Assembly: GCA_003135855.1 (NCBI GenBank)
Contig: PNBD01000153.1
Coordinates: 56,315-106,322, forward strand
DNA from: Deltaproteobacteria bacterium
GTDB lineage: Bacteria; Desulfobacterota; Binatia; Binatales; Binataceae
Reading direction: 5' to 3'
Length of the DNA: 50,008 bases
Part shown: in pieces, positions 1-50,008 of the stretch
Numbering within the stretch: the stretch's first letter is position 1
Layout of the letters: each line of letters begins with the position of its first letter
The notes under the pieces: model-generated
What the model was told of the DNA's origin: nothing
Databases searched by the model: none
Seen by the model: only the letters and a program-made list of their open reading frames with translations
Made by a program: the position numbers and the translations under genes

Positions 1-39
1 GCTCTTCTTCCGCTCCGCGCGTCCCCGCCGCGCCGTTCC

Positions 40-2151
40 TCATGCGTGAGCGTGCGCCTTCGCGCCGGCCGCTTCGCGCGCCGCGTGGGTCTCCTTGATT
101 ATCTTCTCCGCCACTGGTGCCGGCGCTTCTTCATAGTGCGAGAAGTGCTGCTCGAATGAGCCGCGGCCCGACGTGATCGATCGCAGGTCCTGCGCATACT
201 TGAGCACTTCGGACATCGGAACTTGCGCCTTGATTACCTGCCCGTGGCCCTTCGAATCCATTCCGAGAACCTTGCCGCGCCGCGAATTCAGGTCACCGAT
301 CACATCGCCCATGCATTCGTCGGGACACGCCACATCAAGAGCGACGATCGGTTCGAGAATGATCGGCTTGGCTTTTTCGAGCGCCGCCTTGAAGCCCATC
401 GAAGCCGCAATCTGGAACGCCATGTCCGACGAATCGACATCGTGGTAGCTGCCGTCGAAGACCGTGACTTTTACATCGACCAGCGGATAGCCGGCGAGAA
501 ATCCATCGACCAGCGTGTTGCGCACGCCCTTCTCGACCGACGGGATAAAGTTGCGCGGGATGACCCCACCGACGATCTGGTCGACAAACTCAAACCCCTT
601 GCCGCGCGGGTTGGGCTCGACCTTGAGCCAGCAATCGCCGTATTGACCGCGTCCGCCGCTTTGCCGTTTGTATTTACCCTGCGATTCGGCGCGCCCCTTG
701 ATCGTTTCCTTGTACGGGACCTTGGGCGCCTGCAGTTCAACATCGACGTTGAATTTTCGCCGCAGCTTCTCGACCGTCAACTCGATATGCATCTGGCCGG
801 TGCCCGACAGTATGATGTCGTGCGTTTGCGGGTCGCGATGCATCTCCAAGGCGAGATCTTCCTCGAGCAGCTTCTGCAGCGCTGGCGACGATTTTTCCTC
901 GTCGTTCTTGCTCTTGGGACGGACCGCAAACGAGATGACCCCGGTCGGACGCGACAGCGGCGGCATCACCAGCACAGGCGCTTTTTCGTCGCATAGCGTG
1001 TCGCCAGTAGTGGTATCTTTGAGTTTGGCGACCGCGACGATCTCTCCGGCGATCGCGCTCGCGAGCGGCGCCTGCTTCTTGCCTTCGAGACGGAGCAATT
1101 GTCCGAAGCGCTCCTTCGATTCGCGCGACGAGTTGTACACCGTAGTGTCGCTCTGTGCGCGTCCCGAGATCACCCGAAAAATCGAGAGCTTGCCCGCGAA
1201 CGGATCGATAACCGTCTTGAACACCAACGCGCCGAGCGGTGCGGCGGGATCGGCGGGACGATTCTGCGCCTCGCCGGTGGTTGGATTCTGGCATTCGACC
1301 GGCGGGCGTTCGTTAGGCGCGGGCAGCATCGTCGTGATCGCGTCGAGCAGGGGTCCGATGCCGATATTTTTAGCGCCTGAGCCAACGAACACTGGCGTTA
1401 TCTTTCCCGCGAGGACGGCCGCATGCAGAGCGCTTCGAACTTCCGCCTCTTCGAGTGTCCCGGCCTCGAGATATTTTTCGAGCAATGCGTCATCGGTCTC
1501 GGCGACTGCTTCGAGCAGTGCGTTGCGCGCGGCTTCGGCCCGCGTTTTGAGCTCGCCGGTCAGTTCCTCTTCCTTGGCTCTGCCGCTGGTGTCGTTGTAG
1601 GTGAGCGCCTTCATCGCAAGCACGTCGATCACGCCTTTGAAATTCAGCTCTTCGCCAATCGGGATCGTCAACGCGACCGCGTGCGCGCCGAGCGCCTTCT
1701 CAAGATCCTTCATCGCCGAATCGAAGCTTGTCCGTTCGCGATCGAGCCGCGACACAAACGCGATGCGCGGCAGATTCAGGTCCTTGGTCGCGTCCCAGAT
1801 TTTTTCCGATTCAACTTTGGTGTCGGCGCCGGGACTGATCAGCATCACCACGCCGTCGACGGCGCGCAGCGTCGTGATCGTCTCCGGCAGAAATGCGCTG
1901 TAGCCGGGCGTATCGGCGAAAATTACTTCGGTCTTTTTCCAGTTGAAATGATGAAAGGCAGCGTTGATCGAAATGTGATGGTTGATTTCTTCGGGCTCGA
2001 AATCCGTCGCCGCACTGCCATCGTCGGGACGGCCGAGCCGGGTTGTCGCGCCTGCCGTGAAGAGCATCGCATCGGCCAGCTGGGTCTTGCCGGTTCCACC
2101 CTGGCCGACAATCGCGATGGTCCTTAGACGTCCGATTTCCTCCACAGCCAT
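40..2151 (-). CDS. fusA: Elongation factor G-like translational GTPase
   Basis: A 703-residue protein of about normal EF-G length (E. coli FusA is 704). The P-loop GQGGTGKT lies at about residues 16-23 and the G3 motif at 80-84 reads DTPGY. Domains III-V are full length, with the domain IV/V region (GGVIPRNFIPSVEKGV) near the C-terminus. It differs from canonical EF-G: the catalytic His after DTPG is Tyr, the switch I RGITI is replaced by HHISI, and the G4 motif NKxD reads SRLD at 134-137. That pattern suits the EF-G-like/EF-G2 paralogue group rather than the housekeeping translocase; the symbol is used loosely. The start is supported by GAGAGG about 7 nt upstream of the ATG. It leads a minus-strand group away from birA. 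A role in translocation or ribosome recycling under special conditions is inferred. Confidence 0.9.
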   Translation of the reverse strand: MAVEEIGRLRTIAIVGQGGTGKTQLADAMLFTAGATTRLGRPDDGSAATDFEPEEINHHISINAAFHHFNWKKTEVIFADTPGYSAFLPETITTLRAVDGVVMLISPGADTKVESEKIWDATKDLNLPRIAFVSRLDRERTSFDSAMKDLEKALGAHAVALTIPIGEELNFKGVIDVLAMKALTYNDTSGRAKEEELTGELKTRAEAARNALLEAVAETDDALLEKYLEAGTLEEAEVRSALHAAVLAGKITPVFVGSGAKNIGIGPLLDAITTMLPAPNERPPVECQNPTTGEAQNRPADPAAPLGALVFKTVIDPFAGKLSIFRVISGRAQSDTTVYNSSRESKERFGQLLRLEGKKQAPLASAIAGEIVAVAKLKDTTTGDTLCDEKAPVLVMPPLSRPTGVISFAVRPKSKNDEEKSSPALQKLLEEDLALEMHRDPQTHDIILSGTGQMHIELTVEKLRRKFNVDVELQAPKVPYKETIKGRAESQGKYKRQSGGRGQYGDCWLKVEPNPRGKGFEFVDQIVGGVIPRNFIPSVEKGVRNTLVDGFLAGYPLVDVKVTVFDGSYHDVDSSDMAFQIAASMGFKAALEKAKPIILEPIVALDVACPDECMGDVIGDLNSRRGKVLGMDSKGHGQVIKAQVPMSEVLKYAQDLRSITSGRGSFEQHFSHYEEAPAPVAEKIIKETHAAREAAGAKAHAHA

Positions 2152-2236
2152 AAGGAGTACCTCTCTTCATGCCCGCGGGGACCGACGCCGATCAAAAGGC
2201 GTCCAGCCCCGATCGAAGCAGTTTATTTAGGACTCG

Positions 2237-3040
2237 TTACATATTGTCGTACGCGCCTTCGACGCTCACCTCTCCCGCAACTATACGCTCCAAGCTGTTG
2301 CCGATGTCCAGCAGCAGAGCGCCGTCACCGTCGATTCCTTTCACCACTCCCGTCTTGCGCACCCCTCCGTCGACGATCGACACGCGCTTGCCGGTGAGCG
2401 CCGAGTAACGTTCCCACGCGGCGCGGATCGAATCGAACCCGCCGTTCAGGGTTTCCATATAGCGGGAGTCGAGCAGAGAAAAAAGCGAATCGGCGATCGC
2501 AATTCGATCGCAAGCGTGGCCGGTCGCGACGCGGAGCGACGTCGCCTTGTCGCGGAGTTCGGGCGGGATCTCATCTGCGGTTAGATTGATATTGATGCCG
2601 ATACCGAGCAGCACGCTTGATAGCTGCTGATGCGAATCGGAAACGGCCTCGGCAATGATGCCGCCGGTTTTGCGGCCGCGCAGCCAAACGTCGTTGGGCC
2701 ATTTGAGCGCCACGATTCCGGGAGCCTCCCGCTCGAGCGCTTCGGCCGCGGCGACGCCAGCGACCAGGCTCAATCTGGATACTTCGGCCAGCGAAATTTT
2801 CGGACGCAGGATGATCGTGGTGTAGAGATTCACGCCCGCGGGCGAATGCCACGTGCGGCCCATCCTGCCGCGGCCGGCGCTCTGCCGCTCGGCGATCACC
2901 ACGGTGCCTTCGGCGGCGCCATTCGCAGCCAGCTCGCGCGCGAACTCCTGGGTGGAATCGATTTCGTCGAAATAATGTATCCGCCAGCCGATCCTGCCCG
3001 GCGCGCCGCGTTCAATTCCAAGATAGGGATTTTGCGGCAT
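2237..3040 (-). CDS. birA: Biotin--[acetyl-CoA carboxylase] ligase, no HTH domain
   Basis: A 267-residue class I biotin protein ligase. It makes biotinyl-AMP from biotin and ATP and attaches biotin to the lysine of carboxyl carrier domains such as AccB. The nucleotide/biotin-binding loop GRGRMGRT is at about residues 56-63. KWPNDVW and GRKTGGI, which carries the conserved Lys, follow in the core. The C-terminal SH3-like domain is present (residues ~220-267). The N-terminal DNA-binding helix-turn-helix of E. coli BirA is absent, so it is unlikely to repress biotin genes. The gene follows nadC with a 24-nt gap on the same strand, as in many bacteria where cofactor genes nadC, birA and coaX cluster. 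The ATG start gives a slightly long N-terminus before the FDEIDSTQ motif, so a later start is possible. Confidence 0.93.
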   Translation of the reverse strand: MPQNPYLGIERGAPGRIGWRIHYFDEIDSTQEFARELAANGAAEGTVVIAERQSAGRGRMGRTWHSPAGVNLYTTIILRPKISLAEVSRLSLVAGVAAAEALEREAPGIVALKWPNDVWLRGRKTGGIIAEAVSDSHQQLSSVLLGIGININLTADEIPPELRDKATSLRVATGHACDRIAIADSLFSLLDSRYMETLNGGFDSIRAAWERYSALTGKRVSIVDGGVRKTGVVKGIDGDGALLLDIGNSLERIVAGEVSVEGAYDNM

Positions 3041-3064
3041 TCAGAAGACTCGGATTCTCAAGTT

Positions 3065-3913
3065 CTACAGCAGTTCGATCCGCATACTGATATCGAGAAA
3101 GCGCGCCGAATGAGTGAGCGCCCCGACCGAAATAAGATCGACGCCGGCGTCGGCGATCGCGCGCACGGTGTCGAGGGATACGCCGCCAGATACTTCAAGT
3201 AAAACATTAGATTTGGCCAGCGAGCGCGCCAGGTGGATGTCAACCAGCGGCATGTTGTCGAGCAGGAGCGCGTCGGCTCCCGCGGCGATCGCCTCCTCGA
3301 CCTGCGCCAGCGTCTCGCATTCGATTTCGATTTTCAGCGTGTGCGGCGCGAGCTTGCGCGCGCTCACGATCGCTTTCGTCACCGAGCCGGCCGCGACGAT
3401 ATGGTTCTCCTTGATCAGCACGCCGCTATCCAGCCCGACGCGATGATTGTGTCCGCCGCCGACTCGCACCGCGTATTTCTCGACGGCGCGAAGACCGGGA
3501 TGAGTCTTGCGAGTGTCGATGATTTTTGCGCGCGTACCCGCGACCGCATCGACGTACGTCCGCGTGATGGTCGCGATTCCGGAGAGCAACTGCACGAAAT
3601 TCAGCGCCGTGCGTTCGCCAATCAGCAGACCCGCGAGATTGCCTTCGACAACGGCGAGCGTGTCGCCAGCCTTCAACTGCGCCCCTTCGGGCGCCAGCGA
3701 AATGATTCGCGGATTCGCGCCGGTCAAGCGCATCACCTGCTCGATGAAAACTCCGCCGGCAAGAACCATGCGCGGTTCTTTGACCCGAATCGTCGCGCGG
3801 CCCTTCGCACCGGGCGTAACCGTCGAAGCGGTCGTGATATCGCCCTGCCCTACGTCTTCGGCAAGCGCGCGCTTGATGAGATCGGTCAGATCGATTTGCC
3901 GCAGCAGTTCCAT
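3065..3913 (-). CDS. nadC: Nicotinate-nucleotide pyrophosphorylase (carboxylating)
   Basis: A 282-residue quinolinate phosphoribosyltransferase. It converts quinolinate and PRPP to nicotinate mononucleotide, CO2 and pyrophosphate in de novo NAD synthesis in the cytoplasm. Family hallmarks are present: an N-terminal region beginning LAEDVGQGDITT, the substrate-binding TRKTHPG motif, the VGGGHNHR stretch, and a C-terminal barrel with IEIECETLAQ and LLDNM. Length matches the family (about 280-300). It sits 9 nt downstream of valS and 24 nt upstream of birA on the same strand, so it is probably co-transcribed with them. No nadA or nadB is in the window. Confidence 0.96.
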   Translation of the reverse strand: MELLRQIDLTDLIKRALAEDVGQGDITTASTVTPGAKGRATIRVKEPRMVLAGGVFIEQVMRLTGANPRIISLAPEGAQLKAGDTLAVVEGNLAGLLIGERTALNFVQLLSGIATITRTYVDAVAGTRAKIIDTRKTHPGLRAVEKYAVRVGGGHNHRVGLDSGVLIKENHIVAAGSVTKAIVSARKLAPHTLKIEIECETLAQVEEAIAAGADALLLDNMPLVDIHLARSLAKSNVLLEVSGGVSLDTVRAIADAGVDLISVGALTHSARFLDISMRIELL

Positions 3914-3922
3914 TGAAGGTCG

Positions 3923-6616
<2,694 letters not shown>

Positions 6617-6682
6617 TGCCGATTTCCTGATGCGACCGGCCGTTCCAGCCGAAGTCGTCTAGCGCAAAATATTCCTCAGTCG

Positions 6683-6705
6683 AAAAAAGGGCGCGACACG
6701 CCCTT
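6683..6705 (-). terminator. Rho-independent terminator upstream of valS
   Basis: Read on the minus strand, AAGGGCG-TGTCG-CGCCCTT forms a 7-bp stem followed by a run of six T. The plus strand lacks a T tract after the hairpin, so the direction is clear. It most simply ends transcription coming from tRNA-Leu (minus strand, about 440 nt upstream). Because it lies just before valS, an attenuation role cannot be excluded, but no T-box core was found. Confidence 0.6.
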
Positions 6706-6867
6706 CGCTCGAATCATATTGACCGGCCGCGCACCTCTCAAGCGCGAAAGCACCCAGGCCGAGCATACGATTACGGCTTGTAAAACCGAGCCGCTTAATA
6801 ATATCTTGCGCACTGCCCCGGCTTGGGGGTTAACCCGGTAATTTCACGCGTACTCAGGGAGAGTTCC

Positions 6868-7122
6868 ATGTTTGATAAAATTCGCAAATTCGAGATGGCA
6901 GCGGCGATTGCAACGATGCTGCTGGCCGGCGGCCTCGCGGGATGCAGCTCGATGTCGAGCAACCATGTCGACTGCAACGTAGTCAAGTTGCAGCAGCAGT
7001 CGGGACGCTCTGACTCAGAGATCGCGCAAGCGGTCGGCGCACCCATTGCAGACGTCGAAGCGTGCAAGGGAGCCGAGAAGTCGGGCAACAAGGCCTCGGG
7101 CGGAGTGCCGGATTCGTACTGA
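6868..7122 (+). CDS. Small putative lipoprotein
   Basis: An 84-residue protein. The ATG at 6868 was chosen over the upstream start of the ORF track because GGAGAG lies just before it, and because the shorter form begins with a classical lipoprotein signal: charged MFDKIRK, a hydrophobic stretch, then the lipobox LAGC with Cys near residue 24. The mature part is short and polar, with one motif of note (SDSEIAQAVGAPIADVEAC) that resembles a small helical repeat. Two further Cys residues are present. No family was recognised. Likely anchored in the envelope; function unknown. It is flanked by valS and tRNA-Leu, both on the other strand, and appears monocistronic. Confidence 0.75.
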   Translation: MFDKIRKFEMAAAIATMLLAGGLAGCSSMSSNHVDCNVVKLQQQSGRSDSEIAQAVGAPIADVEACKGAEKSGNKASGGVPDSY

Positions 7123-7140
7123 GGTTCAATCAGCCCAATT

Positions 7141-7226
7141 TGGTGCGAGAGGGGGGACTTGAACCCCCACGAGCTTGCGCTCACAAGGTCCTGAGCCTTG
7201 CGCGTCTGCCGTTCCGCCACTCTCGC
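7141..7226 (-). tRNA. tRNA-Leu (anticodon CAG)
   Basis: Read on the minus strand the cloverleaf is complete. The acceptor stem GCGAGAG pairs with CTCTCGC. The anticodon stem CAAGG/CCTTG closes a seven-base loop CTCAGGA, giving anticodon CAG. A long class II variable arm (GAGC-GCAA-GCTC) is present, and the T stem GGGGG/CCCCC encloses TTCAAGT. The 3' CCA is encoded (7141-7143). The long variable arm together with the CAG anticodon identifies leucine (CUG codons). Confidence 0.97.
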
Positions 7227-7340
7227 TGATCGGCGAACTAAGAGGTTTAACCGGCTGAAGTTTCCAATTCAAGACGGCGTCCGATGATTGCGCGACAGTC
7301 TTGAGCATCGCGCGCTGGTGAAACACAATTTGCGGTTACG

Positions 7341-8087
7341 ATGAGTGAGCGAGTTCGCGGCGCGATCGCACTGGCATCTCCGCCGGGACCGTCGTCGCTC
7401 GCACTCGACCTGAGCGCCGGCGACGGACTCTCGAGCCGGATGCTCGCCGAGCGTGGATGGCGCGTAATTTCGACCGAGTATCGCACCCGCAAACCGGGCT
7501 GGGTCGCGGCGAATCTTGATCGCGATCTGCCGTTTCGTTCCGAGCGCTTCGACCTGGTAATGATGCTTGAAGTGATCGAGCATCTCGCGGACATCCCGCA
7601 CATGCTCCGCGAAATCGCGCGCGTGATGCGTCCCGGCGCCATCGCAATCATCACCACGCCCAATCGCCTGAACGTCTCCTCGCGCATCCACTACCTGCTG
7701 AGCGGTTACTACAAGGGACGGCGCGCGCCCCTGCCCTATCGCTATCGCGTCGAGGACGGGCGCAATTGGCACGTGATGGGGCTGAACGACATGCATTGGA
7801 TGTGCTGGGGCGTGGGCCTCCGGCTGAATGCGCTCGGCCGGGCCAAACGCAAGCTGCGCGCGCGCATCTTCGCACCGATCCTGTATCCCTTCATCGCCGG
7901 CTTTTCATGGATGCTCTACTGCGCTCGCGTCAAAGATCCCGAGCAGCGCAAAATCAATCGCGAGTTGTTCGGCTTCATGACCAGTTCAAGCTTGCTGATG
8001 GATGAAAACATCATCATGCGTTTTCGAAAAATCGGCGGCGCCGATTCGAAGACCGCCGATTCCACCGATCGCGCGGGCGCGAGTTGA
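7341..8087 (+). CDS. Class I SAM-dependent methyltransferase
   Basis: A 248-residue type 11 methyltransferase. The SAM-binding motif I is LDLSAGDG near residue 30, the acidic end of motif II follows in STEYRT, motif IV is FDLVMMLEVIEHL, and motif V is VMRPGAIAIITTPN. The C-terminal half carries a hydrophobic region (FAPILYPFIAGFSWMLYC) that may bind a lipid-linked substrate or the membrane. It is translationally coupled to a glycosyltransferase (TTGA overlap) and lies opposite a second one. A role in modifying a sugar, quinone or lipid glycan is therefore reasonable, but the substrate is not shown by the sequence. Confidence 0.85.
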   Translation: MSERVRGAIALASPPGPSSLALDLSAGDGLSSRMLAERGWRVISTEYRTRKPGWVAANLDRDLPFRSERFDLVMMLEVIEHLADIPHMLREIARVMRPGAIAIITTPNRLNVSSRIHYLLSGYYKGRRAPLPYRYRVEDGRNWHVMGLNDMHWMCWGVGLRLNALGRAKRKLRARIFAPILYPFIAGFSWMLYCARVKDPEQRKINRELFGFMTSSSLLMDENIIMRFRKIGGADSKTADSTDRAGAS

Positions 8088-8938
8088 GCACCTCGATCAT
8101 AGTCGCGACGCACGCGCGGCCCGATTCACTGCGCCGGCTGCTCGACAGTCTCGCTCCACAAATAATCGCAGACCAGCGGGAACTCCTGATTGCCGAGAAT
8201 GGCACCGACGCGCCGACGCAGCTTGCGGCGGGAATCGTCGGGCTGAAGCATTTGCACGAATCGCGGCCGGGCAAATGTCGAATCCAGAATAGCGCGATTC
8301 GCGAAGCAACCGGCGACATTATGGTTTTCCTCGACGACGATCTGATCGTCGCACCGAATTACCTCGACGCGGTTGAGTCGTTCTTCGATACGCATCCGGA
8401 GTTCGCGGCGATGAAGGGGCGCGTCCTGCCGGTGGAAGATCCGGAGCAGAAAATCGGTCCAATGTCGGTGTACCTCGATTTGCCGATCGTCGATCACGGC
8501 GATCGAGTCTGCGAGGTGCGCGGCGTGCTCGGCGCGAACATGGCATTTCGCGCGACGGCATTGGCAAAGGTCGGATTATTCAACGAGCGTTTAGGTCCCG
8601 GCGCTTGCGGTCACGAGGAAGAGACCGAGATGTCGGCGCGCCTCCGAACTGCGGGTTATCGAATCGGCTACGCGCCCGGCGCGCTGGTCTATCATGAGGT
8701 CGATTCCGCGCGCGCTGATCGCGAACGATACATCAGAGTCTCGCGCGAACGCGGACGATGCCGCATGTTGCATGAGCATCATTCAGCGTTGGATGTAATC
8801 ACCAAGAATGCGGTTGCGATGGCGCGGCTTCGATTCGCGCAACTGGTTGGCGCAAGCACGGCGCGGATCGCACGCGAGGAACGCCGGTTTGCCATCGCGC
8901 GCGGAATGTTCGACGGCCTCGGCGGCAAGGTCAGCTAA
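8084..8938 (+). CDS. Family 2 glycosyltransferase
   Basis: A 284-residue GT-A fold enzyme transferring a sugar from a nucleotide donor. It begins STSIIVATHARPDSLRRLL, the usual nucleotide-binding start. The metal-binding DDD occurs in MVFLDDDLIV near residues 83-92, and the acceptor side contains HEEETEMSARL. The start is TTG at 8084, overlapping the methyltransferase stop in TTGA, which suggests coupled translation. The end overlaps the convergent GT4 gene by 8 nt. No transmembrane helix is evident. It probably acts on an envelope glycan or glycolipid with the adjacent methyltransferase; specificity is unknown. Confidence 0.88.
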   Translation: MSTSIIVATHARPDSLRRLLDSLAPQIIADQRELLIAENGTDAPTQLAAGIVGLKHLHESRPGKCRIQNSAIREATGDIMVFLDDDLIVAPNYLDAVESFFDTHPEFAAMKGRVLPVEDPEQKIGPMSVYLDLPIVDHGDRVCEVRGVLGANMAFRATALAKVGLFNERLGPGACGHEEETEMSARLRTAGYRIGYAPGALVYHEVDSARADRERYIRVSRERGRCRMLHEHHSALDVITKNAVAMARLRFAQLVGASTARIAREERRFAIARGMFDGLGGKVS

Positions 8939-10067
8939 GCGATTTCGCGAGCGATTCGATCAGCGCATTCAATTCGATACCGTAGCGCGCCCACGTAAAC
9001 TGCTCGGCGATCGCGCGCGCCTCTTGCGCAAGCGCTGGGGGCGCGTTCAGTAAAGCGTCCAGCCGAAGTGCGATCTCGCCGGGGTCATCCGGGTTCCGAA
9101 CGATGAAACCGCGCATCGAAGGTGGCAGCAATTCCGCGACGCCGCAGTATGCGCTGGTCAATACGGGCAAGCCGCAGGCCATCGCTTCAAGCACGACATT
9201 TCCAAACGGCTCGAACAACGACGGCATCGCGAAGGCGTCCGCTGCCTGGAACAGTTCCTCGACCTTCGGCTGCGCACCGGCGAACACGATGCGCTCGCCG
9301 ACGTTCAATTCGTCGGCGCGGCGCACATATGCGTTGCTCGCTCGGTCGCTGCCAACCACCAGCAGAAACGCGCCGCCTCCGATCATAGGCCAAGCTTCGA
9401 TAAGAAAGCCCAGACCCTTTCGCGCGAAGCCGTTACCGACGAAGATCACGAGACGGGCGCTCGCAGGAATTCCAAATCGCCGCCGGATTTCATCGCGGCT
9501 GGATTGATCGCGCGCCGGACGAAATCGCTCGAGGTCAACGCCATTGTAGATGGTGATCGTTTTCGCAGGTGACAGATCGAACGAGTCGATTAGGTCGTTG
9601 CGCACGTATTCGGATACCGCGAGCGCGCGCTTGAGCGACGGATCGCGAAAGCCCCGGCGTTCGATGAGCATCTGGACCTGATGATAAGGTCGAAGCCGCA
9701 TCCCGATCGTGCTCGCCGTGCCGCGCCATTTTCGTGCTTCGCGAAGATAGCTCGAATGAGCGCCGCCACCCGAGCGCATCACGTCCGCGCCGACCACGCG
9801 CGCAAAGCTCAGCGCCATATCGGTGCCAGCGCGTCGCGCGGCGGGAACCGCGGCGTACGCAAACCTCAGCAAGGAGAGCGCGCGACCGAGCCGCGGTCCC
9901 CGACCGACGCGATGAACTTGGAAGTCCGCGTTTGCGCCGCGGATCTCGTCGGCGAGAATCGTCAGCTCATGACCGGCGGCGCGGAGAATTTCGGCAGTGA
10001 CGATCAGATCGCGTTCGGTACCGCCTCCGGCAGCATCGAAGCGCCGCGTGATGAGGGCTATGCGCAT
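8931..10067 (-). CDS. Family 4 glycosyltransferase (GT-B fold)
   Basis: A 378-residue glycosyltransferase group 1 enzyme. The N-terminal Rossmann domain contains a glycine-rich loop (RRFDAAGGGTERD) and the second domain starts around residue 190 with RLVIFVGNGFARKGL. The retaining-GT signature E-x7-E is in EPFGNVVLEAMACGLPV near residues 305-320. Such enzymes build lipopolysaccharide cores or other surface glycans (WaaG-like). It converges with the family 2 glycosyltransferase with an 8-nt stop-to-stop overlap, leaving no room for a terminator between them. It is divergent from the zinc-ribbon gene at 10178, with a 110-nt shared upstream region. Confidence 0.9.
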   Translation of the reverse strand: MRIALITRRFDAAGGGTERDLIVTAEILRAAGHELTILADEIRGANADFQVHRVGRGPRLGRALSLLRFAYAAVPAARRAGTDMALSFARVVGADVMRSGGGAHSSYLREARKWRGTASTIGMRLRPYHQVQMLIERRGFRDPSLKRALAVSEYVRNDLIDSFDLSPAKTITIYNGVDLERFRPARDQSSRDEIRRRFGIPASARLVIFVGNGFARKGLGFLIEAWPMIGGGAFLLVVGSDRASNAYVRRADELNVGERIVFAGAQPKVEELFQAADAFAMPSLFEPFGNVVLEAMACGLPVLTSAYCGVAELLPPSMRGFIVRNPDDPGEIALRLDALLNAPPALAQEARAIAEQFTWARYGIELNALIESLAKSLS

Positions 10068-10177
10068 CGCCGAGCGCGTTCCGGCTTCACTGGCGTTATG
10101 CGGCGCGGTCGCGGAAGCTCTCGCTGCGCGCTTGCGCAGGCTATGCTAGTTTGCGACGAGGGTGGTGAGGCGCGGCG

Positions 10178-11488
10178 ATGACGGAAATTCAGTGCACCAG
10201 TTGCCATACGCGTTACCGGATTGACGAGCGCGTCCTGCCCGACGATACGCCGACCTTCAAGTGCTCGCGATGCGGACACGTCTTCAACGCCGATCCGATT
10301 CCCGCGGCGCGGAAATCCGGTTCGAGCGCGCCGGACTCCGAGCGCGCACCTCGCGCGCCGCGCTCCGCGCGTAACCGCCTGAGCCCGAGCGCATCGCCAG
10401 AGAAGCCGGCGGGCACGCCAACCATTAGTGAGGAAGCGCTGCGCGCGTCGGAGGACTTGCGAGAAGCGGCGCGCAAGCGCAAATCGGATCCCGACGAGTT
10501 TGCCGATCTTCCGCGGGTCGATTTCGGCGACGTTCCCAAGGCTGAAATTGATCATCATCCGCTCGATCGAACTTTCGGTGATCGCGAAAAAGCCGATACC
10601 GGCGAAAATCTGAAGTTCGACTTCAGCCGGGAAGACTTCAGTCGCGACGATCGAGGAGTCGAACCGCCGCCCAGCGAGACTGCAGACGCCCCTGAAAACG
10701 AACGCGACCGATGGCAGATCGGCGAGATGGTACCCGAGTTCGATGCTGCGCGAGATGATCGCGCGAAAGAAATCGGCGCCAGATCCGATCGATCCGCAAA
10801 GCTCGCATCGCCGCCGCAATTCGTCAGCTCGAAATTTCGCGATCGGAGCGCGATTCCCAAAACCGTCGAGTACTCCTCTGGCGACCTTCCTGAGGATGTT
10901 GCTGAGATCGTCGGCAGAGTTCATTCGTCGGGATTTTTCCTCGCGCTGTACCTGGTAGTCGCGATCGTTTTTCTGATCGCGAGCTACGTGATCAGCGGCG
11001 ACCCGCTCGCCAGCGCGCGTCTGCTCAGCCAGACGCCGAAAATTGGCGACTACTTCGCGAGTCCCGTGCTGCCCGCGATGCTGGTGTCGCTGCATGATGT
11101 TCACAGCGAATATCGCGCGCTCAAGGGGGGAAACCGCGCGCTCGTGGTCAGCGGCACCGCGCAGAACGCCGGCAATCATCCATTGCATCTCGTGCAGATC
11201 GATGCCGATCTATTCGATGGCGATGCCGAACGCACGCTCGCGCATCAGAATGTATACTGCGGCAACGTTCTCTCGGCCGAGATGCTCGCGCAGATGACGC
11301 CGCGTGAGATCGAGTTCTCTCAGAGTCTGAGCCCGCAGAAGGCGTTTGCGATGGCGCCGTCGGTTGGAGTTCCGTTTCTGATGGTGTTCATCAATCCTCC
11401 GCAGCCGGTGAACGCGCTCAGGCTCTCAGTGACCAAGGCGATCGCGTCTGAGCCATCGCCGCCGGTCGCGATGTCCTCGCCGCGTTGA
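10178..11488 (+). CDS. MJ0042 zinc-ribbon, DUF3426-type membrane protein
   Basis: A 436-residue protein with an N-terminal zinc ribbon (CTSCHTRYRI then CSRCGHVF, residues ~5-35) of the MJ0042 family. A long charged low-complexity linker rich in Asp, Arg and Glu spans ~40-245. One transmembrane helix (LALYLVVAIVFLIASYVI, ~252-270) follows. The C-terminal domain resembles the DUF3426 extracytoplasmic module (LVVSGTAQNAGNHPLHLVQI). Such proteins occur widely in proteobacteria and their role is unsettled; the topology suggests a cytoplasmic zinc ribbon and a periplasmic beta domain. It converges tightly on gcvH (3-nt gap). Confidence 0.8.
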   Translation: MTEIQCTSCHTRYRIDERVLPDDTPTFKCSRCGHVFNADPIPAARKSGSSAPDSERAPRAPRSARNRLSPSASPEKPAGTPTISEEALRASEDLREAARKRKSDPDEFADLPRVDFGDVPKAEIDHHPLDRTFGDREKADTGENLKFDFSREDFSRDDRGVEPPPSETADAPENERDRWQIGEMVPEFDAARDDRAKEIGARSDRSAKLASPPQFVSSKFRDRSAIPKTVEYSSGDLPEDVAEIVGRVHSSGFFLALYLVVAIVFLIASYVISGDPLASARLLSQTPKIGDYFASPVLPAMLVSLHDVHSEYRALKGGNRALVVSGTAQNAGNHPLHLVQIDADLFDGDAERTLAHQNVYCGNVLSAEMLAQMTPREIEFSQSLSPQKAFAMAPSVGVPFLMVFINPPQPVNALRLSVTKAIASEPSPPVAMSSPR

Positions 11489-11491
11489 CGA

Positions 11492-11881
11492 TCACTCCTT
11501 CTCGCGCGCGATCAACTCCGCGTATTCCTGTTCATCCATCAGATCATCGAGCTCGGTCATGTCCGCAATCTTCACCTTGATCAGCCATCCGTCGCCATAC
11601 GGATCTTCGTTCACAGTTTCGGGACTCTCGGGCAAGTCCTCATTGATTTCGATCACGGTGCCAGTGACGGGCGCGTAAATATCGGAGACCGCCTTGACCG
11701 ATTCGACCACGCCGAACGGATCGTCCTTGCTAATCTTGTCGCCGACCGCCGGCAGTTCGATAAACACGATCTCGCCAAGCTGGTCCTGCGCGTGATCGGT
11801 AATTCCCACGGTCGCAACGGAATCTTCGGTCGCGACCCATTCGTGTTCTTTCGAATATTTCAGCCCTTGCGGGATTTCCAT
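11492..11881 (-). CDS. gcvH: Glycine cleavage system H protein
   Basis: A 129-residue lipoyl carrier. The lipoylated lysine is K63 in ESVKAVSD, within the typical hammerhead fold (GEIVFIELPAVGD before it and YAPVTGTVIEIN after it). It shuttles the aminomethyl group between the P, T and L proteins of glycine cleavage. GGAGGAG precedes the ATG, which fixes the start. No gcvT or gcvP is in the window, so it stands alone here. That is common for deltaproteobacteria-like genomes, where stand-alone H proteins also serve lipoate relay. Confidence 0.95.
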   Translation of the reverse strand: MEIPQGLKYSKEHEWVATEDSVATVGITDHAQDQLGEIVFIELPAVGDKISKDDPFGVVESVKAVSDIYAPVTGTVIEINEDLPESPETVNEDPYGDGWLIKVKIADMTELDDLMDEQEYAELIAREKE

Positions 11882-12174
11882 GACTCCTCCAGAAATCGTG
11901 AGCGTCTCGATTGTGCCAGCAGCTGCTCCGCACCAAGCCGCCCACGATCACATCAACGTTTATGAAGCGCGGTGGAAATCCTATTGTCAAGTTCCATTTG
12001 ACGCCAGTTGTGAAATCGATTTTGTGCGCGACTCTTGACTGTTGGCACTCGATGAAGTCAAGCCGGCGCGCGGTTAATATTGCGATGCCGTTATCGCACG
12101 CCGTATCGTCGTGGACTCGTGCGGCGACGATGCGCTGGTCGCGGTTGCATCCGCGCATTGGAGGAGCAAACAGA

Positions 12175-13281
12175 ATGAATGTCGGAATTCCGACCGAGAT
12201 TAAGGCCGATGAGCGGCGCGTATCGTTAACGCCCGCGGGCGCATCGGCGCTGCGCATGCATGGACATCGCGTGATCGTGCAGGCGGGCGCAGGCCTGGGC
12301 AGCGGATTCGCGGACACCGACTATCGCGCGGGGGGCGCGAGGATTATCAAAGATGCCGCGGAGGTCTGGCGTCGCGCCGACATGATTCTCAAGGTCAAGG
12401 AGCCGCAGATGCCGGAGTACGCACTGATGCGTCCCGGCCTGATTCTGTTTACCTACCTGCATCTCGCCGCGGACCGGCGACTGGCGCGTGAACTTTGCCG
12501 GCGGCGCGTAACGGCGGTTGGCTATGAAACGATTCAGCTCGAGGATTCGAGCCTGCCGCTGCTCGCCCCGATGAGCGAAGTTGCCGGGCGTCTCGCGATC
12601 CAGGCGGGTTCGTGGTGCCTGCAGGCGCGCACCGGCGGACGCGGTGTGCTGCTGAGCGGAGCGTCGGGCGTGCGGCCCGGCAAGGTGGTCGTGCTGGGCG
12701 GCGGGATCGCCGGCCTCAATGCGTGCCGCGTCGCGGCGGGAGTCGGCGCCGAAGTTACGATCCTCGACATCAATCCAACGCGGCTCCGATATCTCGGCGA
12801 TTTGCTCGGCGGCCGCGTCACGACCGTGATGTCGAATCGCGCGACGCTCGACGAAGAAGTAACCAACTGCGATCTGGTGATCGGTGCGGTGCTGGTCGCC
12901 GGTGCGCGCACGCCGCAATTGATCAGCGCGCAGATGGTTGCGCGGATGCGGACCGGCGCCGCGATCGTGGATTTATCGATCGATCAGGGCGGCATCGCGG
13001 AGACGTCGCAACCAACTACCCATGCGCGACCGACTTTCGTGCGCAGCGGCGTGGTGCACTATTGCGTCACCAACATGCCCGCAATGGTGCCGCACACATC
13101 CACCTACGCATTGACCAACGCGACGCTGACCTACGCGATCGAGATCGCCGATTGCGGAATTCTCGAAGCGGGAAATCTAAACGCGGCGATTCGCCACGGA
13201 GTCAATACTTACGACGGTCACGTCACGCACCCGGCGGTCGCGGCGGCGCTCAAGATGAAGCCGCACTCGCCGTGGAACTAA
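12175..13281 (+). CDS. ald: Alanine dehydrogenase
   Basis: A 368-residue NAD-dependent L-alanine dehydrogenase interconverting alanine and pyruvate plus ammonia. It begins MNVGIPTEIKADERRVSLTP, the family start. The catalytic Lys is in ILKVKEP and the His in YLHLAAD. The NAD-binding loop VVVLGGGIAGLNA is near residues 170-185, and the C-terminal NMPAMVPHTSTYAL is characteristic. The ORF track extends the frame to 11911, but GGAGGAG immediately upstream of the ATG at 12175 and family length favour this start. The 293 nt between it and gcvH on the opposite strand holds no recognisable gene and must contain the promoters for both. Confidence 0.95.
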   Translation: MNVGIPTEIKADERRVSLTPAGASALRMHGHRVIVQAGAGLGSGFADTDYRAGGARIIKDAAEVWRRADMILKVKEPQMPEYALMRPGLILFTYLHLAADRRLARELCRRRVTAVGYETIQLEDSSLPLLAPMSEVAGRLAIQAGSWCLQARTGGRGVLLSGASGVRPGKVVVLGGGIAGLNACRVAAGVGAEVTILDINPTRLRYLGDLLGGRVTTVMSNRATLDEEVTNCDLVIGAVLVAGARTPQLISAQMVARMRTGAAIVDLSIDQGGIAETSQPTTHARPTFVRSGVVHYCVTNMPAMVPHTSTYALTNATLTYAIEIADCGILEAGNLNAAIRHGVNTYDGHVTHPAVAAALKMKPHSPWN

Positions 13282-13293
13282 ACGGAGCGCCCG

Positions 13294-14079
13294 CTATTGA
13301 ATCCCCTCAGGCCCGGCACTGTAACGTTGCTGTCCCGACTTGAGCTGGCCGTAGGTACTGGTTTCGAAATGTTTGACGTTTTGTTGCAAATTGAGATCGC
13401 CATGCAGATCCGCGACGGCCGCCTTGACGCCTTCGAGCGCGATCTCGTGCGCCCGCACCCATCTGCCGGAACGCTGAACGAAGTTCGCGAGATCGAAAAT
13501 GTTTTCCGAGAGCGCCGCCTGTGACTTGGCGAACTTCGCGGTCCAGACAACCTGCTGCGTTTTCAAGTCGACGAACTTCAGCGAAAACGTCACCGAGGCG
13601 GGACTCGACGCCGAGTAGTCCATCCCGACGCGCTCTTTGTAGCGCTCCACCGTGCCGTAGATTACGCCGTCGGCCGAGACGTCATGGCCTAATTTGAGCG
13701 CGTCCTGATCCTGGTTCCCGACCGTGGTCGGCGGCATCTTCTGCATCGCGTCCTCGACATCCTGCAGCGGAATTGCCTCCCATCCGCCGGCCACTGCGAC
13801 CTGGCTATACAATTCCGCAGTCACTGCTTCAGTTGCTCCTGGAGCCAACGCCTCGCCAGTGCCCGGCGGTTCCTCGAGCAGCGGCATCACGGCGACCCGG
13901 TTCACCGTGATCGTCTTGATCGAGCGGACCGAATGCGCTTTCAGATTCGACGTTCGCGTAATGTCTTTGAACGTATCCTTGGTCGCAATCACCGTATCTG
14001 CCGCTATTACCGAACAGCCGGGGCCGTACAATGCCAACGCGCACAGCACCAAATTTCGCAACAGCGAGCGGGCGCTCAT
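13294..14079 (-). CDS. Putative envelope lipoprotein, DUF799/CsgG-like
   Basis: A 261-residue protein with an N-terminal hydrophobic signal ending LYGPGC (Cys22), a loose lipobox. The body resembles the DUF799/GNA1162 and CsgG-like putative lipoproteins: a first strand VAVMPLLEEP, then a catalogue of alternating strands with DGVIYGTVERYKE and VTFSLKFVDLKTQQVVWTA. Such proteins usually assemble on the periplasmic face of the outer membrane. Its start overlaps the aspS stop by 4 nt (ATGA), so it is expressed from the aspS transcript. Function unknown. Confidence 0.65.
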   Translation of the reverse strand: MSARSLLRNLVLCALALYGPGCSVIAADTVIATKDTFKDITRTSNLKAHSVRSIKTITVNRVAVMPLLEEPPGTGEALAPGATEAVTAELYSQVAVAGGWEAIPLQDVEDAMQKMPPTTVGNQDQDALKLGHDVSADGVIYGTVERYKERVGMDYSASSPASVTFSLKFVDLKTQQVVWTAKFAKSQAALSENIFDLANFVQRSGRWVRAHEIALEGVKAAVADLHGDLNLQQNVKHFETSTYGQLKSGQQRYSAGPEGIQ

Positions 14080-15872
14080 GACGTCACCTTGATCGACAAT
14101 TCCCGAAGCTGGCGCGGATCGACTTCAGACGGCGCGCCACTCATCGGGTCGACCGCCTTCTGTGTCTTGGGAAACGCGATCACGTCGCGCAGCGATTCGG
14201 TGCCACAGAGCATCATGCAAATGCGATCGACGCCGAACGCGATTCCACCATGCGGCGGCGCGCCGTAACGCAGCGCCTCGAGCAGGAAGCCGAAACGATC
14301 GACCGATTCCTCGCGCGACATGCCGAGCAACTCGAACACCTTCAGTTGCAGTTCGCGGCTGTGAATACGAATCGAACCGCCGCCGAGTTCCTGGCCGTTG
14401 AGCACCATGTCGTAGGCGAGTGCGCGCGCCTTCAACGGCGTCGATTCCAGCAGCTTGAGGTCGTCGGGATTCGGCGCGGTGAAAGGATGGTTTACGGCGA
14501 CCATGCGTTTATCTTCATCGCTGTAATCGAACAGCGGAAAATCCACCACCCACAGAAATTTCAGCTCGTCCGATTTGTCGAGTTCGAATTTCGCACCGAG
14601 TCGAAGACGAACATCGCCGAGCACGGGGCGAATCTTGTCGGGCAGTCCCGCGACCATGATCAGTGTGTCACCCTGCTTGAGGTCCGCAATCGAGGCGGCC
14701 GCGCTCTTTTCCGCGTCGCTGATGTACTTCGCGATCGGACCTTGCCATCCCGCGTCCCCTACTTTGATCCACGCGAGACCCATCGAATAACGCGTGCGCA
14801 CGGATTCGGTGAGTTCGTCGAGCTCGCGGCGAGTCAGTGGGTCAGCGCCCGGAACATTGATTCCGTAAACCGACTCGCCGCGCGAAAGAATTTCGGCGAA
14901 AACCTTGAAGGCCGTGCCGGCGAATCCGGACGTAAGATTCTTGAGTTCGAGCCCGAAGCGCAAATCAGGCTTATCGATACCGAAACGATCGACCGCATCG
15001 GCATACGACATCCGCGGAAACGGCGGCTTCACATCTATTCCGAGCACGCGCTGATAGACCGACGCGATCATGCCTTCCGCGATCGATTGAATGTCCTCAG
15101 GGCGCGGACCGGTCATCTCGATATCGATCTGGCTGAACTCCGGCTGACGATTGGCGCGCAAGTCTTCGTCGCGGAAGCATCGCGCGATTTGGTAATAGCG
15201 ATCGAACCCGCCGATCATCAAAATCTGCTTCAGCAATTGCGGCGATTGCGGCAGCGCGTAGAACTTGCCGGGGTTGACGCGGCTCGGCACCAGGTAATCG
15301 CGCGCGCCTTCAGGCGTCGATTTGAAAAGGATCGGCGTCTCGATATCGACGAAGCCGTTCTGATCGAGATGATCGCGAACCGCCTTGAGCGCCTGATGCC
15401 GCCGGCGCAGATTGCTCTGCATCTCGGGTCGGCGCAGATCGATGAAGCGATACTTGAGTCGGATTTCTTCCGCGGTCGCTTCGCCGTCAACGACCTGAAA
15501 TGGCGGCGGCGCAGACGCGTTCAGAACTTCAAATTCATGAACCAGGATTTCGATCTCGCCGGTCGGAAGCTCGGCGTTGACGGTCCCCTCCGAGCGCCGC
15601 GCCACCTTGCCTTTGACCGCGACGTAGAACTCCGAGCGCGCTTCGCCGGCCGCAGAGTGCGCCGCGGCATTGTGCTCAGGATTCATCACCAGCTGAACGA
15701 TTCCCTCGCGGTCGCGCAGATCGATGAAAATCAGACCGCCGTGATCGCGCCGCGTCTGGACCCATCCCCAAAGCGCAACCTCACGGCCCTCGTCCGAGGC
15801 GCGAATCGCGCCGCAGTAATCGGTCCGCTGCCACGGCGGCAACGGAGAATATCGTTCACTTTTCGACATCAC
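14076..15872 (-). CDS. aspS: Aspartate--tRNA ligase
   Basis: A 598-residue class II synthetase. The N-terminal OB anticodon-binding domain (ALWGWVQTRRDHGGLIF) is followed by the catalytic core with motif 2 FRDEDLRANRQPEFSQID and motif 3 GIAFGVDRICMMLCG. The inserted GAD domain typical of bacterial AspRS lies between. Length agrees with the family (~590). It is followed by the lipoprotein gene with an ATGA overlap and preceded by hisS on the same strand, a common hisS-aspS arrangement. The sequence alone does not show whether it is discriminating or also charges tRNA-Asn. Confidence 0.97.
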   Translation of the reverse strand: MMSKSERYSPLPPWQRTDYCGAIRASDEGREVALWGWVQTRRDHGGLIFIDLRDREGIVQLVMNPEHNAAAHSAAGEARSEFYVAVKGKVARRSEGTVNAELPTGEIEILVHEFEVLNASAPPPFQVVDGEATAEEIRLKYRFIDLRRPEMQSNLRRRHQALKAVRDHLDQNGFVDIETPILFKSTPEGARDYLVPSRVNPGKFYALPQSPQLLKQILMIGGFDRYYQIARCFRDEDLRANRQPEFSQIDIEMTGPRPEDIQSIAEGMIASVYQRVLGIDVKPPFPRMSYADAVDRFGIDKPDLRFGLELKNLTSGFAGTAFKVFAEILSRGESVYGINVPGADPLTRRELDELTESVRTRYSMGLAWIKVGDAGWQGPIAKYISDAEKSAAASIADLKQGDTLIMVAGLPDKIRPVLGDVRLRLGAKFELDKSDELKFLWVVDFPLFDYSDEDKRMVAVNHPFTAPNPDDLKLLESTPLKARALAYDMVLNGQELGGGSIRIHSRELQLKVFELLGMSREESVDRFGFLLEALRYGAPPHGGIAFGVDRICMMLCGTESLRDVIAFPKTQKAVDPMSGAPSEVDPRQLRELSIKVTS

Positions 15873-15956
15873 ACGTCCTAATCGATCAACACCTTGCAGA
15901 CTCGCAACACCATGCAGATCTGAAAGATTACCTGTGCGGTTGCCGCCGCGAAATAG

Positions 15957-17213
15957 TCAGCCGGCGAGGGCCGCCGCGATTGCGCGGGGGGCATCGGCGA
16001 CCGCAACTTCATTTTGCGAACTGTGTTTAAGGTCGCGGAGCTGAACCACGCTCCGTGCGAGTTCGTCGTCGCCAATGATCACGGCGAATCGCGCACCGAT
16101 CTTCGATGCCCTCCCGAGCAGCGCCTTCAGCTTGCGTTCCGGCGAGAGCAGTTCGACCTTCAACTTCGATGCGCGCAGATCGCGCGCGACGACGATCGCT
16201 TGCCGCATCGCGGCTGGGCCCATCGCAATCACCGCCGCGTCGGGTGCATCGGACGGCGCCAAGCCCGCCGCTTGCAGCGCGAGCGCCATCCGATCGACGC
16301 CAATACCGAAGCCAATCCCCGGCACCGATGATCCGCCCATCGCCTCGACCAGTCCGTCGTATCGGCCTCCGCCAACGACGGTGCTCTGCGCACCAAGCCC
16401 GTCCGCCGTCACTTCGAATGCTGTGCGCGAGTAGTAATCAAGGCCTCGCACGAGGTGCGGATTGACGAGGAACTTGACTCCGGCGGCAGAGATGAGTTCC
16501 TGCACCACGCCGAAATGCGCGCGGCACGCTTCACATAGATAGTCGAGACTGCTCGGCGCACTCTCAGCCAGTTTCACGTCGATCTTGCAGTCAAGCAGGC
16601 GCAGCGGATTGCGCTCGATACGATTGTGACAATCATCACATAGTTCGTCCCAGTGCGAGCGGCCCCACGCGATCAGTGCCGCGCGAAACGCAGGTCTGCA
16701 ATCCTTGCATCCGATTGAATTAATCTCGAACCGAACCGGCAGGCGCAGATCCCGGCACAGATCGTCGATCATGATCAGCAGATCGGCATCGCAGGCGGCG
16801 TCGGCGCGGCCGAAAACCTCGACACCGAATTGGTAAAACTGGCGATAGCGCCCCTTCTGCGGGCGCTCGCGCCGAAACACTGGACCCGAGTAGAAGAAGC
16901 GCTGCTCCGGAGCACTGCGATCGAGCCCGGCCTCGATATACGCGCGGACCACGCTGGGCGTGCCCTCGGGTCTGAGCGCAACCGTCGTCTCCGCTTCATC
17001 GCGATCGACAAACGCGTACATCTGCTTTTCGACGATATCGGAAGTCTCGCCGGTCGAGCGCACGAACAGATCGATTCGCTCGAGCAGCGGAATCCGGATT
17101 TCGCTGAAGTTATGCCTCTGCGCAATTTCACGAGCCCGGTCTTCGACGAAGCTCATCACCGCGGCGTCGGGGCCGATTAGATCTCTGAATCCTCGTAGTC
17201 GTGTCAGTTCCAA
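15957..17213 (-). CDS. hisS: Histidine--tRNA ligase
   Basis: A 418-residue class II synthetase. It contains the class II motif 2 region (FRRERPQKGRYRQFYQFGVE) and the histidine-specific LDYYSRTAFEV and VVGGGRYDGLVE, with the C-terminal anticodon-binding domain beginning near residue 325. It attaches histidine to tRNA-His. A Cys-rich patch (CKDCRPAF, CDDCHNRI) within an insertion may bind zinc, as in a subset of bacterial HisRS. It is transcribed toward aspS with an 84-nt gap and starts downstream of the thiolase terminator. Confidence 0.97.
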   Translation of the reverse strand: MELTRLRGFRDLIGPDAAVMSFVEDRAREIAQRHNFSEIRIPLLERIDLFVRSTGETSDIVEKQMYAFVDRDEAETTVALRPEGTPSVVRAYIEAGLDRSAPEQRFFYSGPVFRRERPQKGRYRQFYQFGVEVFGRADAACDADLLIMIDDLCRDLRLPVRFEINSIGCKDCRPAFRAALIAWGRSHWDELCDDCHNRIERNPLRLLDCKIDVKLAESAPSSLDYLCEACRAHFGVVQELISAAGVKFLVNPHLVRGLDYYSRTAFEVTADGLGAQSTVVGGGRYDGLVEAMGGSSVPGIGFGIGVDRMALALQAAGLAPSDAPDAAVIAMGPAAMRQAIVVARDLRASKLKVELLSPERKLKALLGRASKIGARFAVIIGDDELARSVVQLRDLKHSSQNEVAVADAPRAIAAALAG

Positions 17214-17257
17214 TTTCTCACACTGATTTCAGCCCGCAAATCTATCGGCCCGATCGG

Positions 17258-17292
17258 GAAAGAAAAAGGGCCGCCTTTTCGGGCGGCCCTTC
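17258..17292 (-). terminator. Strong rho-independent terminator of the thiolase transcript
   Basis: On the minus strand AAGGGCCGCC-CGAAAA-GGCGGCCCTT forms a perfect 10-bp, GC-rich stem and is followed by TTTTTCTTT. It lies 33 nt beyond the thiolase stop and before hisS, so it separates the two transcription units. The plus-strand reading has no T run after the hairpin. Confidence 0.9.
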
Positions 17293-17324
17293 GTTGAAGT
17301 GCCGATTGAGGCGATGATCCTGAA

Positions 17325-18485
17325 TTATACCGTCAGGATATGAATCGTACAGGCGGAACCCAGCCCAATCACGTGGGCCTGGCCCGCCTTGGCGTTAGGC
17401 ACCAGACGCTCCTTGGCGCGATCGTCCTGAGTCAGATGCCACACGACCTCGCAGATATTCGCCACGCCGGTCGCGCCGAGAGGATGCCCCTTCGAGAGCA
17501 GCCCGCCCGATACGTTGACGGGGGCCTTGCCGCCGAGATCAGGATGCACGCCACCGCCCGAATCGATGAACGCGCCGGCCTCGCCGTCGCCGCAGAGCCC
17601 CAGGTTCTCGTAGTGCACCAGCTCCGCGGTCGCGAAGCAGTCATGCAGTTCGGTCAGCGCGATATCCTTGGGTCCGAGGCCGGCCTTCTCGTAGGCCAGC
17701 TTCGACGCGCGACGCGTCAGCGTGCTGACATCGGGCAGCGTCAAATCGCGATCCGTCCACGGGTCCGACGTAAGCACCGACGCCGCGACCTTGGCCCGCT
17801 TGCGGCCACCCGCGAGCTGTTTGAGCTTGTCTTCGGAAACGAGAATCGCAGCCGCCGCGCCGTCACCGGTCGGGCAACACATATAAAGCGTGTTGGGATA
17901 ACCGACCATGCGGGCGTTCATCACGTCCTCGAGCGTAACTTCGTTGCGATACTGCGAGAACGGATTCTTGGTCGCATGCTTGTGCGATTTCACCGAGATC
18001 TTGGCGAAGTGCTCGAACTTGGTGCCGTACTTGCGCATATGCTCGACGCCCGCCTGTCCGAACACCGCCGGCATCAAGCCGGACCCGACTTTGCCCTCGG
18101 TCGAATAAGCCGGGTCGCCGCCGCCGGTGCCGCCGAGCAATCCCTGCTTGCCCATCTGCTCCACACCGACCGCCATCGCGATGTCGTACATTCCAGCCGC
18201 GATTGACATGTATGCTTCGCGAAACGCCGTCGAACCGGTGGCGCACGCGTTGGAGACGTTGATTACTGGGATGCCGGTCTGGCCGATCTGATGGAGGATC
18301 CGCTGCCCGACCATCGCGTTGGACTGGTAGAGATTTCCGCAGGCGAACATCTCGACGTCCTTGATCGTGATACCGGCGTCCTTCAGTGCGAGCATCGCAG
18401 CCTGGCCGCCGAGTTCCGGAACGGTCTTTTCGGGATAGCGTCCGAATTTCAGCATCCCGGTTCCGAGAACATAAACGTTACGCAT
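17325..18485 (-). CDS. SCP2-type thiolase / acetyl-CoA acetyltransferase-like
   Basis: A 386-residue thiolase-superfamily protein. The active-site Cys is in NVSNACATGSTA (~residue 83), and the C-terminal motifs LHDCFATAELVH and GLLSKGHPLGATG supply the catalytic His. The second catalytic Cys of classical degradative thiolases (CxG near the C-terminus) is not in its usual sequence, as in the SCP2/nonspecific lipid-transfer-protein thiolase group. These cleave or form acyl-CoA thioester C-C bonds in fatty acid or steroid side-chain metabolism. The downstream partner in the pathway is suggested by the adjacent DUF35 gene. AGGAGG precedes the ATG. A strong terminator follows. Confidence 0.88.
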   Translation of the reverse strand: MRNVYVLGTGMLKFGRYPEKTVPELGGQAAMLALKDAGITIKDVEMFACGNLYQSNAMVGQRILHQIGQTGIPVINVSNACATGSTAFREAYMSIAAGMYDIAMAVGVEQMGKQGLLGGTGGGDPAYSTEGKVGSGLMPAVFGQAGVEHMRKYGTKFEHFAKISVKSHKHATKNPFSQYRNEVTLEDVMNARMVGYPNTLYMCCPTGDGAAAAILVSEDKLKQLAGGRKRAKVAASVLTSDPWTDRDLTLPDVSTLTRRASKLAYEKAGLGPKDIALTELHDCFATAELVHYENLGLCGDGEAGAFIDSGGGVHPDLGGKAPVNVSGGLLSKGHPLGATGVANICEVVWHLTQDDRAKERLVPNAKAGQAHVIGLGSACTIHILTV

Positions 18486-18519
18486 ATTGAATCCTCCTGG
18501 CGGCCCGGTCCGTGCCGAG

Positions 18520-18570
18520 GTCCGTCGATAAATTTAGTCCGTCGTTAAGTTTAGATCGTCGATAAATTTT
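18520..18570. repeat. 17-bp tandem repeat, three copies
   Basis: Three adjacent 17-bp units read GTCCGTCGATAAATTTA, GTCCGTCGTTAAGTTTA and GATCGTCGATAAATTTT. They fill the upstream region of the thiolase gene, between it and the DUF35 gene. AT-rich TTTA ends give the array promoter-like composition, but no clear -10/-35 pair was assigned. Confidence 0.85.
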
Positions 18571-18600
18571 TGGCGGCTTCGATACCCGCTGTGCCTCGAC

Positions 18601-18632
18601 CCTTACTTTTTGCTTGCCTTAATTTTTGCTTG
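18601..18632. repeat. 16-bp tandem duplication at the DUF35 gene end
   Basis: Two consecutive 16-bp units, CCTTACTTTTTGCTTG and CCTTAATTTTTGCTTG, differ at one base. The second overlaps the stop codon of the DUF35 gene (18619-18621), so the duplication lies across the gene end and its 3' flank. Confidence 0.85.
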
Positions 18633-19059
18633 GACGGTACGAAAAAGCTACCACGTCATGGCCTTCACGATCCTTGGCCGCGACGCTGGTCACCAATTCG
18701 ACCGGCAAATTGAAGACTTTGTTCGGTTCCTTCTGCGCCTGATCGAAATCGACGTCGATCAGGTTCGCGCGGACGCTGATGCCCTCGGGCAGATCGACGA
18801 TCGCGGTCACATAGGGCGTCTTAATTCCGGGGAACGACTGATGCACCACCGAAAAGACGTACACCTTGCCCTTATCGGACAGCGAAATCGGCGAGAACTT
18901 CCCCGCTTCGCCGCACTTCGAGCATGCGACCCGATTGGGATCGAGATAAATCGCACCGCAGGCGCATTTGATTCCTTCAAGATGCGGCTTGGGCGCCAGT
19001 TTCAACCATGGAACAATCGGACGCGGTCCCGTGACAGTAGCTTGAGCCTGCTCAGCCAT
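18619..19059 (-). CDS. DUF35 / OB-fold zinc-ribbon acyl-CoA-binding protein
   Basis: A 146-residue DUF35 (ChsH2/Rv3541-type) protein. The N-terminal rubredoxin-like zinc ribbon has CACG and CSKCG (~residues 33-54), followed by an OB fold (KVYVFSVVHQSFPG, YVTAIVDLPEG). Members pair with SCP2-type thiolases in Ltp2-DUF35 aldolase or acetoacetyl-CoA thiolase/HMG-CoA synthase complexes, where they channel acyl-CoA. The adjacent thiolase on the same strand supports such a pair. GGAGGAT precedes the ATG. Their exact reaction is not shown. Confidence 0.88.
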   Translation of the reverse strand: MAEQAQATVTGPRPIVPWLKLAPKPHLEGIKCACGAIYLDPNRVACSKCGEAGKFSPISLSDKGKVYVFSVVHQSFPGIKTPYVTAIVDLPEGISVRANLIDVDFDQAQKEPNKVFNLPVELVTSVAAKDREGHDVVAFSYRPSKN

Positions 19060-19233
19060 ACGATCCTCCGAACCAATGATGGTGCTGATGAACGACTAGC
19101 GCCGCTCTTGCGCGGCGTGGTCTTTCTTCTTTGGCCGAAGTTTCCCACAGGGTCGGCAGATCGTCAACCCTCTCGCCCGCACCGTTTAACATGCTTTGTA
19201 TGCCTCAAAAGGATCTGACGCTCTGGCAGTTTA

Positions 19234-21879
19234 TTAGCGGCGAGCGGACGGATTTGTAGACGGCACGATTCGACGCACGGTCTTGTCCTGCCAGGTGCGA
19301 ATCGTCGCGGCGTCGCGCGTCGCATCGAGCATTACCGCGCCGTCGATATCAGTCCGAAACACTGCGGCGCCGGCTTCAACATAACGATCAAGCACCGCGT
19401 CCGACGGGAAATGAAATCGGTTGAGGTATCCATCCGAAATGATCGCGGCTGTTGGATGGACCGCCTCGACGAAGGCGCGCGTCGAGGAACTGGCACTGCC
19501 ATGATGCGGCACCTTGAGCACCGTCGAATGAAGCCCCGCGGAATCGGCGACCATCGCGCGTTCGGCGCCCGCTTCGATATCGCCAGTGAACAGCACCGAG
19601 GTCGGCCCGAAACTGAATCGCAGCACCATCGAGCCATTGTTGCGCGAGCTACTCTTGCGGCCGCGCTTGTTCGGCGAAGCCTCTTTGATCACGGCGGAAT
19701 TCAGCGAATTGATTGCCACGCCACCAATCGACGAAAACGGCGCGGTCGCGCCCACCTGAACGATTGGTACTTGCGCGCGCGTCAGGTCGGCGAGGAATTC
19801 CACAAAGCTGGCATCGACGCTGCCGGCCGGGGTCGTCCAGAATGCGCGCGGCGCGAAGTTCAACGCGACAAAATCGAGACCGCCGAAATGATCGAGATCG
19901 GGATGACTCAGCGCGATGTAATCGACGCGCATGATTTTTCGCGACCACAAAAACGGCGCGACAATTCGCTCGCCCGAGTCGAAGCCGGCGTACGCTCCGC
20001 CGCCGTCGATTAGCATCACGCGCGAGCCGGGAAACTGAATCACCGCGCCGTCGCCCTGCCCTACCGATAAAAACGTCACGCGCAAATCGGGATTGAAGAA
20101 TCGCTCGCGAATCCACCAGGCGGCGTCGGCGACCAGTACCAGTGCGAGCACGATCGCACATCCGCCGCGCCAACCGAATCGCCTCGCGACGGGACTAGCA
20201 GGCTCGGGCTCGGGGCTGCGATCGTTCCTAATCGGAACTGCCAGCGGCGCGAGCAGCCAAAGCATCAAGAACCCGTACGCGATTCCCAGCTCGAGCGCGG
20301 TCGGCGTGAACGTTCGAAACCAGGCAAGCGGCCAATCGACAAACGACTCGGCGAACCAGTTGCCCAACTCCAGCGCCTTGCCGCCGAGCAACAGTATCGC
20401 GCGTGCAATCGGCTCCGAAAAGAAACTCATCACGGCAGCGATAAGTCCGCTGACGGTCGCGCCGAATGCCATGATCGGCACCACGACCGCGTTGGCGACC
20501 ATGCCGACGATCGCGAACTGGTTGAAGTGAAACGCCGTCAGCGGCGCCGTCCCGAGCATCGCCCAGAACGACACCGCGCAGTAGCCAAGAATCATCTCGG
20601 CGTACGTCCACAAGCGAGCGGTCGGCTCGGCGGGCAATCGTCCGAGACGTTTGCGGCGCGCGATCCACGAGGCAAAGCGGCGCATGCCAATCACGATCGC
20701 AATCACCGAGGCGAACGAGAGCTGAAAGCCGATGTCGGCGGTCGAGCCCGGGATCGCCACACAAATGACGATCGCGGCCAGCGCCAGCGACGCGATCGCC
20801 TCGCGCGGTCGATCGATCAGCAGCGCGAGCATATACGCCAGCACCATCACCAGCGCGCGCACGGTCGAGACATGATGCCCCGCAATCGAGGCGTACGCGC
20901 AGACCACGATCGCGGCGGCAATGGCGGCGAGCTTGTTCGCGTAGCCGCGGCTCGAGAGTCCGCGAAACAGCATCATCGCCAGCCGGATCGCGGCGAACAT
21001 CGCTGCCGCGACGATACTCAGATGAAGTCCCGAGATGACCAGCAGGTGCGCCATGCCGGTGCGGGCAAAGGTCTGGCGCAGCGGTTCCTGTATCTCGCCT
21101 CGATCGCCGATTATCAGGGCGCGCATTTCTGCGTTCTCGGGGTATGACAAGTTGCGATCGATGAACTCGCCGATATGGTTTCGAATCGCCTCGATTTCCG
21201 CAGAGGGAAACCGCCCGCGATGCCCGATCACCTGGAATGCGTCGGTGCCGAGAGCATTCCCTTGGACGGTGATCGTGGCGTCGATACCGTCGCGCGCCAT
21301 CATTCCCGCATAGTCAAACTCGCCGGGATTTCCTTCGTTACGCGGAAATCGAATCCGGCCCGTCAACCGGATTTCGTCGCCCAGGTTGAAATCACCGCTG
21401 CCGAGCACTGCGATTCGAATCGTGCCGTTCGCGGCGTGAAGTTCTTTGCCCTTCTCCCCCGCACGATCGACCGCGGTATAGAGGCGACCGCCGTAGCTCT
21501 CGCGTTCAGGCTCACGGTAAAGATGGCCTTCGATCGTTAGATGAGAACCATCGGCAAAATTACGGATACTTTGCGGCGACGGCGCAGGCTCGAGCAGACG
21601 CGTTACGCTTGCGGCGGCAGCAAAAACGATCGCGACGTAAGCGATCGACAAGCCGAGATTCGGCCGTGAATCGAGGAACAGAATCAGTGCGGCCAGCGCG
21701 AAGGCAATCGCGGGCCATAAGGGCATCGCGACATGCAGATTGCCGAGGGCATCGCCCGCGAGGATCGCGATCGCGACCGCGTAAATCGGCGGATGTCGCT
21801 CGAACGCATACAGGGCGCTGCGAACATAACCGGCGCTGGGCTCGACGCCCGATTCGACTCGCGCCGAACTGTATTCCAC
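19234..21879 (-). CDS. comEC: DNA uptake channel protein ComEC/Rec2
   Basis: An 881-residue integral inner-membrane protein for transport of single-stranded DNA into the cytoplasm during natural transformation. Two N-terminal hydrophobic helices precede a DUF4131 domain (~residues 50-200) and a multi-helix competence domain (~260-560) with the VISGLHLSIVAA signature. The C-terminal metallo-beta-lactamase-like domain begins near residue 600, with SHPDLDHFGG near 657 and PHHGSASSS further on. Full domain set and family length argue for an intact channel. It is oriented alone between DUF35 and uvrC. Other competence genes are not in the window. Confidence 0.93.
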   Translation of the reverse strand: MEYSSARVESGVEPSAGYVRSALYAFERHPPIYAVAIAILAGDALGNLHVAMPLWPAIAFALAALILFLDSRPNLGLSIAYVAIVFAAAASVTRLLEPAPSPQSIRNFADGSHLTIEGHLYREPERESYGGRLYTAVDRAGEKGKELHAANGTIRIAVLGSGDFNLGDEIRLTGRIRFPRNEGNPGEFDYAGMMARDGIDATITVQGNALGTDAFQVIGHRGRFPSAEIEAIRNHIGEFIDRNLSYPENAEMRALIIGDRGEIQEPLRQTFARTGMAHLLVISGLHLSIVAAAMFAAIRLAMMLFRGLSSRGYANKLAAIAAAIVVCAYASIAGHHVSTVRALVMVLAYMLALLIDRPREAIASLALAAIVICVAIPGSTADIGFQLSFASVIAIVIGMRRFASWIARRKRLGRLPAEPTARLWTYAEMILGYCAVSFWAMLGTAPLTAFHFNQFAIVGMVANAVVVPIMAFGATVSGLIAAVMSFFSEPIARAILLLGGKALELGNWFAESFVDWPLAWFRTFTPTALELGIAYGFLMLWLLAPLAVPIRNDRSPEPEPASPVARRFGWRGGCAIVLALVLVADAAWWIRERFFNPDLRVTFLSVGQGDGAVIQFPGSRVMLIDGGGAYAGFDSGERIVAPFLWSRKIMRVDYIALSHPDLDHFGGLDFVALNFAPRAFWTTPAGSVDASFVEFLADLTRAQVPIVQVGATAPFSSIGGVAINSLNSAVIKEASPNKRGRKSSSRNNGSMVLRFSFGPTSVLFTGDIEAGAERAMVADSAGLHSTVLKVPHHGSASSSTRAFVEAVHPTAAIISDGYLNRFHFPSDAVLDRYVEAGAAVFRTDIDGAVMLDATRDAATIRTWQDKTVRRIVPSTNPSARR

Positions 21880-22001
21880 GCGCAGTGGCGAGGCTGCTGT
21901 CGCGGCGATAGGTACGCACCCCCTTTGCGCGTAGCTAGACCATCAGATGTCAGCCGTTGACTGTGTGATTATGTACTCGCCAGCCCGACCAGCGCCAGCT
22001 T

Positions 22002-24155
22002 CTACGATTGGATATTCTCGTCGCGTGTCGCCGGCGATTCCGATTCGGAAGAGACTTCCTCGATCGACGGTTCGCCGGTTTGTTGCTCAGCTTGCTCGAC
22101 GTCGTCGAGGAGCGCGGCCATCTGATCCAGATGCCGCTTGATTTCGCCTGCCAGTTGCAGATTCACTCCCTTGACCGCCGCGATTTCCTCGACCGTCGCG
22201 GCGCGAATCCGCCGCAGACTGCCGAAATGCCGCAGCATCGCCCGCCGGCGCGTCGGACCGATTCCTTCGATATCGTCGAGCACAGAGCGCAGCCGCGCGC
22301 GACGCCGCAGTTCGCGGTTGTAGGTGATCGCGAAACGATGCGCTTCGTCACGAATCCGCACCAGCAGAAACAGCGCGGTAGAATTTTTCGCCAGGATGAT
22401 CGGATCTTTGCGATTCGGCAGAAAGACGCGCTCCTCGGATTTGGTCACCTCGATTTCGCGCCCGTCGTTCAGGACATGCTGCTTGGCCAGCGAGACGCAA
22501 TCGATATGTTCGCGCAGGTTGAATTCCGTGAGCACCTGGAGCGCGACGTTGAGCTGGCCCTTGCCGCCGTCGATCACCCAAAGGTCGGGGAACAGGTTTT
22601 CCCGCACTGCGCGCGTGAGGCGACGCTTCAGTACTTCGTACATGCTGGCGAAATCGTCCTGGCCCTCGAAACTTCGGATGCGATAGCGGCGATAGAGATT
22701 TTTCTGCGGCTCGCCTTCGTCGAAAGTGACCTGCGAGCCCACCACCATCGAGCCTTGCAGATTCGAGATGTCGTAGCATTCGATTCGCTTTGGCGAGTTG
22801 CGCAGATGCAGCTTGGTGCGCAATTCCTCGAGCATCTGCTCGCGCGTCTTTTCATTATCGCGCCGGCTGGCGAAGCTTTGCCGCGCATTTTCCATCGCCA
22901 TCTCGAGCAGGCGCAACTTTTCACCGCGCTGCGGCACAAGCACTTCGCATTTCTTGCCGCGCCGCTCTGAGAGCAGTTCCGCGCGCACGTCGGCGTCTTC
23001 CAGTTCGACCGGCAGGATCACTTCGTCGGGCACAATCCGCGCGCCCGAGTAGTACTGCACGGTCAGGTCGGACAGTACTTCGTCGATTGAGAACTCAAGG
23101 TCCTGGAAACTCCATCCCTGCGTACTCGTGAGTTTCCCACTGCGCACGATCAGCACGATCGCTTCGATGTACCCGCCTTCGCGATAGATTCCGAAAACGT
23201 CCTGATCGATTCCCCAATGATGCAGCACGGTTTGCCGCTCGACGGTCTTTTCGATCGCGCGCACCTGGTCGCGAATCCGCGCTGCCTCCTCGAACTCGAG
23301 GCGCGACGCGTGATCCTTCATCTGATCGCGCAGCGCGCGCAGCAGTTCGAGATTCTTGCCTTCGAGCAGCAGCTGCGCAGCTTGTAGATGAGTGCCGTAT
23401 TCGTCGCGATCGACCGGCAGGCAGCATGGCCCGAGGCATCGCTTGATTTGATATTCGAGGCACGGCCGCGAGCGATTGCGAAAGACCGTGTCGGTGCAGG
23501 TGCGGAGCGGAAACACTTTGCGGATGACGTCGATCGTCTCGCGAAGACCGTCCGCCGACCCGAACGGTCCGAAATAGCGTCCGCCGTCCTTTACGATCTT
23601 TCGCGTCACGGTGATTCGCGGCCACGCGTGATTGGTAATTTTCGCGCTCAGGTACGATTTGTCGTCTTTGAGTCGGATATTGTACTTCGGCCGGTACTGC
23701 TTGATCAGGTTGTTCTCGAGAATCAGCGCCTCTTTCTCGCTGGCGGTGACGATCGTGTCGAAGTCGCGCACCTTGCGCATCAGGAAGCGCACCTGGAAAC
23801 GGCCGTCGCCGCCGTCGCGAAAATAGGCGCGCACTCGCGATCGAAGAGACTTCGCCTTGCCGACGTAGAGGACCTTGCCCGCGCGATCGCGCAGCAGATA
23901 GACGCCCGCTTCGACTGAGGTGATTTCGAGCTTGCGAGTTATGGAGTCGGTTTGGTCTTTTGCAGCGGGCGTCGCATCGGAATCACTGTCCCGAGCTTCA
24001 GATGGAGCGGTGGCATCGCCCTGCCCCACGGCCTCGACGGTCGACTCCTTCGGATACTCGACCAACGAGCTGTATTGCGGTCCGATCGACTTGGTTGGCG
24101 CGGCGCTGGACGGCGATGCGTTGTCGCGCTTCTGACTATCCGCCTCGTTAGGCAT
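22002..24155 (-). CDS. uvrC: UvrABC excinuclease subunit C with N-terminal extension
   Basis: A 717-residue UvrC making the dual incisions at DNA lesions in nucleotide excision repair. The GIY-YIG nuclease domain (GVYLLRDRAGKVLYVGKAK, ~residues 82-105) follows about 75 residues of polar sequence that most UvrC proteins lack. The UVR motif (~295), an RNase H-like C-terminal nuclease (FDEGEPQKNLYRRYRI, VIDGGKGQL) and a terminal helix-hairpin-helix (IEGIGPTRRRAMLRHFGS) complete the set. A C-terminal acidic tail follows. No Shine-Dalgarno sequence precedes the ATG; instead an extended -10 lies just upstream, so this may be a leaderless mRNA. Otherwise the start lies further into the extension. 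Confidence 0.95.
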   Translation of the reverse strand: MPNEADSQKRDNASPSSAAPTKSIGPQYSSLVEYPKESTVEAVGQGDATAPSEARDSDSDATPAAKDQTDSITRKLEITSVEAGVYLLRDRAGKVLYVGKAKSLRSRVRAYFRDGGDGRFQVRFLMRKVRDFDTIVTASEKEALILENNLIKQYRPKYNIRLKDDKSYLSAKITNHAWPRITVTRKIVKDGGRYFGPFGSADGLRETIDVIRKVFPLRTCTDTVFRNRSRPCLEYQIKRCLGPCCLPVDRDEYGTHLQAAQLLLEGKNLELLRALRDQMKDHASRLEFEEAARIRDQVRAIEKTVERQTVLHHWGIDQDVFGIYREGGYIEAIVLIVRSGKLTSTQGWSFQDLEFSIDEVLSDLTVQYYSGARIVPDEVILPVELEDADVRAELLSERRGKKCEVLVPQRGEKLRLLEMAMENARQSFASRRDNEKTREQMLEELRTKLHLRNSPKRIECYDISNLQGSMVVGSQVTFDEGEPQKNLYRRYRIRSFEGQDDFASMYEVLKRRLTRAVRENLFPDLWVIDGGKGQLNVALQVLTEFNLREHIDCVSLAKQHVLNDGREIEVTKSEERVFLPNRKDPIILAKNSTALFLLVRIRDEAHRFAITYNRELRRRARLRSVLDDIEGIGPTRRRAMLRHFGSLRRIRAATVEEIAAVKGVNLQLAGEIKRHLDQMAALLDDVEQAEQQTGEPSIEEVSSESESPATRDENIQS

Positions 24156-24163
24156 CGTCGCGG

Positions 24164-24172
24164 ATTATAGCA
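24164..24172 (-). promoter_or_regulatory. Extended -10 promoter element of uvrC
   Basis: On the minus strand TGCTATAAT matches the extended -10 consensus (TGnTATAAT) exactly. Its 3' end is 8 nt before the ATG, so the expected transcription start falls at or just before the start codon. No well-spaced -35 is seen, which an extended -10 can tolerate. Confidence 0.6.
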
Positions 24173-24303
24173 TCGTCGAGCGCCGGCCGCCTTCAACTGC
24201 GAGTTCGCGAGGATTACCCCAAAACGCCAAATCGTTGCTATTGAGACAGTCTGCAATCGTATCGAAACGTCCCGCGCAGCGGGCGCGCAGGAGGAATTAC
24301 ATC

Positions 24304-25134
24304 ATGGGCAAACTAGACGGAAAGGTAGCGGTTATCACCGGCGCAGCGAGCGGGATGGGTCGCGCGACCGCGCTCCGATTCGCGAAAGAAGGCGCATCGA
24401 TCGTGCTCGCCGACTTGAATTCGCAGGGCGGCGAAACCGCCGTGGCGGAATGCGCGGCGGCCGGCGCGCGCGCAGTCTTCCAGCGCGTCGACGTGACCAG
24501 TGAGGTGGATATCAAAAGCGCAGTCGATCGCGCGGTGAAGGAATACGGGCGACTCGACATCATGTTCAACAATGCCGGTATCGCCGGTGCCGTCGGTCCC
24601 ATCGAGAAAGTTGAATCAACCGACTGGGACAAAACCATCGCTACACTGCTGCGCGCGGTCTTCCTTGGAATGAAATATTCGATTCCCGAGATGCGCAAAG
24701 CCGGCGGCGGCTCGATCATCTCGACCGCCTCGGTCGCGGCGCTCCAAGGCGTCGGTTATTTGGCGGCGTACGCGGCGGCCAAGGCAGCGGTAGTGAATCT
24801 CACCGCGTCAGTGGCGATCGAACTCGGGCACGATCATATCCGCGTCAATTGCATCTGCCCCGGCGGCGTTAATACTCCGCTGATTCATCGCGGAGCGCCG
24901 GGCGCTTTCGAACACGCCGAGGCGCGCATGGCGAAAGCGCAACCGATTCCGCGCGCCGGTCGCCCCGACGATATCGCCAACATGGCGCTGTTTCTCGCGT
25001 CGGACGAAGCGGAATGGATTACCGGCACCGCGATGGTCGTCGATGGCGGAATGGCTACGGGCAACACCCGCTTCCGGACGCGTGGACTGCCCGACAGCGG
25101 CTTCTCCGGCCCGTCCTTTGAAATGGGCTCATGA
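24304..25134 (+). CDS. Short-chain dehydrogenase/reductase (first of a pair)
   Basis: A 276-residue classical SDR with Rossmann cofactor loop TGAASGMGRA (~residues 12-21), NNAG near 90, active-site Ser in STASVAA and the Y-A-A-A-K motif in LAAYAAAKAA. The Asp in LADLN after beta-2 favours NAD(H). These oxidise or reduce hydroxyl/keto groups of diverse substrates. A C-terminal extension (MATGNTRFRTRGLP...) is shared in kind with its neighbour. ATG 24304 is preceded by AGGAGG, so the longer ORF start is rejected. It is close in sequence to the next gene, which suggests a tandem duplication. Confidence 0.92.
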   Translation: MGKLDGKVAVITGAASGMGRATALRFAKEGASIVLADLNSQGGETAVAECAAAGARAVFQRVDVTSEVDIKSAVDRAVKEYGRLDIMFNNAGIAGAVGPIEKVESTDWDKTIATLLRAVFLGMKYSIPEMRKAGGGSIISTASVAALQGVGYLAAYAAAKAAVVNLTASVAIELGHDHIRVNCICPGGVNTPLIHRGAPGAFEHAEARMAKAQPIPRAGRPDDIANMALFLASDEAEWITGTAMVVDGGMATGNTRFRTRGLPDSGFSGPSFEMGS

Positions 25135-25273
25135 AATTGGCAAAAGGCCGACCTTTCGGGAGGCACGAGCGCCGCGAGTCCCGAGTCCGGAGCTTAGCGG
25201 AGGCGAGGGCAACAGGAATTAGTCAATCTCGAACGACCTATTATCAGTGGCAACGTAAAGCGAGGAACTTGAA

Positions 25274-26116
25274 ATGGGCAGACTGAGCGGCAAAGTTGCA
25301 ATCATCACCGGCGCGTCGAGCGGAATGGGACGAGCGACTTCAATCCGGTTCGCCGGCGAAGGCGCGTCAATCGTAGTCGCGGACCTCAATCAGGAAGGCG
25401 GCGAAGCATCCGTTCGTGAGTGCAAGGAGAACGGCGGCAACGCGGTGTTCCAGAAGACCGACGTTTCCGCCGAAGCGGAAATCAAGGCGCTGGTCGCGCG
25501 CGCGGTCAAGGAATTCGGCCGCGTCGATATCATGTACAACAACGCGGGCATCGGCGGCGCGGTCGGACCGCTTGAAGAGATCTCAGTCGAGGATTGGGAC
25601 AAGAGCCAGGCAGTTTTGCTGCGCGGCGTGTTCTTAGGCATCAAGCATTCGGTACCCGAGATGCGCAAAGTGGGCGGCGGATCGATTATTTCGACGGCCT
25701 CGGTTGCGGGCCTGCGAGGCTTCCAGGGCCTGCACGCCTACTGCGCCGCGAAGGCCGGCGTGGTGAATCTGACTCGCTCGGCGTCGCTGGAATTCGCCAA
25801 GGACAAAATCCGCATCAATTGCATCTGTCCGGGCGGAATCAACACGCCGATCCTCCATCGCAATCAGCCCGGCGTGAAGGAAGCGATGGAGGATTTTCTC
25901 GCTAAGGGTCAGCCGTATCCTCGCGCAGGACATCCGGAGGACATTGCCGCGATGGCGTTGTTCCTCGCGAGCGACGATTCAGAATTCGTTACCGGACAAG
26001 CGATGGTCGTGGACGGCGGCCTCACCGTGGGCAGCGGCTTTGCGAATCAGCGGACCGACACTGCGCAGCAGATACTACCGCCGCGCGGCTTCATGGGACC
26101 GTCATTCGAGGGCTGA
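25274..26116 (+). CDS. Short-chain dehydrogenase/reductase (second of a pair)
   Basis: A 280-residue classical SDR with TGASSGMGRA near the N-terminus, NNAG in MYNNAGIGGAVG, active-site Ser in STASVAG and the catalytic Y-C-A-A-K in HAYCAAKAGVV. Asp in VADLN suggests NAD(H). It is clearly paralogous to the upstream SDR over its whole length, including a shared C-terminal extension ending GPSFE. GAGGAAC precedes the ATG. The 139-nt gap between the two leaves room for a separate promoter. Substrate unknown; given the lipid enzymes nearby, hydroxyacyl or steroid-like substrates are possible but unproven. Confidence 0.92.
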   Translation: MGRLSGKVAIITGASSGMGRATSIRFAGEGASIVVADLNQEGGEASVRECKENGGNAVFQKTDVSAEAEIKALVARAVKEFGRVDIMYNNAGIGGAVGPLEEISVEDWDKSQAVLLRGVFLGIKHSVPEMRKVGGGSIISTASVAGLRGFQGLHAYCAAKAGVVNLTRSASLEFAKDKIRINCICPGGINTPILHRNQPGVKEAMEDFLAKGQPYPRAGHPEDIAAMALFLASDDSEFVTGQAMVVDGGLTVGSGFANQRTDTAQQILPPRGFMGPSFEG

Positions 26117-26124
26117 ACATCACG

Positions 26125-26229
26125 AACCACGGAGACACCAAGGCACCAAGTTGGAGGGGATATTTCTTAAAGGAATTCCCTTTTAAAAAAAGAGTCCTTC
26201 CGACTTTGTGTCTTCGTGCCTTGGTGGTG
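26125..26229. repeat. Imperfect palindromic intergenic repeat, copy A
   Basis: An imperfect inverted repeat of about 105 bp. The left arm ACCACGGAGACACCAAGGCA mirrors the right arm TGTCTTCGTGCCTTGGTGGT, and the apex TTAAAGGAATTCCCTTTTAA is nearly self-complementary. A related element (copy B) lies at 27502-27588. It sits between the second SDR and the broken aldo/keto reductase and ends 6 nt before the latter's stop. Similar short palindromic repeats are dispersed in many genomes; mobility is not shown. Confidence 0.75.
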
Positions 26230-26235
26230 ATAGCC

Positions 26236-27243
26236 TCATGGGCGCGGATAGCCCGGTAATCGCACCTGCATCGCGGTCGGATATTCAGGGGCCGGGGCGC
26301 TCGCCTTATCCAACGCGGCGATCTCAGCCGCTTCGAGCCGAAAGCCGATCGTGCCGAGATTCTGCTCGTTTTGCTCTTCCGTGCGAGCGCCGTAAATTAC
26401 CGAGCTGACGCTGCGCTGCTGATTCACCCACGCCAGCGCGACCTGCGACACGGGACGCCCGCGCTCCTTGGCGATCTGCTCGACCGCCTCGAGCGTCGAG
26501 TAATTGCGCTCGTTGGCGAGCCGTCCCCAAATATCCTGCTTCGCAAGCCGGCTATCCTCTGGTGGCCGCTGACCCGATCGATACTTGCCGGTCAGAAATC
26601 CTCCGCCGAGCGGACTCCACGGGATCACGCCGACGCCTTCCGCAACGCACGACGGCAGGATCTCCCGCTCGACGTCGCGCGAAATCAAACTGTATTGCGG
26701 CTGCAGGCAATCGAAGCGCGCGAAATCGTGTTTGTCGCTGACCCACAAGCTCTTCATCAGTTGCCAAGCCGTGAAATTCGACGCACCGATGTACCGAACT
26801 TTGCCTTAACGCACCAAATCGTCGAGCGCGCGCATCGTCTCCTCGATCGGCGTCTCGAAGTCCCACGAATGCACCTGGTACAGATCGATGTAATCCGTCT
26901 TCAAGCGTCGCAAGCTGTTTTCGACTTCCGACATGATATGGCCGCGCGAAAGCCCAATTTGATTCGGCGGGACCGGCTTGCCGATAAAAGCGTTCGCGTT
27001 GAAGCGAACTTTCGTCGCAACCACCAGCGAATTTCGCCGCTCGCCTAATATATTTCCAAGAATCGCTTCGGACGCGCCCGCCGCATACACATTCGCCGTA
27101 TCGAGAAAATTGCCGCCAACGTCGATGAAACGATCGAGTATTTTTCGAGCAGTGGCTTCATCAGTCTCACGTCCAAACGTCATGCATCCGAGGCACAGTT
27201 CTGAAACTTTCAATCCAGTGGCACCAATTCGACGATATTCCAT
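26236..27243 (-). pseudogene. Aldo/keto reductase interrupted by an in-frame TAA
   Basis: The frame starts as a typical aldo/keto reductase ([19 protein letters not shown]) and ends as one, with an intact combined length of 335 residues plus an internal stop. Asp and Tyr of the AKR tetrad are in [11 protein letters not shown], Lys is in VVATKVR and His in LYQVHSWD. At codon 146 the sequence is CGT TAA GGC, where the family has Arg-Gln-Gly: a single CAA to TAA change. The reading frame resumes unbroken (GKVRYIGASNF) to the C-terminus. The ORF track shows it as two pieces, 26806-27243 and 26236-26757. It may be a recent pseudogene or a base-calling error. Related palindromic repeats flank both ends. 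Confidence 0.85.
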
Positions 27244-27339
27244 GGCTTTTCTTGAGTTCCTCCGCGATCGAGTTTAGTCCGATCGCGCAGCCGGACAATC
27301 AAAATATTTCGATTGAATAATCTTTTGATCGCATCGTCT

Positions 27340-27490
27340 CAATAATTGGGTGCAAACGGCTCTGGCACCCTCTGGTTGGATGCTCCTCCCACCAACCAGA
27401 CCTGCCGTCCGAAGCGTACTCGGACGGTTGCTACGAACAGGCGGGCAATGAAGAGTTCCCCCCCTCTCCATGTGCCCGCCATTTTTTTTC
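27340..27490 (+). ncRNA. Candidate structured small RNA, four hairpins
   Basis: Four consecutive perfect-stem hairpins occur on the plus strand: GGGTGC/GCACCC (27348-27370), TCTGGTTGG/CCAACCAGA (27371-27400), CCGTCCGA/TCGGACGG (27405-27427), and GGCGGGCA/TGCCCGCC (27440-27480) followed by eight T. The second loop is ATGCTCCTCCCA, which includes CCTCC, the anti-Shine-Dalgarno core. The fourth loop is C-rich. No open reading frame in the stretch looks real. No known family (6S, SRP, tmRNA, RNase P, riboswitch classes I could test by eye) matched. The 5' end is uncertain; AT-rich sequence lies just upstream. Confidence 0.5.
27440..27489 (+). terminator. Intrinsic terminator of the candidate small RNA
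   Basis: An 8-bp stem GGCGGGCA/TGCCCGCC, with partial extra pairing ATG/CAT inside, is followed by A and eight T. The plus-strand direction is clear. It would end any transcript through 27340-27440 before the PQQ-type gene. Confidence 0.75.
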
Positions 27491-27501
27491 CTTTTTCAAT
27501 C

Positions 27502-27588
27502 TCACCACCAAGACACGAAGGCACAACGGAAGAGTATTTCTGTTAAGAAAATACCCTTCCGACTTGGTGCCCTGGTGCCCTTAGTGGC
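27502..27588. repeat. Imperfect palindromic intergenic repeat, copy B
   Basis: An imperfect inverted repeat of about 87 bp. The left arm CACCACCAAGACACGAAGGC mirrors CTTGGTGCCCTGGTGCCC and TTAGTGG on the right, and GTATTTC/GAAAATAC forms the apex. It resembles copy A (26125-26229) in sequence and architecture. Together they bracket the broken aldo/keto reductase and the candidate small RNA. The remainder of the 400-nt gap (27244-27644) holds only the small RNA and AT-rich sequence. Confidence 0.75.
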
Positions 27589-27644
27589 TAGTCCTACGCC
27601 GCGATGCCTTGACAGCGCGTATCTGCATCGGCAACGTCATCACG

Positions 27645-29168
27645 ATGTCGTGGTGGCTTCGATGGCTAGTGATCTCGCCGGTTGTTCTGTTAATTGCAGC
27701 AGCGATGATGCTCAGTTGCGGCGGTAGTAGCGGTACCGTCGCAACTCCAACGCCGCCGCCCGGCTTTACGCTTCAATCAATAAACGTTGCTGATGGGCCG
27801 CCGACCTCGCCCACGCCGACTCCGTCGACCACCCCCAAAGGCAAGACGCCCACGATGACGCCGCGACCGGCCGCTACCAGCACCACAGTGCCAAACTCGG
27901 TGCCGACGGGTGGGCTCGTCCAGTTCAACGCCCAGGGAACTTTCCTGAAGCTGACGAACATCACTCGAATTCTCGATATCACCACTGGCCCGAACACGCT
28001 GTGGGGTTCGAGCAATCAGAGCGTCCTGGTTCCGCCTTCAACCGCCAATAACGGCGGCTCTTACACGACGGCGGCGCCAGGATGCGCCTGCATCACTGCG
28101 AGCTCATCGGGAATCATCAGCCAGTCCGTTGGAATCGGTGTCTATGTTGATGTGACCACCTGCCCTGCGTGCAGCGCCGCGGCGATGGTTTCCAGCGCGG
28201 TGCGCGCGCTGGATGCATCCAGCCTCGCGGCGCCGATTCAAAATGCGGGCATCCTGATGTGGACCTTCTACGCGGGCGCGCAACTTCGCGGCGGGATCGC
28301 GACGGCGCCTGACCACTCGATCTATTTCATCACGAGCGATGGAGTCCTGCGTGGTGTCGATTCTAGCGGTCTCGAAATTCTGCATCGGGCGGCGGACGGC
28401 AACGCACCGGTGGTTCTCTCGGATGGAACGATTGTCGCGAAGTCCGGGCCGCTCGAGCTAACTGCGGTCGGCGCCGACGGTCGCCTGAAATGGCATTCCG
28501 AAATTGGTCCCGGCGCCGGGCCAATTGCCGCCAACGACACGGCGATCTATGCGTCGTCGGGTACCGACCTGCTGTCTTTCAGCACTGGCGGCGCGCTCAA
28601 CTGGCGCGTCAACGTCGGGAAGGTCGCGAGCGCGGTCGCGACGACCGACGGCGCCGTGATCGGCACCTCGCTTGGAGCGATCACGTCGCTCGCGAGCGAC
28701 GGCGCGGTTGCATGGACGTTCGCGCCCGCCGGCGGATTCTCGGGCGCGCTCGCCACTGCCGACGACGTGATCTATGCGGGCTCGGCATCTGGCGCGATCT
28801 ACGCGCTCGATTCTCGCACTGGCAAGGAAGCATGGCACGTCAGCACGCGTCATCCTGTGATAGCGGGCCCGGCCGTAAGTCCTTCGGGACTGGTATTCTT
28901 CGGCTCCGACGCCGTTTACGGCGTTTCTCCCGACGGCCAGATCAAATGGACGCAGCCTGCGGTAAAGCCAAGCTCCAGCTCGATGTCGGCAGTCGGCACC
29001 GACGGAGTGTTCGGCGTCGATAGTTCCGAGATCGGCGCGATGCTTGGCGTCGACGGCAATTTCAACTGGTCGTCGGGAAGCTTCGGCAAGATTGCGACGA
29101 TCGCGGCGTCGTCAGACGGGATTCTTTACGTCGGCAACGCCGACGGCCGAATCTTCGCAGTCAAGTAG
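27645..29168 (+). CDS. Lipoprotein with PQQ-type beta-propeller repeats
   Basis: About 507 residues from the ATG at 27645, chosen because it places a lipoprotein signal at the very N-terminus (charged MSWWLR, hydrophobic stretch, lipobox MLSC). The ORF track begins 12 codons earlier at TTG. A Pro/Thr-rich linker (PTPSTTPKGKTP) follows. From about residue 200 there are repeated blades with G-x-I-Y-A-L-D and similar motifs (VIYAGSASGAIYALDSRTGK, ILYVGNADGRIFAVK), characteristic of PQQ-like/Kelch-like propellers. Such lipoproteins often act as outer-membrane assembly scaffolds (BamB-like) or binding surfaces. No PQQ-dehydrogenase active site was seen, so an enzyme role is not claimed. Confidence 0.8.
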   Translation: MSWWLRWLVISPVVLLIAAAMMLSCGGSSGTVATPTPPPGFTLQSINVADGPPTSPTPTPSTTPKGKTPTMTPRPAATSTTVPNSVPTGGLVQFNAQGTFLKLTNITRILDITTGPNTLWGSSNQSVLVPPSTANNGGSYTTAAPGCACITASSSGIISQSVGIGVYVDVTTCPACSAAAMVSSAVRALDASSLAAPIQNAGILMWTFYAGAQLRGGIATAPDHSIYFITSDGVLRGVDSSGLEILHRAADGNAPVVLSDGTIVAKSGPLELTAVGADGRLKWHSEIGPGAGPIAANDTAIYASSGTDLLSFSTGGALNWRVNVGKVASAVATTDGAVIGTSLGAITSLASDGAVAWTFAPAGGFSGALATADDVIYAGSASGAIYALDSRTGKEAWHVSTRHPVIAGPAVSPSGLVFFGSDAVYGVSPDGQIKWTQPAVKPSSSSMSAVGTDGVFGVDSSEIGAMLGVDGNFNWSSGSFGKIATIAASSDGILYVGNADGRIFAVK

Positions 29169-29233
29169 TCTCCGCTTGCGCGACGACTCAGCAGTGAGGT
29201 GCGAACGATCGCATAACATGCGATCATAGAAAC

Positions 29234-29734
29234 ATGAGCGCCATCGACATCATCAAGCGCCGTCTCAAGGAAGATCGCGTTCCCGAGACTCCCGACGAAA
29301 TCAGCCGCAAAAAGAAACGCCCGCGCGAAGTCGCGTTCATGGACGTGAACCTGTGCTTCCCCTGCGGCAAGTGCCCGGAGTTTTGCCCCGTTCAATGCCT
29401 CGAATACATGCGGCCGGGATCGGTTCCCGGGCGTGGCGTTCAGCCGGTGCAGGATCGCTTCCAGGAATGCATCGGATGCTACATCTGCGTCGAGGTATGC
29501 GCCCTGCTCACCGACTACGACGCGATCCGGATGTACGACTCGAACATGGTCGAGGACGTGCTCGGCGTGAAAATCACTGACACTCCGCCGGACCCTCCGA
29601 TCCCCGCAGAGCCGTACGAAGAATATTTTTCCGAGGGTGGCTTGTATCGGCACCTCGGCAAGGGCTCGCGCATTCGCGAGAAGATGACTGCCGAAGAGCG
29701 CGCAATTTTCGCCCGCGAACGCGTCCGCAGCTAG
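29234..29734 (+). CDS. 2[4Fe-4S] ferredoxin-type protein
   Basis: A 166-residue protein with two ferredoxin cysteine clusters: C-FP-C-GK-C-PEF-C-P (~residues 39-49) and C-IG-C-YI-C-VEV-C (~81-91), the spacing for two 4Fe-4S clusters. Flanking sequence (N-terminal ~35 and C-terminal ~70 residues) is longer than in simple ferredoxins, with a Pro-rich stretch (DTPPDPPIPAEPYEEYF). It likely passes electrons between partner oxidoreductases in the cytoplasm. No partner gene lies next to it (the propeller lipoprotein precedes it, a TetR gene follows after 161 nt). The partner is unknown. Confidence 0.85.
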   Translation: MSAIDIIKRRLKEDRVPETPDEISRKKKRPREVAFMDVNLCFPCGKCPEFCPVQCLEYMRPGSVPGRGVQPVQDRFQECIGCYICVEVCALLTDYDAIRMYDSNMVEDVLGVKITDTPPDPPIPAEPYEEYFSEGGLYRHLGKGSRIREKMTAEERAIFARERVRS

Positions 29735-29770
29735 GCGCACTATTTTCCCGCGCTTCACAGTTCAGCTTGC

Positions 29771-29791
29771 TTACGCACACATTTATCCACA
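29771..29791 (+). other. DnaA-box-like pair
   Basis: TTATCCACA at 29783-29791 is a perfect match to the DnaA box consensus TTATnCACA. TTACGCACA at 29771-29779, twelve bases upstream, matches with one mismatch. Only two are seen, in a 160-nt intergenic region, so a true origin is not claimed. Confidence 0.35.
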
Positions 29792-29840
29792 GTTGAGGCC
29801 GCTCGCGCCACTAAAACCGCCCCATACTCGAGCCCCAGAT

Positions 29841-29870
29841 TTGACAGTCGCGCTCATCCCCTACTACGGT
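29841..29870 (+). promoter_or_regulatory. Possible promoter of the TetR operon
   Basis: A perfect -35 TTGACA at 29841-29846 is followed after 18 nt by TACGGT, a poor -10; TAGAAT lies 23 nt away. The placement 26 to 50 nt before the TetR start is sensible, but the -10 assignment is weak. Confidence 0.3.
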
Positions 29871-29895
29871 AGAATTTCCGAGGGACCACACCGCG

Positions 29896-30546
29896 ATGGA
29901 ACGTAACGCCCGGCGCGCGCAAGTATTGCGCCACGCCAAACGCATATTCGCTCGCAAGGGCTATCACCGGACCAACGTCGCGGATATCATCGCTCGCGCG
30001 CGAATCGCACGCGGCACTTTTTATCTCTACTTCCAGAACAAGAAGGATCTCTTTGAGGAATTGCTCGAGCAAGTGGTGACCGAACTGACGCGACGAATCG
30101 AGCGGCTCCGCGTCGGACCAGCCGAGCCTGACCCGGTGCAACAATTGCGCGCGAATCTCAATCGAGTGCTGAGCTACGTTCTCGCGGAGCGCGAGCTTAC
30201 CGACATCCTGCTCAATCATTCGACCGGTTTCGATCGCGAGCTCGATGAAAAAATTCAGGATTTCTACGATCGGATCGCGGCGTTGATTAAGCGCTCGCTG
30301 GATCTCGGTATCGAGATGAACCTGGTGCGAAGTTCCGATACGCAGGTGGTCGCTTATTGTATTCTCGGCGGAATCAAGGAGGCGATCGCGGTGCTCTCGC
30401 GCAGCCGCCAGAAAGATATTTCGGCGCTGGTCGAGCAGATTCTCGACTTCGGTCTGCGCGGCGTCGCCCGCCCCGAGTTGCTCGAGGCGGTTCGAGCAAT
30501 GGGCGACACCTCATCGAAATTCGCTTCTTTTTTGGGCCCCAACTAG
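29896..30546 (+). CDS. TetR/AcrR family transcriptional regulator
   Basis: A 216-residue TetR-type repressor. The N-terminal helix-turn-helix is clear: HAKRIFARKGYHRTNVADI, then RGTFYLYFQNKKDLFEELL (~residues 12-57). The rest is the helical ligand-binding/dimer domain, with no obvious ligand. It is the first gene of a close-packed plus-strand run (6 nt to the HAD gene, then overlaps), so it probably controls its own operon. Lipid or acyl-CoA ligands are plausible from the operon content, as in FadR-type TetR regulators. No inverted-repeat operator was found with certainty in the 160 nt upstream. Confidence 0.9.
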   Translation: MERNARRAQVLRHAKRIFARKGYHRTNVADIIARARIARGTFYLYFQNKKDLFEELLEQVVTELTRRIERLRVGPAEPDPVQQLRANLNRVLSYVLAERELTDILLNHSTGFDRELDEKIQDFYDRIAALIKRSLDLGIEMNLVRSSDTQVVAYCILGGIKEAIAVLSRSRQKDISALVEQILDFGLRGVARPELLEAVRAMGDTSSKFASFLGPN

Positions 30547-30552
30547 ACTGAC

Positions 30553-31359
30553 ATGTCAGTTTATCAACGTCAGCAACCGGCCAGGACGCCACGCCATGCC
30601 CGAGCGATTTCACCTCGGCGGCGCGCCGCATTCTACGATCTCGACGGCACCCTGATGGACCTGAACCTGGTGCACGCCGCGCTCTTCACCTTCACCAATA
30701 TCGGCGAATGGGGCCGGCGCGTGTCCTACATGATGGCCTTCGTCTCACGCCTGCCGCGCATGTATATCGCCGAACGCCGAGACCGGCGCCTGCTCAATAT
30801 CGTGCTGTTCGAAGCGTTCAAGGGAGTCTCGCGCGACCGGCTGTTTTCGTTGGGCGAGGAATACTGCGAGCGGGTGCTGATTGCTCATCTTTATCCGCGC
30901 GCAATCGAAATGATCGAAGCGAATCGCGCCGCCGGCATCGAACCCGTGCTAGTGACCGGCTCGCCGGATTTCATCGTCGCCCCGCTTGCGGAGCATCTCG
31001 GTATCGACGCGTTCGCGGCGAATCAGTTTATCTTCAGCCGCGGACGCGCAACCGGCCGTCTCTCGGAGCCGATCATGGCCGGCGAGGAGAAAGCAGTCTG
31101 GTGCGGGAAGTGGGCATCGGAGCGCGGAATGGATCTGGCCGACTGCTGGGGCTATGCCGACTCGCACCATGACATGGCGTTTCTGAACGCTATGGGGCAT
31201 CCGGTCGCGGTGAATCCGGATCGCAGACTCAAGGCGGTCGCGATGAACCGGCAGTGGCCGGTGATTCATTTCAAGAAACAATCATCGAAAAACGACAACG
31301 ACTTTTACAACCATTACGACTTCGACAAGTCGACTAGGGAATCGGATGGCGCGACCTGA
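30553..31359 (+). CDS. HAD-IB family phosphatase
   Basis: A 268-residue haloacid-dehalogenase hydrolase of subfamily IB (SerB/CicA-like). The nucleophile motif is YDLDGTL (~residues 30-36). Motif II is VLVTGSP, motif III includes the Lys of GEEKAVWC, and motif IV is WGYADSHHDMAF, placing the metal-binding acidic residues. Members dephosphorylate phosphoserine-like or lipid phosphate substrates, and fusions to PlsC-like acyltransferases are known. It starts 6 nt after the TetR stop and overlaps the next gene by 14 nt, so the genes are translationally coupled. A lipid phosphate (for example lysophosphatidate) substrate is inferred from context only. Confidence 0.88.
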   Translation: MSVYQRQQPARTPRHARAISPRRRAAFYDLDGTLMDLNLVHAALFTFTNIGEWGRRVSYMMAFVSRLPRMYIAERRDRRLLNIVLFEAFKGVSRDRLFSLGEEYCERVLIAHLYPRAIEMIEANRAAGIEPVLVTGSPDFIVAPLAEHLGIDAFAANQFIFSRGRATGRLSEPIMAGEEKAVWCGKWASERGMDLADCWGYADSHHDMAFLNAMGHPVAVNPDRRLKAVAMNRQWPVIHFKKQSSKNDNDFYNHYDFDKSTRESDGAT

Positions 31360-32986
31360 AAGTAAGCTCATGGAACTCAAACCCGCCGAGCTTCGGCACG
31401 AGGTCGGCGCGCGCCGCGACCTGGTCGTGACGCTGAATCGCCGCTCGGAAAAGCGCCTGATTCCCTACGGCGAGGAGTTTCTGTTCGAGAAATTGCCGGT
31501 CGGTACGCGCGTGATTTATCCGCCGCCGCCGCTCGATCCGCTTGCTGATCCCGATCAGGCGATTCGCTACGCCCTGCTCCATCCGGAAAATCAGGATCCG
31601 CTGTTCGCGCAACTCAATCCCAACATGCGCGTCACGATCGCGATCGATGACCTCAGCCTGCCGCTGCCTCAGATGCGCCGTCCCGACATTCGCGAGCGGC
31701 TGCTTAACCAGGTTCTCCAGACGCTGGCCGATTACGGCGTCGACGACGTGCATCTGGTCATCGCCACTTCGCTCCATCGCCGCATGACCGAGGCGGAAAT
31801 CCGCCGCATCGTCGGCGAACGCGCATTCAAGCAGTACTGGCCCGACCGTCTTTACAATTTCGACGCTGAGAATCGCGCGGAACTCGCGATGCTCGGCAAG
31901 ACCGAACATCAGGAGGAAGTCTGGCTGTCGCGACGCGCCGCCGAATCGGATCTCGTCATTTATCTGAACGTCAACCTGGTGCCGATGGACGGCGGGCACA
32001 AGTCGGTGGCCGTCGGCCTCGCGCCGTATCAAAGCCTGCGCCATCACCACAACGCCGCGACGCTCCGCGATTCGCATTCGTACATGGATCCGACACGATC
32101 GGCGCTGCATCGATCATCCGATCGGATGGGCAAGCTGATTCACAAGTCGCTCAACATTTTTCAGATCGAAACCGCCGTCAACACTCAGATGTACGGCGGG
32201 ATGCTCGATTTCCTGCAGAAAAACGAAGACACCTTCAACGACTGGGATCACACGCGGCTCAAGGGATTTCAGTGGACGATGCGCAATATGTCGAACGACC
32301 TGCGGCGGCGCGCTCTCCACAATTACGCGGCGCCCTTCGGCATGATTGGCGTCTGGGCCGGCGATACCGAGGCGGTTCATCAGAAAACTCTCGCCAAGGT
32401 TTTTCAGCAGTACGCCGTGCCGGTGAAAGGACAAGCCGACATCCTGATTGTCGGCGTCCCGTATATCTGCCCTTACAACGTGAACTCGATCATGAACCCG
32501 GTGCTGGTCCAGTGCACCGGCCTCGGCTACCTGTTCAACATGTATCGCAACAAGCCGCTGGTGCGCGAAGGCGGCACGATGATCATCTGTCATCCGCTGC
32601 GTGACGAGTTTCATCCGGAGCATCATCCGAGCTACATCGAATTTTTCCATCGATGCCTCGCCGAGACGACTGACGCGATCGAACTCGAGAAGCAATTCGA
32701 GCGCGAGTTCGCGCACAACCCGACTTATATCCACATGTACCGCTACGGAAACGCGTACCACGGCGTGCATCCGTTCTACATGTGGTACTGGGGTGAGCCC
32801 GCGCGCCAGCACGTCGGCCGCGTAATCGCAGCCGGATGCGAAGAGCCGGAAATTGCGGCGCGCATGGGATGGGACGCCGCGGACACGCTCGATGAAGCGA
32901 TCGCGATGGCGACCTCGGAACTCGGGCGGTCGGCGTCGATCACGTACCTGCATCTGCCGCCGCTGGTGATCGCGGATGTCGAGTAG
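31346..32986 (+). CDS. LarA/DUF2088-like (nickel-pincer racemase family) protein
   Basis: A 546-residue protein resembling lactate racemase LarA, longer than the ~420 of the founding enzyme. The N-terminal domain contains [11 protein letters not shown], corresponding to the DDxTRP loop, and [12 protein letters not shown], corresponding to the family's conserved His. [18 protein letters not shown] matches the GGxK stretch whose Lys carries the nickel-pincer cofactor in LarA, but the His usually found just before it appears to be Met. The rest is unusual: a His-rich segment (LRHHHN), a Tyr-rich region ([14 protein letters not shown]), and an insertion of ~100 residues. A racemase or epimerase activity is therefore only inferred. 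It overlaps its neighbours by 14 and 11 nt. Confidence 0.75.
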
Positions 32987-35900
32987 CAACGGCAAGCGCA
33001 ATGGCGCCGCGATGCCGCCGCTCGAGCAAATGCTCAAGGGCCGCCGCATCCTTGTGACCGGCGCGACCGGCTTCCTTGGCAAAGTCTTCGTCGCGCTGCT
33101 CCTTCGATGGCATCCCGAGATTGACAAAATTTACTTGCTCATCCGCGGCGACGCGCGTAGCACCCTCAATCGCTTTCGCCGGGAAATTCTTGACTCGCCG
33201 GTGATGGGTCCGCTGCGCGAGCATCTCGGCGAAGAATTTGACCGTTACGTCGAAGAAAAACTCGCCGTCGTGCCAGGCGACATAACGAACGTTGGTCTGC
33301 TCGCCGAAGGCGAGAAGCCGTTCAAGGCGGGCTCGATCGACGCGGTCGTGCACAGCGCCGGTTTCGTCAACTTCGAAGCGTCGTTGGAAAAGGCGCTCGA
33401 GGTCAACACCATCGGTGTCGCCAACGTGATCGAATTCTGCCGCCAAATCGGCGCCGCCATGATGCTGATATCGACCTGCTACGTCGCGGGCGCCGCCGAT
33501 GGACATCGCTACGAGGACGACCTCCCCGAGAACTGGTGCCCGAATGGGCGCAAATCATTTCGCCTGGATCGCGAAATCCGCGAATCGCTCGCCGTGATCG
33601 AACGGGTCGAGGCCGAATCGCGCGATCAACTTCGTCATACCGAATTTCAGGGAGACGATGACGACGCCGAGAGCACGCGCGAGGCTGCGATCGAGAATCG
33701 CCGCAAGACCTGGGTCGACACCCGTCTGAAGGAAATCGGTAAGAAGCGCGCGCGAAGCTGGGGATGGCCGAATACCTATAGCTTCACCAAGAGCCTCGGC
33801 GAGCAGTTGGTGATCGCAGAGCGCGACGCGCTCAAAGTCACTGTCGTGAGGCCCGCGGTAATCGAAAGCGCGATGCACGATCCGTTTCCCGGCTGGAACG
33901 AAGGCGTCAATACTAGCGCGCCGCTCACCTACCTGTCGGGACGCGGTTATCGCTTCTATCCCGCCAAGGCGGAACTGGTGCTCGACGTGATTCCAGTCGA
34001 TTACGTTGCGCACGCGATGATTCCGATTCTCGCCGTGCTGATTGCGGGCAAGCAAAAATCGATCTATCAACTCTGCACCTCCGATCGAAATCCGCTCCCG
34101 ATGCGCCAACTCGTCGAGCTGACCGGACTCGCCAGCCGCAAACAGCTTCGCAAAGATGGCGGCGTGATGGGCTGGCTGGCGCCCCAGCTCGAGGCCGTCG
34201 TCGTTTCGCAGCGCACTTACGATCTCGCGAGCGACACGATGCCGCGAATCCTCAAGCAGGGCGCGGAATTCGCGCGCAGTGTCCTGGGCGAGGAAAATCA
34301 GCCGGCGAAAAAGCTTCACAGCGGAATCGTGAAAATCAAGGAGACGATGGATCTCGCCCGCGACATGGTCGACATCTATCAACCATACATTCAGAAGCTC
34401 TTTTACACTTTTCACGGCAAGAACACTCGCGACCTTTACGCATCGCTCCGCCCCGCCGACGTCGAGCATCATCCGTATCGCCCCGACTTGATCGATTGGC
34501 ACGACTACTGGCTCAACATTCATATGCCCGGCCTGCGCCGGCACATCTATCCGCAGCTCGATATCCATACGCGCGGCCGTTACAAATCGTTGCCCCGCTA
34601 TCGCAACCTGGTGGATTTGCTTGATCGAGCCGCGGACCGATACGGCGCGCAAGTCGCGATGATCGCGCGGCGGCCGTCGGGTGAGCAGTCGCAGGTCACT
34701 TATCGCGAGCTGCGCGATAAGGCGCGTCGCGCCGCGCTGTTGCTGGCCACGCGCGGCATCAAGCCCGGCGATCGCGTCCTGCTTATCGCTGAGAACTCGC
34801 CCGACTGGGTGCTCGGCTATTTCGCGATTCTGTGCGCGGGCGCGATCGCCGTCCCGCTCGATCACCTGATGTCAGCCGAGGAACTCGCACCAATATGTAA
34901 AATCGCTGAACCGTCGGCGGCGCTTCGCTCGGCAACGGTCCACCAGCGCCTCGGCAGTGCGATCAAGGACGCGGTCCCAAAAATCGTCGAGCTGGATCTC
35001 GCCGAACTAGGCCGCCCCTTCATTCTGCGCGGCGATACGAAATCTCCGCCTGCGCCTCCGGAACGCAAGGCGCTCGCATCGATCGTGTTCACTTCCGGCA
35101 GCACCGGCGCGCCGAAAGGCGTGATGCTGACGCATGGCAACTTCGGCGCCGAGATCGCGATGCTCTCGCGCGTCTTCGTGCTCGGTGGCGACGACGTCGT
35201 CCTGTCGCTGTTGCCGTTGCATCATACGTTTGAATTCACCTGCGGGATGCTGCTGCCGCTCGCCAGTGGCGCCACGATCGCGTATCCGCTCGAAGTCGAT
35301 GCGAAGACGCTATCGCGAACGCTCGCCGATATTCGCCCAACTGCGCTCATCGGCGTGCCCGCCGTGTGGGAAGCGATTCATCGCCGCATCATCGACGAAG
35401 TCGAAGCGCGCGGTCCGTTCTTCCACGCTGCGTTCGATCGATTGCGCGATCTGAATCGGCGACTCGACTCGGACTACGGTCTGAATTTCGGCTCGATCGT
35501 TTTTCGCCAGATGCACTCCGCGCTCGGTGGCCGGCTGAAGCTGGCCGTTAGCGGTGGCTCCGCCCTGCCCCACCGCGTCGCGGATTTTTTTAACGACATC
35601 GGAATTCCGCTGCTCGAAGGTTATGGAATGACCGAAGCGGCGCCCGTGCTCGCAGTTGCCAGGCCTGACGAGCCGCTCAAGGTGGGATCCGTCGGCAAGC
35701 CGCTGAACGGCGTCGAGATCAAGCTCGAGCCTGAAGGCGAGCAGGTCGGCTCGATCGTTGTGCGCGGCTCCAATGTGATGGCGGGTTACTATCGGAACGA
35801 TGTCGCCACCGGCGAAGTTCTCAAAGACGGATGGCTGCACACCGGCGACCTCGGCCGCTTCGACGACGAAGGCCGGCTCTACGTCGTCGGTCGCGCGAAG

Positions 35901-37346
35901 GAAGTCATCGTCGATTCCGGCGGCAACAACATCTATATCGAAGAGGTCGAAGAGGCGTACGGCCGCTCGCACTACGTGAAAGAGATGGCCGTCGTGGGCC
36001 TCAATGTCGGACGCAGCGAGCAGGTTGCCGCGCTGGTCGTGCCGGCGTATGCGCGCGGTGAAAGCCGGCGCGCCGTCGAGGATCGGCTGCGCGGTGATTT
36101 CGAAAAGGTTGGCAAGGAACTCAGTCTGCATAAGCGCATCAGGATCGTTCGCTTCACCGACGTCGAACTGCCGCGCACTCGCACCCGCAAGATCAAACGA
36201 CCCGAAGTGGTGGCGATTTTGCGCCGGATGCTGGAAGCGCGCATCGCGAACGCAACAGTTGTCGACACCGAAGTCGAGCAATGGCTCGCAGATGCGCTTG
36301 CCAACATAACCAGCGAGCCGGTTAGTATCACCCTGGGCACGCAGCTGATCGAGGATTTGGGCCTGGACTCTCTGGCGATGGCCGAAATCGGCGAAATAAT
36401 CGGCGAGCGCGCCGGCCGCGATATCAGCCCGGAAGAAATCTCAGACCTGCGGACGGTCGCCGACTTGCAGCATCTCGCGTCGCAGCCGGGCGTCAACGGA
36501 CGTCCCCGGCTGCCGTCCTATGCGCGATTCGCCGAGCCGTACACGATTCAGTTGCCGGCACCGCTGCGCACGCTTGGCCGCTCGGCGTTGCGTTCGACGC
36601 AGCGCGCGCTGTTCGAAGGATGGCTCAAGCCGCAGATTCTCGGACGCGGAAACATCCCGGCCAACAGCAATTTTATCGTGGTGGCGAACCATTCCAGCCA
36701 TCTCGACTTCGGACTCGTGGGCTATGCGCTCGGCAAGATTGGCGACGACCTGCGGGTGCTCGCGGCCAAGGATTATTTCTTCAACACGCCGGCGCGGCGA
36801 TTTCTCGCGAGCAATTTCACGTCGCTGATGCCGTTCGATCGCGAGCGCGCGCAGCTCGAATCGCTCGAAGATGCGCTCGCGGAGTTGGCCAAGGGCCGCA
36901 GTGTCCTGATGTTCCCCGAGGGCACCCGCTCGCCCGGGAACGAGGTGCAGGAATTCAAGAGCGGCGCGGGATTTCTCGCGCTGCGCAGCCGATGCGACGT
37001 GCTGCCGGTGCTGATTCGCGGCACGCACGAGGTGCTGGGCAAAGGAAGTCTGTTCCCGCGGCGCCATCCAGTCGAGGTGCGCATCGGCGCGCCGATCACG
37101 GCGGCGACGATGCTTGAGGTAGTCGCCAGCACCGACGGTGCGGGCGCGTACCGCAAACTCGCCGACCTGATGCGCGAAACGGTGGTGCGGCTCGCTGGTT
37201 CGGGCCGACAGACGCGCCGCGTGAAGGCGCCGGCTGTCGCCGACGCGCCGGTTGTTTCGAGTCCTGTTGTATCCGATCCTGCAGCGCCCGAGCGGCGGCA
37301 GGGACATCCGGCGCATCGCACGACACACGGGCGCGCCAAAGCCTGA
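32976..37346 (+). CDS. Fused fatty acyl reductase, acyl-AMP ligase, ACP, acyltransferase
   Basis: A 1456-residue multidomain enzyme. Residues ~20-530: alcohol-forming fatty-acyl reductase-type domain with the NAD(P) loop TGATGFLGK (~28-36), Y-S-F-T-K near 269, and a C-terminal FAR region. ~560-1090: adenylate-forming acyl ligase with FTSGSTGAPKGV (~702), EGYGMTEAAP (~881) and HTGDLGRF (~952). ~1095-1180: acyl carrier domain with the phosphopantetheine Ser in LGLDSLA (~1131). ~1220-1420: PlsC-like acyltransferase with NHSSHLD and FPEGTRSPG. This would activate a fatty acid, load it onto the carrier, reduce and/or transfer it. Carboxylic acid reductases have the opposite order (ligase-carrier-reductase). 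It ends the TetR-HAD-LarA-like operon. Confidence 0.9.
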   Translation: MSSSNGKRNGAAMPPLEQMLKGRRILVTGATGFLGKVFVALLLRWHPEIDKIYLLIRGDARSTLNRFRREILDSPVMGPLREHLGEEFDRYVEEKLAVVPGDITNVGLLAEGEKPFKAGSIDAVVHSAGFVNFEASLEKALEVNTIGVANVIEFCRQIGAAMMLISTCYVAGAADGHRYEDDLPENWCPNGRKSFRLDREIRESLAVIERVEAESRDQLRHTEFQGDDDDAESTREAAIENRRKTWVDTRLKEIGKKRARSWGWPNTYSFTKSLGEQLVIAERDALKVTVVRPAVIESAMHDPFPGWNEGVNTSAPLTYLSGRGYRFYPAKAELVLDVIPVDYVAHAMIPILAVLIAGKQKSIYQLCTSDRNPLPMRQLVELTGLASRKQLRKDGGVMGWLAPQLEAVVVSQRTYDLASDTMPRILKQGAEFARSVLGEENQPAKKLHSGIVKIKETMDLARDMVDIYQPYIQKLFYTFHGKNTRDLYASLRPADVEHHPYRPDLIDWHDYWLNIHMPGLRRHIYPQLDIHTRGRYKSLPRYRNLVDLLDRAADRYGAQVAMIARRPSGEQSQVTYRELRDKARRAALLLATRGIKPGDRVLLIAENSPDWVLGYFAILCAGAIAVPLDHLMSAEELAPICKIAEPSAALRSATVHQRLGSAIKDAVPKIVELDLAELGRPFILRGDTKSPPAPPERKALASIVFTSGSTGAPKGVMLTHGNFGAEIAMLSRVFVLGGDDVVLSLLPLHHTFEFTCGMLLPLASGATIAYPLEVDAKTLSRTLADIRPTALIGVPAVWEAIHRRIIDEVEARGPFFHAAFDRLRDLNRRLDSDYGLNFGSIVFRQMHSALGGRLKLAVSGGSALPHRVADFFNDIGIPLLEGYGMTEAAPVLAVARPDEPLKVGSVGKPLNGVEIKLEPEGEQVGSIVVRGSNVMAGYYRNDVATGEVLKDGWLHTGDLGRFDDEGRLYVVGRAKEVIVDSGGNNIYIEEVEEAYGRSHYVKEMAVVGLNVGRSEQVAALVVPAYARGESRRAVEDRLRGDFEKVGKELSLHKRIRIVRFTDVELPRTRTRKIKRPEVVAILRRMLEARIANATVVDTEVEQWLADALANITSEPVSITLGTQLIEDLGLDSLAMAEIGEIIGERAGRDISPEEISDLRTVADLQHLASQPGVNGRPRLPSYARFAEPYTIQLPAPLRTLGRSALRSTQRALFEGWLKPQILGRGNIPANSNFIVVANHSSHLDFGLVGYALGKIGDDLRVLAAKDYFFNTPARRFLASNFTSLMPFDRERAQLESLEDALAELAKGRSVLMFPEGTRSPGNEVQEFKSGAGFLALRSRCDVLPVLIRGTHEVLGKGSLFPRRHPVEVRIGAPITAATMLEVVASTDGAGAYRKLADLMRETVVRLAGSGRQTRRVKAPAVADAPVVSSPVVSDPAAPERRQGHPAHRTTHGRAKA

Positions 37347-37367
37347 CGCGGACGGACAAATCGCAAC

Positions 37368-38216
37368 ATGATGAAGCGCGCAGGAGCGATTGCTTTCGCG
37401 ATTGTCTCGCTCCTGCTGCTCCATCCGGCGCCGACGCGCGCGTGGGACAATCGAACGCATCGCGAAATTGCGCAGCTCGCGATCGAGCGACTCCCGCCGT
37501 CGCCGCTGAAGGATTATTTCCTCGCGAACGATGAGCGCCTGCGCCGTCTGTCGGTCGAGCCCGACTCGATTTTGAAGCATCGCTACGGCAAGGCCGAGCA
37601 GATTCGCCATTACATCAATATCGAGTACTTCGGCGCGGACCCGTTCGCCGCGATTGTGGCGGATCGCCAGGCGATGGAGCGGAAATTTGGCGTATCGACC
37701 ATGCAGCACGCCGGTACGCTGCCGTGGACAATCGAGGAAGTTGCCGAGGGGCTACATCAGGCGTGGGCGCGCGGTGACTGCGAGCAGGTGCTGCAACAGG
37801 CCGGTTATTTGGCGCATTACGTGGGCGACGCGAGCCAGCCGCTTCATTCGACGATTCTATTTGATGGCTATCGGCGCGACCGCGGGATGCACGCGCGGAT
37901 CGAACTGGCGGTAGATGATCACATCGATGAAATCGGCATCGCGGCGAGCCGCGAGACGAAGGCGCCAGCTATCGATTCGGTGTGGCCGCCGGTGATCGCG
38001 CAGATTCGCGAAGCCAATTCACATGTCGAAGAATTGATTCAAGCCGATCGCTCCGCCCGCAATGGCGGTTCGCGCCGGGACTATGAGGAGGCGTTCATCG
38101 GGCGCGAACGGACGCTGGTTGTGAGCGAGGTCGCGAGCGCCGCCTCGCTGCTGGCCTCGATTTGGTTGTTCGAATGGAAGCATTCCGGCAGTCCGGCGAA
38201 ATGCTCCAGTCAGTAA
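37368..38216 (+). CDS. Secreted S1/P1 nuclease-like zinc enzyme
   Basis: A 282-residue protein of the S1/P1 nuclease/phospholipase C fold. A signal peptide (AIVSLLLLHPAPTRA, cleavage before WDN) exports it to the periplasm. Typical zinc-binding features follow: N-terminal Trp1 after cleavage, N-R-T-H-R-E-I-A, ILKHRYGKAEQIRHYIN, then HYVGDASQPLHST and GMHARIE. Members hydrolyse single-stranded nucleic acids or phospholipids with three zinc ions. The C-terminal ~25 residues (VSEVASAASLLASIW) recur in degraded form about 550 nt downstream. It follows the lipid fusion gene by 21 nt and may share its transcript. Confidence 0.85.
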   Translation: MMKRAGAIAFAIVSLLLLHPAPTRAWDNRTHREIAQLAIERLPPSPLKDYFLANDERLRRLSVEPDSILKHRYGKAEQIRHYINIEYFGADPFAAIVADRQAMERKFGVSTMQHAGTLPWTIEEVAEGLHQAWARGDCEQVLQQAGYLAHYVGDASQPLHSTILFDGYRRDRGMHARIELAVDDHIDEIGIAASRETKAPAIDSVWPPVIAQIREANSHVEELIQADRSARNGGSRRDYEEAFIGRERTLVVSEVASAASLLASIWLFEWKHSGSPAKCSSQ

Positions 38217-38344
38217 CCGCAGATGGCGCAGATTGAGGAGGCGGGAGCAGGGATAAGATTTTCCGAAACCTCACGCAGGTTTCGGGCTTCCCTTTGTGGT
38301 TAAGATGCGCGCTACGCGCTGGTAGAAGTATGAGCTGCGAAAAA

Positions 38345-38360
38345 TGTTTCACGTGAAACA
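38345..38360. promoter_or_regulatory. parS centromere site 1
   Basis: TGTTTCACGTGAAACA, a perfect 16-bp palindrome identical to the bacterial parS consensus TGTTnCACGTGAAACA bound by ParB. Outer bases extend the symmetry to 24 bp (AAAATGTTTC...GAAACATTTT). Confidence 0.93.
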
Positions 38361-38373
38361 TTTTGGTGCGCAA

Positions 38374-38389
38374 TGTTTCACGTGAAACA
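38374..38389. promoter_or_regulatory. parS centromere site 2
   Basis: A second perfect TGTTTCACGTGAAACA palindrome, 29 bp from site 1 centre to centre, with symmetry extending to 18 bp. Close spacing favours cooperative ParB loading. Confidence 0.93.
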
Positions 38390-38445
38390 TATCGGGCTCG
38401 GTGCCGCTAACTATTAGTCATGTTTTTGCAGTCTTTTTTTGGGAA

Positions 38446-38461
38446 TGTTTCACGTGAAACA
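38446..38461. promoter_or_regulatory. parS centromere site 3
   Basis: A third perfect TGTTTCACGTGAAACA, 72 bp after site 2, with symmetry extending to 22 bp (GAATGTTTC...GAAACATTC). It is embedded in ORF 38420-38806, which supports that ORF being non-coding. Confidence 0.93.
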
Positions 38462-38941
38462 TTCAGTTCAGGAGAACGAAACGCGAATAGCGAAGATCGG
38501 GGAAAGGATTTCCGAAAGCTCACGCAGGTGGAGTTTACCCTGAGGTCCGGTCGAAGGGGGCTTCCCCGCGCAGCCGACTTCGGGCCGCAGGGCCGAATCG
38601 CAGTAGGAGAAGATGCGCGCTCCTCGCTGTTAGAAGCGAAGTGTGGCGCGAGAAAATGGCTGGTTGTTAGCGAGGTCGCCAGCGCCGCTTCCCCGCCTCG
38701 GGTCAGGCTCCTTGAATGGCAGCGCGCCCACACCCCGCCCATTGTGTCGCCGCAGCCGGCACGTCCTCTCCGTCCCTCAGCCGCGCCCCTGCCCCACCCT
38801 GAGTAACCTCAGGGCGATCGAGTTAGTTAACCACGCCGACTCTTCTTCTCACCGCACAGGCATCCGAGAGCACGCCAATTCTTATGATTGCCGAGGAACT
38901 GTAATCGAGGAGGGGGGCATGATGGTGGACTGAGATGGTGT

Positions 38942-38965
38942 TATCACCACTCTAGAGCAGTGATA
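38942..38965. promoter_or_regulatory. Operator-like dyad upstream of the accessory cassette
   Basis: TATCAC-CA-CTCTAGAG-CA-GTGATA: both half-sites and the 8-bp centre are perfect inverted repeats, with only the CA spacers asymmetric. It lies 47 nt upstream of the ATG at 39012, a position that suits a repressor of that gene pair. Confidence 0.5.
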
Positions 38966-39011
38966 TCATCTGGCGACTCGGAGTTACCCGCGGCAGAGGA
39001 GAGTCAAAGCG

Positions 39012-39839
39012 ATGGACCACGTGTTACCTAGCGACGTTGTCCAAGTGATCGATGAGGAATTTCCCATTACTCTTGGTCTCACTCCCCCTTCAAGTTCAAG
39101 TCAGGTTGCCACCGAGGGGTACCGTGCGGCGTCAATGCTGCAGGGTATTTTGGAGCTCATTCGACGTGTTCCGGAAGAGTTTGTGACAATCGATTCGAAA
39201 GACCGTGCACGGCTGATTCTGGCGTCCATATCTCTCGAACAAGCTGCCGAATTCGCGCACCAAAACCGGCACCCTGTGGCTTGGCCTCGGCTAAAAGATA
39301 ACACTCCATGCCTAGATGTCGTGCGAGAGGTTCTAAAGAAGTGTTCCGATGAGGCACCGTCTCAATCGACGACCGGACTGGAGTTTATTGAAGACCACGA
39401 ATTTCGAAAAGCACTGCTCATCGACCTAGGCTCGACCGAGAGAGCCGTGAGCGGAAACGAATGGAAGGCCGCAACGGTACTTGCCGGCTCTATTATCGAA
39501 GCCTTGCTGCTTTGGGCGATTCAACAACATAAACTTGTCGACCGATCTGAAGCGATGAAGAGAGCCGTGAAGAGCAAGCGGCTCACGAAGGCCTTGCAGG
39601 TCAACGATTTGACGGCTTGGGAGTGGAGTCTACATCCGTACATCGAAGTCGCGTACGAGCTGGGAGAGATCAAAGAACATACAGCCAATCCCTGCCGAGA
39701 GGCGAAGTACTACCGTAATCTCATACATCCAGCGGCGGCTGAGCGGGAGAAGGAACAGTGTACCCGAGGGAAGGCACACGGTGCTCTAGGCGCGGTGTAC
39801 AGCACGATTGAAGATTTGGAAGAGAGGCACCTGTCATGA
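39012..39839 (+). CDS. Uncharacterised soluble protein of accessory cassette
   Basis: A 275-residue protein without a recognised family. The N-terminal half is helical and acidic; no signal peptide or membrane helix is seen. Near the C-terminus (~residues 236-245) lies YYRNLIHPAAA, an R-x3-H arrangement reminiscent of, but shorter than, the R-x4-6-H of HEPN RNases; many accessory and defence-linked proteins carry similar RNLIHP motifs. GGAGAG precedes the ATG, and an operator-like dyad is 47 nt upstream. Codon use is unlike its neighbours, with frequent AGA, CTA, AAA and TCT. It overlaps the downstream membrane-protein gene by ATGA, so both are co-translated. Toxin, defence or regulatory roles are possible but unproven. 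Confidence 0.8.
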   Translation: MDHVLPSDVVQVIDEEFPITLGLTPPSSSSQVATEGYRAASMLQGILELIRRVPEEFVTIDSKDRARLILASISLEQAAEFAHQNRHPVAWPRLKDNTPCLDVVREVLKKCSDEAPSQSTTGLEFIEDHEFRKALLIDLGSTERAVSGNEWKAATVLAGSIIEALLLWAIQQHKLVDRSEAMKRAVKSKRLTKALQVNDLTAWEWSLHPYIEVAYELGEIKEHTANPCREAKYYRNLIHPAAAEREKEQCTRGKAHGALGAVYSTIEDLEERHLS

Positions 39840-40321
39840 ACTGGCTACCGCATGACCTAGCGACCGTTCTGGCAATCCTGGCACTGTTCCTGATGTACCC
39901 AGTTAGCTTGCTTGCGAATCTCAGCACTCCGAAGTTGCGGGATTGGTGGGCGGCTCGGTCTCTAGAGGCTCTCAGGAAACGAAGGAATCACTTACTTGCG
40001 TTTCAAAAGGAAATAAGTCACGCACCGATGGTTGACGGCGCTACCGATGCCATGTTGGGGCAACTGAACAGGCTCAATTTTGCCATCGCGCAGGGTATAC
40101 ATATCATCCTTACTGGCATGTTGCTGATGCTTTCGACCGTTCCTCCCCCAAAGCACTCGACACCTATCCTAGTGGGATTCGGATTGCTATTTGTGACGAA
40201 CCTGGCTTATGGCGTCCGGTGTAGTAGGGACGCGACGAAGTTTCATCAGCGCGTTTCACCATCGTGGAGAGCGCGTATTGCTTGGGAGATCGAAAACCTC
40301 GAAGCGAAGCTAGCGCGTTAG
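39836..40321 (+). CDS. Uncharacterised membrane protein of accessory cassette
   Basis: A 161-residue protein with one N-terminal hydrophobic helix (ATVLAILALFLMYPVSLLAN), then a charged cytoplasmic-looking segment (~35-85) and two closely spaced helices (IHIILTGMLLMLSTV and ILVGFGLLFVTNLAYGV), ending in an amphipathic tail (IAWEIENLEAKLAR). No family was recognised. Its start is in an ATGA overlap with the preceding stop, and GAGAGG lies upstream inside the first gene, so translation is coupled. The combination of a soluble protein and a small membrane protein is a common layout for effector systems, which is the only functional hint. Confidence 0.8.
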   Translation: MNWLPHDLATVLAILALFLMYPVSLLANLSTPKLRDWWAARSLEALRKRRNHLLAFQKEISHAPMVDGATDAMLGQLNRLNFAIAQGIHIILTGMLLMLSTVPPPKHSTPILVGFGLLFVTNLAYGVRCSRDATKFHQRVSPSWRARIAWEIENLEAKLAR

Positions 40322-40407
40322 AAGGCTGTTCGAGCCGCTGGTTGCAAGTCGATGCATCCAGATGAGTGGAGCCGACTCGCGGCCACAGCGATAAAGGAGC
40401 GCTGCGC

Positions 40408-40621
40408 GTTTTCGAAACCGGTACCGGCGGCGCTTACGCGCCGCTGTCCGAGATCCTTCGACTCCGGCAGCCTCCGCTCAGGATGACGGAACGGAGCAGC
40501 ATTCTTCAGGATGACGGAGGGGGCGGAGCGGCTCATTCGGAAAGCGGACCCTCTCCTGCCGCCTCACCGCTACGCGTTGTTCGGCGTCGTCCTCTCCCAA
40601 GCGGGGCGAGGGGAAGAGCGG
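40408..40621. repeat. Mosaic intergenic repeat, copy 1
   Basis: This fills the 325-nt gap between the accessory cassette and pqiC (40322-40646), which contains no gene. It holds TTCGAAACCGGTACCGG, two CAGGATGACGGA units, and an ~87-nt core (40535-40621: ATTCGGAAAGCGGACCCTCTCC ... GAGGGGAAG) that recurs with few changes at 41348-41434. ACCCTCTCC and GGCGAGGGG at the ends form an imperfect inverted repeat. Confidence 0.8.
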
Positions 40622-40646
40622 GCGAGGTATAGGCAGAGTTCCGCGG

Positions 40647-41261
40647 CTAGGGCTTTTGCTCGGATTCCGACCTAATGGCGGTGGCGATGTCGCTGCTCAT
40701 CTGCGCGAGAGCGCGGCTATGAGCGGCGGCGAGCACCTCGAAGCTATCGCCTTGCACCGGCTCGCGCGCGACCGTGCGGCCCGAGCGCGAGTCTCCGCCG
40801 ACCGCGGTCTTGCGTACGGTCCATACCGCCTCGAGCAGCGTTGCCTGGCCGCGAATCGAGTCGAAGCGTTGGACATCGATGGTGACCCGGTAGTCCGGGT
40901 TGAAGTTGGCGAGCTGGGTGGTCGCTACCTCCGGCGTCCCGAGCAAGGTTGCGAGATCGCCGGCGACGGCGCGCGCGATCGCATCGCTAAGCGGCGCGAC
41001 CCATCGGTTGAACTCTTCCACCTCGACGCGATTCGGTGCGACCTGCACCACGAACTCCGGCTGGTCAACCGAAGCGGGGATGGAGACCGGCCCGACCATC
41101 ACGGTGGCGCGCGAGGCCGCGTGGCCGTCCGCGATCGCGGTGGAGTCTAGGTTGTAGAAGCGGGCCGGCGTCGAGGTGCCGCATCCGGCTAGAGCGACGG
41201 CGATAACGACGAGCGAGATGAGATGCGCGATGCGGGCTGCTATCACTTGGCCTCTTATCAC
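40647..41261 (-). CDS. pqiC: PqiC-type ABC-transport auxiliary lipoprotein
   Basis: A 204-residue outer-membrane lipoprotein of the MlaC/PqiC-like auxiliary family. The GTG start at 41261 is chosen because AAGGAG precedes it by 5 nt and gives a proper lipoprotein signal (IAHLISLVVIAVALAGC). The ORF track starts at 41483, adding 74 residues encoded by a repeat copy. The mature part has the DUF330 pattern (RFYNLDST, VMVGPVSIPASVDQPEFVV, YRVTIDVQRFDS). It would contact the PqiB MCE barrel on the outer-membrane side and help move lipids across the periplasm. It lies downstream of pqiB on the same strand. Confidence 0.85.
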   Translation of the reverse strand: MIRGQVIAARIAHLISLVVIAVALAGCGTSTPARFYNLDSTAIADGHAASRATVMVGPVSIPASVDQPEFVVQVAPNRVEVEEFNRWVAPLSDAIARAVAGDLATLLGTPEVATTQLANFNPDYRVTIDVQRFDSIRGQATLLEAVWTVRKTAVGGDSRSGRTVAREPVQGDSFEVLAAAHSRALAQMSSDIATAIRSESEQKP

Positions 41262-41490
41262 TTGGGCTCCTTTTATTGCTGTGGCCGCGCGAGCCAAGGA
41301 CCGCTTCGCGGTTCCGAAACCGGTACCGGCATCTTTATCTTGTAGCGATTCGGAAAGCGGACCCTCTCCTGACGTCTCACCGCTGCGCGTTGTTCGGCGT
41401 CGTCCTTTCCCGGACTGGGAGAGGGGAAGAACGGCTATTACTTGGCCTATCAATTGCCGACCTATGATTTGGCCTACTATCACTTGGCCT
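41241..41490. repeat. Dispersed CCAAGTGATA motifs at the pqiB-pqiC junction
   Basis: On the minus strand the short motif CCAAGTGATA occurs at the pqiB stop (GCC AAG TGA) and twice more before pqiC (CCCAAGTGATAAG, GGCCAAGTGATAGC), plus variants GGCCAAATCATA and GGCCAAGTAATA. The longer mosaic repeat (41310-41434) sits between the two groups. Each GTGA could serve as a stop-start overlap, suggesting that the junction was duplicated. Confidence 0.6.
41310..41434. repeat. Mosaic intergenic repeat, copy 2, between pqiB and pqiC
   Basis: It shares TTCCGAAACCGGTACCGG and the ~87-nt core (41348-41434) with copy 1 at 40408-40621, in the same orientation. It separates the pqiB stop from the likely pqiC start and happens to keep pqiC's frame open to 41483. 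Confidence 0.8.
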
Positions 41491-43075
41491 GCCCCTGCTT
41501 GCCGCGGAGCAGCGCCTCGGGATGGCGCTCGAGATAGTCGGCGAGCACGCGCACCGAGCGGGCCGCACGGGTCAACTCCTGCAGCGTAGTGTTCAGTTTT
41601 TCGATCTGCACGGAATTCGGCTGGATGATGCCGTTGGCGCTATCGAGGGTGCCGTGGGCGCTATCGAGCGTACCGCGGGCGCTCGCGAGGGTCAGGTCGA
41701 GGTCGGCGATAGCTTTGCGGAGGTTGTCGCCGATTTCCTTCAAGGGCATCTGGTCGATCTTCTTGATGATGCTCTCGACGCTGGCCTCGACCTCGGTGAA
41801 CTGTCCCTGAATGGTCGGCAACTGCACCGGCTTTTGCGACCAATCGACGGTCACGGGCGGCGCGCCGGGAAAAAAGTCGAGCGAGACGAATGTGGCCCCG
41901 GTCAGCAAGTTACCGGTACGAAGCTGGGCGCGGACTCCGTGGGCTATGAGCGAGTCGATTAACTTGCGACGCATCGTGTCGAGGTTCACGACCGGACCGA
42001 GATCGAAGATTTTGACCCCGAGTTTGCGCGGGTCGAGGCTGATCGTCACCGGCACCGAGAACTGGAAGGTCTTGAGATCGATTTGCGCGTTGATGTCGGT
42101 GACCTCGCCGATCGGAATGCCGCGGAACTCGACCGGCGCTCCCGGCACGAGCCCGCGCGTCGAGTCCTTGAAGATGAGCTGGTAGGTCTGCGGATTGCGC
42201 GGCGGCGGATTGAAGGCCTCGGCGCGGTTGCCGTAGAGGGTGAAGACGGCGTTGTCCTCGGACGGCGGCAAGACCAGGACGCTGGACGGGGCGGTCTCGA
42301 ACGCGATGCCGCCAATCAGGATCGACAATACCGACTGGGTCTGCATACTGAGGCCGTTGGCGGAGAGTGACAGGTCGATTCCGCTCGCGTGCCAGAAGCG
42401 GGTATCGGGGTTGACGTACTGATCGTAGGGCGCCTGCACGAAGACCTTGACGGTCAGAAACTTGCCGTCCTTGTCGAGTTCGTACGACGCGACCTGGCCG
42501 ACCTGGAGGCGTCGGAAATAGATCGGCGTGCCGGTGTCGATCGAGCCTAAGTCGGCGGTCTTCAGGATAAAAAAGCGGCCGGGGAATTCGCCGGTAATCA
42601 CCGGCGGGGTTTCGAGCGCAACGAAGTCGCTCTTGCTCTCTTGCGAAGTGCCGATCTCCACGCCGATGTAGGCGCCTGAGATGAGGGTGCCGAGGCCCGT
42701 TATGTTGGCGCCCGAGATGCGAGGGCGGACGACCCAGAACTTGGTATCGGCGAGCAGGAATGCGTCGGTCTTGGGCGCCATCTGCGCGGTGGCGATCGCG
42801 CGCTGGTGATCCTCCGATAGGCGAATCTTGGTGACGGTGCCGATATCGACGCCGTTGTAGTGAATCTTGGTTTTGCCAGCTTCCAGCCCTTCGGCAGATC
42901 GGAAGACGATCGTTATTTTGGGCCCCTCGCTCATGACCCTGGTCACTGCCACCCATACGCCGACCAGCGCCGCGACGATCGGGATGATCCAAACCAACGA
43001 GAGCCGCGTGCGCTTTTTGGGCACAGCTCTCGACTCGGGGACTGAAGGGAGTGATGGTGGGTCGCGATCAGGCAT
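41480..43075 (-). CDS. pqiB: PqiB-type MCE domain protein
   Basis: A 531-residue mammalian cell entry (MCE)-family protein like E. coli PqiB (546). A single N-terminal membrane helix (LVWIIPIVAALVGVWVAVT, ~24-42) anchors it in the inner membrane. Three MCE-type domains follow (starts near 47, 163 and 285, with GLEAGKTKIHYNGVDIG, DTGTPIYFRRLQVG, LVPGAPVEFRGIPIG), and the C-terminal ~100 residues include a helical coiled-coil segment with SARGTLDSAHGTLDSANG repeats. In E. coli it builds a periplasmic syringe for lipids. The start overlaps pqiA by 8 nt. Confidence 0.93.
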   Translation of the reverse strand: MPDRDPPSLPSVPESRAVPKKRTRLSLVWIIPIVAALVGVWVAVTRVMSEGPKITIVFRSAEGLEAGKTKIHYNGVDIGTVTKIRLSEDHQRAIATAQMAPKTDAFLLADTKFWVVRPRISGANITGLGTLISGAYIGVEIGTSQESKSDFVALETPPVITGEFPGRFFILKTADLGSIDTGTPIYFRRLQVGQVASYELDKDGKFLTVKVFVQAPYDQYVNPDTRFWHASGIDLSLSANGLSMQTQSVLSILIGGIAFETAPSSVLVLPPSEDNAVFTLYGNRAEAFNPPPRNPQTYQLIFKDSTRGLVPGAPVEFRGIPIGEVTDINAQIDLKTFQFSVPVTISLDPRKLGVKIFDLGPVVNLDTMRRKLIDSLIAHGVRAQLRTGNLLTGATFVSLDFFPGAPPVTVDWSQKPVQLPTIQGQFTEVEASVESIIKKIDQMPLKEIGDNLRKAIADLDLTLASARGTLDSAHGTLDSANGIIQPNSVQIEKLNTTLQELTRAARSVRVLADYLERHPEALLRGKQGQAK

Positions 43076-43766
43076 AGGTAACCTCTTTCGAATCTGCCGC
43101 TTGCGAGCTTGCAGAGTCCCAGATCAGGCGCGGATCGAAGGACTCGACCGCGAGCATCGTCAGCACCACCACCGCCGCAAAGAAGATCAAGCCGGGACCC
43201 GGCTCGACCGACATCAGCGGCTGTAGTTGGATAAGAGCGGCGGTGAAGGTATCGACGAATACATCGACCATCGACCAGCGTCCGATCAACTCGACCATCC
43301 GGTAGAGCCGGACGCGCTGCTCGTTGTTGGCGACCGAGCCGCGCTGGGCGGTGACGAGCAGGTATGCGAGCGCCAGAATTTTTGCGCTGGGGATCATGAT
43401 GCTCGCGACGAGCACGATGATCGACAAGGGCCATCCGGTCGGCGACCATAGGAGCACAACGCCTTGCATGATGGTGTCGGACTCGGCGCCGGCGGCGGTA
43501 GTGGTCGTCAAGACGGGAAGGACGTTGGCCGGGATGTAACAGATCGCGGCGCCGATCAAGTAAGCCCAGGTGCGCTGGAAACTGGCGGACTTGCGGAAAA
43601 CGAGCTCCTCATCGCATCGCGGGCATCGTCCTTCGTCCTCGCCGGGGCGTCCTTCGTCCTCGCCGGGGCGCCCTTCGTCCTCGCCAGGCATAGGACGCGA
43701 GAGCAGGCCGCATCCTTCGCAGCTTTGCAGGCCTTGCTGCATCGCGGTCGCGGCGGCCGGACTCAC
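43068..43766 (-). CDS. pqiA: PqiA-like membrane protein, second half
   Basis: A 232-residue PqiA-domain protein. The GTG start at 43766 overlaps the stop of the preceding gene (GTGA) with AAGGAG just upstream; the ORF track's longer start reads out of frame through that gene. An N-terminal zinc ribbon (CEGC ... CPRC) contains the sequence PGEDEGR three times between its knuckles. Four transmembrane helices follow (TWAYLIGAAICYIPANVLPV, STGWPLSIIVLVASIMIPS, VFVDTFTAALIQLQP, LIFFAAVVVLTMLAV). E. coli PqiA is one ~417-residue protein with two such domains, so here it is split into two genes. Overlaps pqiB start by 8 nt. Confidence 0.88.
   Translation of the reverse strand: MSPAAATAMQQGLQSCEGCGLLSRPMPGEDEGRPGEDEGRPGEDEGRCPRCDEELVFRKSASFQRTWAYLIGAAICYIPANVLPVLTTTTAAGAESDTIMQGVVLLWSPTGWPLSIIVLVASIMIPSAKILALAYLLVTAQRGSVANNEQRVRLYRMVELIGRWSMVDVFVDTFTAALIQLQPLMSVEPGPGLIFFAAVVVLTMLAVESFDPRLIWDSASSQAADSKEVTYA
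43629..43691. repeat. 21-bp tandem triplication in the PqiA zinc ribbon
   Basis: Two identical units TCCTTCGTCCTCGCCGGGGCG and a third variant unit CCCTTCGTCCTCGCCAGGCAT lie in frame within the zinc-ribbon loop and encode PGEDEGR three times. The unit length is a multiple of three, so copy-number change keeps the frame. Confidence 0.9.
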
Positions 43767-44560
43767 GCGGGCTCCTTGGCCATACCATCGCCGGCGGCGG
43801 GTCGCTGCGCTTCGTCCGCCCACTGGATCTTCTCCCACACCTCGCGCGAGTCGAAGGCGGCTTGCATCGCGGCCAGCAGAAAGACCAGCACCCATAGAAC
43901 GAACAGCGCAACGCCCGGGATCACCGTCGCGTAATCCGCAATCTTGACCAGCGCGACGAGCACGCCGACCATCATGACTTCGATCATGCTCCAGATCCGC
44001 GTAGTTGGGTGATGGCGCAGCAGCGCACCGACCCATCGCGGCGGGCGTTCGCGCCGACCGGCGAGCACGATCGCGAGCATCAGGCCGATTTGCAGCGCCG
44101 GTGCAATCACGGCGGTGAAGAGCACCAGTATCGCGACGATCTGCTGGTCGTTATCCCACAGATGCTTGGCGCCTCCGATCACCGTAGTGGACGCATCGCG
44201 CCCGACGATCGTAAGGCCGAGCATCGGCACGGAGTTCGCAACGACGTAGAGCACTGCGGCCGCGAGCGTCAGCGCAAGCGTCCGATTGAGCGAATCCTCG
44301 CGGCGGCGCCAGAGCTCCTTGTTGCAACGCGGGCATCGCGCAGACGCGCCGGGCGCGAGATCGGGAAGGCGCTGCAGCAAATCGCAGTGCAGACACGCGA
44401 TGAGCCCGTGGTCGCCAACTGGCTGATTGTAGGCTTCGCTACTCAATTCGCTGAGCGATCGCCAAATTGCGATATGAGGTGAGTCAAACTTTGTCGGCCC
44501 CTTTCGGTTGCGATTCGGCAGAACCGGGATGAGTTTCCCGCCCGGCGCGGTCGGTTGCAA
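43763..44560 (-). CDS. pqiA: PqiA-like membrane protein, first half
   Basis: A PqiA-domain protein of up to 265 residues from TTG 44560. The conserved part starts with LIACLHCDLLQRLP (~residue 53) and CPRC (~78), a zinc ribbon, followed by four membrane helices (LALTLAAAVLYVVANSVPML, IVAILVLFTAVIAPAL, IEVMMVGVLVALVKIADY, LFVLWVLVFLLAAM). The poorly conserved N-terminal ~50 residues suggest that translation may begin later. It is fused by GTGA overlap to the second PqiA gene and then pqiB. Together these would form the inner-membrane part of an outer-membrane lipid transport system. Confidence 0.8.
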   Translation of the reverse strand: MQPTAPGGKLIPVLPNRNRKGPTKFDSPHIAIWRSLSELSSEAYNQPVGDHGLIACLHCDLLQRLPDLAPGASARCPRCNKELWRRREDSLNRTLALTLAAAVLYVVANSVPMLGLTIVGRDASTTVIGGAKHLWDNDQQIVAILVLFTAVIAPALQIGLMLAIVLAGRRERPPRWVGALLRHHPTTRIWSMIEVMMVGVLVALVKIADYATVIPGVALFVLWVLVFLLAAMQAAFDSREVWEKIQWADEAQRPAAGDGMAKEPA

Positions 44561-44580
44561 TATCAGCCGTGGGTGGTCAG

Positions 44581-44741
44581 ATCACGAAGCGGCGACATGG
44601 TGCTAAGAAACGGCGCGCGAAGGCGACGTCGATCTACTTCGAGGACCGGATGGATTGAAGTTCGAGGTGGTCCATCAGCCGGCGATTGTGAGGAGACACG
44701 GGGAGCTGATGCGCCTGGCGGAACAGGCGATGAAGCACTGA
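44581..44741 (+). other. Possible degraded gene remnant
   Basis: Between pqiA and the small protein at 44753 lies a 190-nt gap with a plus-strand reading (TKRRHGAKKRRAKATSIYFE) that hits a stop in ATG GAT TGA; a +1 shift gives KFEVVHQPAIVRRHGELMRL to a TGA at 44741. The coding-like composition suggests a small broken gene, but no family was recognised. Confidence 0.2.
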
Positions 44742-44752
44742 AGGGGAGGACT

Positions 44753-45010
44753 TCAGGCGCCGGGCTTTTCCGCGTCGTGGGCGTGGCCGATCGCGTGGCG
44801 AAGGCGGCGATCGAGCTTGGCGCAATTCAGGATGACCTTTTCCGATTGCACCGAATCGACGGCGCTCAATGGGACCGTGAAGTCGCCGGCATTCTCGACA
44901 TAGATTACCAACTCGGGCCGGCCGTCCGGCGAGACCACACGAACGGCGCCGAACTCCTCGCTGCCATCGGAAGTAAACGCCTGGAATCCAACTTTAATTT
45001 TTTCTTGCAT
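44753..45010 (-). CDS. Small conserved-looking protein of unknown function
   Basis: An 85-residue soluble protein. ATG 45010 is preferred; GTG 45022 lies 4 codons upstream, but the GGAGAG sequence touches it and so is better spaced for ATG. The chain alternates likely strands (KIKVGFQAFTSD, RVVSPDGRPELVIYVENAGDF) with a terminal helix (KLDRRLRHAIGHAHDAE), a compact beta-rich domain. One Cys. Codon and amino acid use agree with the surrounding genes. No function was recognised. It lies upstream of, and in the same orientation as, the pqi operon, with a 190-nt gap. Confidence 0.65.
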   Translation of the reverse strand: MQEKIKVGFQAFTSDGSEEFGAVRVVSPDGRPELVIYVENAGDFTVPLSAVDSVQSEKVILNCAKLDRRLRHAIGHAHDAEKPGA

Positions 45011-45118
45011 GATGTGACTCACTCTCCGCTGCGCAAGGGTCAGGACGATGAGATCGTCTCTACCTTCTCGAGCATCCGCTTAAATCAGTTTGGAGTCGAA
45101 TCGGGCGCAGGAGGCGGC

Positions 45119-45364
45119 TCAGATCTTCAGGACTGACCGGAAACGGACCTTGCCCGACATCATGCGGTCGTAGCCGTCGGCCGCGCGCTCCAGCGGGAAG
45201 ACCTCGATCATCGGGCGAACGCCGCTCAGCGCGGCGAATCTGAGCGCGTCTTCCGAGTCCCGGGAAGTTCCTGACGGCCAGCCGATGATCGATTTGCGCG
45301 CCCCGAGTAACTGTAACGACGAAACCGCGAACGGCTCCGGGCTCGCGCCCACGATGACGCGCTG
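45119..45364 (-). pseudogene. 3' remnant of a zinc-type alcohol dehydrogenase
   Basis: The last ~80 codons match the C-terminal end of medium-chain (MDR) alcohol dehydrogenases: RVIVGASPEPFAV, LLGARKSIIGWPSG, FPLERAADGYDRMMSG. About 260 N-terminal residues, including the zinc and coenzyme sites, are missing; upstream of 45364 the frame continues only as an antisense shadow of the phosphatase gene. So it is a truncated fragment, probably left by a deletion or insertion. Confidence 0.75.
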
Positions 45365-45433
45365 TCGAGGTAGCTGTGCGCGCTTCGGTGATGGCGCTGG
45401 AATACTGGCATTGCGCATGGTTACATTTGGGTG

Positions 45434-45967
45434 ATGGATTGGTTCAGCAAGCGCCACGACGATACGCCACGGCCGTCGCGCGGCAAACGCCGTCCCTCGG
45501 TCAGCATAATCTCGCCGGAACTGCTGGTCGGCGAATATCCCGGTCACGACGATATCGAGTGGCTGAAAGATACTTACGGTGTCACTGCGGTCCACAATCT
45601 TCAGGACGACGAAGACTTGCGACTCAACGGACTCGACTCAAAGCGGCTTAGCGAGGAGTACGAAGAACACGGAATCGATTTCGTGCGCACGCCAATCCAG
45701 GATGGCAGCGCCGACGCGATGGCCGAACGGCTTGAGGCCGCGCTGCACGATCTGCGCGATCTGGTTGGAACCGGCGCCGTCGTCTACCTGCATTGCAACG
45801 CCGGGATGAACCGCGCGCCGACGTTGGCAATCGCGTTTCTGCGCGCGTATCGCAAAATGTCGCTCAATGAAGCGATGGCGATGGTGAAGAAGCAGCGGGC
45901 GTGCGGTCCCTTCATGACGGTGCTGGAAGAATATTTCGGGCCGCGCGATTTCAAGCCGGACGAATGA
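45434..45967 (+). CDS. Dual-specificity protein phosphatase-like protein
   Basis: A 177-residue cysteine phosphatase. The P-loop is HCNAGMNR (~residue 122), the general acid region precedes it at PIQDGSADAM, and the recognition loop is GEYPGHDDIEWL. Such enzymes dephosphorylate protein or phosphoinositide-like substrates. ATG 45434 is taken; the ORF track uses the GTG three bases earlier. The gene ends 1 nt before phosphatidylcholine synthase, so the two are co-transcribed. A lipid phosphate substrate (as in PTPMT1) would fit, but is inferred only from this position. Confidence 0.85.
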   Translation: MDWFSKRHDDTPRPSRGKRRPSVSIISPELLVGEYPGHDDIEWLKDTYGVTAVHNLQDDEDLRLNGLDSKRLSEEYEEHGIDFVRTPIQDGSADAMAERLEAALHDLRDLVGTGAVVYLHCNAGMNRAPTLAIAFLRAYRKMSLNEAMAMVKKQRACGPFMTVLEEYFGPRDFKPDE

Positions 45968-45968
45968 C

Positions 45969-46739
45969 TTGAGCTCGCGAGCCGCAGCCGAAGATTTTCC
46001 CGGAGCAATCACCAGAGAGAGGCTGCTCACGATCTGCGCATGGGGAGTGCATCTGTACACCGGACTCGGCGCGGCGCTCGGCCTGCTCGCGATCTATTAC
46101 GCCGCGATTCATGACTACCGTGCGTCGTTCCTCGCGATGGGGGTTGCGACGATCATCGATTCGAGCGATGGCCCACTCGCGCGCCTGCTGCAGGTCAAGA
46201 CGCGAGTGCCCTCCTTCGACGGCGCGTTGCTCGACAATATCGTCGATTACCTGACCTATACGGTGGCGCCGGTGTTCCTGATGCTCGAGGCGAACATCAT
46301 TCCCGGCACGCGAGTCGGTCTGCTGCTCGCATGTTTCGTGATGCTCGCGAGCGTTTACGGGTTTTGCCAGACCAACGCCAAAACCGACGACCATTATTTT
46401 CTTGGGTTCCCGAACTATTGGAACCTGGTCGCGTTCTATCTCTACTGCCTCGATCTGGGGACCGCGTTCAACGTCGCGGTCCTGCTGATACTCGGCGTGA
46501 TGGTGTTCGTCCCGCTCAGGTATATTTATCCGAATCGCACGGTGCCGCTGCGACCGCTGACGCTCACGCTCGGAATCGTATGGGCGGTGGTGACGGTCGC
46601 GATGCTGCTGATGCTGCCCACGATAAATTCTCTGATGCTCGCGCTATCGCTTAGTTTCATCGTGTACTACTTCCTTGCGTCGTTTGCGCTTCATGCTCGC
46701 GCGCTGCATGCCCGCGCCGCGTTGAGGGTCGCGCGCTAG
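45969..46739 (+). CDS. pcs: Phosphatidylcholine synthase (CDP-alcohol phosphatidyltransferase)
   Basis: A 256-residue integral membrane enzyme. The CDP-alcohol motif D-G-x2-A-R-x8-G-x3-D-x3-D is visible as DSSDGPLARLLQV then FDGALLDNIVD (~residues 61-87). Eight or so hydrophobic helices follow, and FCQTNAKTDDHYFLGFPNYWN is characteristic of bacterial Pcs rather than other family members. It condenses CDP-diacylglycerol with choline to make phosphatidylcholine and CMP. It starts at TTG 45969, one nt after the phosphatase stop; the region lacks a strong Shine-Dalgarno sequence. It indicates a phosphatidylcholine-making membrane in this organism. Confidence 0.9.
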   Translation: MSSRAAAEDFPGAITRERLLTICAWGVHLYTGLGAALGLLAIYYAAIHDYRASFLAMGVATIIDSSDGPLARLLQVKTRVPSFDGALLDNIVDYLTYTVAPVFLMLEANIIPGTRVGLLLACFVMLASVYGFCQTNAKTDDHYFLGFPNYWNLVAFYLYCLDLGTAFNVAVLLILGVMVFVPLRYIYPNRTVPLRPLTLTLGIVWAVVTVAMLLMLPTINSLMLALSLSFIVYYFLASFALHARALHARAALRVAR

Positions 46740-46751
46740 CGGCCTGGTCAA

Positions 46752-48551
46752 ATGCAGGAATCGCACTCTCCCAGAGTCAATACGTCGGCCGAAGGGTGGC
46801 TCGAAGTAATCGATGCCGATTCGCCGATACTGCTGATCGCGCCGCATGGCGGACGGGCTGAAGCGAGGACGCGCGCGCTGCTGAATCCCAAGGTCAACGA
46901 CTTGCACACTGCGGACATCACGCGCGGATTGGCGGCGCGGCTCGGTGCGTCGGCGCTGATCAACGTCGCGATGGATCGCAACCGGCTGGACTGCAATCGG
47001 ATTTCGCAGATCGTCGAGCGCGCGCCGTGGCTGCTCGAGATGATCGAGGAGCGCGTGTCGGCGAGTATCGCGCGTCACGGGCGGGCGGTGGTGTTGCTGG
47101 TGCACGGCTGGAACATCATCGAGCCGCGCGTCGATTTCGGACTCGGGCTCCGCACTTTCGGCGGTGAACTGCGCGCGCCGGGCGCCGCGTGCGTGTCGGC
47201 CAGCGACGATTTCATCAACGGCCCGCTGACCGAGCTCGCCGAGCGCTTGCGCGGCCACGGAATCAAGCCGACCTACGGGATGCGCTATCCGGGCGGCGGC
47301 TTACAAAATTTGCTGCAAGCGTTCACCCGGCGGCATTGCGAGAGCACGGTCGCATCGTTGCGCGCGATTTCAGAAACCGCAGTGAGCGGCGCGGTCGAAG
47401 CGGCACAACTCGAACTTTCGGTCGCACTCAGGATGCCCGGCGAGTTGCGCAGCAAATGCGAGGACGCGATCGCGGCGTCGTTCTCAAGCGCACCGAATGG
47501 AACAAGCGCGGTGGCGTCGCGGGCGCCAATCATCGTGAATCGCGCGCCGCGGCCGGCGTCACCCAAGCGCGAGATCGGTGCCGCCGCAACGGTGTCGGTT
47601 CCCGGCCGAGTGGGAATCGAATTTTATGATCCGGTCGCACGCATCGGCGCGATGGCCAGCTTCGACATCGGTAGCGCCGGCATGGGCGCGCGCATCATGG
47701 TGCTGTTCGAGGGACGGCGCGTCGGATTGTTCACCGCGGAAGGGAGGCCGGTACGTTCGGAGAAAGATGTCAGGCACGGACCGCTCTCGCTCACGCGGGA
47801 AGGCAACACGATCGCGCTGTCATTTTGCGGTCCGGCGGTGATCGTTCCCGACGCGACCGCATACTTGAGTATCGAGCGCGCGCTCGCATCGGGGCGTCTC
47901 GACGGTTCGATGGAAGTTGGCGTGCGGTTCGAATTGCCGGAAGGCGAGTTCGAGTTCGATCGAATCCTCGCGCCGAGCGAACCCGGCGCGGTGGCTCCTG
48001 CAGCCAGTGCGGCGTTCGGTCATGCAGTCGGGAGCGTGTGCATCGCGGGGGCGACTCGATCGGTCAGTGGATTTGCGCGAGCCGGGATGTCGTTCACCGG
48101 TCTCGGGCCGCAGAACTTCAGCGCGCGGCGGATGCTATGGGCGTGCTTCGAGGACAATTGCGATGGCGCGCCCACTGCGCTCGAGGTGCGGTCGGTCGCG
48201 AGTGACGACGCACCGCCGGTTGAGAGCGCGAGAGTTTTGATCGACGAGCAATGGAATTCGTGCGAGCTGTGCGAACTGGTGATCGACACCGCCTCGGTCG
48301 AAGAACCTCCCCATGGCGTGTCGGCGTCGATCGCCTACCCCGATGGACGGTTGTTCAGCCTGACGGGGCGCGAGGAATGTTTCATTCCGCTTTCGCGGCC
48401 CGGGCCCGAGCAATCGCGAATCTACACGTCGCTCGGATTCGCGAGTTTTCAGTCGGGGAGCAATCGCGGCGCCGGGATGTTTGAATATTCGCGGCGCGCC
48501 GAATCGGTGTTGACCAGCATCGACGACAGCGACGACTCCGATACAGATTAA
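46752..48551 (+). CDS. N-formylglutamate-amidohydrolase-like protein with large C-terminal domain
   Basis: A 599-residue protein. The N-terminal ~270 residues resemble the N-formylglutamate amidohydrolase/zinc-carboxypeptidase-like fold: IAPHGGRAEAR, AMDRNRLDCNR, LLVHGWN and YPGGGLQN in that order. The remaining ~300 residues form a beta-rich module (GVRFELPEGEFEF, GSVCIAGATRSVSGFARA, MLWACFEDN) similar to DUF7064/7065-type tails, which carry lipid- or carotenoid-related functions in other proteins. No signal peptide. The fusion is not one I know. It lies 12 nt after pcs on the same strand and may belong to that transcript. Domain calls are by motif only. Confidence 0.55.
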   Translation: MQESHSPRVNTSAEGWLEVIDADSPILLIAPHGGRAEARTRALLNPKVNDLHTADITRGLAARLGASALINVAMDRNRLDCNRISQIVERAPWLLEMIEERVSASIARHGRAVVLLVHGWNIIEPRVDFGLGLRTFGGELRAPGAACVSASDDFINGPLTELAERLRGHGIKPTYGMRYPGGGLQNLLQAFTRRHCESTVASLRAISETAVSGAVEAAQLELSVALRMPGELRSKCEDAIAASFSSAPNGTSAVASRAPIIVNRAPRPASPKREIGAAATVSVPGRVGIEFYDPVARIGAMASFDIGSAGMGARIMVLFEGRRVGLFTAEGRPVRSEKDVRHGPLSLTREGNTIALSFCGPAVIVPDATAYLSIERALASGRLDGSMEVGVRFELPEGEFEFDRILAPSEPGAVAPAASAAFGHAVGSVCIAGATRSVSGFARAGMSFTGLGPQNFSARRMLWACFEDNCDGAPTALEVRSVASDDAPPVESARVLIDEQWNSCELCELVIDTASVEEPPHGVSASIAYPDGRLFSLTGREECFIPLSRPGPEQSRIYTSLGFASFQSGSNRGAGMFEYSRRAESVLTSIDDSDDSDTD

Positions 48552-48554
48552 AAG

Positions 48555-49472
48555 CTAAGCGGCGGGTGCGGCGGCGCGTGGGCGCGCAGAGAGAATCGTT
48601 TCGAGCCGCGCGGCCAGATCGCTCAGCGCTTTGCCGGTGGGCGTGGTCGCGTAGTCGCGGATGAACAACGCTCCGCGATCACTACTGTCCGCGAGCCGGG
48701 GCTCGAAGCCCAAGCGCGCGAGAATCGGCACTGCGTTTTCGCGCGCGACCGCACTGAGATTGCCTTCGGGGAACAGCGGCCTGACCGAGCGGCATCCGTC
48801 GCAATTGAAGCCCACCATGTTTTCGACGATGCCAAGTACCGGCGATTTGAACTTCGCGACTTCGAGCGTGTGACGCGTCGCGGTGGCGTCCAGCCCCGAC
48901 GGATGGCTCAGTAGCAGCACCCCGTCGAGCGGAACCATCGAGGCGATGGTGTGCAGGCGATCGAGTCCCGACGCGAGATCGATGATCATCAAATCGACGG
49001 TGCCGAAGCGCGACTGCGCGAGAATTCGCTGCAGCGCCTGGTTGTAACTCATCTCGGCGAGCGGCGGCCGTACGGGCTCGACAGAATCGCCGTCGTCGCC
49101 GAGAAAAGTGATCGGGGCGGGCTCGCCGCCGGGAAAGATGTCGCTCGAGATCACGCGCAAGCCGTGCGGACCGGAGGCGGGTTCGATGCCTTCGATCATC
49201 GGGAAGTGGCGCGGCGCTTTCATGCCAAGCATAAAAGGGATGCTCGGCGAATTCAGGTCGGCGTCGAGGATCGCGACTTTGCGGCCCTTGAGCGCAAACG
49301 CCGCGGCCATATTCACCGCGATGATGCTTTTGCCGACGCCGCCGCGTGCGCTCGCGATCGCGAGGATCGTAGCAACGCCCGACAGATTCGCGCGAATGCG
49401 TTCCGTGGTGTAGGCGGCGTCGCCGGCCGACTTAGCGTCGGCGCTCGGGTCGAAGTCGGTAAACACTCTCAT
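48555..49472 (-). CDS. Mrp/MinD-like deviant Walker A ATPase
   Basis: A 305-residue P-loop ATPase of the SIMIBI group. The nucleotide-binding loop is RGGVGKS (~residues 43-49); the signature Lys of MinD/ParA (KGGVGK[ST]) is Arg here. Walker B-like LMIIDLASG, switch region DLNSPSIPF, and a CDGC pair in NMVGFNCDGC (~residue 224) are present, the last resembling the CxxC of Mrp/Nbp35 iron-sulfur carriers. It could carry iron-sulfur clusters or act as a positioning ATPase. It converges on the fusion gene with a 3-nt gap. A partner ParB is not in the window, so it should not be linked to the parS sites from position alone. Confidence 0.8.
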   Translation of the reverse strand: MRVFTDFDPSADAKSAGDAAYTTERIRANLSGVATILAIASARGGVGKSIIAVNMAAAFALKGRKVAILDADLNSPSIPFMLGMKAPRHFPMIEGIEPASGPHGLRVISSDIFPGGEPAPITFLGDDGDSVEPVRPPLAEMSYNQALQRILAQSRFGTVDLMIIDLASGLDRLHTIASMVPLDGVLLLSHPSGLDATATRHTLEVAKFKSPVLGIVENMVGFNCDGCRSVRPLFPEGNLSAVARENAVPILARLGFEPRLADSSDRGALFIRDYATTPTGKALSDLAARLETILSARPRAAAPAA

Positions 49473-49659
49473 CGATCGGTCAATGCGGCGCGCCGGGATA
49501 AATCGCGGCGCGTGCTGCTCTTACGATGCTATCTTTTGCGAGCCCGATTAGACAATGCCCCCGCGAAAGCGGTTCGCGGATGCGGCGGTTCTGCGCTACT
49601 CGCGGAGCATGAAACTCAGGAACGATTAAGGGTTGAGAAACTAATTTGCGGGCATCGCG

Positions 49660-50008
49660 CTAGGCGCTTTCGTCGTCGGCGTCGGTCGAGCCGACCTTGC
49701 GATAGGCGTTGCGCTCGTCATCGAAGCGGCGCTGCGACTTAGCTTCGCGCTCCTGATCCTGCTGACAATCACGGCATAGGCGCGAAAAAGGCATCGCGCT
49801 CAGCCGCTCTTCGGCGATTTCCAGTCCGCAGGATTCGCACACGTCGTAGGTATTATCAGCGAGACGTTCGAGCGCATCTTCGACCTGCTGCAGCTTGGCC
49901 CGCTCGCGGTCCGACAGGATGAAACTGATCTCGCGATCGCGCTCCTCGGAGGCGAGGTCGTACGAATCCCTGCCTTCGTCAACGTTGCCTTCGCGGTCGG
50001 CGCGCAGC
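49660..50008 (-). CDS. DksA/TraR-type zinc finger protein (partial)
   Basis: The gene runs off the right edge of the window; its start is not seen. The visible ~115 codons give LRADREGNVDEGRDSYDLAS, a coiled-coil-like charged region, then the C4 zinc finger CESCG and CRDC with about 20 residues between, and a basic tail. This is the DksA/TraR pattern: a coiled coil plus zinc finger that binds RNA polymerase and tunes transcription during starvation. The ORF track shows it only as short pieces. The 187-nt gap to the upstream ATPase gene holds nothing recognised. Confidence 0.85.
   Translation of the reverse strand, partial: LRADREGNVDEGRDSYDLASEERDREISFILSDRERAKLQQVEDALERLADNTYDVCESCGLEIAEERLSAMPFSRLCRDCQQDQEREAKSQRRFDDERNAYRKVGSTDADDESA

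Follow-up and report, generated by a model that had tools for sequence, protein, structure and literature searches.

A predicted HEPN-fold protein with a variant RNxxH motif, encoded beside a small membrane protein in a low-GC bacterial gene pair

The cassette described here consists of two coupled genes, the first of which encodes a soluble protein that is most likely a member of an uncatalogued, DUF4145-related HEPN family characterized by an RNxxH motif, while the second encodes a predicted membrane protein without an assigned family. The C-terminal half of the gene 1 protein is confidently predicted to adopt the HEPN fold, as judged from a structure model. With roughly an even chance of being correct, the cassette can be read as an acquired HEPN effector, presumably a dormant RNase operating in an abortive-infection or toxin mode, together with a membrane partner that would anchor or restrain it. 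Pfam, NCBIfam, PHROGs and PADLOC all miss the family, whose active-site signature is shorter than the established rule allows. If the protein is an RNase, searches based on the Rx4-6H pattern overlook a set of defence effectors, and if it does not cleave RNA, a non-catalytic HEPN domain has been repeatedly recruited to defence loci. The features are listed in Table 1, numbered from the first nucleotide of the window, which is the whole 50,008-nucleotide stretch of DNA that was analysed.

Table 1. Positions of the cassette features and of neighbouring elements in the window.
Feature	Position	Strand	Description	Basis
Gene 1	39012..39839	+	Soluble protein of 275 aa; helical N-terminal region (1-120), predicted C-terminal HEPN-fold domain	ORF, relatives, AlphaFold2 model
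Gene 2	39836..40321	+	161 aa, three hydrophobic segments, ATGA-coupled to gene 1	ORF, hydropathy
Predicted HEPN-fold domain	39387..39836	+	Gene 1 residues 126-275	VIA-align 2, weak DUF4145 matches, hhalign
R235-N-L-I-H239-P240	39714..39731	+	Variant HEPN motif (Rx3H)	Alignment of 19 sequences, tally of 28
Imperfect dyad TGTTATCACCACTCT/AGAGCAGTGATATCA	38939..38968	.	Weak possible operator; overlaps a promoter-like match at 38941-38969	
Three exact parS palindromes	38345-38360, 38374-38389, 38446-38461	.	Inside a dispersed repeat	

Fold and family of the gene 1 protein

The structure of the gene 1 protein was predicted with the AlphaFold2 monomer model from an alignment of 18 sequences (pLDDT 88). 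The structural comparison suggested in the earlier note gave a divided result, as Foldseek alone, run with the whole model, ranked vinculin-type bundles at the top with non-significant E-values, whereas the candidates re-aligned with VIA-align 2 were nearly all HEPN domains. Among the first 26 matches, 25 are HEPN domains that cover residues ~118-275 of the protein with Z values of 8.1-10.6, and the only other one, 2kk1, aligns to the N-terminal half. The best match is HepT (6m6w; Z 10.6, 117 residues aligned, 2.6 A), followed by 1ufb (Z 10.4), 1o3u (Z 9.8), Csm6 (8jh1; Z 9.6) and AbiA (8oz7; Z 9.1), and the HEPN matches include TT1696, TM0613 and the C-terminal domain of AbiA. VIA-align 2 advises a Z of ~13 for helical bundles, below which matches can be trivial, and all values obtained for gene 1 are lower; despite this, the HEPN assignment is made because the matches belong nearly all to one superfamily. 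The model also displays the four-helix HEPN core. For the N-terminal region 1-120, generic helical bundles were the sole structural matches. A structure search of BFVD returned nothing useful, and sequence profile searches of the PDB gave no matches.

Neither protein had a meaningful match in the Pfam, NCBIfam, PHROGs or PADLOC collections, in agreement with the initial impression that both fall outside the known families; a match of gene 1 to REase_II in PADLOC (E 0.015) and a YAF2_RYBP match (E 0.21) were taken as noise. Single-sequence scans of genome contigs with the gene 1 and gene 2 proteins likewise yielded no matches. By whole-genome tblastn, gene 1 relatives were located in 6 of the 40 other genomes of the taxonomic family of the source, those in several of its genomes being 36-44% identical, and further relatives occur in the Komagataeibacter phage phiKM1 and in viral contigs, with the remoter ones matching the C-terminal half only. 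In two genomes, G036 and G004, the copy of the gene is interrupted by stops, which is a sign of turnover.

Composition and surroundings of the cassette

The two genes, which had been singled out as an ATGA-coupled low-GC cassette, are both present as open frames with the lowest GC among the long ORFs of the window (0.535 and 0.530 for genes 1 and 2, respectively), and their GC3 values of 0.56 and 0.59 compare to mostly 0.70-0.83 in the window, although GC3 is low also at 18610-19218 and 44555-45136, outside the cassette. The accompanying claim of an AGA/AGG excess holds clearly for gene 2, where these codons make up 5 of the 12 arginine codons, but is modest in gene 1 (3 of 18). Only 5 of 5000 base shuffles keep the gene 2 frame open, which makes a chance origin of this ORF unlikely. 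Gene 1 was probably acquired horizontally. The cassette is flanked by housekeeping genes, namely that of an S1/P1-type nuclease and MlaD/PqiB-like genes (the latter by inspection), and the surroundings in the window are likewise of a housekeeping character, with no defence island around it. The two flanking regions do not adjoin in the congener G004, where each is on a contig of its own, and the cassette is therefore located at a synteny break.

The dyad upstream of gene 1, earlier regarded as operator-like, does exist and pairs at 12 of 15 positions, but it is weak, as 4.3% of the dinucleotide shuffles reach the same pairing, and it is not common to the relatives, upstream of whose genes a resembling dyad was looked for and none was found. 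Also as described before, the flanks carry short repeats and lie beside parS, with three exact palindromes. The parS sites at 38345..38461 probably represent the neighbourhood rather than a component of the cassette. A parS copy is located ~200 bp upstream of the gene 1 relative in another genome (G001); a parS-gene 1 link was nevertheless rejected, because repeats bearing parS are dispersed across numerous contigs, and the proximity was taken to reflect shared insertion territory.

Two further observations concern the repeats themselves. In the source genome (G000, L060-L073), the TGTTTCACGTGAAACA parS palindrome occurs in 27 exact copies, compared to 0-8 in congeners. The copies form ~15 clusters distributed over many contigs, and many of them sit in a dispersed repeat that continues into AGTTCAGGAGAACGAAACGCGAA. 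As parS sites are usually few and close to the origin, the count in the source genome looks to be far above the usual. Separately, the intergenic DNA that follows the cassette has two copies of an 87-nt repeat, at 40535-40621 and 41348-41434, which are 89% identical.

Gene partners and the catalytic motif

The proposed affiliation of the pair with defence or toxin modules is backed by the loci in which gene 1 relatives are found, which are listed here singly and not as an enrichment over random genes. First, several relatives are associated with restriction genes. A family member at L112 (4380-5225) separates hsdM from hsdS in a type I restriction-modification (R-M) operon and follows HicAB-like genes, and the relative at L018 overlaps the gene for a BPTD_3080 restriction endonuclease and has an MqsA-like gene upstream. 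Next, relatives occur beside helicase and other ATPase genes: the one at L117 lies upstream of PDC-M23A/B, a HamB-like (Hachiman-like) helicase, and those on three Streptomyces plasmids touch AAA-domain genes, which in the two plasmids scanned combine an AAA_11/12 helicase with an MTES_1575 REase. In a Prevotella replicon (L121, 7986-10297) the family member adjoins and overlaps a caspase-domain gene, the pair being positioned downstream of conjugation-type genes, while PIN_12, FRG and Panacea are the neighbours at L014, L038 and L044, respectively. Finally, prophage phiKM1 (LC644974; L013, 5001-5774) carries an intact, unannotated 257-aa HEPN family member that adjoins HicAB and a RelA/SpoT-type synthetase near an integrase; the relatives at L014, L015 and L021 are near recombinases or integrases, and those at L017 and L019 stand alone amid housekeeping genes. 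A more general model, in which the RNxxH HEPN family supplies a plug-in effector, recombining with widely differing sensors (R-M systems, Hachiman-like helicases, caspases, helicase-nucleases), and forms a new anti-phage system with gene 2, is tentative and on the doubtful side.

As a separate observation, a similar unnamed gene of ~197 aa is found directly upstream of two distant relatives (L021, 6516-7106, and L023, 4869-5468); it has the motif DIR-F---K-P--D-Q and is perhaps a conserved partner of this subfamily.

The hydrophobic segments of the gene 2 protein are predicted by hydropathy at about residues 7-29, 80-102 and 109-129, and its structure model is uninformative (pLDDT 55). No relatives of gene 2 were found in 41 genomes of the taxonomic family, 395 genomes of the phylum, plasmids, phages or viral contigs; the best candidate, a weak match at L091, was rejected as it runs antisense to another, real gene. 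Next to the gene 1 relatives, which are either solitary, as many are, or paired with other partners, no gene 2 relative was encountered, and the conserved pairing that the earlier note had proposed to look for did not emerge in the collections searched. A single ancient two-gene module is thus not supported, because the homologues were never found together. The lack of gene 2 relatives and the many solitary relatives of gene 1 are also what would be expected if gene 2 were an unrelated passenger or a poorly constrained small gene, with gene 1 acting alone and the ATGA coupling being incidental. This is a serious possibility, if short of an even chance, and is opposed by the 4-nt overlap with a partner gene that recurs at L018, L112 and L118, and also at L121 if the caspase gene begins at an internal ATG, as well as by the deviant composition common to genes 1 and 2 and a gene 2 frame that is improbable by chance.

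In the reading of the cassette as an effector with a membrane partner, the role of gene 2 is proposed by analogy with the HEPN-plus-transmembrane layout of a known anti-phage system. The gene 1 protein would be a dormant RNase that halts growth once phage or other stress frees it, with the N-terminal helical region as its likely sensor or regulatory part. The translationally coupled gene 2 would most likely provide a membrane address, or an off-switch that holds the HEPN protein until the membrane is disturbed, or the trigger or sensor. The reading frames, their coupling, the deviant composition, the predicted HEPN fold, the invariant motif and the defence loci of relatives are observed, and it is RNase activity, toxicity, a defence role and all function of gene 2 that we infer in this model.

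The classical HEPN signature is Rx4-6H, and the likeness of RNLIHP to HEPN catalytic motifs, as put forward in the earlier note, is borne out in the fold but falls one residue short in the spacing, which is R-x3-H. The shortened motif makes catalysis uncertain and the weakest step of the mechanism. In the AlphaFold2 model the motif falls where the third long helix of the HEPN domain ends. Its R, N, H and P residues, along with G159 and E163, are invariant among the 19 aligned sequences, and RNxxH is retained in 28 of the 28 family members tallied, with the R-x3-H spacing each time. A genuine yet non-catalytic HEPN domain, which would bind RNA or a ligand and serve partner proteins in a regulatory or adaptor role, would account for a spacing that departs from Rx4-6H in every member while a DUF4145 HEPN outgroup protein keeps R-x4-H, and is consistent with the relatives' partners often carrying a nuclease of their own and with HEPN domains lacking the motif being regarded as non-catalytic (PMC3710099). 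However, the strict invariance of R, N and H over divergent sequences is what catalysis predicts, and the Asn following the Arg agrees with the rule that a polar residue stands directly after the R in HEPN proteins (PMC3710099), so that the non-catalytic alternative appears rather improbable. A plain toxin-antitoxin addiction pair of a HEPN toxin and a membrane antitoxin, which would retain a DNA segment without phage defence, is unlikely, as the gene 1 relatives have no conserved antitoxin and several are tied to restriction or helicase genes instead, even though the two-gene layout, the deviant composition, the isolation amid housekeeping genes and the vicinity of some relatives to toxin-antitoxin genes would suit it.

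Comparison with known systems

The claim of an undescribed system holds in part, in that the gene 1 family is uncatalogued, but HEPN effectors in defence loci and an anti-phage system consisting of HEPN and transmembrane proteins are already known (PMC3710099, PMC11087260, PMC12724294). With DUF4145 (PF13643), gene 1 shares the HEPN fold, and hhalign of the gene 1 family to a bona fide DUF4145 HEPN protein (prob 91%) aligns the RN..H regions with a one-residue gap. Weak DUF4145 matches are seen in 4 of 19 gene 1 family members; gene 1 itself is unmatched even at E 10, the RNxxH relatives score below the Pfam gathering cut-off, the motif is one residue shorter and the N-terminal region is distinct. 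DUF4145-like HEPN proteins are known from R-M operons, and the occurrence of HEPN proteins in such operons and with transmembrane segments has been predicted (PMC3710099). HepT of MntA-HepT, although the best structural match, is a short toxin made up of one domain and paired with an adenylylating antitoxin, while gene 1 has no MNT gene beside it.

The similarity to Tha-1 of the S. aureus phage 80alpha, an anti-phage RNase of 301 aa in which the HEPN domain is C-terminal and no N-terminal domain is recognised (PMC11087260), extends to the length of ~300 aa, the domain order with an uncharacterised N-terminal region and carriage by phages; in contrast to the R-x3-H of gene 1, Tha-1 has an R-x4-H motif (RNSIMH), and its trigger and RNase activity are proven. 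Finally, HEPN-TM is a staphylococcal anti-phage system of S. saprophyticus SS413 (PMC11087260, PMC12948488, PMC12724294). Compared in layout rather than in sequence, it resembles the present cassette in having a HEPN gene coupled to an adjoining gene whose product is a small transmembrane protein, the DNA segment being probably mobile.
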